Positions 1 to 64,000 of a DNA stretch of 64,000 bases are shown one piece after another; the stretch's first letter is position 1; each line of letters begins with the position of its first letter. The stretch comes from Acidobacteriota bacterium (GTDB lineage: Bacteria; Acidobacteriota; Thermoanaerobaculia; Multivoradales; Multivoraceae), in contig JAPPCR010000023.1 of NCBI GenBank assembly GCA_028875725.1, forward strand, positions 248,001-312,000, given 5' to 3'. Made by a program: the position numbers and the translations under genes. The notes under the pieces were generated by a model. It did not search any database, was not told the origin of the DNA, and saw only the letters and a list, made by a program, of their open reading frames with translations.

Positions 1-222
1 CGACGGGCGGCGAAGGCGTCTCTCGCGGCCTACCAGCAGCGGCTCATCGCCGCCGGTTACGGGCCGATCACGACGGAGGTCCTCGACGCGCCCGACTTCT
101 ACTTCGCCGAGGACTACCACCAGCAGTACCTGGCAAAGAACCCCGCCGGCTACTGCGGCCTGGGCGGCACCGGGGTGGCCTGCCAGACCGGACTCGAGGT
201 GCCGGCGCGGCAGGCGGTCTGA
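1..222 (+). CDS. msrA: Peptide-methionine (S)-S-oxide reductase, C-terminal part
   Basis: This is the 3' end of a gene that begins before the window; 73 residues are visible, in frame from base 1. MsrA reduces methionine-S-sulfoxide in oxidised proteins. The visible part carries the family signature [16 protein letters not shown] followed by GYCG, which is diagnostic of the MsrA C-terminal half. A further cysteine lies downstream (VACQTG) and could be a resolving cysteine. The catalytic N-terminal GCFW motif is outside the window. The stop is followed after 22 nt by a small membrane-protein gene on the same strand, so they may be cotranscribed. Confidence 0.9.
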
Positions 223-244
223 GGGCCGGAAGGAGGAAAGAGCG

Positions 245-481
245 ATGGCGGACAGGACTGCGGGCATTACCGGCGGCCTCGGCTGGCTGCTCTTCCTCGC
301 CGGCGTCCTGGCGCTGGTCGGCTTCGCGATCTACGCCCTGGCCGTCGACGACGAGGCGCCGCTCTACATCAAGCTGGGCGTCGTCGCTCTCTACGGCGGT
401 CTGGCGCTCCTGCTGCTGTCGGTGCTCCGGCAGCAGTTGATCGCCCGGAAGACGGACAAGTACAAGGACGTACAGCGATGA
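245..481 (+). CDS. Small two-helix membrane protein, function unknown
   Basis: A 78-residue protein with a good Shine-Dalgarno (GGAGG) a few bases before the ATG. Two hydrophobic segments at about residues 9-32 and 41-61 are separated by a short acidic loop (VDDEAP), and the C-terminus is basic and hydrophilic. I do not recognise a family. It sits 22 nt after msrA and 10 nt before a YbjQ-family gene on the same strand, so a three-gene unit is likely. The RBS, spacing and amphipathic composition support a real gene. Confidence 0.7.
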   Translation: MADRTAGITGGLGWLLFLAGVLALVGFAIYALAVDDEAPLYIKLGVVALYGGLALLLLSVLRQQLIARKTDKYKDVQR

Positions 482-491
482 GGGCCCCTGA

Positions 492-812
492 ATGCTGATT
501 GCAACCACCGAGACGATCGCCGGACACGACATCACGCAGACGCTGGGGCTGGTACGCGGCAACACGATCCGCGCCCGCCACGTCGGCAGGGACATCACGG
601 CGGCGCTCCGAAACCTCGTCGGCGGCGAGGTCACGGAGTACACGAAGATGGTCGCCGAGAGCCGCGAGCAGGCCCTCGACCGCATGGTCGCGGAGGCGGA
701 GAGCCTGGGCGCCGACGCCGTCGTCGCGGTGCGCTTCACGACCTCGGTGATCACCAGCGGCGCCGCGGAGCTGCTGGCGGTGGGGACCGCAGTCAAGCTC
801 CAGCGGCGCTAG
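492..812 (+). CDS. YbjQ/UPF0145 (DUF74) family protein
   Basis: A 106-residue protein of the YbjQ family, small pentameric cytoplasmic proteins annotated as putative heavy-metal-binding though the role is not established. Recognised from the opening TTETIAGHDITQTLGLVRG, the central arginine/glutamate helix, and the SLGADAVVAVRF strand that is characteristic of the family. Length is typical for the family. It follows the small membrane protein by 10 nt and converges on the deoxyhypusine-synthase-like gene with no gap. Confidence 0.88.
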   Translation: MLIATTETIAGHDITQTLGLVRGNTIRARHVGRDITAALRNLVGGEVTEYTKMVAESREQALDRMVAEAESLGADAVVAVRFTTSVITSGAAELLAVGTAVKLQRR

Positions 813-1922
813 CTAGCGCAGGCCCATCCGCTCCAGCACTCCCGCGACGAGCAGCGGCCACACCAGCGTCGCGTCCGCGGGGACTTCGGCAAAGCGGCCG
901 CCTTCCTCGACCGGGACGAACTTGCCCCAGGACACCCCTTCGCTGTAGCCGCAGCCGGAAAGGCCGCCCCAGTGCTCCGGCTCGGGGCAGATCCGCACGC
1001 CGTAGCGAAACCGCCTGGGCCGCGCGTCTTCGCCCTCGCGGCGCGCCGCCGCCTCCAGGTAGGGCGCCACCTGCTGCGCCCAGTTCCGCGGTACGCCGCC
1101 GCCGACGGTGAAGATGCCGAGCCGCTTCGCCCCGGCGACGAGTTCCGTGTAGTGCTCCAGGTCGAGGAACGGGTCGAACCGGATCGGCGCCTGATCCTGA
1201 CGCCCTCTCGCCCGGTTGAAGAGCGCGAAGTCGAGCCCGATCTCCGAATCGGTGAACGCGGGCACGTAGACGGGCACCCCGCGGCGCCAGGCCGAGGACA
1301 GCACGCCCCGGACCGGCGAGACATCTCCCTCCGGGCCGGCCGGCTCCGAAGCGCTCTCCGCCTCGGTCAGCCACCGCCCGAACGCCTCGTTCAGCAGGCG
1401 CGAACAGGCGACCTCGCCATCAGGCCACTGCGCCAGGACCGAGTGGACGATCAACTCGACGCGGTCCAGGTTGCTCTCCAGCTCCAGGGTGTCGTAGATC
1501 CGGTCGTAGCCGGAGTAGTACGCGCTGCGGTCGTCGAGCGTGCCCGGTGGCGCCTTGAAGTGGACCATGCCGGCGGACTCGACGAAGCCGTGGACCATCA
1601 GTGCCCCGGTGCAGACGATCGCATCGAGCAACCCGTGGTCGATCATGTCGCAGAGGACCAGCCCCTGTTTGGCCGCGGTCATGGCGCCGGTGAACGTGCC
1701 GACGACCAGGCAATCCGGATCGACCGCCATCTCCTGGAGTACGTCCGCCGCCTCGCCCAGCTGACGGCCCCCGAAGGAGGTCGACTTCATCGCCGCGAGC
1801 AGGTCGGAGAAGGAACCGACGGCACTCAGATCGAGCGGCGCGAGCGGTTCCAGTCCCTGCCCGTCGCTGAACTCCGTCGTGCGCCGCGCTTCGCCCGGAG
1901 GCCTGGAAGGTCGTTCGTTCAT
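813..1922 (-). CDS. Deoxyhypusine synthase-like protein
   Basis: 369 residues, about the length of eukaryotic and archaeal deoxyhypusine synthase. The family uses NAD and spermidine; in bacteria, which lack eIF5A, members make homospermidine or act on unknown substrates. Visible hallmarks are an NAD-fold N-terminal half (GTFTGAMTAAKQGL, around residues 95-108), GGGVPRNW, and the active-site loop EGVSWGKF with the probable catalytic Lys334. The gene is divergent from the sigma-54 activator, about 80 nt apart if that starts at 2002. No Shine-Dalgarno is obvious at the ATG; an internal start is possible but would cut the conserved N-terminal part. No polyamine genes lie nearby. Confidence 0.85.
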   Translation of the reverse strand: MNERPSRPPGEARRTTEFSDGQGLEPLAPLDLSAVGSFSDLLAAMKSTSFGGRQLGEAADVLQEMAVDPDCLVVGTFTGAMTAAKQGLVLCDMIDHGLLDAIVCTGALMVHGFVESAGMVHFKAPPGTLDDRSAYYSGYDRIYDTLELESNLDRVELIVHSVLAQWPDGEVACSRLLNEAFGRWLTEAESASEPAGPEGDVSPVRGVLSSAWRRGVPVYVPAFTDSEIGLDFALFNRARGRQDQAPIRFDPFLDLEHYTELVAGAKRLGIFTVGGGVPRNWAQQVAPYLEAAARREGEDARPRRFRYGVRICPEPEHWGGLSGCGYSEGVSWGKFVPVEEGGRFAEVPADATLVWPLLVAGVLERMGLR

Positions 1923-2001
1923 GAAGCCAGCCCCAAGCTATCGCGGCAGGCGGAACGCATGCCGCCGCCGTTCGGCCCGATTCTTGCTGCGACGGGCAAC
2001 C

Positions 2002-3573
2002 ATGACCGACCGGACTTGGGCTGTGACAGGATCTCTCGGCTGGCCCGTTGTGAACTCACGCGAACCCAGGGAACTCGAACTCCTCTACCGCCTGAGTCAG
2101 ACCCTTGGCGAGAGCCTCGAACTGCGCGATGTCACCCGGCCCGCGCTCGAGACCCTGGCCGAACACCTGAACCTCAAGCACGGCACGATCACGCTGCTCA
2201 ACCGGAAGACCGGCGAGATCACGATCGAGGTCGCGCACGGACTGAGCGGCGAGCAGATCGCCGAGGCCCGTTACCGTCTCGGCGAAGGCGTGACCGGCCA
2301 GGTGATCGAGACGGGCGAGGCCCGGGTGATCCCGAAAACGAGTGAGTCCGAGACGTTCCTCGACCGCACCCGGCGCGGCAAGAGCGCGGAAGTCTCCTTC
2401 CTCTGCGTGCCCATCCGCACCGGCAACGAGACCTACGGCGCGCTGAGCGTCGACCGGACCTACGATCCGGACCACGACCTGAACGACGATGTCCGTCTGC
2501 TCCTGATCGCCGGCTCCCTGATCGCCCAGGCGGTCAAGCTCCGCCGCACCGCCGAGGAGGAGCGAGAGCAGCTCGAGGAGGAGAACGAGCGTCTGCGAGC
2601 CCAGCTCCGCGACCGCTTCCGGCCGGCCAACATCGTCGGCAACTCGCACGAGATGCAGGAGGTCTATGACCAGATCGCCACCGTCTCGAGCAGCAACACG
2701 AGCGTCCTGATCACCGGTGAGACCGGCACCGGCAAGGAACTCGTCGCCCAGGCCATCCACTACAACAGCGCCCGTTCGGACCGACCCTTCGTCAAGGTCC
2801 ACTGCGCCGCGCTGCCCGAGAGCGTGATCGAGAGCGAGCTGTTCGGGCACGAACGCGGCGCTTTCACCGGCGCGATCCAGCAGCGCAAGGGCCGTTTCGA
2901 ACTCGCCCACACCGGCACGATCTTCCTCGACGAGGTCGGCGACGTGCCGCTCCTGATCCAGATCAAGATGCTGCGCGTGCTGCAGGAACGCGAGTTCGAG
3001 CGGGTCGGCGGCACGCGGACGCTGCGGGCGGACGTGCGGATCATCGCCGCCACGAACAAGGACCTTTCCGCGATGACCGCGAACGGCGCGTTCCGCGAGG
3101 ACCTGTTCTACCGCCTGAACGTCTTCCCGATCCACGTGCCGCCGCTGCGCAAGCGCAAGTCGGACATCGTCCAACTGGCCGACTTCTTTCTGGAGCGCTA
3201 TGCCCGCGTGAACGGCGGCAACGTGCGCCGGCTGTCGAGCGCCGTGATCGACATGCTGATGAGCTACCACTGGCCCGGCAACGTCCGCGAGCTGGAGAGC
3301 TGCATCGAGCGCGCCGTTCTCGTGGCGCGGGACGACGTCATCCACCCCCACCACCTGCCGCCGACTCTCCAGACCGCGGAGAGTTCGGGCACCGAACCCG
3401 CCGGGAGCTTTCAGTACCTGGTCGAGAACTACGAGCGGGACCTGTTGCGCGACGCGCTGAAGAGCGCCCGCGGCAACATCGCCGCCGCCTCGCGCAAGCT
3501 GCGCACCACGCCCCGGATCACCGGCTACAAGATCAAGAAGTACGGCATCGACCCCAGCCGCTACGCGAACTAG
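2002..3573 (+). CDS. NifA-type sigma-54-dependent transcriptional activator
   Basis: A 523-residue enhancer-binding protein in three parts: N-terminal GAF domain (about 30-185), AAA+ domain (about 210-450) and a Fis-type helix-turn-helix at the end (about 487-520, ending YKIKKYGID). The AAA+ part has Walker A GETGTGKE (near 238), the sigma-54-contacting loop GAFTGA (near 286), Walker B IFLDEVGD and the R-finger region. GAF plus AAA+ plus Fis is the NifA layout, but no nitrogen-fixation genes are present. Start chosen at ATG 2002; a GTG at 2050 just before the GAF domain is also possible. The porin gene 435 nt downstream has a sigma-54 promoter, making it the obvious target. Confidence 0.92.
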   Translation: MTDRTWAVTGSLGWPVVNSREPRELELLYRLSQTLGESLELRDVTRPALETLAEHLNLKHGTITLLNRKTGEITIEVAHGLSGEQIAEARYRLGEGVTGQVIETGEARVIPKTSESETFLDRTRRGKSAEVSFLCVPIRTGNETYGALSVDRTYDPDHDLNDDVRLLLIAGSLIAQAVKLRRTAEEEREQLEEENERLRAQLRDRFRPANIVGNSHEMQEVYDQIATVSSSNTSVLITGETGTGKELVAQAIHYNSARSDRPFVKVHCAALPESVIESELFGHERGAFTGAIQQRKGRFELAHTGTIFLDEVGDVPLLIQIKMLRVLQEREFERVGGTRTLRADVRIIAATNKDLSAMTANGAFREDLFYRLNVFPIHVPPLRKRKSDIVQLADFFLERYARVNGGNVRRLSSAVIDMLMSYHWPGNVRELESCIERAVLVARDDVIHPHHLPPTLQTAESSGTEPAGSFQYLVENYERDLLRDALKSARGNIAAASRKLRTTPRITGYKIKKYGIDPSRYAN

Positions 3574-3586
3574 GTGGCGTGCACCC

Positions 3587-3759
3587 GTCGGCGAAGGCGC
3601 CGGGGGAGGGTCCCAGGGGACGCTCGCCCTCACGGATTGGATGTCGGGTAGGGGCTCGCTGTTGTCGGCTGCGCTCCGGTCGGTTCTCGGTCGCTGAGAG
3701 GACCTCGACAGTCGCTTGCCTCCGACCCCCTGGGACCCTCCCCCGGCGCCTTCGCCGAC
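3587..3759. repeat. Palindromic element with 33-bp perfect inverted-repeat arms
   Basis: Bases 3587-3619 and 3727-3759 are exact reverse complements over 33 bp, separated by 107 bp. Both arms are GC-rich; the reading frames across them are arm-derived and not protein-like. It begins 13 nt after the stop of the sigma-54 activator gene, so it could act as a transcription barrier or be a small non-autonomous mobile or REP-like element. The centre shows no transposase. I see no second copy in this window. Confidence 0.7.
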
Positions 3760-3825
3760 TGGAAACTCGGACGACGAGGTGACCCTTCGGTGCATGTCAT
3801 GTTTGTCCGTCGCCACCCCGGATTA

Positions 3826-3839
3826 CTACAGAATTGTAG
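3826..3839. promoter_or_regulatory. Possible upstream activator site for the sigma-54 promoter
   Basis: CTACA-GAAT-TGTAG is a small palindrome about 100 bp upstream of the -24/-12 promoter of the porin gene, a normal distance for a sigma-54 enhancer. It does not match the classical NifA TGT-N10-ACA site, so assignment to the adjacent activator is inference. Confidence 0.3.
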
Positions 3840-3941
3840 GATCGGGACCTGATCTGATTGTCTCCGCTGGCTATGAGAATGGGGTGCAATGGCCTTACCG
3901 GCAACCACTTGTCATGGAAGGGAGCGTGTGAGCCCCGTCGT

Positions 3942-3957
3942 TGGCACCTGTGTTGCT
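3942..3957 (+). promoter_or_regulatory. Sigma-54 (-24/-12) promoter of the TorF porin gene
   Basis: TGGCAC-N5-TTGCT matches the RpoN consensus, with exactly 10 nt between the invariant GG (3943-3944) and GC (3955-3956). Transcription would start near 3967, giving a leader of about 41 nt that contains the AGGAGG ribosome site before ATG 4008. A sigma-54 activator gene lies directly upstream. Confidence 0.72.
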
Positions 3958-4007
3958 ACTCAAGGCGCACAACCGGCAATCTGCCCTTTCAAGGAGGTTC
4001 GACCCCA

Positions 4008-4700
4008 ATGTTCCGGAAATCAGCCATTCTTCTGACCGTAGCCGCGCTTGGCCTGGCGGCCGCGCCGGCGTCTGCCGATACCTCGTACAGCCTCGACTTC
4101 GCGTCCGCCTATGTGTGGCGGGGCATCACCTTCACTGACGGGGCCGTGTGGCAGCCTTCGGTCACGGCCTCGAACGACAGTGGCTTCGCGATCAACGTCT
4201 GGGGCAACCTCGACATCGACGACGCGAACGACATGAGCGGCGAGTTCAACGAGATCGACCTCACCGCCTCGTACGGTTTCGGCTCGGATGCCGTTTCGGC
4301 TGAGGTCGGCTTCATCGAGTACCTGTTCCCGAACACGGCCTTCGCCGGCACCCGCGAGCTCTACCTGAGCCTCGGCTTCGATGTTGCCGCGTCGCCCAGC
4401 GTTTCCGTCTACTACGACATCGACGAGGTCCAGGACTTTTACGCCAACGTCGGCGTCTCGTTCGGCGGCGACGTGAGCGACGCCCTGGCCTGGAGCGTCG
4501 ACGTCTCGGCCGGCTTCGCCGGCGACGACTTCGCCGCCGCCTACGGCGGAGTCTCCGGAGGCATGTACGACGGCAACGTGACGTTCGGTCTCTCCGGCGG
4601 CGCGTGGTCGGCGTTCGTCAGCTACGTCGACGCACTGGACGACGACGCGCTGCCTGAGCAGCCGGTCGACTTCCTCGCCGGAATCGGCTTCTCCTTCTAG
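4008..4700 (+). CDS. TorF-family putative porin (outer-membrane beta-barrel)
   Basis: A 230-residue exported protein. A signal peptide (MFRKSAILL, hydrophobic core, cleavage after ASA) is followed by alternating beta-strand sequence with the family opening SLDFASAYVWRGITFTDGAVWQP. It ends GIGFSF, the terminal Phe typical of BAM substrates. This pattern matches the TorF/TIGR02001 family of uncharacterised outer-membrane barrels. Start set at ATG 4008 because of AGGAGG 11 nt upstream and the signal peptide; the frame is open upstream but non-coding. A sigma-54 promoter precedes it and a strong hairpin follows, so it is probably monocistronic and controlled by the adjacent NifA-type activator. 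Confidence 0.85.
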   Translation: MFRKSAILLTVAALGLAAAPASADTSYSLDFASAYVWRGITFTDGAVWQPSVTASNDSGFAINVWGNLDIDDANDMSGEFNEIDLTASYGFGSDAVSAEVGFIEYLFPNTAFAGTRELYLSLGFDVAASPSVSVYYDIDEVQDFYANVGVSFGGDVSDALAWSVDVSAGFAGDDFAAAYGGVSGGMYDGNVTFGLSGGAWSAFVSYVDALDDDALPEQPVDFLAGIGFSF

Positions 4701-4728
4701 GAAGGTCCCAGGCGCACCCAGGGTGTGG

Positions 4729-4759
4729 CGCCCGAAGCTCTTCTGAGCTTCGGGCGTTT
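4729..4759. terminator. Hairpin terminator between convergent genes
   Basis: A perfect 12-bp stem (4729-4740 with 4745-4756) and a TTCT loop, followed on the + strand by TTTC. It lies between the stops of the porin gene and the convergent enoyl-CoA hydratase gene, so it can serve both. Confidence 0.8.
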
Positions 4760-4764
4760 CCGCG

Positions 4765-5583
4765 TCAGCGGCCCGTGAACTTCGGTGCCCGCTTCTCCAT
4801 GAACGCGGTGACGCCTTCCTTGTGGTCGTCGGTCTGGCCGCAACGGATGTGTGAGATGGCCTCGCGGTCGAGGATGGACCGGAAGTCCGAGTTGACCGCG
4901 AGGTTGACGTTCTCCTTCATCCAGCGGTAGCTCACCATCGGACCATGAGCGAGCCGCGAAGCGAACTCCATCGCCTCGTCGCGGAACGTGTCCGCGTCGT
5001 AGACCCGATTGACGAGCCCGATGCGGCGCGCCTCCTCAGCGTCGATGATGTCCGCGGTGAAGAAGAGCTCCTTGGCCAGCGCCGGCCCGACGAGTCGGGT
5101 CAGTTGCCAGGTCGTACCCCAGTCGCCGCCGAAGCCGACCTTGGAGTAGGCGGTTCCGAACTTCGCCGCGCTTGACGCCAGGCGCAGGTCGCAACTCGCA
5201 GCCAGGCCGAGGCCCGCGCCCATCGCGAAGCCGTTGACCATGGCGATCGTCACCTTGGGTACCGAGTGAACGAGCCAGGCGGCTTCCTGGCCGCGCCGCA
5301 GACTGTCGATGCGTTCCTCGAGGGTGGTTGGCGCGCCGCTCGACCCACCCATGCCCGAGACGTCGCCGCCGGCGCAGAAGGCGCGGCCCTCGCCGGTGAG
5401 AACGATCACGCCGACATCGGGGTCGGCCGCCAGCCGCGGCACCTCTACCTGGAGTCCGGCGGTGATCTCGGCGGACAACGCGTTCAGCTTCTTGGGACGG
5501 TTGAACGTCAGCAGGGCGACGCGGTCCTGGACATCGACCCGGAACTCGGGCTCGGGGGCGGTCTTCATCTCGGCTACTGTCAT
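4765..5583 (-). CDS. Enoyl-CoA hydratase/isomerase family protein
   Basis: 272 residues, a standard crotonase-fold length. The oxyanion-hole motifs are seen at LNALSAEI and GRAFCAGGDVSG (near residue 70), and MVNGFAMGAGLGLAASCDLRL is the hallmark helix. In the catalytic region the usual second hydratase glutamate is replaced by Asp in GFGGDWGTTW, more like PaaG-type isomerases than classical hydratases, so the reaction is uncertain. It is a single gene convergent with the porin gene, and the nearest gene on the other side is divergent. Any role in acyl-CoA catabolism is family-based. Confidence 0.88.
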   Translation of the reverse strand: MTVAEMKTAPEPEFRVDVQDRVALLTFNRPKKLNALSAEITAGLQVEVPRLAADPDVGVIVLTGEGRAFCAGGDVSGMGGSSGAPTTLEERIDSLRRGQEAAWLVHSVPKVTIAMVNGFAMGAGLGLAASCDLRLASSAAKFGTAYSKVGFGGDWGTTWQLTRLVGPALAKELFFTADIIDAEEARRIGLVNRVYDADTFRDEAMEFASRLAHGPMVSYRWMKENVNLAVNSDFRSILDREAISHIRCGQTDDHKEGVTAFMEKRAPKFTGR

Positions 5584-5646
5584 TCGGGCTCCTCCTGGTT
5601 CCTGACTTTCGAGGGAAGGGCCGGAGTTTAGCCCGTCGCACCCAGC

Positions 5647-6351
5647 GTGGAACAGTTCACGCGCTCAGGCGTTACAAGGGATGAGATGCCGGTGGCCGCG
5701 CTGAGGCCCGATCCGCTGGCGGCGCCGAGGAGACCCCGACGCGCCCCGGCGCAGATGACCGCCAAGCCAGAGGCGGTACGGGTGGACCGCACGCTGGAGG
5801 ACGGAGCGCTCATGGCCCGCGTCAAAGAGGGCGACGAGCAGGCCTTCGCCGACCTGGTGAATCGCTACAAGGACCTCCTCGTGAACTACCTGACCAGGAT
5901 GACCCGCAACCGCGAGCGCGCCGAAGACCTGGCGCAGGAAGCGTTCGTGCGCGTCTACCGCTCGGCGGACCGATACCGCGAACGGGGTCAGTTCCAGGCG
6001 TTCCTGTTCCGGATTGCCACAAATCAACTGCGCAGCGAAGAGCGCCGCGCCGCCCGCTGGCGGGGGTTGCTCCCGTCGCTCGTGGCCGAGCAGCGGCTCC
6101 GGCCGCCGGCGCCGTCACCGCAGGGCGCGGCACTTGGCGACGAGGCGGTCGACGCCGTTACCGCGGCGATCGGTCGCCTGCCCCTCCACTACCGCGCGCC
6201 CGTGGTGCTCCGCGAGATCGAGGGCTGGCCCTACGCCCGCATCGCCGAGGCTCTCGGCTGTCGCGAGGGAACCGTCAAGTCCCGGGTCCACCGCGCCAAG
6301 GATCTCCTGCGAGAAGACCTCCACGAGTACTGGAACGGAGGATCGAAGTGA
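5647..6351 (+). CDS. ECF sigma factor (RpoE-like)
   Basis: 234 residues. Region 2 runs from about residue 60 to 130 (FADLVNRYKDLLVNY, AEDLAQEAFVRVYR) and region 4 from about 165 to 225 (LPLHYRAPVVLREIEGWPY with the HTH CREGTVKSRVHRAK). No region 3 is present, as expected for group 4 sigma factors. The GTG at 5647 is the longest start; ATG 5686 or 5755 would remove only the unconserved proline/arginine-rich lead. The stop overlaps the GTG of the next gene (GTGA), so it is translationally coupled to its likely anti-sigma factor. Envelope stress control is inferred from the neighbours. Confidence 0.9.
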   Translation: MEQFTRSGVTRDEMPVAALRPDPLAAPRRPRRAPAQMTAKPEAVRVDRTLEDGALMARVKEGDEQAFADLVNRYKDLLVNYLTRMTRNRERAEDLAQEAFVRVYRSADRYRERGQFQAFLFRIATNQLRSEERRAARWRGLLPSLVAEQRLRPPAPSPQGAALGDEAVDAVTAAIGRLPLHYRAPVVLREIEGWPYARIAEALGCREGTVKSRVHRAKDLLREDLHEYWNGGSK

Positions 6352-6761
6352 CCGACCAGCTCAACCTGAAACGCCTGCCCCGTGTGGAGGCTTCGGACGG
6401 CTTCACCGAAGACGTGCTGCGCCGGGTGCGGACGGACCAGGCTCGCCAGCCCGCGCCGCGTCTGAGACTGGCCGCGGCCGCCGTCGCGGTCGTTGTCGTA
6501 TCGGCTGCTGCCGGCGTCTGGTGGGCGCGACAGTCCGCGCCGGCCGAACCGGCGACGTTCACCGCGGAGAGCCTTGAACAGCTCCGGTCGGAGTACCAGG
6601 AACTGAGCCGGGAACTGGAATTCCTCCACCGCCTCGCCGAGGACACGCAGCCCTTCGTTCCCGTTTCCATCGATCCCCGAACCGAGGTCCTCTTCGACCT
6701 CCGCGACATCGAACCGGTTCCCGTCAGCCTTGCGTCGACGGGGAGCCGCAGAATCCAATAG
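6348..6761 (+). CDS. Probable membrane-bound anti-sigma factor
   Basis: 137 residues with a short cytoplasmic N-terminal part (about 1-38, with FTEDVLRRVR typical of anti-sigma N-termini), one transmembrane helix (about 40-58, alanine/valine-rich) and a periplasmic coiled-coil-like part (SLEQLRSEYQELSRELEFLHRL). No zinc-binding HxxxCxxC motif is present. Assignment rests on the 4-nt overlap with the ECF sigma gene, the topology and the N-terminal helix. The third gene of the operon encodes an exported PDZ protein. Confidence 0.7.
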   Translation: MTDQLNLKRLPRVEASDGFTEDVLRRVRTDQARQPAPRLRLAAAAVAVVVVSAAAGVWWARQSAPAEPATFTAESLEQLRSEYQELSRELEFLHRLAEDTQPFVPVSIDPRTEVLFDLRDIEPVPVSLASTGSRRIQ

Positions 6762-6773
6762 GAGCATTTGGTC

Positions 6774-7643
6774 ATGACCACGAGCAGTTTCGTCGTCCCC
6801 AGTTTCCCCTCCCGACTCACTCTCATCACGACCCTGGCCGCGGTCGTCGCCGCGGGCGTCGGCTCCGCAGCCTTCGCGCAGGAACCCGAAGAGAAGGAAC
6901 GTTCGGTCCGGGTCATGGTGCTCGGGGACGGGCAGGTCGAGGTCATCGAGAATGGCAGGAACGTCCAGGGGCTGGCGGTGAAACGCGCCGCCTCAGCCCA
7001 GGAGAACGCCCACGTGCTGCGGAAGCTGGCCGATGGGGTCCGACCGACACTCGCCCTGCACTGGGGCGGCGCCTACCTCGGGGTCGAACTCGTCAACCTG
7101 AACGAGCCCCTGAGGGCTCACTTCGGCGTGCCCGAGGGCAGTGGAGTGATGGTCTCGAACGTCGTCGACGGCAGCCCTGCAGCTCGAGGCGGCGTCCAGG
7201 TCGGCGACATCCTCACGCGCTTCGACGGCGAGGACGTAACGTCCTCACGGAAGCTGACCGCGATGGTCCGAAAGGCGGAAGCCGGAGATCCGGCCGACCT
7301 CGAGATCTGGCGCGACGGCAAGGTCGAGATGGTCAGCACGACCCTCGATGAACGTCCACGCCCTGACCTCAGGGCCAACTACTTCTCCTTCCTGCGCGGG
7401 AGCGAAGATCTGGACGGCGACGGGGAGATCGAGGTGTTCGTCAGTCCCGAGAACGTGCACGAGAAGATCCAGGAGTACTTCGACGGCGACGAGTGGAAGG
7501 AGCGCCACGAGCACATGCAGCGCTTCCTCCACGAGCGACGCCCCGACATGAAGGCGCTAGAGGATCGCCTGGCGACCCTGAAGGAGCAGTTGGAAGCGCT
7601 GGAGCGCCGCCTGGAGAAAGAGGGTCTCGCCGAAGAGAACTAG
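6774..7643 (+). CDS. Exported PDZ-domain protein with C-terminal coiled coil
   Basis: About 289 residues. A signal peptide ends at AFAQ, and a PDZ domain (about 90-190) includes AYLGVELVNL, GSPAARGGVQVGDIL and FDGEDVTS. A C-terminal coiled coil follows (LEDRLATLKEQLEALERRLEKE). There is no trypsin-like protease domain, so this is not a DegS or HtrA. Start taken at ATG 6774; a TTG at 6768 is also in frame. It is 12 nt after the anti-sigma gene. A plausible but unproven role is a periplasmic sensor or adaptor for the sigma/anti-sigma pair. Confidence 0.78.
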   Translation: MTTSSFVVPSFPSRLTLITTLAAVVAAGVGSAAFAQEPEEKERSVRVMVLGDGQVEVIENGRNVQGLAVKRAASAQENAHVLRKLADGVRPTLALHWGGAYLGVELVNLNEPLRAHFGVPEGSGVMVSNVVDGSPAARGGVQVGDILTRFDGEDVTSSRKLTAMVRKAEAGDPADLEIWRDGKVEMVSTTLDERPRPDLRANYFSFLRGSEDLDGDGEIEVFVSPENVHEKIQEYFDGDEWKERHEHMQRFLHERRPDMKALEDRLATLKEQLEALERRLEKEGLAEEN

Positions 7644-7712
7644 CGCCGTCCTCCCACTCGGACAAAGGGGGGTCAAGCGGGTAGGGTTGCCGGCACCCAC
7701 TTGAGGCGCCCT

Positions 7713-9473
7713 ATGAGATCGGGGTACACGGTTGCCATCATCGGCGGTGGGGCGTCGGGGGTTGCTCTGGCGGCCCGGATCGTCGAGCACCTTCCGGCCG
7801 GACTGAGCACGGCCAACCTGTCCATCGCGCTATTCGACGCCCGCGGCTGCGACGGCGGCAACGCCTACGCACCCGACGCGCCCAGCAACCTGATGAACAC
7901 CACCTGCGGTGCGATCGATCGAGTCTTCGGCGGCAGCTTCGGGATTCTCCAATGGGCCGAGGAGAACCCAGCCAAATGGCAGCCCTACGTCGAGCGAGCG
8001 GACCTCGAGGCCGGCGCCTACATCCCCAGGCCGGTGGTGGGTCTGTACCTGTCGGACCTCCTCGACCATGCCCGACGACAGGCCGCCGATCGCGGGTTCT
8101 GCCTCGACCTGGTCGTCGACGAGGTCATCGATATCTCGCCTCCCGGCGATCCCGACGCCGACTACGTCGTACACAGCCGCGCCGGCGGCGACTGCAAGGC
8201 CCGCTACGTCTACCTCGCGGTCGGGCACCTGGAACGATGCCGCACAGAGGACTACCAGCATCAAGCCCGCTACCGCCACAATCCCTACCCGATTACCGGC
8301 CTCGTCGACGAGATTCCGAAGCAGGCATCCGTCGGCGTGATCGGAACCCGGCTCACCGCGATCGACGTGGCGCTCGGCCTCGCCGCCGCTGGGCATGCGG
8401 GGAGCATCCATTGCGTCTCGAGACGCGGACGCCTGCCAGCCGTGCGGGCGGACCGGGGCAAGTACCGATTCAAGGAACTCGAACGCGAGGATCTGCGGCG
8501 GCGACTTCTGGGGAAGACGCAGTCGAAGCTCCGTCTCTCCGACATCGCCGCGATGCTCGGCAGGGAGATCGAGCACGCCGAGGGGCGCCACCTGTCTCTT
8601 GGCGAGATCGTCGACGGCGATCGGTCGCCGATCGACTACTACGAGCGGGAAATCGCCCTGGCGGCCGGTAAGGCCAGACCCTGGCAGGCAGTGCTGTACG
8701 CGACGAACCGCAACATCGACCTTCTATGGCATCACCTCCACGAAGACGACAGGCAGCTCCTGATGTCCGAGTGGCTGAACGACTGGCTGACCTATCGCGC
8801 GTCCATACCACGAGAAAACGCGGAGAGAGTGCTGGCGATGATGAAGTCCGGTCAACTGACGGTCCAGGGCGGAGCCCGGAAGTTCGAGTACGACTCCGAG
8901 GCCGGTTCGTTCCGCATCCAGCTGGCCTCCGGCGGCCCCCTGCAAGTGGAGTACCTGGTGTCCGCCACCGGCTTCGCCAACCGTATCGAGCAGGCGGACA
9001 GCCGGCTGATGAAGAACCTGCTGTCCAGGGGACTCGTCGTGCCCCATCGGTACGGCGGCGTCGACTGCGTCTTCGAAACGGGACAGGTTCGCCCGCGTGC
9101 CGGCGCGGCGGCGGGTGAATCGCGGATCTTTGCCTTGGGCCCGCTCACCAGCGGCGTGTACTTCTTCACGACCGCTCTCGAGATCATCGCCAGACAGGCG
9201 GCCCAGCGGACACACGACCTGGCGTTCATGCTGGGTGTGGAATGGCTCGATCAGCCGGAAACCGAGGCGTGGGTCGATGACTTCCAGGCCGGACGCGCCG
9301 GAGACGCCGAAGGTCCCGGTCTACGACATGGCGAAGGTCCGGACCTCCTCGGACATCTGCTGTCGAGCGATCAGACGGAGTTCATCGACTTCAAGCAACT
9401 CCGGCTTCTGAACGATCAGATCCGGGACGAGGACTTCGAGACGGCGGTCGACCGCGACCCGTCCGCTCCCTGA
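7713..9473 (+). CDS. FAD/NAD(P)-binding protein (YdhS-like)
   Basis: About 586 residues. The N-terminus TVAIIGGGASGVALAARI is a Rossmann dinucleotide-binding fold with GxGxxG, and a second motif region follows (VGVIGTRLTAIDVALGLAAAGH, about 210-232). LVSATGFANRIEQ near residue 425 is the usual ATG-type motif of flavoprotein oxidoreductases. The layout matches the FAD-NAD(P)-binding family with YdhS; the substrate is unknown. Start set at ATG 7713, directly before the nucleotide fold; the TTG at 7701 adds only four residues. It stands alone between the PDZ operon and a convergent acyl-CoA ligase gene. Confidence 0.83.
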   Translation: MRSGYTVAIIGGGASGVALAARIVEHLPAGLSTANLSIALFDARGCDGGNAYAPDAPSNLMNTTCGAIDRVFGGSFGILQWAEENPAKWQPYVERADLEAGAYIPRPVVGLYLSDLLDHARRQAADRGFCLDLVVDEVIDISPPGDPDADYVVHSRAGGDCKARYVYLAVGHLERCRTEDYQHQARYRHNPYPITGLVDEIPKQASVGVIGTRLTAIDVALGLAAAGHAGSIHCVSRRGRLPAVRADRGKYRFKELEREDLRRRLLGKTQSKLRLSDIAAMLGREIEHAEGRHLSLGEIVDGDRSPIDYYEREIALAAGKARPWQAVLYATNRNIDLLWHHLHEDDRQLLMSEWLNDWLTYRASIPRENAERVLAMMKSGQLTVQGGARKFEYDSEAGSFRIQLASGGPLQVEYLVSATGFANRIEQADSRLMKNLLSRGLVVPHRYGGVDCVFETGQVRPRAGAAAGESRIFALGPLTSGVYFFTTALEIIARQAAQRTHDLAFMLGVEWLDQPETEAWVDDFQAGRAGDAEGPGLRHGEGPDLLGHLLSSDQTEFIDFKQLRLLNDQIRDEDFETAVDRDPSAP

Positions 9474-9512
9474 CGATCGGGGACCGGCGCCGCGGCGGAT
9501 GCCTCGCTATTG

Positions 9513-11156
9513 CTAGCGGAGCTCCGGCAACCGGTACCCCGCGGCGCCGAGGTCGGCGCGCACGGTCTTCTTGTCCATCTTCCCGGTGGACGTGAGCGGA
9601 ATCGAATCGACGACCAGGACATCATCCGGCAGTTGCCACTTCGCAAACCGTCTGGCGCAGTGCGTGAGCACCCGCTCCCGGTTGACGCTCGCGCCTTCGT
9701 CGAGAACGATGAGCGCGACCGGACGTTGCTCCCAGCGGGGATGGGGCTGTGCGACCACGCATGCCTGGGCGACGCCATCGAGCGAAAGGATGTGGTTCTC
9801 CAAGTCAACCGAGGAGATCCACTCGCCGCCGCTCCTCACGAGATCCTTCGAGCGATCCGAAATGACCAGGCACTCCCGGCGGTCGATGCTGCCCACATCG
9901 CCGGTGATGAGCCAGTCGTCATGGAACTGCTCCGGCCGCGGGCTCCGGTAGTACTCCGAGCACACCCAGGGTCCCCGGACCAGAACGTCGCCGGTCGCGC
10001 GGCCGTCGTGCGGCAGGCGATTGAAGTCCGGGTCAAAGATCTCCACCTCCACGCCGGGCAACGCCTGGCCGGCCTTCGCCACCTCCGCAAGGTACGCCTC
10101 AGGCGCCGCCGTCGCGCGCCGGCCGCTGTCGGGACGCGCGACACGACGGGAGAACGTGACCAGCGGGCTCGTCTCCGTCATGCCCCACTCCTGGATCATC
10201 TCGACGCCCAGGGCCTCCCAGTACCAGCGTGCCAGGGCCGCCGGCACGGCGGAGCCGCCGCTGACGATGCGCGACAGCCTCGACAGATCGAACGCACCGG
10301 GGCGATCCACGCAGACCGCGCGGACGTCCTGCCATACGGTTGGCACGCCGGCGGCCAGAGTGACGCCCTCCTCCGCGATCAGTCGGACGAGCCGCTCGGG
10401 GCGCGTGAAGCGATGCGGCATGACCTGCTTGCACCCAAGTGTCAGCGCGGCCCAGGGAAGGCCCCAGCCCATGACGTGGAACATGGGCACCACGCCGCAA
10501 ACCGTGTCGGTTGCGGAGAGACTCATGGCGTCCGTCATGCACATCGCCGTGGTGTGCAGGTACTGCGAGCGGTGCTCATACTGCACGCCCTTGGGATGTC
10601 CGGTCGTACCGCTCGTGTAGCAGAGGCCGAGCGGCGCGGTTTCGTCGATTCGCGGCCACTCGAAGCGCCCGGACCACGGGGCGATGAAGTCTTCGTAATC
10701 GACGGCGCCCGGGAGCGACGTCGACCAGCCCTCGCCCCCTTCCTCGACCGCGACCACGACCTTTTCGACCGTGGGCAGGCGGTCCGCCAGCGGTTCGAGC
10801 CGCACAAGCAGGTCGGCGTCCGAGACGATCAGACGAGGCTCGGCATGGTTGACGATGTAGGCGATGTCCCTGCCATGCAGACGGACGTTCAGGTTGAGCA
10901 GAACGGCGCCCATTCCCGCGAGTGCGCAATAGACCTCGAGGTGGCGCGACCCGTTCCACATGAACACGCCGACCCGGTCACCTACGCCGACGCCGGCGTC
11001 CCGGAGGGCGTGGGCGAGTCGATGCGCCCGAAACAGGGTCTCACGCAAGTCCTGGCGTCGCGTGCCGTTGGCTGTTGCCGTGACGACCTCGGCGTCCGGC
11101 GCGAGCCGGGCCCCACGCTCGATCAGCCGCGACATCAGCAGCGGAGTGCGTTGCAT
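9513..11156 (-). CDS. Fatty-acyl-CoA synthetase (AMP-dependent ligase)
   Basis: 547 residues of the ANL adenylating superfamily. Motif A3 YTSGTTGHPKGV lies near residue 190, the A5 motif EWGMTETSP near 320, the DWLITGDVG hinge region near 415, and the C-terminal catalytic lysine in STGKMDKK near 527. The overall pattern resembles medium/long-chain acyl-CoA ligases of the FadD3/AlkK type. It activates carboxylates with ATP and CoA. It lies 22 nt downstream of a class III aminotransferase gene on the same strand, so the two may be cotranscribed. Confidence 0.9.
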   Translation of the reverse strand: MQRTPLLMSRLIERGARLAPDAEVVTATANGTRRQDLRETLFRAHRLAHALRDAGVGVGDRVGVFMWNGSRHLEVYCALAGMGAVLLNLNVRLHGRDIAYIVNHAEPRLIVSDADLLVRLEPLADRLPTVEKVVVAVEEGGEGWSTSLPGAVDYEDFIAPWSGRFEWPRIDETAPLGLCYTSGTTGHPKGVQYEHRSQYLHTTAMCMTDAMSLSATDTVCGVVPMFHVMGWGLPWAALTLGCKQVMPHRFTRPERLVRLIAEEGVTLAAGVPTVWQDVRAVCVDRPGAFDLSRLSRIVSGGSAVPAALARWYWEALGVEMIQEWGMTETSPLVTFSRRVARPDSGRRATAAPEAYLAEVAKAGQALPGVEVEIFDPDFNRLPHDGRATGDVLVRGPWVCSEYYRSPRPEQFHDDWLITGDVGSIDRRECLVISDRSKDLVRSGGEWISSVDLENHILSLDGVAQACVVAQPHPRWEQRPVALIVLDEGASVNRERVLTHCARRFAKWQLPDDVLVVDSIPLTSTGKMDKKTVRADLGAAGYRLPELR

Positions 11157-11178
11157 CCCTTCCGCCGACCCACCGCCG

Positions 11179-12573
11179 CTACAGGACCGCGTCCTCCCAC
11201 TCGGAGAGCATCGTCAGCAACCGGCCCATCATCTCGTCGACCTCGCCGGCGTTGATGGAGAGAGGCGGCGCCACCCAGATCGGCAGGCCCCGGGCCATCG
11301 CGGGATGGCGGGCGGCGCCGTAGAGCGAGCTGTACATCGCCAGACCGTTCTTGAGCGCCAGGGACTGGAAGAGCGTCTGCGCATCGACACTCTTATCGAA
11401 GAACGCCATCGTCTCCTTGTCGGCGACCAGTTCGATCGCCATCATCAGACCCCAGCCCCGCACGTCGGCGACTGTCGGATGGGAGAGCAGTTCGTCGCGG
11501 TAGGAGAAGAGCCGCGGGCTCTGCTCGTTGCAGTTCTCGATCAGCTTCTCGTCCCGGATGATGTTGATCGCCTCGCAGGCCGCCGCGCAGCCCAGAGGGT
11601 GACCGCCGAACGTGAAGCCATGCACGAACGAGTAGCCCTTCTCGAAGGGTTCGTTGAGCCTGCTGGAGACCGACACCGCGCCGAACGGCACGTAGCAGCT
11701 CGTGATGCCCTTGGCCATCGTGATGATGTCGGGATCGACGCTGAAGTGATCCATCGCGAACCACTTCCCGGTGCGGCCGAATCCGGTGACGACCTCGTCG
11801 GCGATGATCAGCACCTCGTGGCGGTCGCAGATCTCCCGGATCGTGCGCCAGTAGCTGTCCGGCGGGACGCAGGCGTAGTCCGCGCCGCACCCGTGGGGCG
11901 TCGCCAGGAAGGCGGCCACGGTCTTCGGGCCGGCGTAGTGAATCGCGGTCTCCAGCGCATGGGCGCACTGAACGCCCCACTCTTCGCGGCTCATCCCCTC
12001 CGGCCGATCGAAGTCCGAGTACTGCCGGATGCCCGGCCACTTCGGCAACATCGGCTCGAACCGCGACTGGCTGGCGGGGTTGTGCGACACGCCCAGCGTG
12101 GCCAGCGTCATGCCGTGGTACGAGTCCCGGTGGCTGACGATCTTGTACTTCGTCGGATTGCCCAGCGCGATCTGCGCCTGGCGGGCCAGCTTGATCGCGG
12201 TCTCGACGGCCTCGGAACCGCCCGAAACGAGGTAGGTGTGGTCGAGGTCGGCCGGCGTGATCTCGGCGAGCAGCCGACAGAACTCGGCCCGTTTCGCGCT
12301 GGCGAGAGAGGGATGGGTGTAGGCGTAGTCCTCGAGCTGCGCCGCGATCGCCCGCTTCATCCTGGGGTGGTTGTGCGGCAGGTTGACAGCCATCGGCCCA
12401 CCCGAGGCGTCGAAGTAGCGGTTACCTTCCCGGTCGTAGATGAACACGCCTTCGGCACGCTCGATCTCCACGTCCATCGGGTGGTACGAGAAGACGTGAC
12501 GCCAGTCGCCTTCCGGGCGGAGAGGGCGAGACAACGGCTGCGTTTCTGGCACGGTTGCGGGCACGGTTGCCAT
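11179..12573 (-). CDS. Class III PLP-dependent aminotransferase
   Basis: 464 residues. Fold-type I class III features: SGGSEAVETAIKLARQ, the SYHGMTLATLGVS region, IIADEVVTGFGRTGKWF (PLP-binding Asp) and the Schiff-base lysine in TMAKGITS. It resembles omega-amino acid:pyruvate or diaminobutyrate-type enzymes; the substrate cannot be fixed from sequence. Start chosen at ATG 12573 because GGAG lies about 10 nt upstream; the open frame extends to 12618 without a ribosome site. It is divergent from glyQS and upstream of an acyl-CoA ligase. Confidence 0.9.
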   Translation of the reverse strand: MATVPATVPETQPLSRPLRPEGDWRHVFSYHPMDVEIERAEGVFIYDREGNRYFDASGGPMAVNLPHNHPRMKRAIAAQLEDYAYTHPSLASAKRAEFCRLLAEITPADLDHTYLVSGGSEAVETAIKLARQAQIALGNPTKYKIVSHRDSYHGMTLATLGVSHNPASQSRFEPMLPKWPGIRQYSDFDRPEGMSREEWGVQCAHALETAIHYAGPKTVAAFLATPHGCGADYACVPPDSYWRTIREICDRHEVLIIADEVVTGFGRTGKWFAMDHFSVDPDIITMAKGITSCYVPFGAVSVSSRLNEPFEKGYSFVHGFTFGGHPLGCAAACEAINIIRDEKLIENCNEQSPRLFSYRDELLSHPTVADVRGWGLMMAIELVADKETMAFFDKSVDAQTLFQSLALKNGLAMYSSLYGAARHPAMARGLPIWVAPPLSINAGEVDEMMGRLLTMLSEWEDAVL

Positions 12574-12665
12574 CGACGTTGCTCCAGGTTGGGAAGAGGG
12601 AAGAAGGCATCGTAGCAAGCTGCTACGGTTATCCGCTTCCCGGCAGAACGGGAGTTGGAGGAGCG

Positions 12666-14189
12666 ATGTCCCAACCCACAGGCAGCGAACGGATGGAACG
12701 GATCGTGGCGCTCGCGAAGCGCCGCGGATTCGTTTTCCCGGCCTCCGAGATCTACGGCGGGATCAACGGATTCTGGGACTACGGGCCGCTCGGCGTCCAG
12801 CTCAAGAACAACCTGCGCGACGCCTGGTGGCGCGACATGGTCGAGTCCCCGCCGATCGGCCCCGACGGCACGCCGCTCTCGATCGTCGGCATCGACTCCT
12901 CGATCATCCAGAACCCGAGGGCCTGGGAGGCCAGCGGCCACGTCGGCGGCTTCTCCGACCCGATGGTCGACTGCCGCGAGACGAAGGCCCGCTTCCGGGC
13001 GGACCACCTGCACGTCCTGCGACCGAAGCGGGAGCTGGAGGCGCCCGCCTACTTCGCCTACCTGGAGGGCGAACCGGAGCCGGCGGTGAAGACCGCCCGC
13101 AAGGCGATGCGCGGCCGGCCGAGCCTCGACGACTTCGAGTCGCTTCCCCTCTCCGAACTCGACGAGTCCGAACGGGCTCACGTCTGGGCCCCCGGCGCTT
13201 CGGAGGCGGGAACGCTGACCGAAGCGCGCGACTTCAACCTGATGTTCAAGACCTTCGTCGGGGCGGCGTCCGGCGAGGAGAACACCGCCTATCTGCGCCC
13301 CGAAACCGCCCAGGGCATCTTCCTGAACTACAAGGGCGTGCTGGACACATCGCGAGTCCGCCTGCCGTTCGGCATCGCGCAGATCGGAAAGGCCTTCCGC
13401 AACGAGGTCACGCCCAGGAACTACACCTTCCGCACACGCGAGTTCGAGCAGATGGAGATGGAGTTCTTCTGCCATCCGTCCGAGGCCAGGCTCTGGTTCG
13501 AGTACTGGACGAAGCAACGGATGGACTGGTGGAGCGATCTCGGTCTGGCCGGCGACCGGCTGCGCCTGCGCCGGCACGAGGCGTCCGAGCTCGCGCACTA
13601 CGCCCAGACCGGCGAGGGCACCTTTGACGTCGAGTACCGGTATCCGTTCACCGAGCCGGACTACGGCGAGCTGGAAGGCGTGGCCCACCGCGGCAGCTTC
13701 GACCTGGAGCAGCACCAGGAATGGAGCGGCGTGAAGCTGGAGACGTTCGATCCGGAGACGCGGGAACGGTTCGTGCCGCACGTGATCGAACCCGCCGCCG
13801 GCCTCACCCGCGGCGTCCTGGCCCTCCTCTGCGAGGCCTACTCGGTCGACGAGAGCCGGCCTTCCTCCGAACTGATGCGCTTCCCTCACCGCCTGGCGCC
13901 AATCCACGCCGGCGTCTTCCCTCTGGTCAACAAGGGCGGCATGCCGGAGATCGCGGAGGCCCTCTACCTCGAGCTGCGTCGCCGCTACCGCATCCAGTAC
14001 GACGCGAAACAATCGATCGGCAAGCGCTATGCGCGGATGGACGAGGCCGGGACCCCTTACTGCTTCACCGTCGACGGCCAGACGCTGGAGGACCGGACGG
14101 TCACCGTGCGGGACCGCGACACGGGCGCTCAGGAAAGGCTGTCGGTCGATGCCGTGTCACGCTACCTGGACGAGCGCCTCAGCCTCTGA
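12666..14189 (+). CDS. glyQS: Glycyl-tRNA synthetase, class II alpha2 type
   Basis: 507 residues. Class II motifs: YGGINGFWDYGPLGVQLKNN at the N-terminus, motif 2 FGIAQIGKAFRNE with the following RTREFEQMEMEFF, motif 3 region LTRGVLALL, and a C-terminal anticodon-binding domain (APIHAGVFPLVNKGG). This is the single-chain homodimeric enzyme, not the alpha2beta2 form. Start ATG 12666 has a strong GGAGG site; an internal ATG follows in SERMERIV. It charges tRNA-Gly in the cytoplasm. A 14-bp stem-loop follows the gene. Confidence 0.96.
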   Translation: MSQPTGSERMERIVALAKRRGFVFPASEIYGGINGFWDYGPLGVQLKNNLRDAWWRDMVESPPIGPDGTPLSIVGIDSSIIQNPRAWEASGHVGGFSDPMVDCRETKARFRADHLHVLRPKRELEAPAYFAYLEGEPEPAVKTARKAMRGRPSLDDFESLPLSELDESERAHVWAPGASEAGTLTEARDFNLMFKTFVGAASGEENTAYLRPETAQGIFLNYKGVLDTSRVRLPFGIAQIGKAFRNEVTPRNYTFRTREFEQMEMEFFCHPSEARLWFEYWTKQRMDWWSDLGLAGDRLRLRRHEASELAHYAQTGEGTFDVEYRYPFTEPDYGELEGVAHRGSFDLEQHQEWSGVKLETFDPETRERFVPHVIEPAAGLTRGVLALLCEAYSVDESRPSSELMRFPHRLAPIHAGVFPLVNKGGMPEIAEALYLELRRRYRIQYDAKQSIGKRYARMDEAGTPYCFTVDGQTLEDRTVTVRDRDTGAQERLSVDAVSRYLDERLSL

Positions 14190-14554
14190 GCTCAGCCTCT
14201 GAAGCGTGCCATTCTGGCGCGGTGCGCCGTTGCCGCCACTCGATGGCGGCAACGGCGACCAGGAGAACAAACTGAGGAAGTGGCGCGGAGGAGGTCCGGT
14301 TGGAGGGATTCTGGAAGGGCTCGTCGCGTCTTGAACGCGCGAGCTGGAGGTTCCGAGCAGGAGGCTCTACCGGCATATGGGCACTGGCAAACGGCTGACC
14401 AAGCGTGTCGAGTAACGCGGCCGTGCCGCCGGTTCGCTCGCTGTTGGGGAAGGAATCTGTTTGAGGGGGACCTCCTCCGATGGTTTCCACATCTTCGGGA
14501 TGACGCTTGCAATCCCGACACCCAAAGGAAGAAGCAAGGTCCGTGCCAGGTCCG
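14190..14554. other. Intergenic stretch without a supported gene
   Basis: Between glyQS and the convergent MFS gene. It holds one strong stem-loop near its left end and otherwise only weak, mutually antisense reading frames with no family resemblance or ribosome site. Confidence 0.5.
14225..14257 (+). terminator. Stem-loop after glyQS
   Basis: A perfect 14-bp stem (14225-14238 with 14244-14257) with a 5-nt loop. No T-run follows, so it is either an atypical terminator or an mRNA 3'-end stabiliser. Confidence 0.5.
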
Positions 14555-15814
14555 CTAAACGGCGCGTTCGTGCGTCGCCCGCCGCGGATCCTCGATGCGG
14601 ATCAACTTCCGCAGGGCCAGCAGATGCAGCACGGTCGCCACCAGGAAGACACTCTCGATCGGGGCCACCTGGCTGACCACCCCGGCGGTCAGGAACCCCG
14701 CCACGCCGCTCGCCTCGGCCAGCGAGTGGGTGGCAGCGATCCGCATGGGACGGTCCCGCTCGCGGCCGAACTCGAGGACGAGATTCTGGGACGCCAGCAT
14801 CACGCCGGAGAACCCCGCCCCTACCAGCAGGAAGACCGCGTACGCGATCGGAAAGGCCGGCGCCCAGAGCACGGTCAGGCTGCCGAGAATCCAGGAACCA
14901 AGCGCCAGCACGTACACGGCGCGGTACCCGGAGCGGTCCCCAAGCAGGCCCCACATCAGCGCGCCCACGGACTGCGCCGCCGCGAAGGTGACGGTCAGAC
15001 CGGCCAGACGCGTACCGCTGACGCCGAACCGCTCGCCGACCAGCAGGACGTAGAACGGCAGGGCGCCCCGGGCGGCGCCCGTCAGCAGCCGCGCCGAAAG
15101 GAAGCGGGCGTAGTGGGGGTCGGAGCGCAGGAGATCCGGCAACTTGCCGAGCCGGGCGCGCAGGTCGAGTCCCGCGTCGTGGACATCGAGGGCCGCGGGC
15201 TCGCGAATGAAACCCATGAACGCCAGCCCGGTCGCCGCCAGCAGCGCGGCGCCCAGGAAGGTCAGGCCGTAGCCGCGGGGAAAACCGTACTCGTCGAGCA
15301 CCCAGCCCGCGGCCACCGAGAGCAGGATCACCGAGATGCCCGCGGCCAGGTTTCGCGTTCCCTGGAGCCGCCCGCGACGACCGACGGGTACGGACTTCGC
15401 GAACAGCAGGTTGAACGCGACCATCTGCATGCCGCTCGAGAGGCCCCACATCAGCAGCACGGGCCAGACCAGGAACACCGCGACCTCCACCGGAGCGAAG
15501 AGCGCCAGCAGGGCCAGCAGCAGCACCTGGAGCCGCATCAGGCCGCCGAACAGCAACGCCACCCACTTGACGTGGCTGCGGTGCTCGACGAACGCGGCGC
15601 TCAGAAGCGGCGACACGAACATGCCCAGGCTCTGACAGGCGGAAGCCAGGCCCACCGCCGCATTGGCGCCGGTCAGAAGGTTGATGTAGGTTGGCAGGAA
15701 GGTCGGGGCCTGGAGCAGCCGGAACCCCGTCATCCCGAGCAGGCCGTGGGCCAGGAGGGCAGCGTAGTTGCGCCGCCGGTCGAGGCGGCTGTGACCTCGG
15801 TCGGCGGAGGACAT
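14555..15814 (-). CDS. MFS transporter
   Basis: About 419 residues with roughly twelve hydrophobic segments in two halves, split by a hydrophilic loop around residues 190-220 (DVHDAGLDLRARLGKLPDLL). The motif-A-like loop appears as GLLGDRSGYRAVYVLALGSW in the second half. This is a major facilitator superfamily permease of unknown substrate. Start set at ATG 15814 (SSADRGHSRL), since the residues upstream overlap the divergent gene and look non-coding. It converges on glyQS across a 365-nt gap and is divergent from the alkyltransferase-like gene. Confidence 0.85.
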   Translation of the reverse strand: MSSADRGHSRLDRRRNYAALLAHGLLGMTGFRLLQAPTFLPTYINLLTGANAAVGLASACQSLGMFVSPLLSAAFVEHRSHVKWVALLFGGLMRLQVLLLALLALFAPVEVAVFLVWPVLLMWGLSSGMQMVAFNLLFAKSVPVGRRGRLQGTRNLAAGISVILLSVAAGWVLDEYGFPRGYGLTFLGAALLAATGLAFMGFIREPAALDVHDAGLDLRARLGKLPDLLRSDPHYARFLSARLLTGAARGALPFYVLLVGERFGVSGTRLAGLTVTFAAAQSVGALMWGLLGDRSGYRAVYVLALGSWILGSLTVLWAPAFPIAYAVFLLVGAGFSGVMLASQNLVLEFGRERDRPMRIAATHSLAEASGVAGFLTAGVVSQVAPIESVFLVATVLHLLALRKLIRIEDPRRATHERAV

Positions 15815-15848
15815 GCCTGACCCCAAGGTAACACGCAGCCGAAGCACG

Positions 15849-16181
15849 ATGACGCTCCCACATCAGAGCCCCGACGGTCTGCAGGAGACCTTCCGTCGCA
15901 TCGTCCGGTTGATTCCCGAGGGCCGCGTGGCGACCTACGGCCAGATCGCCGCGCTGGCGAACCGCCCGCGCAACGCCCGGCAGGTGGGTTATGCGCTGGC
16001 CCGACTGAACGGCCACGACGTGCCCTGGCACCGCGTGGTCAACGTCAGGGGCTCGATCAGCGAACGCGGACTCGATCCGCTCGAGAGCGTGGAACGGCAG
16101 CGCTTCCTGCTCCAGGAAGAGGGCGTCGTCTTCGACCGCCGGGGCCGCATCGACCTGGACCGCTTCGGGTGGAGACCATGA
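15849..16181 (+). CDS. Alkyltransferase-like protein (ATL; MGMT family)
   Basis: 110 residues matching the DNA-binding domain of O6-alkylguanine-DNA alkyltransferase: IPEGRVATYGQIAALAN, RQVGYALARL and NVRGSIS. The active-site PCHR of true MGMT is PWHR here (residues 59-62), which defines ATL proteins. These bind O6-alkylguanine without repairing it and hand the lesion to nucleotide excision repair. Start set at ATG 15849; the frame is open from 15813 but would overlap the divergent MFS start. The stop overlaps the next gene's ATG (ATGA), so it is coupled to the FGE-like lipoprotein. Confidence 0.88.
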   Translation: MTLPHQSPDGLQETFRRIVRLIPEGRVATYGQIAALANRPRNARQVGYALARLNGHDVPWHRVVNVRGSISERGLDPLESVERQRFLLQEEGVVFDRRGRIDLDRFGWRP

Positions 16182-17077
16182 GGGCAACGCGGCTCTCAAC
16201 TCGCTACGGCGGGCTGCTGGCGATCGCACTGCTCACCGCCGCGGCATGCGGCGACGCGGGACAGGACGTCCCGGAAGCGTCGACTCCCGGCCAGGCGACT
16301 CCGCCCGAAGGGATGGTCCGCGTGCCAGCGGGAGCCGTTCCCCGTCCCGGTGGGGATCAGCGGGTCGCGGCCTTCGATCTGGACACCCACGAAGTGACGA
16401 ACCGCGACTTCGCCGCGTTCGTCGACGCGACCGGGTTCGAGACGGAAGCCGAGCGCTGGGGCTGGTCCCTCGTCTTCCACCCCGAGGACACCGTGAACCC
16501 GGATCTCGAACAGCGCGTAGCCGGAACTCCCTGGTGGCTGGCCGTCGAAGGCACCTACTGGCGTCATCCCCGCGGACCCGATTCCGAGGCGGAAGCCGAC
16601 CTCCCGGTCGTCCACGTGAGCTGGGGAGACGCCAGGGCCTACTGCGACTGGCGCGGCAAGCGCCTGCCGACCGAGGCCGAATGGGACCTCGCCGCCGGCG
16701 CCGGCAACGACGGCGAAGGCCGGGCCCACTATCCCTGGGGCGACGAGCCGGCCCCGGAAGGCCAATGGGTAGCGAACGTCTGGCAGGGCGACTTTCCCCG
16801 CCGGGACGACGCCGCCGACGGCCACACCTACCTGGCACCGGTCGGCTCCTACCCGTCGAATGCGCTGGGCGTCTTCGACCTCGGCGGCAACGTCTGGGAG
16901 TGGGTCGACGACTGGTATCGGCCCGGCGGCGCCAGCGGCGAGAAGGTCCTGAAAGGCGGTTCCTGGCTCTGCGCCGCCAGCTACTGCGAGGGCTACCGGA
17001 ACGCGAACCGGAACCAGTCGGCGCCCGACTCCGGTCTCGACAACACCGGCTTCCGCTGCGCCCGCAGTCCACGCTGA
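16178..17077 (+). CDS. Formylglycine-generating-enzyme-like lipoprotein (SUMF1/PvdO family)
   Basis: About 299 residues. A lipoprotein signal with lipobox LTAAAC places it in the cell envelope. The rest is an FGE-sulfatase domain: FDLDTHEVTNRDFAAFVDATG, VVHVSWGDARAYCDWRGKRLPTEAEW in part, GNVWEWVDDWY and the ending LDNTGFRCARS. Of the two redox cysteines of formylglycine-generating enzyme, the first is kept in ASYCEGYR but the second position is Asn. Classical sulfatase maturation is therefore doubtful, and no sulfatase gene is nearby. The start overlaps the ATL stop by 4 nt. Confidence 0.85.
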   Translation: MRATRLSTRYGGLLAIALLTAAACGDAGQDVPEASTPGQATPPEGMVRVPAGAVPRPGGDQRVAAFDLDTHEVTNRDFAAFVDATGFETEAERWGWSLVFHPEDTVNPDLEQRVAGTPWWLAVEGTYWRHPRGPDSEAEADLPVVHVSWGDARAYCDWRGKRLPTEAEWDLAAGAGNDGEGRAHYPWGDEPAPEGQWVANVWQGDFPRRDDAADGHTYLAPVGSYPSNALGVFDLGGNVWEWVDDWYRPGGASGEKVLKGGSWLCAASYCEGYRNANRNQSAPDSGLDNTGFRCARSPR

Positions 17078-17122
17078 GCCTCCCCACGCGCTGATCGTCG
17101 CCGCTTCGCGACGCGTTGTCCT

Positions 17123-17146
17123 CCGCGGGTCAGAGGACCCGCGGTT
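17123..17146 (+). terminator. Hairpin after the FGE-like gene
   Basis: A perfect 9-bp GC stem (17123-17131 with 17136-17144) and an AGAG loop, then TT. It is weak as an intrinsic terminator because the T-run is short. Confidence 0.45.
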
Positions 17147-17336
17147 ACAGGGACTTTCACGGATTCCTGAAAGTTCCAATAGTTCAGTCATATTTCGAAA
17201 AGAAAAATCTCCAGCGCGGCACATTTCCGTGCTACCGTCCTTTTCTCTTCTTTTCGTACCGGCCGGACCGGCGACACATTGAACCCGTCGCCAGCGCGCC
17301 CGGAAACGACCCTCAGGTTCAGCGAGGAAGGACGAA

Positions 17337-18440
17337 ATGACGAAAATCGATACGGGCATCGCCTCCATAGGACTCCACCTGCCGCCACTGGCCATGCCGG
17401 TGGAAGAACTCGCGTCGCTCCGCGGCGTCGACCCGGACAAGTACCGCATCGGGCTGGGCTGCTCCGAGATCTCCCTCTGCCCGCCGGAGTTCAGCATCGT
17501 CGATCTGGCCTCCGAGGCCGCCCGGCGCGCCCTTTCCCGATGGGACGGCGGCCTGGAGGACATCGGCATGATCGCCGTCGGCACGGAGACCGCGGTCGAC
17601 ATGAGCCGGCCGCTCTCCGCCTTCGTGGCTGACGAACTCGGCCTGGTCGGGAACATCCGCTCCTACGAAGTCAAGCATGCCTGCTACGGCGGCACCCTGG
17701 CCCTGCGCCAGGCCTGCGAGTGGCGCATGTCCGGCGCGGCCCGGGAGAAGGCCGCCCTGGTGGTCGCCGCCGACATCGCGCTCTACGAACAGGGTGACCC
17801 GGGAGAACCGACCCAGGGCGCCGGGGCCGTGGCCTTCGTCGTCGACCGGCCCGAGATCGCACAGGTGGGTCTCGACACCCACGCCTGGAGCGAGCCGGCC
17901 TTCGACTTCTACCGCCCGGTGGGCGAGTCCTACCCGAGGGTCGACGGCAAGCTGAGTCTCGAGTGCTACAAGAAGGCGGCCGTGGAGTGCTTCAACGCAC
18001 TCGCCGACGGTCGAAACCCGGCCGACGTGATGGAACGGTTTTCCGCGATCTGTTTCCACGTCCCGTTCCCGAAGATGGTCAAGAAGGCGTTCCACCTCGT
18101 CGGCGAAGTGGCGGGCTGGTCCGCCGAACGGATCCAGCAGATCTACAGCGACAAGGTCGAACCGTCGATGCTCTGGAACAGGCTCTCCGGGAACTCGTAC
18201 ACGGCCTCGCTCTGGATCGCTGTGGCGAATGCCCTCCAGGGGCTGAAGACCGGCGAGCAGGTGGCCGCCTTCTCCTACGGTTCCGGCTTCGGTTCCGAGA
18301 TCCTCTCTCTGGTCGCGGGCCCGCGCGCCAGGGACGCCGCATGGGCGCAGGACATCGAACACGACGTTTCCAGTCGCCGACAGGTAGACGCAAGCGGCTA
18401 CAGCCTCCTGCGCGCGGCAGTTCGTACGGCGGCCGCGTAA
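17337..18440 (+). CDS. mvaS: Hydroxymethylglutaryl-CoA synthase
   Basis: 367 residues, the normal size for bacterial HMG-CoA synthase, which condenses acetyl-CoA with acetoacetyl-CoA. Visible are GLGCSEISL, the catalytic base region GTETAVD (Glu84), the nucleophile in KHACYGGT (Cys116) and the catalytic His region ICFHVPFPKM. A GAGGAAGG ribosome site precedes ATG 17337. No other mevalonate genes are in the window. The upstream region (17160-17290) is unusually AT-rich for this DNA and probably holds the promoter. A 17-bp hairpin follows the gene. Confidence 0.92.
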   Translation: MTKIDTGIASIGLHLPPLAMPVEELASLRGVDPDKYRIGLGCSEISLCPPEFSIVDLASEAARRALSRWDGGLEDIGMIAVGTETAVDMSRPLSAFVADELGLVGNIRSYEVKHACYGGTLALRQACEWRMSGAAREKAALVVAADIALYEQGDPGEPTQGAGAVAFVVDRPEIAQVGLDTHAWSEPAFDFYRPVGESYPRVDGKLSLECYKKAAVECFNALADGRNPADVMERFSAICFHVPFPKMVKKAFHLVGEVAGWSAERIQQIYSDKVEPSMLWNRLSGNSYTASLWIAVANALQGLKTGEQVAAFSYGSGFGSEILSLVAGPRARDAAWAQDIEHDVSSRRQVDASGYSLLRAAVRTAAA

Positions 18441-18463
18441 GTCGACCCGCGGACGCCGGCCCC

Positions 18464-18513
18464 CAGGTAGCCGGGCTACGTTTCTACGGATTCCGTAGCC
18501 CGGCTACCTGTTT
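18464..18513. terminator. Bidirectional hairpin between mvaS and the M28 peptidase gene
   Basis: 17-bp perfect arms (18464-18480 and 18494-18510) with a 13-nt loop, followed on + by TTTC. The right arm lies inside the last codons of the convergent M28 peptidase gene, whose stop is in the loop. Confidence 0.75.
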
Positions 18514-20712
18514 CAACTGCTCAGCGTAAGCGGCCAGGACGCCGGCCGCGATGTCGATCTGCTCCTGGGCCTCGTCCCACTCGCGCTGCTCGATCGCCTC
18601 CCGCACTCCCGGCAACGTCTTCACGCCGTAGCCGGTGTACATGCCCGGCGCGTAGAGGTGGTGCCGGAACCAGGGCCGACGCGGCAGGCCCTCGCTCCGC
18701 GTGAGCCGTCGCTCGCTCTGGGTGACCAGCCGGTCGAGCGCCGCCTGGGTGGCAGCGTCCCCGCTCCGGGCGGCCTCCGCCAGGGCGCGGTCGGCGGCCT
18801 TCGCCGCCCGCCCGAGACGATCGTGCGCGTTCCTTAACGGCGCGAAGTTCAGGTGCGGCGCCGGCGGATCAGCCTCCGGCTCGACGAACGGTTTCGTCGG
18901 ATCGGCCGCCAGGCGCAGGGCGCCGCTGCCCTGAAGCTCGTTCTCGCGCTCGATCTTCCGGCGCTCCTCGTCGGCCAGGTCCGCCACCTCGTTGATGTAG
19001 CGGCCGGCGGTGGCGGCCGTCGTGCCGAACTCGAACGGGAGCACGTCGGCGTTGGCGAGCCGCAGCGTCAGACGCAGCCCGGTGCGGGCAAGCACGGCGC
19101 CGTAGACCGCACCGGGATCGACGAACCGACGGAAGAAGTCGAACGTGTCGAAAGCGGTGTGGTACTCGCCGCCTGAACCTTCGCCGCCGTAGCCGACATT
19201 TAGCGACGACACGCCGAGGTGCTGCAGGAACGGAGAGTAGTCCGAGCCCGATCCCAGGGCCGCGATCCGCAGTCGTCCCGAGGACTGGAGCCGCTCGTAC
19301 TCCGTGCGGTTGCCGTTGACCCGCCGGAACGCGAGCAGACGTTCGCCCACGCTGACACCCGTCTGCGGATCCTCGACTTCGCCGGCGACCTGATTGACCA
19401 GGGTCTCGAGGGCGTGCGAGCCGCCCGCGCGCAGGAAACCGCGGCTGTTCGAGTCCGAGTTGATGTAGACGGCCGCGTGCTCGCGCAGGGCCTCGGCGTG
19501 GTGCTCGGCCCACTCGGTCGAACCGAGCAGGCCCGGTTCCTCGGCATCCCAGGCGGCGTAGACGACCGTGCGCCGCGGCGGGAGGCCTTCCCGGGCCAGC
19601 CGTCCGAGCGCCTTCGCCTCGGCCATCAGGCCAGTCAGACCGCTGATCGGATCCCGGGCGCCGATCACCCAGGCGTCGTGGTGGTTGCCCCGCAGGATCC
19701 ACTGGTCCGGCCTCTCCGTGCCCGGCATGCGGGCGATCACGTTGTGCGCCGGCGCCAGACTCCAGTCGAACTCGAGCTGGAGCCGCACCCGGGCGGGACC
19801 CGGACCGATCCGGTAGGTGATCGGCAGACCGCCCCGCCACGCGCCCGGCGCGGTTTCGCCCCCCAGTGCCTCTAGCAGCGGCTGAGCGTCCCGCCAGGCG
19901 ATCGGCAGGACCGGGATCCGCATCAACGTGTCCGCGTCCTCCCGCGTGAGCCGCGGCTCGCCTTCGACGGCGCCCCGCATCGGCGTCAGCGGATCGCCCG
20001 GACGGAGCGGAAGGTCGAGCACCGAACCCCGCTGCACGGCGGTCGAGTGCTTGAACGAGCCGTCCGGATACCCGGCGCCCTGGCTGTAGCCGTCGTCGCC
20101 CGGGTCGTTGAAGATGAGGCATCCGATCGCACCGCGCTCGTAGGCGACCTTCGGCTTGATCCCGCGCCAGGAGCCTCCGTAGCGGACGATCACGATCTTC
20201 CCGCGGACGTCGATGCCGAGCCGTTCGAGCACCTCGTAGTCCTCGGGCACGCCCCGGTTCACGTAGACCAGCTCCCCCGTGACGTCGCCGTCGGCCGAGA
20301 AGGCGTTGAAGGGCGGCAACCCTTCGGCCACCGCGACCGCCGCGGTGCCGTCGCCCGCCGCCGGCTCCTCGACGAGCGAGGCGTCGAACTGTGTCGGCTC
20401 CAGCAGGGTCAGCGACCGCAGCCGCGGGGTCGGGAAGAGAACGTCGAAGGTCTCGATCTCCGCTTCGAAGCCCCACTCCCTGAACCGCTCGACCATCCAG
20501 CGCGCGTTCGCTTCCGTCTGCGGCGCCCCGGCATGATGCGGCCGCGGGGTCATCAGCCGGTTCCACTCGAGCAGCTCGTCCGCGACGATCCAATCGTCGG
20601 CCCGCTGCTCCATCTCGCGCTGCGCCTCGACGCGGTCGGGATGGAATCCGATCAGCTCCTGGGCGCCGGCCGGAGCCGCGACAAGGATGAAGGCCAGCAG
20701 CAACTGTCTCAC
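18484..20712 (-). CDS. M28 family metallopeptidase (glutamate carboxypeptidase II-like)
   Basis: 742 residues, the size of PSMA/GCPII. A signal peptide (RQLLLAFILVAAPAGA) precedes a protease-associated domain, the M28 zinc peptidase domain and a C-terminal dimerisation-like helical domain. Zinc ligands and catalytic residues are visible at GNHHDAWVIGARDPISG, AAWDAEEPGLLGSTEWAE (catalytic Glu plus Glu ligand), INSDSNSRG and GEYHTAFDTFD, closely parallel to human GCPII. Start GTG 20712 is chosen because it opens the signal peptide. The stop of folD overlaps this point, so the gene is the last of the nitrile hydratase/folD operon. It would act outside the cytoplasmic membrane on peptides. Confidence 0.9.
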   Translation of the reverse strand: MRQLLLAFILVAAPAGAQELIGFHPDRVEAQREMEQRADDWIVADELLEWNRLMTPRPHHAGAPQTEANARWMVERFREWGFEAEIETFDVLFPTPRLRSLTLLEPTQFDASLVEEPAAGDGTAAVAVAEGLPPFNAFSADGDVTGELVYVNRGVPEDYEVLERLGIDVRGKIVIVRYGGSWRGIKPKVAYERGAIGCLIFNDPGDDGYSQGAGYPDGSFKHSTAVQRGSVLDLPLRPGDPLTPMRGAVEGEPRLTREDADTLMRIPVLPIAWRDAQPLLEALGGETAPGAWRGGLPITYRIGPGPARVRLQLEFDWSLAPAHNVIARMPGTERPDQWILRGNHHDAWVIGARDPISGLTGLMAEAKALGRLAREGLPPRRTVVYAAWDAEEPGLLGSTEWAEHHAEALREHAAVYINSDSNSRGFLRAGGSHALETLVNQVAGEVEDPQTGVSVGERLLAFRRVNGNRTEYERLQSSGRLRIAALGSGSDYSPFLQHLGVSSLNVGYGGEGSGGEYHTAFDTFDFFRRFVDPGAVYGAVLARTGLRLTLRLANADVLPFEFGTTAATAGRYINEVADLADEERRKIERENELQGSGALRLAADPTKPFVEPEADPPAPHLNFAPLRNAHDRLGRAAKAADRALAEAARSGDAATQAALDRLVTQSERRLTRSEGLPRRPWFRHHLYAPGMYTGYGVKTLPGVREAIEQREWDEAQEQIDIAAGVLAAYAEQLKQVAGLRNP

Positions 20713-20713
20713 T

Positions 20714-21571
20714 TCACGCCCCCCGATCCGACGCCGCCAGCACCGTGTTTCGCAGCAGCATCGCCACCGTCGTCGGACCGACTCCGCCGAGCCGCGGAGT
20801 GATCCAGCTCGCCACCTCGCCAACGGACTCGTCCACGTCGGGCAGGAGCTTCCTGCCCTCCCAACTGATGCCGCCGCTGACGACGACGGCGCCCGGCTTG
20901 ATCATCTCCGGCTTCACGAAGCGCGGCACGCCGAGCGCCGCTACCACGATGTCGGCGCGGCGCGTGAACGGGGTCACGTCCCTGGCGCCGGTGTGCACGA
21001 CCGTGATCACGGCGTTCGCGCCCGGCTGCTTGAGGGTGAGCAGCAGCGCGAGCGGCCGACCCAGAGTGGGCCCCCGGCCCAGGACGACCACCTCACGGCC
21101 GCCGATGTCGATCCCGTAGTGCATCAGCATCGCCTGAATGCCGGCCGGTGTGCACGGCACCGGGCCCTTCTCCTGTAGCACCAGCTTGCCGAGGTTCACC
21201 GGATGCAGACCATCCGCGTCCTTCTTCGGGTCCATGCGGGCGAGAGCTTCGTTGAAGTCGAAGCCGGAAGGCACCGGGTGCTGAATGATGTAGGCGTCGA
21301 CCTCCGGGTCCGCGTTGAACCGGTCAACCGCGGCAAGGAGTTCCCGCTGGCCCGCGTCCGCCGGCACCTGTTCGTGGAGTGAAGCGACGCCGACCTCTTC
21401 GCAGGTTTCGTGCTTCTTGCGCACGTAGCCCGCCGAGGCCGCGTCGTCGCCAACGAGAATCGTGCCCAGGCCCGGCTTGATGCCCGCGGAAGCGAGTTCC
21501 TCGACCCGTTCCGCGACTTCCGCCAGCACGGCCTCGGCCACCGGTTGGCCTGCGAGAAGTTGAGCCGTCAT
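20714..21571 (-). CDS. folD: Methylenetetrahydrofolate dehydrogenase/cyclohydrolase
   Basis: 285 residues, standard FolD length. It converts 5,10-methylene-THF to 10-formyl-THF with NADP. Visible are GYVRKKHETCEEVGV (substrate Tyr/Lys), the IIQHPVPSGFD loop, MDPKKDADGLHPVN, and the nucleotide site VVVLGRGPTLGRPLALLL. The usual GRSxxVGxP motif reads GRGPTLGRP here. The ATG at 21571 overlaps the stop of the His-rich accessory gene (ATGA), and the stop abuts the M28 start, so a housekeeping folate gene is embedded in the nitrile hydratase operon. Confidence 0.94.
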   Translation of the reverse strand: MTAQLLAGQPVAEAVLAEVAERVEELASAGIKPGLGTILVGDDAASAGYVRKKHETCEEVGVASLHEQVPADAGQRELLAAVDRFNADPEVDAYIIQHPVPSGFDFNEALARMDPKKDADGLHPVNLGKLVLQEKGPVPCTPAGIQAMLMHYGIDIGGREVVVLGRGPTLGRPLALLLTLKQPGANAVITVVHTGARDVTPFTRRADIVVAALGVPRFVKPEMIKPGAVVVSGGISWEGRKLLPDVDESVGEVASWITPRLGGVGPTTVAMLLRNTVLAASDRGA

Positions 21572-21951
21572 TCGTCGTTCTCCATCGAGTGTTCGTGGTG
21601 ATGGTCGCGGTCGTGGCGGTGATCGTGGCCGTGCGGCCGGGCCGCGAACTGTCCGGTCAGGCGGTCGATCTCCGGCGCCGCGACAAGTCCCGCCGCTTCG
21701 AGCGAGTCCTCGAGAGCCTCCTGCCAGCGCTGCCAGTAGCTCCACTCTTCGTCGCGACCGGTTGCTTCCCAGGCAGCGATGGCGCCGATCAGGCGGCCGC
21801 GGAACGCTTCCCAGTCGAGGCGGCCGGCCTCCACCAGGGCCATCGTCAGCCCGAACAGGCGGCTCTCCCAGGGCGCGCTGAACGCCAGTTCCCCGTTTTC
21901 GCGCGGTGGCGCGGCGGCACCGTCTTCGTCGAGGCGGACAGGCAGGTTCAT
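21568..21951 (-). CDS. Nitrile hydratase accessory protein, His-rich
   Basis: 127 residues, resembling the N-terminal half of nitrile hydratase beta as accessory proteins of this family do ([32 protein letters not shown]). The C-terminus carries a metal-binding tail [16 protein letters not shown], consistent with cobalt delivery to the alpha subunit. The start ATG 21951 overlaps the alpha-subunit stop and its own stop overlaps the folD start, both by 4 nt. The order beta-alpha-accessory is that of cobalt nitrile hydratase operons. Confidence 0.87.
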
Positions 21952-22529
21952 CCCGTCCGCTGGAGTCGCTCGACGCCGATCATCGAGTCGCGGGTGACGA
22001 GGTCGGTCAGCTCCTCCGCGCCCAGGCCGTCCGTGCCCTCCGGCCGCTGCGGCAGGACCATGTAGCGGACCTCGGCGCTGGAATCCCAGACCCGCACTTC
22101 GACGTCCGGGGAAAGGTCGAGCCCCAACTCCGCGAGAAGCCGACGCGGTTCCCGCACCGCGCGCGACCGGTAGGCGGGCGACTTGTACCAGGCCGGCGGC
22201 AGTCCGAGCACCGCCCACGGGTAGCACGAACAGAGCGTGCAGACGATCAGGTTGTGGACGGACTCCGTGTTCTCCTTGACCACCAGACGGGCGACGTGGG
22301 CGTCCGTGTTGTCGCCGAAGCCCAGTTCCCTGATGGCGGGCATCCCGTCCTCAAGCAGCCGCGCCCTGAACGCCGGATCGGTCCAGGCCTCAGCCACCAC
22401 CCGCGCGCCGCGCAGCGGCCCGATGTCCTGCTCGTAGCGTTCGACCAAGGCGTCGACGGCCGCGGACTTGACCAGCCCCTTCTCCACCAGCAGCGCCTCG
22501 ATCGCCTCGGTGCGTAGTGCCATCGTCAT
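21948..22529 (-). CDS. nthA: Nitrile hydratase alpha subunit, cobalt type
   Basis: 193 residues. The active-site cluster [10 protein letters not shown] is at about residues 96-105; threonine in CTLCSC (97-102) is the cobalt-type signature, whereas iron enzymes have serine. The cysteines are normally oxidised to sulfinic/sulfenic acids to hold the metal. Further family sequence includes [17 protein letters not shown] and the C-terminal [17 protein letters not shown]. The enzyme hydrates nitriles to amides in the cytoplasm. The start ATG 22529 overlaps the beta-subunit stop, giving translational coupling. Confidence 0.95.
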
Positions 22530-23119
22530 TCGAGAACCTCCAGGTACGGCTCGAACAGATCGATGTAGACGGTGGCGCCGGCTTCCGCCTCCTCGCCCCA
22601 GAGCTCCCGGCTGTCGAAGGCGACGGTGTAGAGGTACTCCGGCGACTCGCCCCGGCCGTCCGCGTTCGTGTCGGGATAGACGCAGGCCGGATGGACCTCG
22701 GCGATCAGTCCCCTCCGGTCGCGGGCGTAGCCGGGCAGCCGCGTGTGCCCCTGCGGGTGCCGGTTCCAGGTGCGCACCGCGTCGCCGACCGCGAACCGGG
22801 CCTCGCGGTCGACCTCGCGCACAACCGAGCCCACGTGATCGGGCCGCTCGACCGCCGCGTCGCCGCCCAGCCGCTCGACCGCCAGCGTCTCGAGCGCGTA
22901 GAGCCAGCGGCCGTAGTAGCCGTCCGCAAGGTAGCGGTCCGCCGGCATCCGCTCGACCGCATGACGGAAGGCGTCGAGGTTCGCCAGGCCGGCCCCGATG
23001 GCGTAGCCCGCCAAGGCGCAGACCCGGCCCTGCCAGGCCTCCGGGAACAAGGCCTCGTCCGGACGCCGGTCCACGGCGCCGAAGCCGTGCATGCCGCCCA
23101 TGTCGTGGATTCCGTTCAT
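22526..23119 (-). CDS. nthB: Nitrile hydratase beta subunit
   Basis: 197 residues starting [16 protein letters not shown], the standard opening of beta subunits. [12 protein letters not shown] lies in the first half and [23 protein letters not shown] marks the SH3-like C-terminal domain. It is the first gene of a five-gene minus-strand run (nthB, nthA, accessory, folD, M28 peptidase), all overlapping or abutting. The gene is divergent from a class III aminotransferase, 64 nt apart. I see no amidase next to it to process the amide product. Confidence 0.94.
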
Positions 23120-23171
23120 GCTCCGACGGCCGCCGCGCCGCGCGCGCCAGTCTACAAGCCAGCCAAGGGGC

Positions 23172-23186
23172 TATTCTCAAGCCATG
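23172..23186 (+). promoter_or_regulatory. Leaderless-type promoter of the 23.2-kb aminotransferase
   Basis: TATTCT (23172-23177) lies 6 nt before ATG 23184, with no Shine-Dalgarno. A -10 at this distance puts the transcript start at or near the A of ATG. The surrounding bases recur almost unchanged at 25921-25935. Confidence 0.55.
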
Positions 23187-24599
23187 GACACCGCCGACTC
23201 CCGATCGACCGCGCGCACGGGCCTGGCGCACGCCAACGACTACCCGTTCCTCGGTCAGGGCAGAGCACCCCTTGAGGTGGCGGCCGCCGAGGGCTGCTAC
23301 ATGATCACGCCGACCGGCCGGCGGATCCTCGACGCCGCAGGAGGCGCGATCGTCTCGAACATCGGGCACGGGCGGCGGGAGGTGGGGGAGGCCTACGCGC
23401 AGGCCGCGGCGCAGACCGACTACATCGTGCCTCCCTTCGCGACCCCTGCGCGAGCGGAGCTGGTCCACCGCATGCGGACCCGCTGGCTGCCCGGCGACAT
23501 CAACCGCGTCCTGTTCGCGAGCGGCGGTTCCGAGGCAATGGATCTGGCGATCCGATTCGCCCGCCAGCACCACCTGTCGGCCGGGCGTCCCGAGCGCTGG
23601 CGGGTGTTCGGGCGTGAGCTCTCCTACCACGGCGCCACGATGGCGACGCTGGCGGTGGGCGGACACCAGGGACGCCGGGCCGGCTTCGAGCCCTGGCTGG
23701 TCGACGAGCAGACCGACCAGCCGCGCCCGCCCGCCCACTACTGCATGCGGTGCCCGCTGGGGAAGACGTTTCCCAGTTGCGACATCGCCTGCGCCGACGA
23801 GGTGGAGCGGGTGTTCGAGGAGATCGGCCCGGAAGAGATCGCGGCCTTCGTCGTCGAGCCGATCGTCGGCTCGAATGCCGGCGCGCTCGTGCCTCCCGGC
23901 GACTACCTGGAGCGGGTCGCCCGGATCTGCAGGCGGCACGGCATCCTGCTGATCGCCGACGAGGTGATGACCGGCTACGGCCGGACCGGGCGCAAGTTCG
24001 GCGTCGACCACTGGGACGTGGTGCCCGACATCCTGGTCGGCGGCAAGGGGTTGACCGGCGGCTACGCGCCCCTGGTCGCGATCTGCGCCCGCGAGGAGGT
24101 CACGGCGCCCATCGCCGAGGCGGGAGACTCCGTGATGTTCTTCACCTACGGCGCTCACTCGCCCGCCTGCGCGGCCGCCACCGAGGTGCTGCGCATTCTC
24201 GAGGACGAGGAACTCGTCGAACGCGCCGCCACCGTCGGCGCAGTGCTCGGCGAGCGCCTGCGGGAGACCTTCGCCGACCATCCCCACATCGCCGAGGTCC
24301 GCGGCCGCGGCCTGCTCTACGGCATCGAGATCGTCCAGGACCGCGAGACGCTCGAGCCGTTCCCGGCCGAACTCTCGCTGGTCAACGCCGTCGTGGCGGC
24401 CGGGCTGTCGATGGACGTCTTCTTCTACCCCGGCGGCAACGACCCGGCCCGCGACGTGGTCTGCCTCGGTCCGCCCTTCATCCTCGGCGAGGAGGAGATC
24501 GAGAAGATCGTCACCGTGCTACCCAAGGCGATCGACAGCGCCATCGCCCGCAAGGCGCCGGCGCCCTCGCTGCTGGGACCGCCGGTGTGCTGCGACTAG
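23184..24599 (+). CDS. Class III PLP-dependent aminotransferase
   Basis: 471 residues. Class III features: [11 protein letters not shown], the PLP phosphate site [52 protein letters not shown] and the Schiff-base lysine in [25 protein letters not shown] segment with several cysteines near residue 190 is typical of a subfamily of uncharacterised class III enzymes. Substrate unknown. It is divergent from the nitrile hydratase operon. ATG 23184 is preferred to earlier in-frame starts because the -10 element lies directly in front and the protein alignment begins there. Confidence 0.88.
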
Positions 24600-24671
24600 C
24601 CAGCCGCAGGCCCCTCAAGCGCCTGGGGTGATGGGATTCCAACGGAAAATCAAATCAAAAATACGCAACTC

Positions 24672-24702
24672 TTGAGGTGATTTGCGAGTAGAATCGCCTC
24701 AA
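24672..24702 (+). promoter_or_regulatory. Operator-like inverted repeat over the fic promoter
   Basis: TTGAGGTGATT (24672-24682) and AATCGCCTCAA (24692-24702) are inverted repeats matching at 10 of 11 positions with a 9-nt spacer. The repeat covers the -10 TAGAAT (24689-24694) and runs up to the ATG at 24703, 8 nt after the -10. This would let a bound repressor block transcription; the Fic protein itself has a C-terminal winged helix. Confidence 0.6.
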
Positions 24703-25866
24703 ATGTGGATCTGGCAACACCCCGATTGGCCGAACTTCGTCTTCGACCCGGCCGCGTTCCCGGAACGCGTCGAAGCGTTTCATCGTGCGGCCGAACGCCT
24801 TTCCGGGCGCGTCGAAGCGCTGTCGAACGCCTACCAGACCGACGCGCACATCGCACTGATGCTCTCCGAAGTAATCGCCACGAGCGCGATCGAGGGCGAA
24901 CGCCTCGACCGCGACTCGGTGCGTTCGTCCTTGCTCAGGCATTTCGGCGAGATCGTCGGCGCCCAGCACGAGGATGACCGGGCAGCCGGCGCCACCGAAC
25001 TGATCCTCGATGTTCGCCGGAACTGGCATCGCCCGCTGTCGCACGACACGCTGGGCCGTTGGCAGTCGCTGATCGTCGTCGACCGATTGACGAGCACCAT
25101 CATGCGCGGGGCCTACCGCAACAACCCCGATCCGATGCAGATCGTCAGCGGTCGACATGTGGGCCGACCGCGTACCGTTCACTACGAAGCGCCGCCTGCC
25201 GTTCAGGTGCCCGCCGAGATGGAGCGTTTCCTGGACTGGTACAACGGCGACAGTGGAGAGCTCGCCGGACCGGTCCGCGCCGCCGTTGCGCACGTCTGGT
25301 TCGAGAAGATCCATCCGTTCGACGACGGCAACGGGCGGGTGGGCCGCGCGATCTCGGATCACGCGCTTTCACAGTCCCTTGGCCGACCTACGCTCGCGTG
25401 TCTGGCGACCGCCATTGGTGCAAGCCGGGACGGCTACTACGATGCGCTCGAAGCGGTCGGCCGGGGCAACCTCGACCTCGGCAGCTTCCTTGACTACTTC
25501 ACTGCCGCCATCGTCCACGCACAGGAGATCGCCCTGGCCGAAGTGGCGTTCGTTCTGGACAAGACCCGGTTCCACGACCGCTACGGCGACCGGTTGAATG
25601 AGCGTCAGCGCAAGGTCATCGCCAGGGTCTTCGCCCAGGGGCGGACCGGATTCGCGGGCGGGCTGTCCGCCAGGAACTACGTATCGATAGCCAAGTGCTC
25701 GCCGGCGACCGCCACCCGTGATCTGGCCGCCCTACGCGACATGGGCGCGGTCGCTTCTTCCGGCCGGGGACGCGCACTTCGTTACGAGATCTCGTGCCCT
25801 GGACCGACTTCCGGCTGGTCTGAGTCGGCCACGAACTGGACGGCTGGCGCGCAGGGTTCCGGTTGA
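24703..25866 (+). CDS. Fic family protein with DUF4172 and C-terminal winged helix
   Basis: 387 residues. An N-terminal DUF4172-type domain (WIWQHPDWPNF to about residue 90) contains the inhibitory-helix motif TSAIEGE, which matches (S/T)xxxE(G/N). The Fic core carries HPFDDGNGRVGR around residue 205, the complete AMP-transfer motif HxFx(D/E)GNGRxxR. A C-terminal winged-helix-like part follows (SPATATRDLAALRDMGAV). Fic enzymes transfer AMP to target proteins; with the helix inside the chain this would be a self-inhibited class II form. Start ATG 24703 is directly behind a -10 element and the inverted repeat, suggesting autoregulation. Confidence 0.88.
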   Translation: MWIWQHPDWPNFVFDPAAFPERVEAFHRAAERLSGRVEALSNAYQTDAHIALMLSEVIATSAIEGERLDRDSVRSSLLRHFGEIVGAQHEDDRAAGATELILDVRRNWHRPLSHDTLGRWQSLIVVDRLTSTIMRGAYRNNPDPMQIVSGRHVGRPRTVHYEAPPAVQVPAEMERFLDWYNGDSGELAGPVRAAVAHVWFEKIHPFDDGNGRVGRAISDHALSQSLGRPTLACLATAIGASRDGYYDALEAVGRGNLDLGSFLDYFTAAIVHAQEIALAEVAFVLDKTRFHDRYGDRLNERQRKVIARVFAQGRTGFAGGLSARNYVSIAKCSPATATRDLAALRDMGAVASSGRGRALRYEISCPGPTSGWSESATNWTAGAQGSG

Positions 25867-25920
25867 CGGTGCACTAGCCGATCGCGTCCACAACGGAGCG
25901 GGCGCGGGTCCGCCAGGGGC

Positions 25921-25935
25921 TATTCTCAAGCCATG
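25921..25935 (+). promoter_or_regulatory. Duplicate of the leaderless promoter and start region
   Basis: TATTCT, a 6-nt spacer and ATG, in a block of about 35 bp that is nearly identical to that at the 23184 start (two 1-nt indels). It drives a truncated nuclease-like frame. Confidence 0.5.
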
Positions 25936-26415
25936 GAACCTGCCGCGCAGGCTCTCCTCGTCGGTCCGACCGGGAAGCTGATGGCCGAGATCGTCGAACC
26001 CCAGTTGGGGCGGCAGGCGGTGGGGGCCGATCCGAGAGTGGTCGCCCTGCTCAGGATGACGATTGACGACGTGGCCAAGGAAGTCGGCCTGACCCACCTG
26101 CTCAAGGGCAACGTGATCGTCATCGTGACGACGGGGACCGTGGACGCTCAAGCGCGTCGCTACGCCAACAGGGTCATGGCCGACTCCAACCTGGCGATCG
26201 TCCTGATCGACGGACGGGACCTGAAGACCATCGCCAGCAGACCGACCCGCATCGTCGACATCTTCGAGCGAGATCGCGAAACTGGGGCTCAGACACTCGT
26301 CGATCAGGAACTTCAACGCGAAGCGGACAGATCGTCCATGGCGGCCTCTCCCGTCATGGTCGGCTCGCGGGCGCGCCAGACAGGCGCCCGGCGGGGTCGT
26401 CCGCGCCGGGGATAG
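25933..26415 (+). CDS. Mrr-like restriction endonuclease domain fragment
   Basis: 160 residues. The middle part (GNVIVIVTTGTVDAQARRYAN, then LAIVLIDGRDLKTIAS and RIVDIFER) resembles the C-terminal end of Mrr-type PD-(D/E)xK nuclease domains (IVTTG...A..YA...-LIDG..L). The catalytic D and QxK strands, normally upstream, are missing, so it is a truncated, probably inactive gene. From about residue 115 the frame runs antisense into the DUF433/DUF5615 pair, so its last 40 residues are not genuine nuclease sequence. The start region is a copy of the promoter at 23172. Confidence 0.5.
   Translation: MEPAAQALLVGPTGKLMAEIVEPQLGRQAVGADPRVVALLRMTIDDVAKEVGLTHLLKGNVIVIVTTGTVDAQARRYANRVMADSNLAIVLIDGRDLKTIASRPTRIVDIFERDRETGAQTLVDQELQREADRSSMAASPVMVGSRARQTGARRGRPRRG
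26270..26316 (-). pseudogene. Remnant of a DUF5615 PIN-like toxin gene
   Basis: The TTG at 26316 overlaps the stop of the DUF433 gene and opens LKFLIDECLSP, the typical N-terminus of DUF5615 PIN-like toxins, which includes the first acidic residues of the active site. After about 14-16 residues the frame passes into the antisense of the Mrr-like fragment and loses all resemblance. The toxin has thus lost about 85 percent of its length at a junction near 26270-26290. Confidence 0.6.
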
Positions 26416-26642
26416 GCCCGCGCATAGATGGCCGCTAGCTCGATCTTCCTCTTCGTGAGCCGCGGAAACTCTTCGTGAATGGCTCGGGCACTGTCGCCGT
26501 TGGCCAGCATGTCGGCGATGTCGTGAACCGGAATGCGGGTCCCCTTGAAACAAGGTGCCCCTGACAACACGGCCTCATCGCACTCGACCGCATCGCGAGC
26601 GCTCGAAAGCACGGAGAGGCCTCTGCGCACCTCGCTCTTCAT
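26313..26642 (-). CDS. DUF433 antitoxin-like protein
   Basis: 109 residues. The DUF433 domain spans about 24-75: SGAPCFKGTRIPVHDIADML, then HEEFPRLTKRKIELAAIYA, a compact winged-helix-like fold found in antitoxins paired with DUF5615 toxins. The final 30 residues are proline/arginine-rich. Start at ATG 26642. The partner toxin directly downstream is truncated, so this is an orphan antitoxin. It lies 42 nt downstream of the TPP-enzyme gene on the same strand. Confidence 0.78.
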   Translation of the reverse strand: MKSEVRRGLSVLSSARDAVECDEAVLSGAPCFKGTRIPVHDIADMLANGDSARAIHEEFPRLTKRKIELAAIYARAYPRRGRPRRAPVWRAREPTMTGEAAMDDLSASR

Positions 26643-26683
26643 CGCGGCTCCTCCCGTTATCTTCCCCAGCACCGCAAAGAAGA

Positions 26684-28324
26684 TCAATAGCTGGAGATGC
26701 CGATCTCCTTCTCGGTGATGAACTCGAGCAGCGCCGGCGTCCCGGACTCGGTCGCCGCGATGCCGCGGCGGATCGCGGGCACGATCTCCGCCGCGTCGGT
26801 GACCCGTTCGCCGTAGCCGCCGAAGGCCTTCGCCATGTCGGCGTAGTGGCCGGAGATGTCCGTGCTGCGGTACTTCTCGGTTGCCACCTGCATGATCGGC
26901 AGTTCGATCGCCATCGAGAAGTTGTTGAACAGGATCGAGAGGATCGGCAGGCGTTCGCGCACCGCGGTCTCGAAGTCCATGCCGGTGAAGCCGATCGCGG
27001 CGTCGCCCCAGACGTTGATGCAGAGCTTGTCGGGCTGGGCCAGCTTGGCGCCCATCGCCAGGCCGAGGCCGTAGCCGAGCTGGGTCGTCTTTCCCCAGCC
27101 GATGTAGGAGAGCGGCGTCGTGCTGCGCCAGAACGGTGAGATCTGGTCCCGCGGCGAGCCGGCGTCGTGGGTGATGATCACGTTGTCGCGGTCGACCGTG
27201 TGCATCAGGTCCCAGAGCACCCGGTAGGGCGACAACGGCGCCGAGTCGGAAGTCAGCTTCGGCATCCACTCGTCGAGCCAGCCGGAGCGGATCCGCTCGA
27301 TCTCGGCCGGCACGGAGTCGGCCCGCGAGGCCGCGTGCGGCAGCGAGCGGCCCTCCAGCTCGGCGATCAGGGCCGCCAGCGTCAGCTTCGCGTCGCCCGC
27401 CACCACGCAGTCCGAGGCGACGTTCTTGTTCAGGTCGACCGGATCGAGCGTGGCGTGGACGTACTTCGCCTGCGGGTACTTGCCGAAGTAGAGGCCGAAC
27501 GCGGTGGTCGTGAAGCTGCAGCCGATGCCGAAGATCACGTCGGCCGCGCCCAGGAATTCGTGGACCGTCTTGGGCACCGCGCGGCCGCCCGAGCCGAGCG
27601 CAAGCGGATGGTCCTCGTTGAAGGCGCTCTTGCCGCCGAGGCTGGTCGTCACCGGCGCGTTCAGGAGTTCGGCCAGGCGCTGCAGCTCGTACCAGGCCTC
27701 GGCGTAGTGGACGCCCTGTCCCGCGTAGATCACCGGCCGCTCCGCCGCCGCCAGCATTTCCGCCGCGCGGCTCACCAGGTCCGGATCGGGACCCACGCGC
27801 ACGGTGCCGCTCGGCCGGGGACCGAGGTCGTCCGGCACGTCCTCGCCGAACACGTCCGCCGGCACCTCGACCATCACCGGTCCCGGTCGGCCCGAGCGGA
27901 GCTGGGTGAAGGCGCGGCGCATCACTTCGGGCAGCGCCCTGCCCATGCTGAGCGGCTCGCACCACTTCGTCACGTGCTGGAAGTTGGCCACCGCGTTGAA
28001 GTTCGGCGCCACGTGCATCGCCCGGCGGCTGTAACCCATCGGCATGACGAGGATGGGCGCCGACTCGCCGTAGGCCTGGGCCACGCCGCCGAAGGCGTTC
28101 TCGGTGCCCGGCCCGCTCTGCATCGTGAAGACGCCGAGCTGCCGGCCGGAGCTCAGCCGGCTGACGGCGTCGGCCATGTGCAGGCCGATCCGCTCCTGGC
28201 GGACGATCACGGTGCGGATGTCGGCCACCGCCGCGGCCTCGATAATCGGGTTGACCGGGTAGGCGAGGATGAACTCCACGCCCTCCCGCTTGAGGTACTC
28301 GGCGACGCCCTGGGCTACCTTCAC
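26684..28324 (-). CDS. Thiamine-diphosphate-dependent enzyme (acetolactate synthase-like)
   Basis: 546 residues with the three-domain POX/decarboxylase layout. The N-terminal PYR domain has the catalytic Glu in VIVRQERIGLHMADA (near 45) and QSGPGTENAFGG. The middle domain includes RPVIYAGQGVHYAEAW, and the C-terminal PP domain carries the TPP motif GDAAIGFTGMDFETA through ILFNN (near 440-470). It resembles acetolactate synthase large subunits and related benzoylformate or oxalyl-CoA decarboxylases, but no regulatory subunit is adjacent, so the reaction is unknown. GTG start with AGGAG upstream. Divergent from the Abhydrolase_10 gene. Confidence 0.88.
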   Translation of the reverse strand: MKVAQGVAEYLKREGVEFILAYPVNPIIEAAAVADIRTVIVRQERIGLHMADAVSRLSSGRQLGVFTMQSGPGTENAFGGVAQAYGESAPILVMPMGYSRRAMHVAPNFNAVANFQHVTKWCEPLSMGRALPEVMRRAFTQLRSGRPGPVMVEVPADVFGEDVPDDLGPRPSGTVRVGPDPDLVSRAAEMLAAAERPVIYAGQGVHYAEAWYELQRLAELLNAPVTTSLGGKSAFNEDHPLALGSGGRAVPKTVHEFLGAADVIFGIGCSFTTTAFGLYFGKYPQAKYVHATLDPVDLNKNVASDCVVAGDAKLTLAALIAELEGRSLPHAASRADSVPAEIERIRSGWLDEWMPKLTSDSAPLSPYRVLWDLMHTVDRDNVIITHDAGSPRDQISPFWRSTTPLSYIGWGKTTQLGYGLGLAMGAKLAQPDKLCINVWGDAAIGFTGMDFETAVRERLPILSILFNNFSMAIELPIMQVATEKYRSTDISGHYADMAKAFGGYGERVTDAAEIVPAIRRGIAATESGTPALLEFITEKEIGISSY

Positions 28325-28400
28325 GCTGGAACTCCTGTTGTCAACGGGCGGCTACGATACCCGGAACCAGGAACGTTCCAGAAGCTGGAGGACACAAGAG

Positions 28401-29798
28401 ATGGAAGACACCGCGAAGAGGATCAGCCAGATGACGATTGCAGCGGTCCTGCTGGCGCTCGGCGCGGCCTTCGCCGTCACCCCGAACGCGCCAACCCTTT
28501 CCGGGCCCATCGCGGGCGGGGAACGCGGCACGCCGTTCGCCGCCGTGAACGTGGCGGATCGCGGCTATCTGACCGAGGAGTACTTCCTCGAGGGCGAGGC
28601 GACCGCGTACGAGCTCGCCTCTGGCGCTCAGGGAGCGGACGGCCAGTGGAGGACCCGGGCGTCCACCGACAAGGCCGATTTCAAGACACGCCTGCTGGTG
28701 GTCCGGCCGCAAGACGCGTCGGCATTCAACGGCACGGTCATCGTCTTCTGGCTGAACGTCACCGCCGGCTTCGAACTGGGTTCCGCCAGTGACGAGGCCC
28801 TGCGCGGCTATGCCTGGGTGGGCGTATCCGCGCAAAAGGTCGGTGTCCACGGCTTCCCCCAGAATCCCGGCGGACTCAAGGCGTGGGACCCGAAACGCTA
28901 CGGCTCGCTCGAGCATCCCGGGGACGCCTACTCCTACGACATCTTCACCCAGGTCGCGAGAGCCATCGGTCCGGAGCGCGACCGGCAAGGCCTGGACCCG
29001 ATGGGCGGCCTCGAGGTCGAGCGCCTGATCGCCGCCGGCGCTTCCCAGTCGGCCGCGCGGTTGCGCACGTACATCAACGGCGTCCACCCGCTGACCGAGA
29101 TGTTCGATGGCTACCTGCCGTTCATCGACTTCGGCGGCGTGGTGCCGTTCGCGTCCGAGCGTGGCGGCGGACGGCGGGGACGCAGTCTCGCGTCGATCCG
29201 ATCCGACCTGGACGTCCCGGTGATCGTCGTGAACTCGGAAACCGAGTTGACCAGCTACCACCCCATCCGCGAGGCGGACTCGGCCCGCTTCCGTCTCTGG
29301 GAGGTGCCGGGGACGTCGCACGTATCCGCGGCGCGACCGAAGGAACGCACGGTCGAAGGCTCCAACTGGCTGTCCTACACGCCGGTGTACCAGGCCGCGA
29401 TCAGGCATCTGCACCGCTGGATCAGGGACGGTGTCGAACCACCGACCATGCCGCGCGTGGAGATGAAGGCCGGCGATCCGAATCCCGAGGTCGTCCGGGA
29501 CGAACACGGCAACGGCAAGGGCGGCATTCGGCTGCCGGAGCTCGAGGCGCCGACCGCCTCGCACAGCGGATTCGGCACGCAGAGGGAGGGGACGCGGTTC
29601 GGCTTCCTGTACGGCACGGCGACCGATTTCGACAGCGAACAGCTAGCGGCCCTGTACCCGGACAGCAAGCACTATCTCGATGCCTGGAACGCGGCACTGG
29701 ACCGTTCGATCGAGCAGGGCATGATCCTGCCCGAGGACGCGCCAGCGATGCGGCAGCGGACCGCGGCCTGGGCGGCGCGGCTGGATCAGAGGCCGTAG
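28401..29798 (+). CDS. Alpha/beta-hydrolase domain protein (Abhydrolase_10 type)
   Basis: 465 residues; an N-terminal hydrophobic stretch (MTIAAVLLALGAAFAV) suggests export. The sequence follows the Abhydrolase_10 family: DFKTRLLVVRP, VFWLNVTAGFELG, the nucleophile elbow AAGASQSAARLRTYING (Ser in GASQS), IVVNSETELTSY for the acid region, and WEVPGTSHVS for the catalytic His. Substrate unknown. GGAGG precedes ATG 28401. Its last 13 nt overlap the convergent epimerase gene. Confidence 0.85.
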   Translation: MEDTAKRISQMTIAAVLLALGAAFAVTPNAPTLSGPIAGGERGTPFAAVNVADRGYLTEEYFLEGEATAYELASGAQGADGQWRTRASTDKADFKTRLLVVRPQDASAFNGTVIVFWLNVTAGFELGSASDEALRGYAWVGVSAQKVGVHGFPQNPGGLKAWDPKRYGSLEHPGDAYSYDIFTQVARAIGPERDRQGLDPMGGLEVERLIAAGASQSAARLRTYINGVHPLTEMFDGYLPFIDFGGVVPFASERGGGRRGRSLASIRSDLDVPVIVVNSETELTSYHPIREADSARFRLWEVPGTSHVSAARPKERTVEGSNWLSYTPVYQAAIRHLHRWIRDGVEPPTMPRVEMKAGDPNPEVVRDEHGNGKGGIRLPELEAPTASHSGFGTQREGTRFGFLYGTATDFDSEQLAALYPDSKHYLDAWNAALDRSIEQGMILPEDAPAMRQRTAAWAARLDQRP

Positions 29799-30757
29799 TA
29801 GCCGCGGTACCAATCGACGAAACGGGGGATGCCGACGGCGATCGCGGTCGTCGGCTCGTAGCCGAGGTACTCCCTGGCGCGCGTCAGGTCGGCTGACGTC
29901 CGCACGACGTCGCCCGGCTGCATCGGCAGGAACTCCTTGTCGGCCTCGCGACCGCAACTGCGTTCGATCTGCCGGATGAACTCCATCAGTTCCTCGGTGC
30001 GGCCGGCGGCGAGGTTGCAGACGAGGTCCTCGTGGTTGCGGTCGATCGCCGAGACGACGCCGGCGACGATGTCGTCGATGTAGGTGAAGTCCCGGTGCAT
30101 CCGGCCGTGCCCGAAGACGTTGATCGGCTCCCCGCGGAGCAGGGCGCCGGTGAAGAGAAACAGGGCCATGTCGGGCCGGCCCCAGGGGCCGTAAACGGTG
30201 AAGAAGCGCAGACCGGTCACGCGCACGCCGTAGAGGTGGTGGTACACGGACGCCATCAGCTCGTTCATCTTCTTCGTCGCGCCGTAGAGCGAGCGCTGGG
30301 AAGACGTGCTGTCCGTTTCACTCAGCCGATCGCGCGTGCTGTCGCCGTAGACCGAGCTGCTCGAGGCGTAGATCAGGCCGCCGACCTCGTGGTCGCGGCA
30401 CAGTTCGAGGACGTACGTGAAGGCCTGCACGTTGTCGCGCACGAACTGGTTCGGATGGTCGATCGAGTGCCGCACACCGGCCTGGGCCGCGAGGTGGCAG
30501 ACCCTGGTCTCCGTGCCGGAGACGCCGCGGACGAGGTCGTCGAAGGCGTCCTGCAGGGCCTCCCGGTCGCCGACGTCGGCACGCACCAGGCGGAAGTTGG
30601 GTTGCTCCTCGAGGATCGCGTTGCGCCGCTCCTTGAGCTGGGGGTCGTAGTACGGATTGAAGTTGTCGTAGCCGATCACCTCGTCGCCACGCTCAAGCAG
30701 GGCCCTGGCCACGTTGAAGCCGATGAATCCGGCGCTGCCGGTCAGCAGGACCTTCAC
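29786..30757 (-). CDS. NAD-dependent sugar epimerase (UDP-glucuronate 4-epimerase-like)
   Basis: 323 residues of the extended short-chain dehydrogenase family. The NAD motif TGSAGFIGFNVA is at residues 6-17, YDNFNPYYDPQLKERR near 30, HLAAQAGVRHSI near 90, then the catalytic Ser in IYASSSSVYG and YxxxK in YGATKKMNE. VYGPWGRPDMALFLF and HRDFTYIDDIV place it near UDP-glucuronate epimerases. It may supply sugars for envelope polysaccharide. Its start overlaps the stop of the giant GlmS-like gene, so the two amino-sugar/sugar genes form an operon. Confidence 0.9.
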   Translation of the reverse strand: MKVLLTGSAGFIGFNVARALLERGDEVIGYDNFNPYYDPQLKERRNAILEEQPNFRLVRADVGDREALQDAFDDLVRGVSGTETRVCHLAAQAGVRHSIDHPNQFVRDNVQAFTYVLELCRDHEVGGLIYASSSSVYGDSTRDRLSETDSTSSQRSLYGATKKMNELMASVYHHLYGVRVTGLRFFTVYGPWGRPDMALFLFTGALLRGEPINVFGHGRMHRDFTYIDDIVAGVVSAIDRNHEDLVCNLAAGRTEELMEFIRQIERSCGREADKEFLPMQPGDVVRTSADLTRAREYLGYEPTTAIAVGIPRFVDWYRGYYGL

Positions 30758-33700
30758 GAGACGCCTCCGGTCGGGGCACTCCGCCAGCGCTCAGCGAGCT
30801 GGGCCACGGGGTCGATCAACAGGTCCTCGACGGGGAGTTCGGCGAGCAGCCGGTCGTCGAAGTCGGGCGCTTTCCTGAGCACGTGGTCCCGGAGACCGTC
30901 GTATCGCTCGCGGTAGTCCGACAGCAGGCGCCGCATCGCGGGAGCTTCCGCCCGTTCCCGGAAGCGCACGTGGATCAGGACGAGGGCCGAGACTCCGCCG
31001 TCCGTGAACTCCGGCACGACGATGAAGACCCGTCCGTCGGTCCGCCCTCGGGCCGCCATCAGCCGGCCTTCGACCGCCACCGCGTACTTGGTGCCCTGGA
31101 GCAGCGGTTGCCGGACCGTCCGCGACTGGAGGTCGCGGCAGAGGCCGCCGGCGCGCAGGACCCGAATCGTGGCGTCGTCGCCAGGCGGCGGGCCGTCGCC
31201 GCCCGCCCGGAGCCGGTAGCGGACGTAGCCGAGAACCTGGTCGACGAAGGGGTCGAGCGCGTTCATCGTCCGCCGATCCTCGACCGAGATCGACTCCTCC
31301 GGTGAACCGGCCTGGTGGGTCGCCGCCGCCAGGGACATCCGGCCGAGAGTCTGGTCGTGCCGCGAGATGCCCACGGTGACCGTCTTCGCCTGGTGCTTGA
31401 TCGTGTCGATGTGCCGGGTGAGGTCGTCGATCGCCGGAGTGAGAGCACCTCGCAACGCCCCCAGTGCGTTCTCTTCGCCGCCGTCGGCAGCGCCACGCAG
31501 CCCGTCGAGGGCCACCGCCAGCCGCACCGCCCTGCCGACGTGCAGGTTGCCGTCGTACCGGTCGCCGGCCAGGCCTTCGCCGACGGCGTCGATGTCGGCG
31601 CCGGCGACCTCGCGCAGTCGAGCCACCGGCCGCGCCTTGCCCCCGGCGACCACGTCGTCCACCGCCGTGCGAATCGCCCGCAGCGGCCTGGCGAGGTCGT
31701 CGATGGCGAGGGCCGCGTAGTAGCCGAACAGGTGACCGACGACTGTCGCCAGCACGAAGGACAGCTCGGGCGGCACCTCGGGCACTTCGATCGCCGCAGC
31801 CGCGGACGGGAACGCCGCGCCCTCGGAGGCGATGACGATCGGCGTCGCCCGGTGCGCGCGGTAGACGTCGATCTCCTTGCGCGTGTCAGCCGCCGTCGAG
31901 CCCTGGACTCCGGTCGCGCAGACCAGGATGAGGGGCTCGGACGACAGGTCGATGTGCTTCTTGTCTTCCGTGGCGTCGCAGGCGATCGCCTTGTAGCAGA
32001 GCTCGGAGAGCTTGATCCGGATCTCCTCCGCGGCGATCCGGTCAAGGCCGTTACCGACAACCGACCAGTCCCGCAATCGCGGCGCGTACTCCCTGGCGGC
32101 AGCGGCGATCGCGGGTCGCAGGGTCAGAGTGCGCTCCATCGCGCCGGGCAGGTTCCGCAGTTCCCGCAGAAGGCGGTCGGCGGCGGGGCGTTCGTCCGGC
32201 CCGCCCGCGACCTGGTCGGCGATTGCCACGGCGAGCAGCATCCCCGCTGCGATCTGGGAGTAGAAGGCCTTGGTGGACGCAACACTCATCTCGACGTCCC
32301 GCCCGTCCGAGGTGTAGAGCACACCGTCCGCCCGGTCCGCCAGATCCGAGTTGCGGCGGTTCACGATCGCGATCGCGCGGGCGCCCCGCCGCTGCGCCAG
32401 GTTGACCGTGCGCAGCGTGTCCGTCGTCGTGCCGGACTGGCTGACCGCGACGACCAGGGTGTCGCGCATGTCAGGCGCCAGGTGGAAGCCCGAGAGCTCG
32501 GTGGCCGGCATCGCGTCGACCCGGGGGCGGCTGAGGCCACGCTCGCGCAGACGTCCCTCGATCGCCACGGCGATGCCCTGACCGGCGACGGCCGCTGTGC
32601 CCTGACCGGTGACGACGATGCGCGCAACCGCCCCCTCCCGCAGGCCGCGCGCAACCACCTCCGGCAACGTCGGCTCACCGACCGAAACCCGCAGGCGCCC
32701 GGTCGCGTCCTCCCGCAGCTTGCCGCGCACCGTGTTGCGCACGGAACGCGGCGCCTCGCTGATCTCCTTGAGCAGGAAGTGAGGGAACTCGCCCCGGTCG
32801 ATGTCGCGGGTCGTGATTTCGGCATGATCGAGCTCTTCCGGCACCAACGGCAGCGGCGAGCCTCCGGCCGAGTACCGCTCGATGCCCTCGAGTTCGCCGG
32901 CGCGATCGGCGTCGAGTACGGCGATCTGGCCCCAACCGGCGCCGGCGCGGTCCGGTTCCGCCTCGCCGTCCAGACGCAGCCAGGTCGAGCTCTCCTCGAC
33001 CAGGCCGTAGGGTTCGCTGGCGACCACGAAGGCGTGATCGGCCAGCCCGACGTAGAGACCCTGGCCGCTGCCCTGGGTCGCCAGGTAGAGCCGTGACGGA
33101 TCGTCCCAGGTGAGCGCACCGAGAGCGAGCGAACCCTCGAACGCGGCCACGGTCGCGCGGAAGGCGTCGAAGGCCGTGTCGCCGCCGGCCAGCCGGCGCG
33201 ACATGAGAACCGGCATCACCTTCGCGTCCGTGGTGATGCGCGAGTCGAACTCCAGGCTCTCGAGCACCGTCAGGTCGGCGTGGTTGTCGATGTCGCCGTT
33301 GATCGCCGCGATCACCTGGGGCGGCCGCTCCGCGTCGTTCAGCGGATGCGCGTTCGCCTCGTTGATCCGGCCGACGCTGGCCCAGCGCGTGTGCCCGAGC
33401 ACGGCCGCCTCGACGTCCGGGCTCCCGACCGCCGCCGCCAGCAACGGATCGGAGGCGACCGCGTCGCGCAGAAAACGGACGTTGTCGCCCAGTTCCCCGA
33501 TCTCCTCCGCGCACTTGTAGACCAGGCCGATCCGTGCTCCACTCAACAGAACCGCGCGATGACCGAACAACGGATCCCCGGCGCGGCCGTCGAGTTCGGC
33601 ACGGATCGCCGGATCGTCCGGGTCGACGCCGTGCCCGGAGAGCAGGAGGAACAGCCCGGCCGAGTCCCGGCCGCGGATCTCGAGCCGGTCGAGCGAGGAG

Positions 33701-34197
33701 AAGGCCTGCTGAACGGCGATCAGAACGTCGAGCCCGGCGTCGCTGACACCGGCCGGCACCAGTGCGTCCACTTCAACCGCGGTCCGTAGCCGGTCGCGGC
33801 GAATCGCCCACTCTGCGTCGGCCAACGCCGCCGCGGCCCGATTCACCGCCTCCAGGCCGGCATCGCCGAAGCGCGCAGCACCGGCATCGAGGCTGACTTG
33901 CAGCCGGCTCACCGCCGCGGAGCAGGGCGCCAGGGCATCGGCGATCGCGGCCCGCAGCGATTCGTCGCGCACGAGGGACCGAACAGCCGGGCGGGCCCGC
34001 AACCGCCGGTCCCAGTCGGCCAGTCCGGATGCCGCGGCCGAAAGGGACGAGGCCAGCTCCTGCGCCTCGGCGCGGCCGCTATCGCGAACCGCGGCCCCGG
34101 CGGCTCGGCCGGCGGCCGCGAGGCCCTCCAGCAGCTCGCGCGAGTCGATCGCCGGTCCGGGGTGGGGGCGCATCAGGATGCCGACGATCCCGCACAT
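30754..34197 (-). CDS. Giant GlmS-like protein (glutamine amidotransferase plus two SIS domains, extended)
   Basis: 1147 residues, about 540 longer than glucosamine-6-phosphate synthase. It starts MCGIVGIL with the Ntn nucleophile Cys2. A helical alanine-rich insert (about 20-165) follows before the amidotransferase resumes: RGRDSAG (near 178), GHTRWASVG (near 272), NGDIDNHADL (near 305). Two SIS sugar-isomerase domains follow: VVTGQGTAA, VSQSGTTTDT (near 590), SVASTKAFYSQ (near 643), then VVGNGLDRIAAEEIRIKLSE. A C-terminal extension of roughly 270 residues replaces the conserved GlmS tail. It is probably an aminosugar synthase variant or a distinct enzyme. Divergent from the nitrilase gene; a TAAGCT -10-like box is 10 nt upstream. 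Confidence 0.8.
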   Translation of the reverse strand: MCGIVGILMRPHPGPAIDSRELLEGLAAAGRAAGAAVRDSGRAEAQELASSLSAAASGLADWDRRLRARPAVRSLVRDESLRAAIADALAPCSAAVSRLQVSLDAGAARFGDAGLEAVNRAAAALADAEWAIRRDRLRTAVEVDALVPAGVSDAGLDVLIAVQQAFSSLDRLEIRGRDSAGLFLLLSGHGVDPDDPAIRAELDGRAGDPLFGHRAVLLSGARIGLVYKCAEEIGELGDNVRFLRDAVASDPLLAAAVGSPDVEAAVLGHTRWASVGRINEANAHPLNDAERPPQVIAAINGDIDNHADLTVLESLEFDSRITTDAKVMPVLMSRRLAGGDTAFDAFRATVAAFEGSLALGALTWDDPSRLYLATQGSGQGLYVGLADHAFVVASEPYGLVEESSTWLRLDGEAEPDRAGAGWGQIAVLDADRAGELEGIERYSAGGSPLPLVPEELDHAEITTRDIDRGEFPHFLLKEISEAPRSVRNTVRGKLREDATGRLRVSVGEPTLPEVVARGLREGAVARIVVTGQGTAAVAGQGIAVAIEGRLRERGLSRPRVDAMPATELSGFHLAPDMRDTLVVAVSQSGTTTDTLRTVNLAQRRGARAIAIVNRRNSDLADRADGVLYTSDGRDVEMSVASTKAFYSQIAAGMLLAVAIADQVAGGPDERPAADRLLRELRNLPGAMERTLTLRPAIAAAAREYAPRLRDWSVVGNGLDRIAAEEIRIKLSELCYKAIACDATEDKKHIDLSSEPLILVCATGVQGSTAADTRKEIDVYRAHRATPIVIASEGAAFPSAAAAIEVPEVPPELSFVLATVVGHLFGYYAALAIDDLARPLRAIRTAVDDVVAGGKARPVARLREVAGADIDAVGEGLAGDRYDGNLHVGRAVRLAVALDGLRGAADGGEENALGALRGALTPAIDDLTRHIDTIKHQAKTVTVGISRHDQTLGRMSLAAATHQAGSPEESISVEDRRTMNALDPFVDQVLGYVRYRLRAGGDGPPPGDDATIRVLRAGGLCRDLQSRTVRQPLLQGTKYAVAVEGRLMAARGRTDGRVFIVVPEFTDGGVSALVLIHVRFRERAEAPAMRRLLSDYRERYDGLRDHVLRKAPDFDDRLLAELPVEDLLIDPVAQLAERWRSAPTGGVS

Positions 34198-34267
34198 GGG
34201 TTCCCGAAGCTTAGCCCGGATCCCATCCAGCGACGCTAAGCTCGCACCCTCGGGAGATCCGACCGGA

Positions 34268-35101
34268 ATGCAGGACACATCGACATTCCTCGCCGCGGTG
34301 GTCCAGATGGGCTCCACCTCGGACGAGCAGGCGAACTGGGAAGCCGCCCGGCACTGGATCGAGACAGCCGCGGACCGCGGAGCCACGTTCGTGTCCACGC
34401 CCGAGAACACGAACTACCTCGGGCCGCACAAGGAGAAAGTCGAGCTGGCCGAGCCGACCTCGGGCGCCACCTGCGCCCGCTTCGCCGGCCTGGCCCGGGA
34501 CCGCGGCATCTACCTCCTGCTCGGCTCCTACAACGAGAAGGCGCCGGACGAGAGCGAGCGCTGCTACAACACGAGCGTCCTGTTCGACCCGCAGGGGGAG
34601 ATCGTCGCCACCTACCGCAAGATCCACCTCTTCGACGTCGACGTCTCCCCGGAGGTCCGGTTCCTGGAGTCGAAGACGGCCGTACCCGGCGAGGACGTCG
34701 TGACGGTCGACACGCCGTTTGCGCGGCTCGGCCTCACGATCTGCTACGACATGCGCTTCCCCGAGCTCTACCTGAAGCTGGCCCGGAACGGCGCCGAGGT
34801 CCTGACCGTCCCTTCGGCCTTCACCCTGATGACCGGCAAGGATCACTGGTTCCCGCTGCTGCGGGCCCGGGCGATCGAAACCCAGTGCTACGTGCTGGCT
34901 GCGGCGCAGACCGGCCGCCACGACGACCGCGGGCTGCGCCACAGCTACGGCCACTCCGTGATCATCGACCCGTGGGGCCACGTCCTGGCCGATGCCGGCG
35001 ACGGGCCCGGCATCGCGATCGCGGAGATCGACCGCAGCCGCGTCGCCGAGGTGCGGCGCTCGATGCCGGTCGCCTCGCACCGCAGGCTGCCGATCGGCTG
35101 A
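34268..35101 (+). CDS. Nitrilase-superfamily amidohydrolase (Nit1-like)
   Basis: 277 residues. The catalytic Glu-Lys-Cys triad is seen in STPENTNYLG (near 45), TYRKIHLFDVDV (near 120) and TICYDMRFPELY (near 160). The close pattern SKTAVPGEDVVTVDTPFARLGL is typical of the Nit1/Nit2 branch that hydrolyses deaminated glutathione or omega-amides. It is not a classical nitrilase, so a link to the nitrile hydratase operon 11 kb away is not supported. Start ATG 34268 has GGGAG upstream; earlier in-frame codons overlap the divergent GlmS-like gene. It is followed after 15 nt by a permease gene. Confidence 0.9.
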   Translation: MQDTSTFLAAVVQMGSTSDEQANWEAARHWIETAADRGATFVSTPENTNYLGPHKEKVELAEPTSGATCARFAGLARDRGIYLLLGSYNEKAPDESERCYNTSVLFDPQGEIVATYRKIHLFDVDVSPEVRFLESKTAVPGEDVVTVDTPFARLGLTICYDMRFPELYLKLARNGAEVLTVPSAFTLMTGKDHWFPLLRARAIETQCYVLAAAQTGRHDDRGLRHSYGHSVIIDPWGHVLADAGDGPGIAIAEIDRSRVAEVRRSMPVASHRRLPIG

Positions 35102-35116
35102 GCTCCGAGTCGGGCG

Positions 35117-36895
35117 ATGGACATCTGGATCCTCATCGCGATCATCGTCTTCACGTTCCTGGCGTTCAGCTTCGAATGGCTACGGATCGACGCGGTCGCC
35201 CTCTCCAGCCTGGGGCTGCTGCTCCTGTTCGGACTGGTGACGCCCCAGGAGGCAATCCGCGGTTTCAGCAACGACGCCGTCATCACGGTGATGATGATGT
35301 TCATCCTGAGCTACGGGCTGACCCATACCGGTCTGATCGACCGCTTCGGCCAGAAGCTCGCGCAGATGTCCGGCCACACGCACTGGGCCGCCGCGATCAC
35401 CCTGATCCTGGTCTGCGGAGTGCTCTCGGCCTTCATCAACAACACCGCCGCGCTGGCGATCCTGATGCCGGTCGCCATACAGATCGGGAAGCACTACGGC
35501 GTGTCGCCGTCGCGGATCCTGCTCCCTCTCTCCTACCTCTCGATCCTGGGCGGCACCTGCACCCTGATCGGCACGTCGACGAACCTGCTGGTCGCCTCCA
35601 TATCGGCGGAGTACGGCTACGGAGCTTTCAGCATGTTCGAGTTCCTGGCGCTCGGACTGATCCTTCTGGTCGGCGGCTTCGCGTACATCGTCTTCGTGCC
35701 GATGCGCCGCCTCCCGGACCGCGCCGGCGCCTCCGACCTGACCACCAAGTACCGACTGTCCTCGTTCCTGACCGAGGTCCAGGTGCCGAAGGGGAGCTCG
35801 CTCGTCGGCAGCAACGTGGTCGACGCGCACATCAACGAACGTTTCCGCCTCACGGTGCTCGAGATCCTGCGCGGCGAGGAGCGGATCGCCGTCGAGCTCC
35901 GCTCCACGCCGATGCAGGGCGGCGACCTCCTGATCGTCGAAGGCCGGATGGACGACATCGTCAGCTTCCGCGACCACTACGGCCTGCGCCTTCGCACGGA
36001 GACGAAGATCGGCGACCGCGACCTCTCCGACAAGAACAACATCATGGCGGAGATCCAGCTCTCGCCGGTCTCCCGGGTCACCGGTTCGACCATTCGCGAC
36101 CTTGACTTCCGCCGCCGCTTCGGCTGCTTCGTGCTGGCGCTCAACCGCACGGGCGACCCGATCCGCGAGAAGCTGGCCCACATCGTCCTCCACAACTGGG
36201 ACACGCTGCTTGTCTTCGGCCCCCGTTCCCGGATCGAGGCCCTCTACGAGACGGAGGACTTCATCCCGTTGCAGCAGGACGTCAAGCTACGCCTCGTCAC
36301 CCCGCGGCGCTGGTGGCTCGCCGTGGTGATCGTCCCGATCGTCGTCATCGTCGCGGCCACCGGCGTCACCTCGATCCTGAAGGCCTCGATCCTGGGCGCC
36401 GTGGCGCTGATCGCCTTCGGCGGCATCTCGGTGCAGCAGGCATACGAGGCGATCAACTGGACGGTCATCTTCCTGCTCGTCGGCACTCTGCCGCTGGGAA
36501 TCGCGATGGAGAAGACCGGCCTCGCGGCAATGATCGGAGAGACGATCGCGAACGCCGGCGCCGACTACGGGCCCTGGGTGGTCATCGCGCTCATCTACGT
36601 AGCGACGGCCTTGCTCTCGGAGATCATCTCGAACAACTCGACCGCCGTGCTCATGGTGCCCATCGCCGGCACCGCCGCGGCGTCGATGGGACTCGACCCG
36701 AAGCCGTTCATGATGACCGTCGCCTTCGCCGCCTCCGCCAGCTTCCTGACCCCGATGGGCTACAAGACCAACGCCATGGTCTTCGGCCCCGGCGGCTACC
36801 GCTTCATGGACTACGTGAAGTTTGGTACACCGATCAAGATCCTCTGCTGCGTCCTGTCGGTGTGGCTGATTCCCGTGTTCTGGCCGCTGACCTAG
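35117..36895 (+). CDS. SLC13/DASS-type permease with internal TrkA-C domains
   Basis: 592 residues. Hydrophobic halves (about 1-200 and 395-592) flank a soluble centre with two RCK-C/TrkA-C-like units (VQVPKGSSLVGSNVV; EIQLSPVSRVTGSTIRDL). Sodium/substrate loops are visible as FINNTAALAILMPVA and GTSTNLLVAS in the first half and ISNNSTAVLMVPIAG in the second, the duplicated Asn-Thr motifs of the divalent-anion/sodium symporter family. Substrate could be sulfate, a dicarboxylate or another anion. It shares an operon with the nitrilase-like gene and converges on mutM. Confidence 0.88.
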   Translation: MDIWILIAIIVFTFLAFSFEWLRIDAVALSSLGLLLLFGLVTPQEAIRGFSNDAVITVMMMFILSYGLTHTGLIDRFGQKLAQMSGHTHWAAAITLILVCGVLSAFINNTAALAILMPVAIQIGKHYGVSPSRILLPLSYLSILGGTCTLIGTSTNLLVASISAEYGYGAFSMFEFLALGLILLVGGFAYIVFVPMRRLPDRAGASDLTTKYRLSSFLTEVQVPKGSSLVGSNVVDAHINERFRLTVLEILRGEERIAVELRSTPMQGGDLLIVEGRMDDIVSFRDHYGLRLRTETKIGDRDLSDKNNIMAEIQLSPVSRVTGSTIRDLDFRRRFGCFVLALNRTGDPIREKLAHIVLHNWDTLLVFGPRSRIEALYETEDFIPLQQDVKLRLVTPRRWWLAVVIVPIVVIVAATGVTSILKASILGAVALIAFGGISVQQAYEAINWTVIFLLVGTLPLGIAMEKTGLAAMIGETIANAGADYGPWVVIALIYVATALLSEIISNNSTAVLMVPIAGTAAASMGLDPKPFMMTVAFAASASFLTPMGYKTNAMVFGPGGYRFMDYVKFGTPIKILCCVLSVWLIPVFWPLT

Positions 36896-36901
36896 GACCG
36901 C

Positions 36902-37726
36902 CTACCGCTGGCAGCGCGGGCAGTAGTACGTGCTGCGGTTGGAGATCACGATGCGGCGGATGCCCATCCCGCAGCCGGCCGGGCAAGCCTGCCCTTCCCG
37001 GTCGTACACGTCGAGCGAGACCTGGAAGTAGCCCGAGTTGCCTTCGCCGTCGGCGAAGTCGTTCAGCGTCGTCCCGCCCTGCTCGATTGCCTCGCCCAGC
37101 ACCGCCCGCACCGCCGCGGCGAGAACGTCGAACCGTCGCCGGGCGATCCGCGCCACCGAACGGCGAGGATGAATGCGCGCCCGGTACAGCGCCTCGGAGG
37201 CGTAGATGTTGCCCACGCCGACGACGACCGAAGCGTCCATCAGGAAGCTCTTGACCGGGGCCGTCCGGCCGCGCGCGAGGCCGGCGATCCGGGCGCCGTC
37301 GAACCCGGGCGCCAGAGGTTCGACGCCGAGATGGCGAAAGTGCCGGTCCCGGTCCAGGCCCTCCGTCGAGGCAACGAAGGCGACGCCGAAACGACGCGGG
37401 TCACGGAAGCGCAGCCGGCGGCCGGAAGCGAGTTCGAAGCCCAGGTGCTCGTGGTCCGCGAGCGGTTCCATTCGATCGACCAGGGTCAGCCGGCCACTCA
37501 TCCCGAGATGCACCACCAGGGTCTCGCCGCCGGAGGCGTCGATCCACAGGTACTTCGCGCGCCGGCGCAAACCGACGATCCTGCGGCCTTCCAGCCGGCG
37601 CAGCCGCCGTTCGCAGAGCGGCTCGCGCAGGGTCGGGAAGTGGACGCGGACCGCCTCGAAGCGATCGCCGACGAGCGGCTGTTTCAGGCTCCGCCGCAGG
37701 ACCTCGACTTCGGGCAGCTCGGGCAC
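36902..37726 (-). CDS. mutM: Formamidopyrimidine-DNA glycosylase
   Basis: 274 residues. After the GTG start comes PELPEVE, with Pro2 the catalytic Schiff-base residue and Glu3 the partner. Also seen are HLGMSGRL, RDPRRFG, VVGVGNIYASEALYRARIHP and a C-terminal zinc finger (CPAGC ... YYCPRC). It removes oxidised purines and nicks DNA. The GTG at 37726 must be the true start because Pro2 has to be exposed; it is 1 nt after the holA stop. It is the last gene of a dksA-like/holA/mutM operon. Confidence 0.94.
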   Translation of the reverse strand: MPELPEVEVLRRSLKQPLVGDRFEAVRVHFPTLREPLCERRLRRLEGRRIVGLRRRAKYLWIDASGGETLVVHLGMSGRLTLVDRMEPLADHEHLGFELASGRRLRFRDPRRFGVAFVASTEGLDRDRHFRHLGVEPLAPGFDGARIAGLARGRTAPVKSFLMDASVVVGVGNIYASEALYRARIHPRRSVARIARRRFDVLAAAVRAVLGEAIEQGGTTLNDFADGEGNSGYFQVSLDVYDREGQACPAGCGMGIRRIVISNRSTYYCPRCQR

Positions 37727-37727
37727 G

Positions 37728-39215
37728 TCAGCGCCGGCTGCCCGGCGAGCCTCCCCCGGCAACCGCCAAGACCAGAGCCTCAAGCGCGGCGGTGCCTTCA
37801 CCGCTGCCGCCCCGCAAGCGAATCTCCGCCTCGAGGACCTTCCAGGGAAGCTCACCCATCGCGGAGACGGCCTCCGGACCGCGGCGGGCCATGGCCGCCT
37901 TGTACATCTGGAAAAGGGGCCACGGGCCGGGCTTTCTCACCGCGCCCGGCCACTCCGCCATCAGTTTCGGCAACACTCGGGCCTTGAAGCCGTTGTAGTT
38001 CCCCGCCTCCGGCAGATTGTGAGCCATGGCGAGACCGTGGACAGCGGCCAACTGCTGACAGCGGCCGGCCAGCAGACTCAGGAACCGGAACCGCTCACCC
38101 TGTTCGTCTGCCGCGCTGTGGAGGTAGCGACGAAGTGCCGCCAACGCCGCGCCGGGCTTCCCGCTCTCCATCGCGTTGAAGACATCCCACACGTCCTGCT
38201 CGCCCCGGTCCACGACCGACTCTTCCACCGTGGCGAGGTCGATGCGGCTGGTGCCCTCCGGCACACCGGCGGCGATCTTTCGATACTCGGCCGCGAAGCG
38301 TGCCGCCGAGGCTTCATCCGCCGCCGAGGGGCCCCAGCCCTCCTTGCGCAACGTACGGCGCGCCAACTCCCGGGCCGCGACCGGTTCGATTCGCACGCCC
38401 GTCTCCCGCTCCAACTCGGCCACCACCGGGTCGAGGCCAGTCATCCTGCCACCGCGATCGAAAGCAAGTTGCTCGACCTCAAAAGCCGCGTTTCGTTCAA
38501 ACAGACGGAGTACGAGAGGGTGCTTGCGATCCACGCTGCGTTCGGCGAACACCAGGGCGTGGCCTTCCGGCAGGCCGCCTTCCGCGGTCCGGTCGAGTTC
38601 CGCCAGGTTGCTTGTCGACCAACCGGTGAGATCTTCCGCTCGCGCAGCCTCCAGTAGTGCCGAGAGTCCCCGGAAAAGCTGGTCCCGTTCCTTCTTCGGC
38701 CGACCTCGGCGGCCGCCCTTTCGCTGTCCCTTGCCGCCCGCGAGAGCCGAGTCGGGCAGCGCGGCGATCGCCTCCTCGGCGGCGCCCGCAGTCGGGTCGA
38801 TACCGAACAGCCGCAACGTCTGAAGAAGAGGACCCGCCGCCCTTCTCTCGGGCACCGAGAGCCCTTCGCCTGCTACGCCAACCAGGCCGTAGTCATCGCC
38901 CAGGACCTCAGCCGCCTCGTCGATCAGCTCGGCCGCGGCATCCTTGTCGGCAAACTCCGCACTGGCCACGACCAACGCGACCTTGGCCGGCTCGAACAGG
39001 GAAAAGGTGAACAGGTCAGCGAGAACCGTTCCCAGTTCCTCACCGGCCGCGCCCGTGTGGACCGCCACCTCACAACCAGCCGCGGTAGCCAAGGCCTCCG
39101 CGACTCGACTCGCTTCTCGCGTGGCCAGCACCTGCTCACCGATCACCAGGTAGAGCGGCTGGCGTTCGCCGCCTTCGATTCGCTCGACGGCGGCGTCGAT
39201 TTCGGGTGCCTTCAC
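37728..39215 (-). CDS. holA: DNA polymerase III delta subunit, with insert
   Basis: 495 residues against about 340 in E. coli. The N-terminus (PLYLVIGEQVLATREASRVAEAL) and C-terminus (PLFQMYKAAMARRG, then LEAEIRLRGGSGEGTAALEALVL) match the clamp-loader delta subunit that opens the beta clamp. The extra length lies around residues 110-230 and includes a basic linker (KGQRKGGRRGRPKKERD). GTG start at 39215 overlaps the stop of the dksA-like gene (GTGA), so it is translationally coupled. mutM follows after 1 nt. Confidence 0.85.
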   Translation of the reverse strand: MKAPEIDAAVERIEGGERQPLYLVIGEQVLATREASRVAEALATAAGCEVAVHTGAAGEELGTVLADLFTFSLFEPAKVALVVASAEFADKDAAAELIDEAAEVLGDDYGLVGVAGEGLSVPERRAAGPLLQTLRLFGIDPTAGAAEEAIAALPDSALAGGKGQRKGGRRGRPKKERDQLFRGLSALLEAARAEDLTGWSTSNLAELDRTAEGGLPEGHALVFAERSVDRKHPLVLRLFERNAAFEVEQLAFDRGGRMTGLDPVVAELERETGVRIEPVAARELARRTLRKEGWGPSAADEASAARFAAEYRKIAAGVPEGTSRIDLATVEESVVDRGEQDVWDVFNAMESGKPGAALAALRRYLHSAADEQGERFRFLSLLAGRCQQLAAVHGLAMAHNLPEAGNYNGFKARVLPKLMAEWPGAVRKPGPWPLFQMYKAAMARRGPEAVSAMGELPWKVLEAEIRLRGGSGEGTAALEALVLAVAGGGSPGSRR

Positions 39216-40702
39216 TCGTCTGCGGGGAGCCGGCCCTTCTCTTCGAGTTCCTGACAGTCGACGCAGTAGGGCGCCCACGGCACCGCCTCCAGCCTGGCGC
39301 GGCCCAACTCGTTGCTGCAGTGGACGCAGATGCCGAACGTGCCGTCGTCCAGCCGGGCCGTCGCTTCGACGATCCGGTTGAGCAGAATGCCGTCGCTGTC
39401 CGAGAGCGAGAAGTTCAACTCCCGGCTGTAGGCATGATTCGCCCGGTCGACGAGGTCCTCCGCGCCCTCGCCGGTCGACGCCTTGAGGCCGGCGGTGAGA
39501 TCGCGGTTGTAGCGGCCGAAGAGCTCCCGCCGCTTCTCTTCGAGCCGTTCGCGCACCCAATCGAAGTCGACAGCCGCGTTCCTTCTCCGAGCGCCCGAGG
39601 CGCCATCGCCATTGGCGCGCTGCGGCCGCAGCAGCAGCGTCGGCGGCTTTCTCGGCTGCGGCTTCCTGCGCGCGGCCTTCTTCCGGGCGGGCTGTCTCTT
39701 CGCCGGCTTTGTCGCGGATTCGACCTGGACTTCCTCGGGCGGCGCCGCCTCGTGCTCGGCTGCCTTCTCCGCGGCCGCCTTCTCGGCGGCCTCTGCCTTC
39801 GCCACCAGTTTCTCCGCCGCCGCGGCGGCCCGAGCGGCGTCCCTGAAAGCGGCCTTCGCCGCTTGCGCTGCCTTCGCGGCCTTCTCTGAGGCCGCCGCCC
39901 TGGAGACGGAGGTTCGGGCCAGCTTCCTGGCGGCGACGCCCTTGGCGGAAGCATCCCTGACAGCCGCCTGCGCCGCGGACTTGCGATCGGCCAGAAGTTT
40001 GGCGGCCCTGGCCGCGGCACTGCCGGTCGTGGCCGCCAGCCGGCCGGACTGCCCGGCGGCCTTCTTCCTGGCGGCCGCTTCCTCACGGCCCCTGGCCGCG
40101 GCTTCGGCGGTCGCCCCGGCCTCGCGATCAGCCTTGGCGGCTTCCCGCTCGCGAAGCGCGGCCTCGCTCGCGGCCTTGCCGGCCTTCTCCTTCGACTCCG
40201 CCGCCTTCTTGACCGCCAACTCGTTGGCGGCCTTCGCCGCTTCTGCCTCTTTCGCCGTCTTCACGGCGAGCGCGGCGGTGCTCTTCCTGTCGGCTGCCGC
40301 CTGCTTCGCCGCGGCAACGCGCGCAGCGGCGACTTCGGCCGCCCTGGTCGCCGCTGCCCGTTCAGCAACCGCCGTCCGCTCGGCCTTCTTTGCCGCCGCA
40401 CGCCGCGCCGACGCCTCTTTCTCCGCGGCAGCGGCCGCATCCTTCCTGGTCGCGGCGGTCTTTCCGGCTCTGGCCGCGGCAGCGGCGCCGGCTTTCTCTT
40501 CCCGAGCCGCCCGCTGCGCCGCCGCCTTCTTCTCCGACGCAGCTTTCGCAGCCCGCTCCGCCGAGGCGGCCTTGCGGGACGCAGCAGCCTTCGCCTTCCT
40601 GGCCGCCGACCGGGCCGCCGCGAGCTCTCGCGCCGCGGCAGCGGCCGCCTCCCTGATGTCGTTCGATCCGTCGGTTCGAGAAGCCTCGTCCGCGTTTGCC
40701 AC
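39212..40702 (-). CDS. DksA/TraR zinc-finger protein with long alanine/lysine-rich N-terminal helix
   Basis: 496 residues. The last 120 residues are DksA/TraR-like: a coiled-coil segment (WVRERLEEKRRELFGRYNRD) and a C4 zinc finger with Cys459, Cys462, Cys480 and Cys483 (FGICVHCSNE ... PYCVDCQE). In front is about 370 residues of nearly uninterrupted Ala with Lys, Arg, Glu and Ser, no helix breakers for long stretches, then a basic Pro/Lys/Arg linker (RQPARKKAARRKPQPRKPP), resembling histone H1 tails. Start GTG 40702 is fixed by GGAGG 6 nt upstream; the GTG at 40717 lacks a site. It probably acts on RNA polymerase and may also bind nucleic acid. First gene before holA. Confidence 0.82.
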   Translation of the reverse strand: MANADEASRTDGSNDIREAAAAAARELAAARSAARKAKAAASRKAASAERAAKAASEKKAAAQRAAREEKAGAAAAARAGKTAATRKDAAAAAEKEASARRAAAKKAERTAVAERAAATRAAEVAAARVAAAKQAAADRKSTAALAVKTAKEAEAAKAANELAVKKAAESKEKAGKAASEAALREREAAKADREAGATAEAAARGREEAAARKKAAGQSGRLAATTGSAAARAAKLLADRKSAAQAAVRDASAKGVAARKLARTSVSRAAASEKAAKAAQAAKAAFRDAARAAAAAEKLVAKAEAAEKAAAEKAAEHEAAPPEEVQVESATKPAKRQPARKKAARRKPQPRKPPTLLLRPQRANGDGASGARRRNAAVDFDWVRERLEEKRRELFGRYNRDLTAGLKASTGEGAEDLVDRANHAYSRELNFSLSDSDGILLNRIVEATARLDDGTFGICVHCSNELGRARLEAVPWAPYCVDCQELEEKGRLPADE

Positions 40703-40722
40703 CTGAATCCTCCGCACGCGGC

Positions 40723-41196
40723 TCAGTAAAACGGGCGCCGATGATAGTTGATTCCCTCGAGGATGGTGAACGCTCTGTAAATCTGCTCATAAAGAGTCAG
40801 TCGGGCGAGTTCGTGAGCGAGCGTGAGCGGCCCCAGAGAGAGCCGGAGACGGCACGAACTCAGGAGGTTGCGGTCGAGTCCCAGGTCCGACCCCACGATC
40901 CACACGACGGGGCGCCGCCATTCCGAGCGCAGTCGCCCCACCTCGGTCGCGAGGCTCGTCGAACTGAGTCGCCGTCCGGTCCGATCGAGACAGACCGTCC
41001 AGGCGTCCGCCGGCAGAGCGGAGCGGATTGCCTTCCCTTCGAGCCGCAGTCGAGTCCGGTCGTCCCCGCGGGCGGGGCGAACGACCAGTTCCCGCACCGG
41101 CACGAACCTCTCGATCCTCTGCCGATAGTCGCCGCAGAGCGTCTCCCAGGGCTCCCGCCGGCGACCCACCCAGGCAACCACTATCTCGAACGGCAC
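40723..41196 (-). CDS. rlmH: 23S rRNA pseudouridine-1915 N3-methyltransferase
   Basis: 157 residues, the usual RlmH length. It is a SPOUT methyltransferase of helix 69 in 23S rRNA. Visible are the N-terminal strand PFEIVVAWVG, VWIVGSDLGLD (cofactor loop, equivalent to the usual GGxxG), LGPLTLAHELARLTLYEQIYRA and the family ending INYHRRPFY. GTG 41196 is preferred to ATG 41235 because the protein family begins there and CATAAT lies exactly 6 nt upstream. Divergent from a hydrolase-fold gene; 20 nt upstream of the dksA-like gene on the same strand. Confidence 0.9.
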   Translation of the reverse strand: MPFEIVVAWVGRRREPWETLCGDYRQRIERFVPVRELVVRPARGDDRTRLRLEGKAIRSALPADAWTVCLDRTGRRLSSTSLATEVGRLRSEWRRPVVWIVGSDLGLDRNLLSSCRLRLSLGPLTLAHELARLTLYEQIYRAFTILEGINYHRRPFY

Positions 41197-41202
41197 GGAC
41201 CG

Positions 41203-41229
41203 ATTATGCACAGCCCTCACTGTTATTCT
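41203..41229. promoter_or_regulatory. Divergent leaderless promoter pair (rlmH and hydrolase-fold gene)
   Basis: On the minus strand CATAAT (41208-41203) is 6 nt before GTG 41196. On the plus strand TATTCT (41224-41229) is 7 nt before ATG 41237. The whole intergenic space is 40 bp, too short for leaders with ribosome sites, and none is present. Confidence 0.6.
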
Positions 41230-41236
41230 CCGCCTC

Positions 41237-42250
41237 ATGGCGCGCTCCGCCAACCAGGAATCCCGGCGCTTGATCAGGAAGCGTCTGACGAACGGCCTCG
41301 TGATCGGCGGCATCGCGCTAGGGGCCCCGGCCCTGTTCAACGCGATCGTGGCGCGCAAGGCGGGTCGCCTGCCTCGGCCCCGATGGGGTTCCACCCGCCA
41401 CATCGAGGTCGACGGCCGCCGCGTGGCCTTCGTCCACCTTGAGTCACCAAGCCGCGGCGGCAAGCCGCCAATGGTCCTGCTCCACACGTTCGGCCCCGGG
41501 CACACCGGCCTGCTATGGCGCGAGACCGCCGAACGCCTGGCCCGAAGCCACGACTGCTTCGTGCCCGACTGGCTCGGCTGGGGCGACTCGGAACGGACGA
41601 ACCGGCGTTACACCGCCGAGCTCTACATCGACCTGCTCGGCCGGTTCCTTCAGGAAGTCGTCGGCGAACGCGCCGTGCTCGTCGCCCCTCACCGCGCCGC
41701 CGCCTACGCTGTCGAGGCCGCCCTGAACGTCCCGGACCTGGTCGCCGCCCTGGCCCTCGTCGGGCCTCAGGGCATCGGCGCCGAGGTCACCGACGAACGC
41801 AGCGACCCGGTGATTCACGCGCTGCTCCGGGCGCCGGTACTCGGCAGGTCGGCGCTCAACCTGGTGACCGGCGAGCGGGCGCTCGAGACCCACCTCCGAC
41901 GCGAGACCCTGTTCGGCGCCGAGGGCCTGGGAGAGTCCATGGTCGAGCAGCTCTACCGTGCGAGCCACCTCCCCGGCGCCAGCCACGCCCTGATCGACTC
42001 GCTCTGCGGCCGGCTCGGTCACCGCCTGCAGGCCGGCTTCGGCGAGAAGGTCAACCAGCCGGCATGGCTGGCGTGGGGCCGCCAGGCGACCAACCCACCG
42101 CTCGAGAACGCCGACCTCTGGCTACAGGAAATGCCGAACGCCCACCTGGACGTTTTCGACGGCTGCCGCAACCTGCCCCACGTCGAACGACCGGCCAAGT
42201 TCGCGGCGGCGCTGACGGCGTTCATCGAGCGCCAGCGCTTCGCCGCCTGA
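41237..42250 (+). CDS. Alpha/beta-hydrolase-fold protein lacking the nucleophile serine
   Basis: 337 residues with an N-terminal hydrophobic segment (about 18-40). The fold is clear from PMVLLHTFGPGHTGLLW, CFVPDWLGWGDSERTNRRY and the C-terminal RNLPHVERPAKFAAAL with a candidate catalytic His. The nucleophile elbow, normally GxSxG, reads LVAPHRAAAYAVE, so no Ser, Cys or Asp occupies the nucleophile place. It may be a non-hydrolytic member or use other chemistry. It is leaderless by position of its -10 and is followed after 27 nt by ileS. Confidence 0.75.
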   Translation: MARSANQESRRLIRKRLTNGLVIGGIALGAPALFNAIVARKAGRLPRPRWGSTRHIEVDGRRVAFVHLESPSRGGKPPMVLLHTFGPGHTGLLWRETAERLARSHDCFVPDWLGWGDSERTNRRYTAELYIDLLGRFLQEVVGERAVLVAPHRAAAYAVEAALNVPDLVAALALVGPQGIGAEVTDERSDPVIHALLRAPVLGRSALNLVTGERALETHLRRETLFGAEGLGESMVEQLYRASHLPGASHALIDSLCGRLGHRLQAGFGEKVNQPAWLAWGRQATNPPLENADLWLQEMPNAHLDVFDGCRNLPHVERPAKFAAALTAFIERQRFAA

Positions 42251-42277
42251 GCGGGCGCCGCGCCCAAGGCCTTCGCC

Positions 42278-45200
42278 GTGTCCAGGGATCCCGCTTTTCC
42301 GCCCGTTCCCGGCGGCTATCCCTTCCCCGAGCTCGAGCGCGAGACGCTGGAGTTCTGGCGTCGCGAGCGCGTGTTCGAAACCTCTCTTGAATCTCGCGAC
42401 GAGAGCGGGCAAAAGGAGTTCTCCTTCTACGAGGGGCCGCCGACCGCGAACAACGTGCCCCACGTCGGCCACGTCGTCACCCGGGTGGTGAAGGACCTCT
42501 ATCCGCGCTTTCGCACCATGACCGGGCGGCGCGTTCCGCGCAAGGGCGGCTGGGACACGCATGGCCTACCCGTCGAGATCGAGGTCGAGAAGCAGCTCGG
42601 CTTCTCCGGCAAGCAGCAGATCGAGGACTACGGGATCGAGAAGTTCAACAGCGCCTGCCTCGAGAGCGTCAGCGCCTACGAGCGGCAGTGGCGGCGGATG
42701 ACCGAGCGAGTCGGCTACTGGCTCGACATGGACGGCGCCTACCTGACCTACAGGAACGCCTACATCGAGTCGGAGTGGTGGGCGCTGGCCGAACTCTGGA
42801 AGAAGGATCTGCTCTACGAAGGCCGGAAGATCCAGCCCTACTGCGCCCGCTGCGGCACCACCCTGTCGAGCCATGAAGTGGCGCAGAACTACCGCGACAC
42901 CGAGGATCCTTCGATCTGGGTGCGCTTCCCGCTGCGACCCGGCCAGTCCATCGCGGGCGAGTTCAGCACCGACCGGCCGGTCGACATCGTCGCCTGGACG
43001 ACGACGCCGTGGACCCTGCTTTCCCACGCCGGCATCGCGGTGCATCCCGACCTGACCTACCGCGCCGTGGAAGACCCGACGGATCCGGAACGGCTGCTGC
43101 TCATCGCCGACGGCCTCGAGCAACCGGTCCCCGTGCTTCTGCCCGGCGACGGCAAGCCGACGCGAGTCGATCTCCGGGAAGCCGGCACCGTCGCGCGTTT
43201 CTCCGGCCGGTCCCTGGAAGGCCTGCTCTACGACCGGCCCTTCGCGGTCGAACCGCACCGCTCCTACCGGCCCGCCGAGGTGTCGGACAGCGCCGGCTTC
43301 CGCATCCTGCTCGCCGACTACGTGACCCTCGCCGAGGGTACGGGCGCCGTGCACAGTGCGCCGCTGTTCGGCGAGGACGACCTCCGCAGCGGTCGCGAGT
43401 ACGGCCTGCCCGAGTTCCAGGCCATCGACGTGGAGGGAAGGGTCGCGCTCGACTCGGCCGGAAGCGCCCAGGACCCGGCGACTCAGGACCTGATCGACGA
43501 GATCAACGGCGAGTGGTTCAAGGACGCCGACCGGGCGATTGTCCGTGCGTTGCGGCAACGGGGCCGGCTCCTCCACGGCGAGCGCCGCGGTCACAGCTAC
43601 CCCTTCTGCTGGCGCTGCGACCAGCCGCTCCTGTACTACGCGACGACGAGCTGGTTCGTCCGCACCACCGCCGCCCGCGACCGGTTGATCGAGAAGAACC
43701 GTCAGGTCAACTGGCATCCGGAGCATGTCGGCCAGGGCCGGTTCGGCGACTGGCTCGAGAACGTCGTCGACTGGGCCCTGTCGCGCAGCCGCTACTGGGG
43801 CACGCCGTTGCCGGTCTGGAAGTGCGCGAACTGCAATGCTGTGGACGTCGTCGGCTCGTTCGAGGAGCTCTTCCGCAAGGTGGGCCGGCCCCTGCCGGAG
43901 GACCCCTACGACCGCGTCTGCTTCGACCCGCACCGGCCCTTCATCGACAACGACTTCCAGTGGCCGTGCACGACGTCGGGCTGCACCGGCACAAGGAAGC
44001 GGGTCGAGTACGTGATCGACGCCTGGTTCGACTCGGGCGCCATGCCCTTCGCTCAGTACCACTACCCGTTCGAGAACGAGGAGATCTTCCGCTCGCGCTT
44101 CCCGGCGGACTTCATCTCCGAGGCGGTCGACCAGACCCGGGGCTGGTTCTACACCCTGCACGTCCTGGGCTGCCTGCTGTTCGACAGCCCCGCCTACCGC
44201 AACTGCATCGTTCTCGGTCACGTGAACGACGAGAACGGCCGCAAGATGTCCAAGCGCCTCGGCAACGTGGTCGAGCCGATGGAGGTGCTGGCCGAGACCG
44301 GCGCCGACGCGCTCCGCTGGTACTTCTGCGTCAACAACCCCGAGCAGCCGTCGCGGTTCTCGGCGCGCCTGGTGCGCGAGGCGGCCCAGACTTTCCTGCT
44401 GCCGCTGTGGAACGCCCTGTCGTTCTTCGTGATCTACGCGAACCTCGACGGCTGGCGACCCGGGCGCGCGGAGATTCCGTTCGACGAGCGAGGGTCGCTG
44501 GACCGCTGGATCCTGCTCCGGCTCTACCGGCTGGTCCGCACCACCACCAATCACCTCCAGGCCTACCGCACGGCGCCCGCCGCGCGCGGCATCGAGACCT
44601 TCCTGGACGAGTTGACGAACTGGTACATCCGGCGCAGCCGCGACCGCTTCTGGGCGGCCAGTGAGGACGAAGGGACCGGCGCCGGCGGAGCGGGCGCGGA
44701 CAAGGAAAGCGCCTACGAAACCCTCTACGAGGTGCTGACGACGATCCGCCTGCTGATCGCGCCGTTCGTGCCCTTCGTCGCCGAGGAGCTCCACCGGCGC
44801 CTCGTCTCGAGCCAGGGCGAGGGTAGCGTCAGTTGCCACCTCGAGTCCTGGCCCGAACCGCCCGCGGACCGCAGCGACGAGCGCCTCGAGGCGGCGATGG
44901 CCACCGTGCTCCAGGTTGCCCGCAACGGCCGCTCCGCACGAAACGCGAACGGCATCAAGGTCCGCCAGCCGCTTCGCACCGTCACCCTGGTCAGCGCCGA
45001 CCCGGAACTCGAAGGACTCGTCGCGCCTTACGTCGACCTGCTCCAGGACGAGCTGAACGTGCACGAGGTTCGCTGGGCGGCGGACAGTTCGGAGTACGTG
45101 TCCTTCGATGTCGTGCCGCACTACCCGAAGTGCGGGCCCCGGTTCGGCCGCGCCATGCCGGCGGTGCGATCGGCCCTCGCCGCCCGCGGCGGCCTGGAGC

Positions 45201-45637
45201 TGAAGCGGGAACTCGATCAGTCCGGGCGCATCGCGATCGCGGTCGACGGCGAGACGGTTCACCTGGAACCCGACGAAGTCGAGGTGCGGCTTGAGGAGCG
45301 GCCCGGCGTGGCCGTCCACGGCGACAGCGAGCTGCTGGTCGCCATCGACGTCGAGCTGGACGAAGAACTGATCGCCGAGGGCCTGGCGCGGGAAGTCGTG
45401 CACCGGGTCCAGAGCCGGCGGCGCGCCGCGGACCTCGACTACGCGGACCGCATCGCCGTTCACTACCGGGCCGCCGAGGACGTCGAAGCGGCGATCGACG
45501 TGCACCGCGAGTGGATCTGCGGCGAGACGCTCGCCGTCACCCTGCAGGCGGTGAACGGCGACAGCCCCGACGGCCTGGAAGAAGCGCCGATCGAAGGGCG
45601 TGCCTTCGCCCTGGCGATCGAAGTGCGGCCCCAGTGA
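42278..45637 (+). CDS. ileS: Isoleucyl-tRNA synthetase, type 2
   Basis: 1119 residues. The class I HIGH motif is HVGH in PPTANNVPHVGHVV; GGWDTHGLPVEIEVEKQLG and KMSKRLGN follow, with the CP1 editing domain between (CARCGTTLSSHEVAQ, TTTPWTLLSHAGIAVHP) and an anticodon domain. GWDTHGLPVE and a long C-terminal domain without the type-1 zinc finger place it in the eukaryote-like type 2 branch, which is usually insensitive to mupirocin. GTG start with AAGG about 8 nt upstream. It charges tRNA-Ile. pmm-like gene follows by 35 nt. Confidence 0.95.
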   Translation: MSRDPAFPPVPGGYPFPELERETLEFWRRERVFETSLESRDESGQKEFSFYEGPPTANNVPHVGHVVTRVVKDLYPRFRTMTGRRVPRKGGWDTHGLPVEIEVEKQLGFSGKQQIEDYGIEKFNSACLESVSAYERQWRRMTERVGYWLDMDGAYLTYRNAYIESEWWALAELWKKDLLYEGRKIQPYCARCGTTLSSHEVAQNYRDTEDPSIWVRFPLRPGQSIAGEFSTDRPVDIVAWTTTPWTLLSHAGIAVHPDLTYRAVEDPTDPERLLLIADGLEQPVPVLLPGDGKPTRVDLREAGTVARFSGRSLEGLLYDRPFAVEPHRSYRPAEVSDSAGFRILLADYVTLAEGTGAVHSAPLFGEDDLRSGREYGLPEFQAIDVEGRVALDSAGSAQDPATQDLIDEINGEWFKDADRAIVRALRQRGRLLHGERRGHSYPFCWRCDQPLLYYATTSWFVRTTAARDRLIEKNRQVNWHPEHVGQGRFGDWLENVVDWALSRSRYWGTPLPVWKCANCNAVDVVGSFEELFRKVGRPLPEDPYDRVCFDPHRPFIDNDFQWPCTTSGCTGTRKRVEYVIDAWFDSGAMPFAQYHYPFENEEIFRSRFPADFISEAVDQTRGWFYTLHVLGCLLFDSPAYRNCIVLGHVNDENGRKMSKRLGNVVEPMEVLAETGADALRWYFCVNNPEQPSRFSARLVREAAQTFLLPLWNALSFFVIYANLDGWRPGRAEIPFDERGSLDRWILLRLYRLVRTTTNHLQAYRTAPAARGIETFLDELTNWYIRRSRDRFWAASEDEGTGAGGAGADKESAYETLYEVLTTIRLLIAPFVPFVAEELHRRLVSSQGEGSVSCHLESWPEPPADRSDERLEAAMATVLQVARNGRSARNANGIKVRQPLRTVTLVSADPELEGLVAPYVDLLQDELNVHEVRWAADSSEYVSFDVVPHYPKCGPRFGRAMPAVRSALAARGGLELKRELDQSGRIAIAVDGETVHLEPDEVEVRLEERPGVAVHGDSELLVAIDVELDEELIAEGLAREVVHRVQSRRRAADLDYADRIAVHYRAAEDVEAAIDVHREWICGETLAVTLQAVNGDSPDGLEEAPIEGRAFALAIEVRPQ

Positions 45638-45672
45638 GCAGGAGCGGCTGAACAAGGAGCCAAAGGGACGAC

Positions 45673-47055
45673 ATGGCAGGGATCTTCAAGGCGTACGACG
45701 TGCGCGGCCTCTACCCAGGGCAGTTGAACGAGGAGCTGGCGCGGCGGATCGGCATGGCGTTCGAGCGCCTGGTCACGCTCGAGGGCGACCAGGGCGCGGC
45801 CCTGCCGCGCACCGTCGTGGTCAGCCGCGACATGCGCGACCACAGCGTGCCGCTCTCCGCCGCGCTCTGCGCCGGACTCACCTCAGCCGGTCTCGACGTA
45901 CTCGACATCGGCCTCGCCACGACGCCCATGAACTACTTCGCCACCGGCCACCTGGGCGCCGCGGGCGGCATTCAGGTCACGGCCAGCCACAACGCCGCCG
46001 AGTACAACGGCCTCAAGTTCAGCCTCGCCGGCGCCGTGCCGGTGTCCGGCGACCACGGCATCCCGATCATCGAGCGGCACGCGCTGGGCGAGGAGCCGGC
46101 GCCGGCCGCTGGCCCCGGCCGGGTCGAGACGAGAAGCATCGAGACGGAGTACGCCGAACACGTCCTCTCCTTCCTCGACCGCTCGTTCGAGGCAACCGGC
46201 GCTCCGAAGCTGCGGTTAGCCGCGGACGCCGCGAACGGCATGGGCACGATCTACCGGCCCCTGCTCGAGGCCTGCGGCGTGGAGCTGTTGCCGCTCTACT
46301 TCGAGCTCGACGGTACCTTCCCGAACCACGAAGCGAACCCGCTGCTGCCCGAGAACCTCCGCGACCTCAGCCATCTCGTCGTCAAACGGAAGGCCGACCT
46401 GGGCGTCAGCTTCGACGGCGACGGCGACCGCGCCGCCTTCGTCGACGAACGCGGCGAACCGATCGGCTCCGACCTGATCACCGCCCTGATCGCCGGCCAG
46501 ATGCTCCAGCGCGAGTCGGGCGGCGCCGTGATCCACGACATCCGCTCCTCCCGAGCGGTTCCCGAGTACATCCGCGAGCACGGCGGCACGCCACTGCCGG
46601 AACGGGTCGGCCACTCCTTCGTCAAGGCGACGATGCGGCGCACGGGCGCGATCTTCGGCGGCGAGCTCGCCGGCCACTACTACTTCCGCCAGAACTACTG
46701 CGCCGACAGCTCGATCCTGGCCGTGGTCGCGGTCCTCAACCTGCTCCGCCGCTCCGGCAGGTCCTTGTCCGAGATCACCGCACCCCTTCGCCGCTACGCC
46801 AAGAGCAGCGAGATCAACTTCGAGGTCGAGGACAAGGACGGCACGATGGAAGCCCTGGTCCAGCGCTACGCCACCGAAGGCGGCGGCGCGCTCGACCGCC
46901 TCGACGGCATCCGGATCGACTTCGACGACTGGTGGTTCAACGTCCGCCCCTCGAACACCGAACCCCTGCTGCGGCTCGTCCTGGAGGCCTCGACCCCTGA
47001 AGAACTTGCCGCCCGCCAGGCCGAACTGACGGCGCAGCTAGGCGATCCGATCTAG
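45673..47055 (+). CDS. Phosphomannomutase/phosphoglucomutase
   Basis: 460 residues of the alpha-D-phosphohexomutase family. The active-site phosphoserine is in QVTASHNAAEYNGLKF (near 105), the metal-binding loop is SFDGDGDRAAF (near 250), the sugar-binding loop GGELAGHYYFR (near 330), and the phosphate-binding loop RPSNTEPLLRL (near 420). The opening FKAYDVRGLYP matches AlgC/ManB-type enzymes. It interconverts hexose 1- and 6-phosphates for envelope sugars. It has its own ribosome site; the stop overlaps the convergent YugP gene by 4 nt. Confidence 0.93.
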   Translation: MAGIFKAYDVRGLYPGQLNEELARRIGMAFERLVTLEGDQGAALPRTVVVSRDMRDHSVPLSAALCAGLTSAGLDVLDIGLATTPMNYFATGHLGAAGGIQVTASHNAAEYNGLKFSLAGAVPVSGDHGIPIIERHALGEEPAPAAGPGRVETRSIETEYAEHVLSFLDRSFEATGAPKLRLAADAANGMGTIYRPLLEACGVELLPLYFELDGTFPNHEANPLLPENLRDLSHLVVKRKADLGVSFDGDGDRAAFVDERGEPIGSDLITALIAGQMLQRESGGAVIHDIRSSRAVPEYIREHGGTPLPERVGHSFVKATMRRTGAIFGGELAGHYYFRQNYCADSSILAVVAVLNLLRRSGRSLSEITAPLRRYAKSSEINFEVEDKDGTMEALVQRYATEGGGALDRLDGIRIDFDDWWFNVRPSNTEPLLRLVLEASTPEELAARQAELTAQLGDPI

Positions 47056-47741
47056 TCCCGCCCGCCCAGCAGCCCGGCCCGCATCAGGAAGTACAGCAGG
47101 GTCAGCAACGAGGAAACGGCCGCGGCGACGTAGGTCAGGGCGGCAGCGTTCAGCACCCGGTCCATCCCCACCCGCTCCGTCTGCAGGATCAGTCCCTGGT
47201 CCACGGCCAGGCGCTTCGCGCGCGCCGTGGCGTCGAACTCCACCGGCAACGTGACGAGCTGGAAGAGGACGACCGCCGAGAACATGACGACGCCGACCAG
47301 AAACATCCCCATCGAGCCGAGGATCAGGCCGAAGAACATGACGAAGTAGCCGATGTTGCTGCCGATGCCGGCCATCGGCACGAGAGTCGACCGCAGCCAC
47401 AGCGGCGCGTAGTTCTTGGCGTGCTGGATCGCGTGTCCGGCCTCGTGGCAGGCGATGCCGATCGCGGCCACCGAGTTCGAGCCGTACACCTGCTCGGACA
47501 GGGCGAGCTTCTTCGTCACGGGGTTGTAGTGGTCGGACAGCCGGCCACGGGTGGCGACCACCTGGACGTCTGTGATGCCGGCGTAGGCAAGCAGGCGCTG
47601 CGCCGCCTGCGCCCCGGTCATGCCGGTCACCGAGCGCACCTTGGAGTACTTCTTGAACGCCCGCTTGACCCGGAAGCTGGCCCACAGGGACAGCAGCAGG
47701 CCCGGCGCCAGAAAGACGAAGTACATGGGATCGAAGATCAT
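47052..47741 (-). CDS. YugP-type membrane zinc metallopeptidase
   Basis: 229 residues. An N-terminal membrane anchor (MYFVFLAPGLLLSLWASF) is followed by the zinc motif HEAGHAIQH (near 100) and two or three further hydrophobic segments. The sequence LSDHYNPVTKKLALSEQVYGSNSVAAIGIACHEAGH is in several short family blocks typical of YugP (peptidase M48-like, neutral zinc metallopeptidase). Likely a membrane protein-quality protease. AAGGAG precedes the ATG. Divergent from the hydrolase gene at 47906. Confidence 0.92.
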   Translation of the reverse strand: MIFDPMYFVFLAPGLLLSLWASFRVKRAFKKYSKVRSVTGMTGAQAAQRLLAYAGITDVQVVATRGRLSDHYNPVTKKLALSEQVYGSNSVAAIGIACHEAGHAIQHAKNYAPLWLRSTLVPMAGIGSNIGYFVMFFGLILGSMGMFLVGVVMFSAVVLFQLVTLPVEFDATARAKRLAVDQGLILQTERVGMDRVLNAAALTYVAAAVSSLLTLLYFLMRAGLLGGRD

Positions 47742-47905
47742 CGAACGGACTCCTTGATGCGTGTCCGGACTGAGTTACGGGCCGTGGAGGGCAGTGTTCT
47801 CGTGGCGTCCAGAGCGACCCGGCGCCGCGACAGGGCTGCGGGAAGGTCAATCCGGGACCGCGAAGAGTATATTCCGCGCTTCCCCGCGGACCTGACGCCA
47901 GACCA

Positions 47906-48547
47906 ATGCCTCCCATCACACCTCTCGAACTGAAGGGCACCGCCGGGGCGCTCCAGGCCGAACTGCTCGAGCCGGATGCGACGCCGTCCTTCGTCGCGAC
48001 GGTGGCGCATCCCCATCCGCTCTACGGCGGTGACATGGACAACCACGTCGTCGCAAGCGCCGCCAACGCCGTGGTCGAACTCGGGGGCGCAGCGCTTCGT
48101 TTCAACTTCCGGGGCACCGGCGGCAGCGAGGGACGCCACGACGCCGGCCGCGGCGAAACCGACGACCTGGCCGCCTGCGAGCAGGAGCTCCGCAGCCGCT
48201 TCCCGCGGCTGCCACGCATCGGCATCGGCTATTCCTTCGGGGCCGTCGTCACGATGGCGCGCCTGCCGCAGGCGAAGGAGGCGCAGGATCTGCCCGGCGG
48301 GCTCCTGTTGATCGCGCCGCCGCTGACGCACTACGACTTCGAGGCTGCCGCCAGCGCCTCGGTGCCCGTCGCCGTGGTCTACGGCCAGCTCGACACGTTC
48401 ACGACGGACGCGATGATCCGCCGGCTGCCGAAGCGCTGGCCCACCCTGGGTGCATGCCTGGAAGTCTCCGGCGCCGGCCACGACCTCTCCTCGCCGGATC
48501 TGGGTGCGACGATCCGGCAGGCGCTGCAGAGCCTGCTTCCCGGCTAG
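47906..48547 (+). CDS. Small alpha/beta hydrolase (serine)
   Basis: 213 residues. VAHPHPLYGGDMDNHVV near residue 32 is the signature of a bacterial dienelactone-hydrolase-like group. FNFRGTGGSEG, the nucleophile elbow GIGYSFGAVV (Ser near 111), VVYGQLDTFT for the acid and GAGHDLSS for the histidine complete the triad. Substrate unknown; cytoplasmic. TATATT at 47868-47873 may be the -10. The stop overlaps the convergent thymidine kinase gene. Confidence 0.87.
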   Translation: MPPITPLELKGTAGALQAELLEPDATPSFVATVAHPHPLYGGDMDNHVVASAANAVVELGGAALRFNFRGTGGSEGRHDAGRGETDDLAACEQELRSRFPRLPRIGIGYSFGAVVTMARLPQAKEAQDLPGGLLLIAPPLTHYDFEAAASASVPVAVVYGQLDTFTTDAMIRRLPKRWPTLGACLEVSGAGHDLSSPDLGATIRQALQSLLPG

Positions 48548-49137
48548 CTGGCTCGGACTTCGCCGATCTCCTCGGACGAGCTGTAACAACGGCGACAGCG
48601 GGCCTCGTAGGTCTCCACGTCCCCGACCAGGACCTGCTGGTCACCGCCAGCGATCCGCAGCGAGTACTGGGCGGCGGCCCCGCAGCGGACGCACACCGCG
48701 TGCATCTTGTCGACGTACTCGGCAATCGCCATCAGTTCGGGAATCGGCCCGAACGGGCGGCGCCGGAAGTCGAGGTCGAGCCCGGCGACGATCACCCGCA
48801 CGCCCAGGTCGGCCAGTTCCGTCGCCAGCCCGACCAGGCCAGCGTCGAAGAACTGAGCCTCGTCGATGCCGACGACTTCCACGCCCAGTGTCAGCTTCTC
48901 GCGCATCTCGTCGCTCGAAGCCACCGTCTCCGCGGACAGGCTCCGATTGTCCCGGGTGGTCAGCACGTCGACCTCGCCATCCCGGGTGTCCGTCACGATC
49001 CGGAACACCTGGACGCGCTGGCGGGCGATCAGCGCGCGGCGGAGCCGGCGCAGCAGTTCCTCGCTCTTGCCCGAGAACATGCCGCCGGTGATGACTTCGA
49101 TGCAGCCGCCGTCGCTGGCGCCCTGTTCCCGGATCAT
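48544..49137 (-). CDS. tdk: Thymidine kinase, type II
   Basis: 197 residues. P-loop TGGMFSGKSEELLRRL near residue 18, the Mg-binding VVGIDEAQFFD near 88 with the catalytic Glu, the GLDLDFRRRPFGP lid segment, and a zinc site made by CVRCGAAAQYS and CRRCY. It phosphorylates thymidine in the salvage pathway. Convergent with the hydrolase gene (4-nt overlap) and divergent from the A-type Fe-S carrier. Confidence 0.95.
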   Translation of the reverse strand: MIREQGASDGGCIEVITGGMFSGKSEELLRRLRRALIARQRVQVFRIVTDTRDGEVDVLTTRDNRSLSAETVASSDEMREKLTLGVEVVGIDEAQFFDAGLVGLATELADLGVRVIVAGLDLDFRRRPFGPIPELMAIAEYVDKMHAVCVRCGAAAQYSLRIAGGDQQVLVGDVETYEARCRRCYSSSEEIGEVRAS

Positions 49138-49309
49138 GCCGATGCCCCCGCGGCACGGCGAACCTGGTCGTGACTACCTCCGGCGGGCCGCGTCGAACCG
49201 TCCGAAGTCCTTGTCAACACCGTTCGATGATACCCTCGGGCACCAGAGTTGCCGCCGCGTTGCAGCCGCGCACGCGCCTCTGTCAAGGGTCTCAGGAGGC
49301 CCTCAGCCG

Positions 49310-49699
49310 ATGCCAGAGATCGACTTTCCGTCCCCACCCGCTCCCACCCCGGCGCCTTCCCAGGTGCCGGGGACACTGCACGTGACCGCCAAGGCGGTGC
49401 GGATGATCAAGCTCACCCGCGAGGACGAGGGTCTGTCTTCGGACCACGGCCTGCGAGTCGCGGTCCGGGGCGGCGGCTGCAGCGGTTTCGAGTACGCGCT
49501 CGACTTCGAGACGAACCAGCGCGAGACGGACGAGGTCTTCGAGTACGAGGGCCTGCAGGTCTACGTCGACCCGATCAGCGCCCGCTACCTCAAGGGCACG
49601 ACGATCGACTACCAGCTCGGCGTCGCGGGTACCGGGTTCAAGTTCTCGAACCCCAAGGCCGTCGGCACCTGCGGCTGCGGGTCGTCGTTCGCGGTTTAG
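49310..49699 (+). CDS. A-type iron-sulfur carrier (IscA/ErpA/HesB)
   Basis: 129 residues. A short Pro-rich lead is followed by the HesB fold: TAKAVRMIKL, RVAVRGGGCSGFEYAL with the first conserved Cys, and the C-terminal GTCGCGSSF with the other two. These three cysteines hold the cluster. It transfers Fe-S clusters to apoproteins in the cytoplasm. Start ATG 49310 has AGGAGG about 10 nt upstream. It stands alone; no isc or suf genes are adjacent. Confidence 0.92.
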   Translation: MPEIDFPSPPAPTPAPSQVPGTLHVTAKAVRMIKLTREDEGLSSDHGLRVAVRGGGCSGFEYALDFETNQRETDEVFEYEGLQVYVDPISARYLKGTTIDYQLGVAGTGFKFSNPKAVGTCGCGSSFAV

Positions 49700-50023
49700 C
49701 GGCGTCGCAGCGGAGGTCGTGACCGTCCGCCCGGTGATCGTAGGGGAGGAACTGTGCGCCCCCGCTAGTAGCACGCTCGAGGAGGGTCGTGTGGACTGGT
49801 TCGCGGTTGGCGCGGATCGCACCACGCGGGTCGGCGCTTTGATCAGGGAACGGCCGTCGGCGCTCAGTCCTTCCGAATCGGAGCGAGAGTAGTGAACATA
49901 GGGACTTGTCGCGAAGGGCAGTCAGGTGCGGACCCTTAGCGCGGCCGCGCCGAATCATGCGAGGATCTACCGCCCACAGCCAAAGCGGAACCTAGTATGG
50001 TGATGTCGCGGAAGGTAATCGAG
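49700..50023. other. Intergenic stretch, boundary of the accessory region
   Basis: No gene, tRNA or strong repeat is seen. TAGTAT at 49993-49998 could be the -10 of the collagen-like gene. From here base composition falls and the gene content becomes accessory. Confidence 0.4.
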
Positions 50024-51001
50024 ATGAACAGACAGAAGCCTGAGGGACGAGGTACTGCACTGCGAAAAAGGCTCACCGATGTCTTGAGTGCCAGGTGGTG
50101 GATCGGAATCGGTGTTTGCATCACAGCCATCGGTCTGGTGCCGCTGTTCTGTAGCGACGGTAGACAAGATCCCGAGTGGCAGCGGAAGCTGCGGACAGAT
50201 CTTGAACAACTCCCGGACGAACCCGCGAACCACTTGAGGGTCGCTCGGGGCGGCGTGCTTGAACTCGGACCGGTCGACAGGTTCCTCTTCCACAGCCTGA
50301 TACTTGAACAAGACAGCACGTTGAAGCTCACTGATGGACTTCCAGTTCAAGAACTACGCGCAGAGAGGGTTGAACTGCGTCCAGGTGCTTCCATCCAGGG
50401 CGTGGGGCGCCCTGGTCTTCCGGGCGAATCAGGTTCGCCCGGTGCTAAGGGCGGCAAGTGCACAAGAGGGCAAGATGGGACGGACGGGACCTCCGGCAAG
50501 CCAGGTGGCGATGGCCTTGACATTCGCATCGAGACGCTTGAACTAGTTCTTGATGGCTCTGTCACGATAGACACATCTGCGGGTGCCGGCGGTTCGGGTG
50601 GAGCTGGTGGGGCAGGCGGCCGTGGGGGTCGTGGCGACAGAAGCGACCTCTGCGACGGTGGCGACGGTGGCAGCGGAGGCAGTGGCGGCGACGGCGGTTC
50701 CGGCGGAAGCGCTGGCGACTTGCACATTCGTTTCGCGGAAGTCCTGCGATCCTCCGGCAAGAAGCTCAGTCCAAACGACTTGGCTCGGATGGTTGCCCAC
50801 GTTGCCCGTCTAGGGAAGGGTGGCGAGAAGGGCGAAGGTGGAGCAGGAGGGGCCGGTGGACCGGGGCAAGGTGCCAACATTCTCGGTGTCTCAGCCGATG
50901 CGGGTTCCCGCGGCAGCAACGGGGAATCGGGCGACCGCGGCAACGACGGTGACCGCGGGCGAACAACGCTTGGAGATACTCCGGCCGAGCAAGTCCCGTG
51001 A
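50024..51001 (+). CDS. Membrane-anchored collagen-like glycine-repeat protein
   Basis: About 325 residues from ATG 50024, which has AAGG 8 nt upstream; ATG 49997 is a longer alternative, but it overlaps a -10-like box. One transmembrane helix (WWIGIGVCITAIGLVPLF, about residues 26-43) is followed by a non-repetitive part and then three Gly-rich blocks: collagen-like G-x-x repeats (GRPGLPGESGSPGAKGG), a GG-rich block (SGGAGGAGGRGGRGDR) and a second collagen-like block (GSNGESGDRGNDGDRG). I know no function. Codon use is less GC-biased than in the flanking housekeeping genes. Confidence 0.68.
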   Translation: MNRQKPEGRGTALRKRLTDVLSARWWIGIGVCITAIGLVPLFCSDGRQDPEWQRKLRTDLEQLPDEPANHLRVARGGVLELGPVDRFLFHSLILEQDSTLKLTDGLPVQELRAERVELRPGASIQGVGRPGLPGESGSPGAKGGKCTRGQDGTDGTSGKPGGDGLDIRIETLELVLDGSVTIDTSAGAGGSGGAGGAGGRGGRGDRSDLCDGGDGGSGGSGGDGGSGGSAGDLHIRFAEVLRSSGKKLSPNDLARMVAHVARLGKGGEKGEGGAGGAGGPGQGANILGVSADAGSRGSNGESGDRGNDGDRGRTTLGDTPAEQVP

Positions 51002-51174
51002 CGAGTTCTGACCCGGACCACTGCTGGGACGAGCCGCAGAGCCCATACGGGCTGAAGTCGATCTCAAGCTGTTCAGTGAGCGGCCAACCACCACTACCCG
51101 GCCTGAGCTTGGCCCGGTTTCGGGGACACCAGATCCTTGGAGGAGGAGGTAGCCACGACGCCGGGCCAAGCTCA

Positions 51175-52362
51175 CTACTCACCCGGCATCCGCGGAACTC
51201 GGCGAACCGAGCGTGCCGCAACCACTGGTCTCAGCGTCCTGCCAGCCGTCCATTCCTGATAGTGGCCGGTCCTCGCGAGGCGTTTGACGGCGCTGAAGTG
51301 GATTCCCTCACCCGTAACGTTGATTCCGCCAATGGGGCGGCGGTGGCGCCCAAAGAGACGGTACGGCCATTTCATGGAGTCTCTCAGGAATCCGAACTCA
51401 TCGGGCGCGATGGCGGGGCGGCACAAGAACAGGCCGGCGTTCTGCGCCTGGAGCCATATCCAGAGTAGCGCGCGGTCCGAGAGGCCAGTCTCGGGAACGC
51501 CTCCGCCGACGTTCGCATGTACACCGGGGAACCAGAGTTGTTGAACGGTCTGCCCGTCAGCCGCCGGGCCGGTCCAGAGCGTAGGCTTGAAGTGTCGCCG
51601 GTTCTCGTCGATCGCGATGGCGTGATAGGCGTAGCGGACGTGGGCACCGAGCCTTGCATCATGGAACTGATGGCGCCGGTGAGCGCTAAACAGCACGCCG
51701 CCGGGCACACCGAGAGAACCAACCGTGTCCCAGACCCCGATAAACCAGACCTGGTGTAGCGGTTCGCGAGTTTCTGCTTCGAGGTGGCCGCGCCGTGTCG
51801 AGAACCTTCGCGCTTTCTCCTCGCGAGCCTGACCTGTCTGTCGGTAGATCCTGAGGCCCTCGCGTACTACAGGCTCGGGCTCTAGCCCAGGCCATCGCGC
51901 GGGGTTAGGAACACCGCAGAGGCCAACAAGCCCCGCCAAGCGTCGGGCTGTATAGGCACCACGGCTGAACCCGAAGAAGAAGAGACGATCCCCAGGCCGG
52001 TAGTTCTGGGCGAGCCACACGTACGCCTGCTCGACGTTCTTCAACAGGCCGGTCCCAAGGGCGCCGCCGCGCAATCGATCCAGGCGTCCAGTGCCGACGC
52101 CACGATCGTAGTAAGGAACTTGCCTAGTGGGTCCAGCTTTCCTCCTTATCGCTTGAAACGTCTTGACGACGTTTGTCGGGTGTGGCTGATCCTCTCTCTT
52201 CCAGGTGCCGTCGAAGCAGAGAACGAGATTTCGCACTTGACTCCCCTTGAACCGTCTGGTTTCGGCTAGGGCAGCAGGATAGCGGGCCGCCGTCTCGTCG
52301 TACCGTCGCTCGTTCTCACTTGACGCGGTACGCCGAAGCGACCGGGCGATGCGCTTGGTCAT
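51175..52362 (-). CDS. DUF2235 family protein (Tle1-like alpha/beta hydrolase)
   Basis: 395 residues. NLVLCFDGTWKRE opens the domain, then YYDRGVGTG, GLLKNVEQAYVWLAQNY and the nucleophile elbow FFGFSRGAYTARRLAG (Ser in GFSRG). FIGVWDTVGSLG and FPGVHANVGGG are the other conserved blocks, supplying the acid and His. The domain is shared with type VI secretion phospholipase effectors, but no secretion-system or immunity genes are nearby and there is no signal peptide, so it may be a stand-alone cytoplasmic hydrolase. Start taken at ATG 52362; GTG 52407 is possible. Confidence 0.83.
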   Translation of the reverse strand: MTKRIARSLRRTASSENERRYDETAARYPAALAETRRFKGSQVRNLVLCFDGTWKREDQPHPTNVVKTFQAIRRKAGPTRQVPYYDRGVGTGRLDRLRGGALGTGLLKNVEQAYVWLAQNYRPGDRLFFFGFSRGAYTARRLAGLVGLCGVPNPARWPGLEPEPVVREGLRIYRQTGQAREEKARRFSTRRGHLEAETREPLHQVWFIGVWDTVGSLGVPGGVLFSAHRRHQFHDARLGAHVRYAYHAIAIDENRRHFKPTLWTGPAADGQTVQQLWFPGVHANVGGGVPETGLSDRALLWIWLQAQNAGLFLCRPAIAPDEFGFLRDSMKWPYRLFGRHRRPIGGINVTGEGIHFSAVKRLARTGHYQEWTAGRTLRPVVAARSVRRVPRMPGE

Positions 52363-52438
52363 CTGCAAGCGGGCCACCGAAGTCGCGGCAAGGGAACGAG
52401 AAGGCACCGTCGGGAGAGCGCCTCACCGAGGGGTCAAC

Positions 52439-52600
52439 TTGACAACCCTCATTGAGAGCGAGGTCGCGACCGCAACGGATGTAACGGAGTACCACAACTT
52501 CCTCACGACCCTCTCCCTTGGCGTCTGGTTGCTGGGGGCTGGCATCGTCGCCTCGCTCTTAGGCTTGACTGCTGCTTGGCTCAGACGTCGGAGACGGTAA
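52439..52600 (+). CDS. Possible small membrane protein
   Basis: 53 residues from TTG 52439, which has AGGGG 6 nt upstream. One hydrophobic helix (about residues 23-46) ends in a run of five arginines (AAWLRRRRR), a stop-transfer pattern. A longer version from ATG 52349 would overlap the DUF2235 start on the other strand. Family unknown; the TTG start and short length make this uncertain. Confidence 0.35.
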   Translation: MTTLIESEVATATDVTEYHNFLTTLSLGVWLLGAGIVASLLGLTAAWLRRRRR

Positions 52601-52839
52601 CTAAAGTCGCGGGCCGTGGACCGACATCGGCCACCGGCCGCCTTCCCGGCGAAAGATGCAGACGGAGTCGTGTCTCACCACGGTCCGCCGTACGGGGAAC
52701 CCTGACAGTAGCTGTATCGCCCCGTTACTCGGTTCGACCACTCAGTCCTGCCAGAGCCGTCCTCCCGGCTACGCGGTCCGCCGGCCCAACCGACCGGCGC
52801 TTTACGGCCAACCGCGCCCCGCGTAGGCTCAAGAGCATT

Positions 52840-55023
52840 GTGAGTACGTACCTCATCGGTCGCCGGTCTCTTAGAGCGGGTGGATGGGTCGTGGCCATGA
52901 TGGCCGTGACCGGGCCGGCAGCCGCCCAACCTTCCGCTACCGGCCCGTGCGAGCCGAACTCGGAGACTCTCTGTCTCCACGACGGCCGCTATGAGCTACA
53001 GGCGACCTGGTTGACCGGCGACGGGGGAAGCGGTGCGGCCAAAGTGGTGCCCGTAGGCACGAGCGACTCCGGGCTATTCAGGTTCTTTGACGCCGACAAC
53101 TGGGAGATCCTGATCAAGGTGCTGGATGGTTGCGCAGCCAATGGGCATCACTGGGTGTACGGCGCCTCGACCACGGACTTGGGCTACTCCATCCACGTAA
53201 CGGACACCAAGACAGGCGCTTTCAAGGAGTATGGGAACGAGCCCGGCCAACCGGCGCTGGCGATCACGGACGCGAAGGCGTTTCCGGCGGCCTGTGAGGA
53301 AGGTGTCGCGGCCGCGACTGCCTCCCTCGATTGGAAGCGCCGTGGTGGAGCCGGCATCGAGTTGGTCCCCCTTTCGACGGTCGACGAATCCGAATCAGGA
53401 TGTACCGGAACCAGTACATCGTTGTGCCTCGCGAACAACCGCTTCGCGGTAGCCGTCGACTGGTCCACGACAGGTGGTCGCGAGGGCACCGCGAGCGCGG
53501 TGCCCGGAGGAACCAACAACTCCGGCCTCTTCTACTTCTTCGAGCCAAACAACTGGGAGATGCTGATCAAGGTGCTGGACGGCTGCGCGATCAACGGTCA
53601 CTACTGGGTGTACTCCGCGGCCGCCACGGACCTTGGGCTCGACATCACAGTAACGGATACAGTTACCGGTGCGACCTGGACGTATGAGAAGAAGCCCGGT
53701 CCGCCTGCCCCAGCAGTTACGGAGAGCGCGGCGTTCCCCAGCAGCTGCGGAGCCCTCCCGCCCGCGCTGGTTAATCCGGGGTCCATCGGCGTCGAGTGGG
53801 GTATCTGGAGGACAGACGTAGCGTACGACAGCGTAGGTGGCGGCAGCTTCGTCGCTGACTTCGATCACGACGGCGACGACGACGTGTTACTTGTGCCCTC
53901 AGCCGCACCAGCCGAATCCGACCCCTCTCACGCTAGGGCCGGTGTCATCCTCACCAACAACGGGGACTACACCTTCACGGTTGCTCCGGGCGATCGGCCA
54001 CGCGGAGTGCATCCCCGGGAAGTCGTTATGGCGGACCTGGACGGCGACGGCAAGAACGACTTCTTCATCGCGGACCACGGCTACGACTTTCCGCCGTTCC
54101 CTGGTTGGCACAACCAACTGCTGCTGTGGACCGCCAACGGATACGTGGACGCGACCGACCGCCTCCCGGTGGACCCGACGGGTTTCACACACGCCGCCGC
54201 GGTCGGGGACATCGACGGAGACGGCGATGTAGACATCCTGGTGGCCAACAACCACGGCGAATGGATTCCTGGACCGTACTTTCTGATGAACGACGGCACA
54301 GGCAACTTCGAAGCTGATCCACGCAGGCTGCCCGACGCGCTCGACACCGATCATCGACGTTGGCCTTGGGCTGTCGAACTAGCGGATTTTGATGGTGATG
54401 GTCACCTGGATCTGCTAGCAGGCGCGAAGGAGTTCTTTGACGGCGGCTCCTTTGTGTACTGGGGTTCTAGCGAAGGGGAGTACCGAGACGAACATGTAAC
54501 GGTCTTGCCGACATCGGACTTTTTCGCGGCTTTCGGAGGAGCCGTGGTTATCTCTTCCGCCGTACACGACTTCAACGGGGATGGCCTGTTGGACGTCCTG
54601 TTCGGCGGATACGACCTGAGCTTCTCAGGCCGCGGGGTGCAACTGCTGGTGAACTCAGGTGATCGCACGTTCGTCGACGAGACGCCACGTCGGCTCGGGC
54701 CAAGCGCATGGTCCGCCAAGGAAGGTTGGCAGCCGGGACATCTCTTCTTCGATTTCAACGGCGACGGCACGGTGGACATCGTGCCGCAGGACTATGCCGA
54801 GGGCGCGAATGTGCTCGCGTGGCTAAACGACGGTACGGGGCACTACGCGGTTCTAAGAACCAGCGAGTTCGACGACCCCGATGCGCTGCGGCGCTTCGCG
54901 TGGGGTGTGGCCGTTCGCGTCGGCCGCCGGTTCAAATTCGTCGAGTTCTACGGCGACGGCACCTACTTGGGGGCGAACGCGGCGGTCGTCGTTGAAGGTG
55001 CCGCCATACGGCCCCGGTTCTGA
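52840..55023 (+). CDS. Secreted FG-GAP/VCBS-repeat protein with tandem N-terminal domain
   Basis: About 727 residues. A signal peptide (ends GPAAAQ) precedes two homologous domains of about 115 residues (about 38-150 and 190-305), each with LCL..R, SGLF.FF and NWE.LIKVLDGCA.NGH.WVY. FG-GAP repeats follow with six calcium-type motifs: DFDHDGDDD, DLDGDGKND, DIDGDGDVD, DFDGDGHLD, DFNGDGLLD and DFNGDGTVD (about 340-655), giving a beta-propeller. Probably extracellular, binding carbohydrate or protein. Start GTG 52840 opens the signal peptide; TAGGCT lies 10 nt before it. Upstream in-frame sequence is not protein-like. Confidence 0.8.
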   Translation: MSTYLIGRRSLRAGGWVVAMMAVTGPAAAQPSATGPCEPNSETLCLHDGRYELQATWLTGDGGSGAAKVVPVGTSDSGLFRFFDADNWEILIKVLDGCAANGHHWVYGASTTDLGYSIHVTDTKTGAFKEYGNEPGQPALAITDAKAFPAACEEGVAAATASLDWKRRGGAGIELVPLSTVDESESGCTGTSTSLCLANNRFAVAVDWSTTGGREGTASAVPGGTNNSGLFYFFEPNNWEMLIKVLDGCAINGHYWVYSAAATDLGLDITVTDTVTGATWTYEKKPGPPAPAVTESAAFPSSCGALPPALVNPGSIGVEWGIWRTDVAYDSVGGGSFVADFDHDGDDDVLLVPSAAPAESDPSHARAGVILTNNGDYTFTVAPGDRPRGVHPREVVMADLDGDGKNDFFIADHGYDFPPFPGWHNQLLLWTANGYVDATDRLPVDPTGFTHAAAVGDIDGDGDVDILVANNHGEWIPGPYFLMNDGTGNFEADPRRLPDALDTDHRRWPWAVELADFDGDGHLDLLAGAKEFFDGGSFVYWGSSEGEYRDEHVTVLPTSDFFAAFGGAVVISSAVHDFNGDGLLDVLFGGYDLSFSGRGVQLLVNSGDRTFVDETPRRLGPSAWSAKEGWQPGHLFFDFNGDGTVDIVPQDYAEGANVLAWLNDGTGHYAVLRTSEFDDPDALRRFAWGVAVRVGRRFKFVEFYGDGTYLGANAAVVVEGAAIRPRF

Positions 55024-55136
55024 AGGCGCTCGACAGCCGCTTGCGGCTCGGCTCAGGACTGCCTCGCCAACAGCGGTCGGCAGGACGGGCACCGCAGGAG
55101 GCCAGAACGGACCTTCCCGGGACCGCAAGCGCAAGT

Positions 55137-55661
55137 TCAGTCCCGCCCGTTGGCCCGATCCTCAATGGCCTGACAGGCATCCATCAACACGCCAAACGGC
55201 TCCGCTTCGTCGAGTAGCCACCCACCCTCCACCATCCGCGCGTAGTCGTCGGCCAAGGCCGACAGCGCGCCTCCAGCGGGAACGAGCCGCAAGCCGCCGG
55301 TCACTGCCGCTCCGTAGTCCACCCAGTTGCCCGACGCGTCCTTCGCTCGGAAGAACGCGGCCTTGTGTGCCGCAACCTCCTCCGCGATCCTGCGGTCCGC
55401 CAGGGCGCTGGTCACGACACCGGACTCGTCGAGCCGCACGAGATCGTGCCAATGCCGGGCGAACCCATCGCCGCGCCCCCGCCGCTGCACACAGTACACA
55501 TGCGCCGCCGTTGCCTTCTCCCAGAACGTACGCTCCGCCTGCAAGACCCGGGGCTTCGCCGTCGGAAACTCCACGCCCGGCACATGGTCCGCCGCGTCGC
55601 AGCGAACCCCCATCGCCGCATTGGGCTCCCCGGTCGCCCGGCCACCGAACTCGAGCTTCAC
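55137..55661 (-). CDS. AbiEii-type toxin, C-terminal part (frameshifted)
   Basis: 174 residues from GTG 55661. The opening KLEFGGRATGEP and TFWEKATAAHVYC..., HWHDLVRL and FFRAKDASGNWVDYG are typical of the second half of AbiEii nucleotidyltransferase toxins. Extending the frame upstream through 55661 reads DYGRPEVKLEFG, the expected continuous family sequence, so this is the same gene as the next feature, interrupted by a one-base shift. As it stands, translation would need reinitiation at GTGA. Confidence 0.75.
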   Translation of the reverse strand: MKLEFGGRATGEPNAAMGVRCDAADHVPGVEFPTAKPRVLQAERTFWEKATAAHVYCVQRRGRGDGFARHWHDLVRLDESGVVTSALADRRIAEEVAAHKAAFFRAKDASGNWVDYGAAVTGGLRLVPAGGALSALADDYARMVEGGWLLDEAEPFGVLMDACQAIEDRANGRD

Positions 55662-56149
55662 TTCCGGCCGCCCGTAGTCCGTACCTCCTGCAACGCGGCG
55701 TACCGGATGACCACGTCGCCGCCTTCAACCGCGACCTTTCCGCCCGGCTCGACGACCTGCAACGACCGAGCGAGCGTCGGCGCGGCGACTTCGTGTAACC
55801 AGGTGCTCAGAGCACGACCCACGGCCTTGGTCCACCGCTTCTCCTGACTCCGGCTTGGCGGCAGCGCATCCGGGTGATCGCGGACCAACTCCGGCGCAAG
55901 CGCTCGAATGTCGTAGCTGAGGTCGATGTCCTGCGAGAAACGGCGAATGGCGCCGTAGGCCTTGGACAGGGACGTACCGCCCTTGAAGACGAGCGGCGCC
56001 CCGAGCGGGCCGGCGAACAGGGTTTTGAGCGACCACACGACCCAGATGTCCTTCTCCAGCAGATAGGCGGGCCGGCCCGATGCGCTTGCCGCGACATCGA
56101 GCACTTCCCGGCGATCGTCGAAGGTCAGCTCCAGATACCGCTCAGCCAT
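55658..56149 (-). CDS. AbiEii-type toxin, N-terminal part (frameshifted)
   Basis: 163 residues. The nucleotidyltransferase core is visible as FKGGTSLSKAYGAI with RFSQDIDLSYD (GS-x-D-x-D class), preceded by the LEKDIWVVWSLKTLF helix. AbiEii adds nucleotides to tRNA and stops growth. After VVIRYAALQEV the frame diverges and stops within eight codons, while the conserved continuation is in the next frame. The start overlaps the AbiEi stop by 8 nt, so toxin and antitoxin are coupled. Either a real lesion or a sequencing error. Confidence 0.8.
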   Translation of the reverse strand: MAERYLELTFDDRREVLDVAASASGRPAYLLEKDIWVVWSLKTLFAGPLGAPLVFKGGTSLSKAYGAIRRFSQDIDLSYDIRALAPELVRDHPDALPPSRSQEKRWTKAVGRALSTWLHEVAAPTLARSLQVVEPGGKVAVEGGDVVIRYAALQEVRTTGGRK

Positions 56150-56735
56150 GGGCCACTGCGTTCACCGGCCCGGCCAACCACCCCGGCATCTGCGCGCTCA
56201 CGCTGCCGAGTTCCCGGCGCTCCTCCTCGCTCAACCGTTCCCGCACCAGCCCCGTCGCTTCACCAGCCCGGTCGCGCCCGAGCCAGGCGAGCGCCCGGAC
56301 CGCCTCACCGGCACGCCGGCCGGCCAGCGCCAATTGCCACGGCGGCGCATGGCGCAACTCGACCCGCTCGCGGCCAAGCGTCAGCGTTCGGCTGGGCCCC
56401 GACGTCAGAAAGACGCGCCTGACGGGCACCTGCCCGGTGAGGCCGAGCACGTTCGCCGCCATCGCGCCGCTGTTCGCGATCCGCTCCCCGCGCGCGGCCG
56501 CGAGTGCCGTGACTGTCTTCTCGACAGACGGCGCGCGGCGGCCGAAACGGCTCTCTACGGGTAGAACATACACACCACGCCCCGCCCGCAGCAGCGCGCC
56601 GCGCCGCACCAGACGCGACAGGGCCTGGTCGATCGCCGCCCGACTGCCGAGGTGCAACAGCCCCTTCGCCAGCACCGGGGCACCTTCCGGCTGTTCTTCC
56701 GCGTACCGCAGTACCGTTTCGCTCAATCGTTCCAT
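56142..56735 (-). CDS. AbiEi-type antitoxin (DUF6088-like)
   Basis: 197 residues. An N-terminal winged helix (LGSRAAIDQALSRLVRRGALLRAGRGVYVLP, in short family blocks) is followed by the AbiEi C-terminal domain (RIANSGAMAANVLGLTGQVP, VRRVFLTSGPSRTLTLGRE). AbiEi represses its own operon and neutralises AbiEii in type IV toxin-antitoxin systems. Start ATG 56735 has GAGAGG upstream. A promoter with an inverted repeat over its -10 sits 25-50 nt upstream, as expected for autorepression. First gene of the pair. Confidence 0.85.
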   Translation of the reverse strand: MERLSETVLRYAEEQPEGAPVLAKGLLHLGSRAAIDQALSRLVRRGALLRAGRGVYVLPVESRFGRRAPSVEKTVTALAAARGERIANSGAMAANVLGLTGQVPVRRVFLTSGPSRTLTLGRERVELRHAPPWQLALAGRRAGEAVRALAWLGRDRAGEATGLVRERLSEEERRELGSVSAQMPGWLAGPVNAVAHG

Positions 56736-56749
56736 GGCGAACACCTCTC

Positions 56750-56788
56750 GACTGTCGGAACTTTATCTCTTTTTCTGACAGTCTTCAA
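56750..56788 (-). promoter_or_regulatory. abiE promoter with overlapping operator
   Basis: On the minus strand TTGAAG (56788-56783), 17 nt, TAAAGT (56765-56760) form a sigma-70-type promoter. The arms GACTGTCAGAA (56783-56773) and TTCCGACAGTC (56760-56750) are inverted repeats matching at 10 of 11 positions with a 12-nt spacer, framing the -10. This is a likely binding site for the AbiEi antitoxin. Confidence 0.7.
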
Positions 56789-56881
56789 AGAGTCGGCGAA
56801 CGAGGAATCACGCCGGAGTCATCGCTTCGAGACGCGTCGGCCGTCAGGGCGGCCGCGCTTCGGCGTACGCCGGACAGGCCT

Positions 56882-57571
56882 CTAGTCCAGCGGCTCCTCT
56901 TCCCGCCATGCCGACTTGCCGTCCGCGTAGTGCTCTCGCTTCCAGATCGGCACTTCTGCCTTGAGACGCTCCAGGGCGAGGCGGTTCACCTCGTAGGCCT
57001 GACGCCGGTGGGCAGAAGCAGTCGCGATGACTACGCTCGCATCGCCTACTTCGAGCGTGCCCAAGCCGTGGACGATCTCTACCCGAGTTCCCGGCTCCGC
57101 CGCCTCGAGCTCGCTAACGATCCGTTCGAGGCGCCTCTCCGCCATCGCCGGGTACGCGGAGTAGTTGATCCGCTCGACCGGCCGTCCGCCGAAGGAGTTG
57201 CGGACGTTGCCGACGAATACGACCACCGCTCCCTTGCGCGCGTCCTCTACGCCGGCGCGTACCGCCGACACCGTGGCCGCGTCGACGGCGCCGTCCCGCA
57301 GCCGGCGGGCGCCGGCGCCGCATGAGCCGCCGGAAACCGGGGGCAGGAGAGCCACTTCCGCGCCGTCGTGAAGCGGGACCGTCCGGTCCCCGGCGACTTC
57401 CCCGTCGACGGCGACCGCCAGCCGCGGCCAAAGGGCTTCCAGACCCGGATACGCCGCCGTCAGGCGCTCGACCAGGTCGGCGACCGTGCTGCCGTCCGGG
57501 AGGTCGTGTTCCGTCTCGGCGCTGCCTACAGCGTCCAGCGCGGTGGCGAAGCTCAGCACCCGTACGATCAA
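56882..57571 (-). CDS. MoaD-MoaE fusion (molybdopterin synthase)
   Basis: 229 residues joining both subunits of molybdopterin synthase. Residues 1-82 are MoaD, ending LLPPVSGG; Gly81-Gly82 would be the C-terminus of a free MoaD, where sulfur is carried as a thiocarboxylate. Residues about 95-229 are MoaE with VVFVGNVRNSFGG, HGLGTLEVGDASV, SAHRRQAYEVNRLALE and the catalytic lysine in PIWKREHYADG. A free Gly-Gly end needs cleavage between the two parts; the Mycobacterium MoaX fusion is known to be cleaved in this way. Divergent from the HAD gene. Confidence 0.9.
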   Translation of the reverse strand: MIVRVLSFATALDAVGSAETEHDLPDGSTVADLVERLTAAYPGLEALWPRLAVAVDGEVAGDRTVPLHDGAEVALLPPVSGGSCGAGARRLRDGAVDAATVSAVRAGVEDARKGAVVVFVGNVRNSFGGRPVERINYSAYPAMAERRLERIVSELEAAEPGTRVEIVHGLGTLEVGDASVVIATASAHRRQAYEVNRLALERLKAEVPIWKREHYADGKSAWREEEPLD

Positions 57572-57628
57572 GATGGGAAAGGCTAACAGGGCGGATAGTC
57601 TCCGCGCCTACGCTGGAACTCCGGCTAC

Positions 57629-58336
57629 ATGATGCGGCTCCTGCTCTTCGACATCGACGGCACCCTGGTACGGTGCGGCCCTCAGATCGGGCCCATCTTC
57701 ATGGGCGCGCTCAAGCGCACCTTCGGCCAGACGGGCAACGTCCGCGCCTACGACTTCGGCGGCAGAACGGACACGGAGGCGGTGATCGACCTGATGACCG
57801 AGGCCGGCCTGCCGCGCGACGAGGTCGAAGGCCGCCTGGGCGAGGTGCGTTCCCACTACAGCCACCTGCTCGAGCGGCTCGACCCGGACCAGATGAGGCT
57901 ACTGCCCGGCGTCGTCGAGCTGCTCGAGGAGTTGGCAGCCGCCGAGGACACCTGCGTTGCCCTGCTCACCGGCAACTGGGAGATCGGCGCGCGGGCCAAG
58001 CTCGAACCCTTCGGCCTGAACCGCTTCTTCGACTTCGGCGCGTTCGGCGAGGACGGCGTCCGGCGCAATGAGCTGGTGCCTGTCGCCGTCGAACGGGCCG
58101 CCCGGCGTATCGGCGCCGCACCGGAGCCGAGCAACGTCGTCATCATCGGCGACACGGTCCGCGACATCGCCTGCGGCGATGCCCATGGCGTCCCGGTGCT
58201 GGCCGTGGCAACCGGCTTCACGCCCGACCACCGACTGGAAGAAGCAGGCGCCCGCTGGGTCGTGCCGGACCTCCGCCACGCCTCGGTGCGGGAGATTCTC
58301 CTCGACGGGCACGGCCGCGCGCGGCGGACGCCATGA
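57629..58336 (+). CDS. HAD-family phosphatase
   Basis: 235 residues. Motif I LLFDIDGTLVR at the start, motif II LLTGNWEIG (threonine near 110), motif III lysine region and motif IV VVIIGDTVRDIACG with the Mg-binding aspartates near 170. The alpha-helical cap between residues 15 and 85 makes it a subfamily I member like phosphoglycolate phosphatase. Substrate unknown. The last codons overlap the ygfZ start (ATGA), so the two are translationally coupled. Confidence 0.9.
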   Translation: MMRLLLFDIDGTLVRCGPQIGPIFMGALKRTFGQTGNVRAYDFGGRTDTEAVIDLMTEAGLPRDEVEGRLGEVRSHYSHLLERLDPDQMRLLPGVVELLEELAAAEDTCVALLTGNWEIGARAKLEPFGLNRFFDFGAFGEDGVRRNELVPVAVERAARRIGAAPEPSNVVIIGDTVRDIACGDAHGVPVLAVATGFTPDHRLEEAGARWVVPDLRHASVREILLDGHGRARRTP

Positions 58337-59307
58337 GCTTCGAACGCGACGTCGAACTGCTCACCACCGAAGCCGCCCTGTGCGAGCCCGTCCCGGCTTC
58401 CCGGCTGGAACTCATGGGTCCCGACCGCGAGCGGTTCTTCGGCGGCATGGTGACCGCGGCCATCGAAGGCCTCGAACCCGGCACCGGCCGCTTCGGCTTC
58501 ATCACCGACGTCCGCGGCCGCATTCTCGCCAGCGCCGCCGTGCTGACACTCGATGACCGTCTGTGGCTGGAGATCCCGAAGGGCCGGGGCAGGACGATCA
58601 TCGAGCACCTGGAGAAGTACATCGTCACCGACCAGGTCGAGATCCTGCCGCTCGGCGACATGGCCTCCGTCAGGGTCGCCGGGCCGAAGAGCGCTGAGGC
58701 TCTGGCCGATCTCGGCGCCTCGGCGGCCCGCGACCTGACCGAGCCCTGGAGCCACACCCAGGCAGAACTCCTCGACCATCAGGCTCGCCTCGTCCGCGAG
58801 GGCAATAGCCCGGCGCCCGCCTTCTCCCTATGGCAGTCCTCGGCGATCGCACCCTTGATGGCGGACGACCTGGCCGAAGCAGGCCTGCAGCGGGTCGGCC
58901 GCGAGGCGACCGAGGCCCTCCGCATCGAACACGGCCACCCGCTATGGGGCGTCGACTACGACGACGCCAACCTGCCCCCGGAGACCGGCATCGAAGACGC
59001 CGTCGACTTCGAGAAGGGCTGCTACCTCGGCCAGGAGATCGTCGCCCGCATCCACTATCGCGGCCAGCCTGCCCGCCGCATGTGTCGGCTCGTCTTCGAG
59101 CCCGGGCACATTCCGGCCGCAGGGACCGAGATCGAGTTCGACGGCCGAAGCGCCGGTACGGTCACCAGCATCTCCCCGTCGCCGCGCCACGACGCCGCCA
59201 TCGGCCTCGCCCTGCTGCCGCGACGGGTCATGGAGGCCCAGCCCGACGCGAGGGTGAAGGTCGACGGTCGGAACGTCTCGTTCGAACCGTTGGCGCCCGA
59301 AACCTAG
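58333..59307 (+). CDS. ygfZ: Folate-binding protein YgfZ
   Basis: 324 residues of the GcvT-like fold. The family signature is KGCYLGQEIVARIHYRGQ near residue 230, with the conserved Cys. GPDRERFFGGMVTAAI and GRFGFITDVRGRILA form the N-terminal folate-binding part. YgfZ (IBA57-like) helps maintain certain Fe-S enzymes, including the methylthiotransferase MiaB. It overlaps the HAD gene by 4 nt and converges on the CysO-MoeZ fusion gene 9 nt away, placing it among sulfur-transfer genes. Confidence 0.93.
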   Translation: MSFERDVELLTTEAALCEPVPASRLELMGPDRERFFGGMVTAAIEGLEPGTGRFGFITDVRGRILASAAVLTLDDRLWLEIPKGRGRTIIEHLEKYIVTDQVEILPLGDMASVRVAGPKSAEALADLGASAARDLTEPWSHTQAELLDHQARLVREGNSPAPAFSLWQSSAIAPLMADDLAEAGLQRVGREATEALRIEHGHPLWGVDYDDANLPPETGIEDAVDFEKGCYLGQEIVARIHYRGQPARRMCRLVFEPGHIPAAGTEIEFDGRSAGTVTSISPSPRHDAAIGLALLPRRVMEAQPDARVKVDGRNVSFEPLAPET

Positions 59308-59316
59308 GCCGTTCCC

Positions 59317-60792
59317 TCAGTACCGCGGCAACGACGGATCCACCTCCACCGCCCACGCATCAATCCCGCCGGCCAGGTTGTAAGCCTGCGGGAAGCCGTT
59401 GTCGCGGAGGATGTTCGTCGCCCGGGTCGACCGCGGGCCGTGGTGGCAGTGGACGACCCAGAGCTTCGAAGGGTCGAGTTCGGCGAGCCGGCCTTCGAGT
59501 TCGGCAACCGGGATCAGGGTCGAGCCGTCGATCCGGCAGATCGCGTACTCCTGCGGGCCCCGGACGTCGAGGATGCTGAAGTTGCGGCCATCGTTCATCC
59601 AGGACTGGACCTGGGTCGGAGTCACGTCAATCAGGTCGTTGAGCGCCGGTTCCTCGGCGACGGCGGGAACGCCGCAGAACTGCTCGTAGTCGATCAGCTC
59701 GGTCTGGGTCGGGTTCTCGGAGCAAATGGGGCAGTCCGGGTTCTTGCGCAGCTTCAGTTCGCGGAAGCTCATGCGCAGGGCGTCGAACAGGAGCAGACGG
59801 CCGATCAGGGGATCGCCCTGGCCGATGATCAGCTTGATCACCTCGTTCGCCTGCAGGCTGCCGATGATGCCGGGCAGCACGCCGAGGACGCCGCCCTCGG
59901 CGCATGAGGGGACGAGTCCCGGCGGCGGCGGCTCGGCGAACAGGCAGCGGTAGCAGGGACCCTTGGCGCCCCAGAACACGGACACCTGGCCCTCGAAGCG
60001 GAAGATCGACCCGTAGACGTTCGGCTTGCCGAGCAGGACGCATGCGTCGTTGACCAGGTAGCGGGTCGGGAAGTTGTCCGTGCCGTCGACGATCACGTCG
60101 TAGTCCTCGAAGATCTCGAGCGCGTTGCTCGAGTCGAGCAGCACCGGGTGCGGCGTGAGTTCGATGTGAGGGTTCACCTCGTGCAGGCGCTCGACCGCGG
60201 CGTCGAGCTTGGGCCGGCCGACGTCCGCGTTGCTGTACAGCAACTGCCGGTGCAGGTTCGATTCGTCGACGACGTCGAAGTCGACCAGGCCGAGGCGGCC
60301 GACGCCCGCCGCGGCCAGGTACATGCCGACCGGCGAGCCGAGCCCGCCGGTGCCGATCATCAGCACCTTGGCCTGCTTGAGCTTCAACTGCCCCTCGGAA
60401 CCGACCTCGGGCATGATGAGGTGGCGGCTGTAGCGGAGGATCTCCTCCGGGTTCAGCTCGGTCGCGGTCGATTGCGTCGCGGTCGACTCCGCCGCGGCCG
60501 GCGGCGGTTCCGCCACCGCACCGCCGGCGATCGACGGGATGATCGCAAGCGTCGCGTCGCCGTTGATCGGCGTCGCCTCGCGCTCCAGGTAGCGCACGTC
60601 CTCGTCGTTCAGGAACAGGTTGACGAAGGTGCGCAGCTTGCCGTCGTCACCGAACAGGTGGGGCCGCAGCCCTTCGTAGCGGGTGACGAGCTGTTCCATC
60701 GCCTCGCCGACCGTCGCGGCGGCCACCGCCACCTCGGACTGTTCGTCGGCGAAGCCCCGCAGGGGCGTGGGAATCTGTATGAGTACGGTCAT
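59317..60792 (-). CDS. CysO-MoeZ fusion: ubiquitin-like sulfur carrier, E1-like adenylyltransferase and rhodanese
   Basis: 491 residues in three parts. Residues 1-91 are a MoaD/CysO-like carrier ending IPSIAGG (Gly90-Gly91). After an Ala/Thr/Pro linker (about 92-112) comes the MoeB/ThiF domain with nucleotide loop MIGTGGLGSPVG (146-155), zinc cysteines CYRC (279, 282) and CPIC (354, 357) and the catalytic Cys in PSCAEGG (296). Residues about 385-491 are a rhodanese with the sulfur-carrying Cys449 in VVHCHHGPRST. It would adenylate and sulfurate the carrier for cysteine synthesis. GGAG precedes ATG 60792; mec and cysM lie upstream in the same operon. Confidence 0.92.
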   Translation of the reverse strand: MTVLIQIPTPLRGFADEQSEVAVAAATVGEAMEQLVTRYEGLRPHLFGDDGKLRTFVNLFLNDEDVRYLEREATPINGDATLAIIPSIAGGAVAEPPPAAAESTATQSTATELNPEEILRYSRHLIMPEVGSEGQLKLKQAKVLMIGTGGLGSPVGMYLAAAGVGRLGLVDFDVVDESNLHRQLLYSNADVGRPKLDAAVERLHEVNPHIELTPHPVLLDSSNALEIFEDYDVIVDGTDNFPTRYLVNDACVLLGKPNVYGSIFRFEGQVSVFWGAKGPCYRCLFAEPPPPGLVPSCAEGGVLGVLPGIIGSLQANEVIKLIIGQGDPLIGRLLLFDALRMSFRELKLRKNPDCPICSENPTQTELIDYEQFCGVPAVAEEPALNDLIDVTPTQVQSWMNDGRNFSILDVRGPQEYAICRIDGSTLIPVAELEGRLAELDPSKLWVVHCHHGPRSTRATNILRDNGFPQAYNLAGGIDAWAVEVDPSLPRY

Positions 60793-60829
60793 CGTCGGTC
60801 TCCGTGGGACTCTTCGGTTCTAGTCGTGT

Positions 60830-61288
60830 TCAGGTCGGGGGCGGTTCAGGAACGCGGATCGGTTCCTCGTCGAAGCGGGAACGGTCGTTGCTGAGCCGCC
60901 AACTCCGCTCGTCCCTGGCGCGGCCCTCGCGCACCGAGACGATCAGGTAACTGTAGCCCGGCCAGGCGTGGTCCCGGTCGAAGTCGCTGGGCCGCGACGG
61001 GTGATCCGGGTGCGAGTGGTAGTAGCCGACCACGTCCAGGCCGTCCGCGCGCGCCTCCCGCTCGGTCCGCAGGATGACCTCGGGCGGGATCAGGTAGCGG
61101 TTGTGGCGGCTCTCGTCCTCGCGCGTGTTCTCGGCGCCCACCAGCCGCGCCACCCGGGCCAAAGACGCCCCATCATCGCCGGCAGCCTTCTCGCTGCTGC
61201 CGACCAGGATGCCGCAGCACTCCTCCGGGTACGTCGCCTCGCCGTGGGCGCGGATGCGGGCCAGGTCGCCCTGGGACAGCTCGATCAT
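60830..61288 (-). CDS. mec: JAMM-domain peptidase, Mec type (CysO-cysteine peptidase)
   Basis: 152 residues. The JAMM+ zinc centre is complete: the Glu in YPEECCGILVG (near 23) and HSHPDHPSRPSDFD (near 92, His-x-His-x10-Asp). Mec in Mycobacterium removes cysteine from the C-terminus of the carrier CysO. The gene lies between cysM (2 nt upstream) and the CysO-MoeZ fusion (37 nt downstream), giving the full CysO pathway in one operon. Cytoplasmic. Confidence 0.92.
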   Translation of the reverse strand: MIELSQGDLARIRAHGEATYPEECCGILVGSSEKAAGDDGASLARVARLVGAENTREDESRHNRYLIPPEVILRTEREARADGLDVVGYYHSHPDHPSRPSDFDRDHAWPGYSYLIVSVREGRARDERSWRLSNDRSRFDEEPIRVPEPPPT

Positions 61289-61290
61289 CC

Positions 61291-62298
61291 TCAGTCCTCG
61301 TCCCAGAACGGTTCGGACAGGTACTTGTCGGCGCCGTCGCAGAGGATGGTCACCACCACGGCGCGCTCCCCGGCCTCGGCCGCGCGCTCGGCGATCCGCC
61401 GCCCGGCGACCACGTTCGCGGCCGCCGAGATGCCGACGAGCAGGCCGTTTCCGCGGGCGAGCGCCTTGATCTCGGCGTAGGCGTCCTCGGTGCTGACTTC
61501 CGTCTCCTCGCTGGCGATCGAATCGTCGTAGATCGCCGGCACAAGGGCGCTCGGCATGTGCTTCATGCCCTCCAGCCCGTGGAAGGGACCGTCCGGCTGC
61601 ATCGAGATGAGCCGGACCCCGGGAGCGCGTTCGGCCAGGTACCGGGCCGTGCCGCAGAAGGTGCCGCTGGTGCCAAGACCCGCGACGAAATGGGTGAGCC
61701 GGCCCTCCGTCTGCATCCAGATCTCGGGGCCGGTGGTCTCGAAGTGAGCCCGCCAGTTGGCGGTGTTGCTGTACTGGTCGACGTAGCAGAACGCCTCCGG
61801 ATCCGCCTCGATCATCCGGCGCGCCTCGCGGATCGCGCCGTCCGAGCCTTCCATCGGATCGGTCAGGACGAGTTCGGCGCCGAACGCGCCGAGAGTGCGG
61901 CGGCGCTCGATCGAGGCGTTCTCCGGCAGGCAGAGCGTCACGCCTACATCCATCGCCGCGCCGATCATGGCGAGCGCGATACCGGTGTTGCCCGAGGTCG
62001 CGTCCAGGACCCGCCGGCCGCCGTCGAGCTGGCCGGCGTCCCGGGCTGCCAGCATCATGTGACGCGCCGGCCGGTCCTTGACCGAGCCGCCGGGATTCGC
62101 CATCTCCGCCTTGGCCAGAAGCTCCGATCCGAGTTCCCGAGCGGCCGGTCCGAGGACGTGGCTCAGGTCGAGCAGAGGCGTGTTGCCGATCCGCGACAGG
62201 AGACGCCGCGCGCCGTCGGCGAGCCCCTCCGGAATCGGCGGGCCGGCCAGCTCCACAACGGCTGCTGCGTACTCGCTGGAAGCGGATTCGGCGATCAT
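61291..62298 (-). CDS. cysM: Cysteine synthase, CysM type
   Basis: 335 residues of the beta family of PLP enzymes. The PLP lysine is in ANPGGSVKDRPARHM (near 75), the substrate loop is DATSGNTGIALAMIG, and the phosphate-binding loop VAGLGTSGTFCG follows near 195. CysM enzymes of this context use O-phosphoserine and thiocarboxylated CysO, which fits the downstream mec and CysO-MoeZ genes. ATG 62298 is chosen because the family aligns from about ELAGPP onward. The upstream in-frame CKCERCGQQF segment belongs to no recognised domain. Divergent from the oxidoreductase gene. Confidence 0.9.
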   Translation of the reverse strand: MIAESASSEYAAAVVELAGPPIPEGLADGARRLLSRIGNTPLLDLSHVLGPAARELGSELLAKAEMANPGGSVKDRPARHMMLAARDAGQLDGGRRVLDATSGNTGIALAMIGAAMDVGVTLCLPENASIERRRTLGAFGAELVLTDPMEGSDGAIREARRMIEADPEAFCYVDQYSNTANWRAHFETTGPEIWMQTEGRLTHFVAGLGTSGTFCGTARYLAERAPGVRLISMQPDGPFHGLEGMKHMPSALVPAIYDDSIASEETEVSTEDAYAEIKALARGNGLLVGISAAANVVAGRRIAERAAEAGERAVVVTILCDGADKYLSEPFWDED

Positions 62299-62468
62299 CA
62301 ACGTTTCCCTACCAAGACGATTGCCCCCGTTCCACCAGAGCCGCCGAAGACAACTCGCAACGGACTCCGGCGGGCGGCTCCGGGCAAGCCGCGGCGCGGG
62401 GACCGGGAATTGTTGACCACATCGCTCACATTTACAACCGGCGGGCTGCATGGCGCCGCGCGTGTCGA

Positions 62469-62485
62469 TAGTCTTCCCCGCCATG
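62469..62485 (+). promoter_or_regulatory. Leaderless-type promoter of the molybdopterin oxidoreductase gene
   Basis: TAGTCT (62469-62474) lies 8 nt before ATG 62483, and no ribosome site is present between them. Confidence 0.45.
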
Positions 62486-63109
62486 AACGATGTCCCGAGG
62501 CGCGGCGACGACCGGATCCCTCCCGGCCAGTACGTCACGAAGAAGTGGCCGGTGCTGTCCGTCGGCGACACGCCGGAGGTCGATCTGGCCGGCTTCGAAC
62601 TGCGGCTGTTCGGCCGCGTCGAGGCCGAGCACGCGTTCGACTGGCGAACGCTTCAGTCGCTGCCGCGGCGCGAGGTGACGGCGGACTTCCACTGCGTCAC
62701 CCGCTTCTCGACGCTTGACAACCCGTGGTCCGGGTTCGCGACCCGGGACGTGCTGGGGGCGGTTGCGCTGTCTCCGGACGCTACACACGCGATGATCCAC
62801 TGCTACGGCGGCTACACGACGAACCTGCCGCTCGACGACCTGCTCTCCGAGCACGCGTTGTTCGCGGACCTTCACGGCGGCGAACCGCTGGCGCCGGATC
62901 ATGGCGGGCCGCTCCGGCTCGTGGTGCCGCATCTCTACGCCTGGAAGAGCGCGAAGTGGGTTTCGGGCGTCGAGTTCCTCAACGCCGATGAGCGGGGCTT
63001 CTGGGAGGAGAACGGGTACCACACCTACGGAGACCCGTGGGCCGAGCAGCGGTTCTCGTCGCAGGAGACGCGGCAGGCGTGGCAGGTGCGGAGATCAGTC
63101 GGTCTCTAG
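62483..63109 (+). CDS. Sulfite oxidase-like molybdopterin-dependent oxidoreductase
   Basis: 208 residues of the sulfite oxidase/YedY fold. The molybdenum ligand Cys is in TADFHCVTRFSTLDNPWSG (near 72), and MIHCYGGYTTNLPLDDLL plus LVVPHLYAWKSAKWVSGVEF form the cofactor-binding core. There is no Tat signal, haem domain or dimerisation domain, so it is the short cytoplasmic type of unknown substrate. It depends on molybdopterin and lies 5 kb from the MoaD-MoaE fusion. Its end overlaps the convergent argR by 15 nt. Confidence 0.88.
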   Translation: MNDVPRRGDDRIPPGQYVTKKWPVLSVGDTPEVDLAGFELRLFGRVEAEHAFDWRTLQSLPRREVTADFHCVTRFSTLDNPWSGFATRDVLGAVALSPDATHAMIHCYGGYTTNLPLDDLLSEHALFADLHGGEPLAPDHGGPLRLVVPHLYAWKSAKWVSGVEFLNADERGFWEENGYHTYGDPWAEQRFSSQETRQAWQVRRSVGL

Positions 63110-63553
63110 CAACGCTGCAAGGGACTCGCGGATGCGGTCGCGGGCGGCGGCGCTCTTGAGGACCAGGAGAACGGTGTCGTCGCCGGCGATCGTGCCGGCG
63201 ACGTCGGGCCAGTCGGCCTGGTCGATCACGACGGCCAGCGCGTTCGCGTTGCCGCTGCGCGTCTTCAGCACGAGGAGCGCCTCGCCTTCGCTGACGCCGG
63301 TCACGAACATCCGCATGGCGCGCTCGACATCGGGTCGGACCGGTCCCGCGGCCTGCTCCGCCGGCGCGTAGCGGAAACCGCCGCCCGCCAGGGGCACCTT
63401 CAACAGGCCGAGCCGGCGCACGTCGCGCGACACGGTGGCCTGGGACACCTGGAAGCCGCGGCGGCCGAGGGCGCGCACCAGGTCTTTCTGGCTCGACACC
63501 GGCCGACGGCCGATGATGTCCAGGATGGCGCCGTGACGGATCGCGGTGGTCAT
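63095..63553 (-). CDS. argR: Arginine repressor
   Basis: 152 residues. The N-terminal winged helix (SSQKDLVRALGRRGF, VSQATVSRDVRRLGL) and the C-terminal arginine-binding trimerisation domain (GNANALAVVIDQADW, GTIAGDDTVLLVL) are the standard ArgR parts. It senses arginine and controls arginine genes. ATG 63553 overlaps the argH stop (ATGA), so it is the downstream partner in an argH-argR operon. Confidence 0.95.
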   Translation of the reverse strand: MTTAIRHGAILDIIGRRPVSSQKDLVRALGRRGFQVSQATVSRDVRRLGLLKVPLAGGGFRYAPAEQAAGPVRPDVERAMRMFVTGVSEGEALLVLKTRSGNANALAVVIDQADWPDVAGTIAGDDTVLLVLKSAAARDRIRESLAALLETD

Positions 63554-64000
63554 GAGCCGGCTCCGGGAATCGTCTCCGCAAGGAGCGCGCCCTCCACGTG
63601 GGCCCGGTAGATCGGCGGCGGCTCCTGCGACTCCAACCACCGTCGATCCGCCGCGAGCCGCTCGTCCATCTCGTCGATCTGCTCGCGGACCCGTTCCGGC
63701 GCCGGCCCGCCGTAGCTTCGATGGGCGGCGAGCGAGGCCTCCGGCCGTAGCGCGGCCAGCAACCCCTCCCGGTCCTCGATCTCCGGCACGAGCTCCTCGA
63801 GATCCGAGGCCGGAAGCTGCCACAGCTCCACACCACGCTCGCCGGCGGCGCGGACCACGGCGCCGGTGCGCTCATGGGCGCTGCGGAACGGCACGCCCGC
63901 CGCGGCCAGGAGATCGGCCAGATCGGTGGCGGTGATGTACGCACCCTCCAGCGCCGCCGCCATCGCCTCGCGGTCGAACTCGAGACTCTCGCCCAGCACC
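63550..64000 (-). CDS. argH: Argininosuccinate lyase, C-terminal part
   Basis: The 3' end of a gene that begins beyond the window; about 150 residues are visible. ALEGAYITATDLADLLAAAGVPFRSAHE is the conserved ArgH C-terminal block (in two short motifs), followed by the SYGGPAPERVREQI helix. The tail after that is longer than usual (about 40 residues, ending AETIPGAGS). The catalytic core with the GSSxMPxKxN loop is outside the window. It overlaps argR by 4 nt. Confidence 0.9.
   Translation of the reverse strand, partial: VLGESLEFDREAMAAALEGAYITATDLADLLAAAGVPFRSAHERTGAVVRAAGERGVELWQLPASDLEELVPEIEDREGLLAALRPEASLAAHRSYGGPAPERVREQIDEMDERLAADRRWLESQEPPPIYRAHVEGALLAETIPGAGS

Follow-up and report, generated by a model that had tools for sequence, protein, structure and literature searches.

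A MoaD-MoaE fusion with an internal Gly-Gly in an acidobacterium and its probable cleavage by a JAMM metalloprotease

The window, a stretch of 64,000 nucleotides, encodes a MoaX-like protein in which a MoaD domain runs past its Gly-Gly into MoaE. Judging from sequence comparisons, we consider it probable that this fusion is cut after Gly82 by a JAMM metalloprotease, likely the Mec-type enzyme of the same window (Table 1), and that the released MoaD is then charged to make molybdopterin. We observed the fusion, the invariance of its Gly-Gly, a single MoaE and a single Mec-type JAMM in the genome, and an association of fusion and JAMM across genomes. The genome-wide argument for a JAMM is stronger than the local one, which is that a mec gene lies 3 kb away.

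Table 1. Coordinates of the fusion gene, the Mec cluster and a possible user of the cofactor within the window
Feature	Coordinates	Strand	Basis
MoaD-MoaE fusion (MoaX-like molybdopterin synthase precursor), 229 aa, TTG start	56882..57571	-	Pfam, alignment, PDB
MoaD half, residues 1-82, PPVSGG at end	57326..57571	-	Pfam ThiS 8-82
Gly81-Gly82 codons; predicted cut after Gly82	57326..57331	-	GG invariance in aligned fusions
Linker SCGAGARRLRDGAVDAA, Gly82 to MoaE match	57275..57325	-	Pfam boundaries, sequence
MoaE half, sole MoaE found in genome	56882..57274	-	Pfam; genome search
CysO-MoeZ(ThiF/E1)-rhodanese fusion, second sulfur carrier, internal Gly90-Gly91	59317..60792	-	Pfam, PDB match
CysO Gly90-Gly91 codons (PSIAGG, then AVAE), predicted second cut site	60520..60525	-	Sequence, 3dwg_C match
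Mec-type JAMM metalloprotease (Prok-JAB), motif HSHPDHPSRPSDFD, predicted processing enzyme	60830..61288	-	Pfam; JAMM tree
cysM-type cysteine synthase (PALP), first gene of cysM-mec-cysO::moeZ cluster	61291..62571	-	Pfam
Oxidoreductase with molybdopterin-binding domain, possible cofactor user	62450..63109	+	PF00174, E 5.8e-36

Pfam searches recovered a ThiS domain (residues 8-82, E 1.1e-14) followed in the same frame by a MoaE domain (residues 100-206, E 6.6e-31), both above the curated cut-offs and in the order typical of MoaX. The initial annotation had described a MoaD-MoaE fusion with an internal Gly81-Gly82, and this is confirmed by the ORF, by Pfam and by the top PDB match (9jbd_A, 'Probable MoaD-MoaE fusion protein MoaX', aligned over the MoaE part with E 4.5e-28). 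Its statement that MoaE comes immediately after the Gly-Gly needs correction, given that 17 residues separate Gly82 from the start of the MoaE match. The glycine pair (57331-57326) closes the motif PPVSGG and is followed by SCGAGARR; this numbering counts from the TTG codon, and a true start at the GTG four codons inside would lower it by four. In an alignment of 14 fusions PPVSGG is invariant (columns 77-82, with the Gly-Gly in 14/14), as are HR (188-189), K204 and WK (210-211), which match the catalytic residues of E. coli MoaE. The nearest named relatives are proteins of Thermoanaerobaculia MAGs, with 91 and 86% identity, which places the organism in this class of acidobacteria or close to it. 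In all 7 members of the window's genus the fusion is encoded as a single frame, indicating that it is not a chance product. Separate moaD and moaE genes had been named as the observation that would speak against the proposal, and a search of the genome (G000; 4.54 Mb, 97.96% complete) found no MoaE beyond the fusion.

The fusion gene stands alone, divergent from genes for a HAD hydrolase (57629-58336) and a GcvT/YgfZ-like protein (58333-59307), beyond which lies a minus-strand cluster of cysM, mec and the gene for the CysO-MoeZ-rhodanese protein. The Mec protein has a Prok-JAB domain with the HxH-x7-S-x2-D motif intact and a Glu near the N-terminus, and is encoded together with cysM and cysO. 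Residues 1-91 of the CysO-MoeZ-rhodanese protein align with M. tuberculosis CysO (3dwg_C, E 6.3e-12), and the match stops exactly at the Gly-Gly; since 400 residues follow, this carrier has no free C-terminal Gly-Gly as encoded and is a CysO-like precursor rather than free CysO. The order of the JAMM, CysO-MoeZ and fusion genes is the same in all 6 genus relatives examined, within the stretch covered. Just downstream of the fusion gene are an AbiEii-like gene (55658-56149, minus strand), whose match spans only positions 4-93 of the 238 of the profile, and an AbiEi/DUF6088-like gene (56142-56744, minus strand), which likely form a type IV toxin-antitoxin pair. Elsewhere in the window, an ORF on the plus strand (49997-51001) contains a long Gly-rich, collagen-like region.

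These features suggest a pathway in which the fusion gene would give rise to an inactive molybdopterin synthase precursor, its MoaD being neither adenylated nor thiocarboxylated while the C-terminal glycine bears MoaE. A JAMM, most likely Mec, would then cut after Gly82 and generate a MoaD with a Gly-Gly end and a MoaE with an N-terminal tail. We infer that it is this Mec that cuts the fusion here, and that the MoeZ-rhodanese module subsequently charges MoaD, which together with MoaE would produce molybdopterin. The same Mec probably also frees CysO from its E1 and removes cysteine from CysO-Cys.

Across the genome, PF02597 matched four proteins, namely the MoaD-MoaE fusion, the CysO-MoeZ protein, a ThiS-class protein that ends exactly at Gly-Gly, and a MoaD-like domain with an internal AGG that is joined via AGG-SG to an APH-type kinase and DUF6285 (L005:61-1887, minus strand; L258, C6:1406270-1407970 of the window's own genome). 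The ThiS match of this last protein fell just short of the cut-off in one search (22.3 vs 22.5 bits) and above it in another (25.8 bits); its gene adjoins one for an aldehyde ferredoxin oxidoreductase and the fusion is kept in 7/7 genus members. There are hence three carriers fused past an internal Gly-Gly (MoaD-MoaE, CysO-MoeZ-rhodanese and MoaD-like-APH) and one Mec-type JAMM found in this genome. The fusion could in principle work uncut, or only its MoaE half could matter with sulfur supplied by another MoaD, as the presence of other ThiS-like proteins among the four matches might suggest. However, two of the other carriers, those that are not ThiS, are likewise fused past their Gly-Gly, the fourth protein looks like ThiS, every scored fusion retains the Gly-Gly together with the MoaD fold, and in MoaX the G81A substitution is described as blocking cleavage and function alike (PMC4326299), so that we regard this alternative as very improbable. 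The Prok-JAB search yielded three matches in the genome, Mec and two weaker ones, and no second Mec-type JAMM. The frame of the first weaker match reads as a phage-tail JAB plus NlpC-type protein; the other carries HNHPSG and is presumably RadC-like. Both were dropped as candidate processors.

The survey of the phylum covered 149 genomes, of which 139, 111 and 119 gave matches to the ThiS, MoaE and Prok-JAB profiles, respectively. The C-terminus of MoaD was scored in 110 genomes from MoaE neighbourhoods and some separately retrieved MoaD; three MoaE-bearing genomes were left out (G040, which is mixed, and G039 and G114, of undetermined state), and two with a MoaD and no listed MoaE match were included (G059 and G092). 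A JAMM was counted as strong at about 59 bits or more (66 genomes); this threshold and the 38 bits used for the named genomes below were set after viewing gaps in the scores. MoaD was found fused to MoaE in 27 genomes, always with the Gly-Gly kept (27/27), tailed by 1 to 14 residues past the Gly-Gly in 17, and ending exactly at Gly-Gly in 66. Strong JAMMs occur in 26/27 fused and 16/17 tailed genomes versus 20/66 of those with a free Gly-Gly. Thus, 42/44 genomes with a blocked MoaD have a JAMM as against 20/66 with an exact end (Fisher p 1e-12, a value that ignores kinship and treats genomes of the same family as independent, which they are not). When each family was given one vote per state, the proportions were 16/18 and 12/30 (p 0.001). 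The presence of a JAMM in 20 genomes with a free Gly-Gly is expected if the first job of Mec is on CysO-Cys.

The exceptions are few. The one fused genome (G025) contains only a divergent JAB protein, in which HTH-x7-S-x2-D is intact, and the one tailed genome (G124), an assembly of 650 contigs at 91% completeness, has no strong JAMM and also encodes a CysO-E1 frame. A possible further exception, outside the count, is G040, with a second, fused MoaE on a contig of 3,067 bases and no strong JAMM. By contrast with the window's genome, G128, of the same family, has a MoaD that ends at Gly-Gly; when the fused proteins are used as queries, its MoeZ and APH matches set in at query residues 105 and 97, respectively.

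Other carriers show comparable extensions. CysO runs into E1 in 31 genomes and is tailed in 20, with the Gly-Gly kept in all, the loci being mostly around JAMM genes; it ends exactly at Gly-Gly in 5 genomes, including G113 and G137, which lack a JAMM, and G018 likewise combines an exact CysO with the lack of a JAMM. As most of the CysO genes came to light through a neighbouring JAMM gene, the sample is biased. ThiS is tailed or runs on in 23 of 64 genomes (those listed or retrieved, a part of the full set), 22 of them with a JAMM, and is exact in 41, 13 of them with a JAMM; at the family level the proportions are 8/9 vs 9/15, which is not significant (p 0.19). Short tails past the terminal Gly-Gly of MoaD and ThiS (VGRR, SATERD, ATVS and CGADRV among others) were seen nearly always in JAMM genomes (L098-L197, L288-L327). 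In three genomes (G008, G023 and G045, all JAMM-bearing) the sequence of ThiS reads on past the Gly-Gly into ThiG-like sequence (L301, L302, L313).

A scan of the contigs of named genomes, which may overlap the 149 and come with no completeness values, gave 80 loci, 62 of them fused in one frame and all 62 with the Gly-Gly kept. The genomes of 56 of the 62 contain a JAMM, and at the chosen thresholds none was detected in the other six (G152, G154, G157, G159, G209 and G211). Among loci whose titles place them outside Acidobacteriota, a JAMM of at least 38 bits accompanies 30/34 fused as against 8/16 unfused loci (p 0.01). The further 28 fused loci, most of them titled Acidobacteriota, include 26 with a JAMM at 55 bits or more, and for the two unfused loci beside them the JAMM scores are 39 and 93 bits. 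When the window's Mec was used as a protein query against six genomes, no match was obtained in any; as this search had no positive control, we gave it no weight. The initial annotation had suggested a check of whether the fusion co-occurs with JAMM genes, and it does so in both sets (26/27 and 56/62). Together with the precedents of MoaX and DR0402/DR2607 (see below), this co-occurrence lends good support to the view that cleavage at Gly82 is required and is the work of a JAMM.

The association could mostly reflect shared ancestry rather than function, given that families share states and that the ThiS tails fall short of significance at the family level. We consider this unlikely, as the family-level test for MoaD holds, family f1 has 7 fused genomes with a JAMM while its only unfused member is without a strong one, and the association recurs in fused genomes outside the phylum. 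The residue that follows the Gly-Gly bears on a different alternative, self-cleavage of the fusion, for instance through an acyl shift involving the residue that follows Gly82. In the window's protein this is a Ser followed by a Cys, a pair found in 7/7 genus members, and MoaX also has a serine here (Ser83; PMC4326299). However, across the 62 fused loci the position is variable (S 23, A 14, Q 8, T 8, E 6, and H, D and G one each), half of them being without Ser, Thr or Cys, and the inactivity reported for MoaX in E. coli has been read in the literature as missing processing. The variability argues against self-cleavage, which we dropped as barely credible.

As to which JAMM would act on the fusion, a tree of 79 JAMM domains, built on few columns and with several long-branched rows, recovered a clade (support 100/99) whose 16 JAMMs have no cysM, cysO or E1 alongside. 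The window's Mec lies outside this clade, among the Mec-operon proteins. The 27 fused genomes of the phylum comprise 16, including that of the window, whose sole strong JAMM lies in a cysM/cysO/E1 neighbourhood, 8 with a JAMM of the second clade, and three (G014, G025 and G116) with other JAMMs. In G009 the JAMM gene that directly adjoins the fusion gene, with the same orientation, is of the second clade (L156:5917-7034, minus strand). Hence, there seem to be two solutions, one in which Mec does double duty and one with a dedicated JAMM, and the second-clade JAMM may be the true processing enzyme in the eight fused genomes that carry it.

The proposal that Mec is the candidate by virtue of its position 3 kb away probably stands as to the enzyme and not as to the reason. 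Only 1/62 fused loci of the named set has a JAMM within the examined flank of up to 10 kb, and the mec gene, about 3.3 kb from the fusion, belongs to a cysM-mec-cysO cluster of its own behind two opposite-strand genes, so its nearness is weak evidence and was dropped as the main argument. The stronger point is that the genome has no other Mec-type JAMM that we could find. It is also conceivable that another protease cuts the fusion and that Mec is restricted to the hydrolysis of CysO-Cys. This would be in line with the company that Mec keeps (cysM and cysO), with the six fused named-set genomes without a detected JAMM, with the separate clade in 8/27 fused genomes, and with the cutting of MoaX in M. 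smegmatis by a protease not named in PMC4326299. Against this stand the high incidence of JAMMs in fused genomes of both sets, the lack of a second Mec-type enzyme in the search of this genome and the Deinococcus precedent, and we judge cleavage by a protease other than Mec to be quite unlikely.

With rather more reserve than for the cleavage by Mec, and with doubt slightly outweighing confidence, we put forward that JAMMs serve as general sulfur-carrier maturation enzymes in these acidobacteria, and that in the window's genus one Mec matures three fused carriers besides running cysteine synthesis. On this general-maturation reading, MoaD, CysO, ThiS and the aldehyde-oxidoreductase-linked MoaD would be made as precursors blocked past their Gly-Gly, the block being either a short tail or a fusion partner (MoaE, MoeZ, ThiG or an APH-type kinase). 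If so, the cofactor and cysteine pathways, and perhaps those of tungsten enzymes, would be gated by one metalloprotease, a situation with a likeness to the eukaryotic ubiquitin precursors that are opened by proteases. Mec would then be a processing enzyme beyond its role as CysO-cysteine hydrolase. What may be new is the breadth of the pattern: tails and fusions past the Gly-Gly affect several carriers and go with a JAMM, and in the window's genus three fused carriers stand against a single Mec. We found no account of C-terminal tails on bacterial MoaD, ThiS or CysO in the open-access papers searched, and do not claim the pattern to be unpublished. A published result from a single species would thereby become a testable rule, namely that a bacterial carrier with residues past its Gly-Gly predicts a JAMM in the genome. 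The rule agrees with the E. coli result for MoaX, and the survey provides pairs for testing it, including genomes with one JAMM only.

Cleavage of a MoaD-MoaE fusion by a JAMM is itself already proposed and, in another phylum, reported. Iyer et al. 2006 noted fusions of the MoaD-MoaE, ThiS-ThiG and Ub-like-ThiF types and raised the possibility that JAB domains cut off the carrier, and row 4c of their compilation shows carriers clustered with E1-rhodanese, JAB and cysteine synthase, in one case in Acidobacteria (PMC1779556). Narrandes et al. 2015 located the cleavage of MoaX between Gly82 and Ser83 (PMC4326299). The initial annotation regarded the protease of MoaX-like fusions as generally not known; this is out of date, as one is known for Deinococcus, where DR0402 is reported to cut DR2607 (Yang et al. 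2018, as cited in PMC8832034, PMC9916421 and PMC11237513). According to Cai et al. 2022, a Deinococcus JAMM mutant accumulates cPMP, which is left unused (PMC8832034). A count of MoaD-MoaE fusions given in PMC11237513 is 775 among 33957 bacterial genomes, and that paper also refers to MoaD-MoeBR fusions that are shared with Acidobacteria.

Carriers such as QbsE, the partner of QbsD, are made with residues past the Gly-Gly, and a JAMM trims the tail; unlike these, the tailed carriers described here (MoaD, ThiS and CysO) belong to primary metabolism. The window's fusion resembles M. tuberculosis MoaX in domain order, in the Gly81-Gly82 at the join followed by Ser, and in its best PDB match, and MoaX needs cleavage for its function (PMC4326299). 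M. tuberculosis differs in also having separate moaD1, moaD2, moaE1 and moaE2 genes (PMC4326299), whereas one MoaE was found here. As in Deinococcus radiodurans with DR2607 and DR0402 (DRJAMM), a single MoaD-MoaE protein occurs with a JAMM protease in the genome; the difference is that the candidate here is a Mec in a cysM-mec-cysO::moeZ cluster. That cluster brings cysM, mec and cysO together, as in the mycobacterial Mec/CysO/CysM cysteine pathway, and its CysO part matches the mycobacterial protein. In contrast to mycobacterial CysO, the one encoded here is fused to its E1 and a rhodanese, and would therefore need a cut as well.
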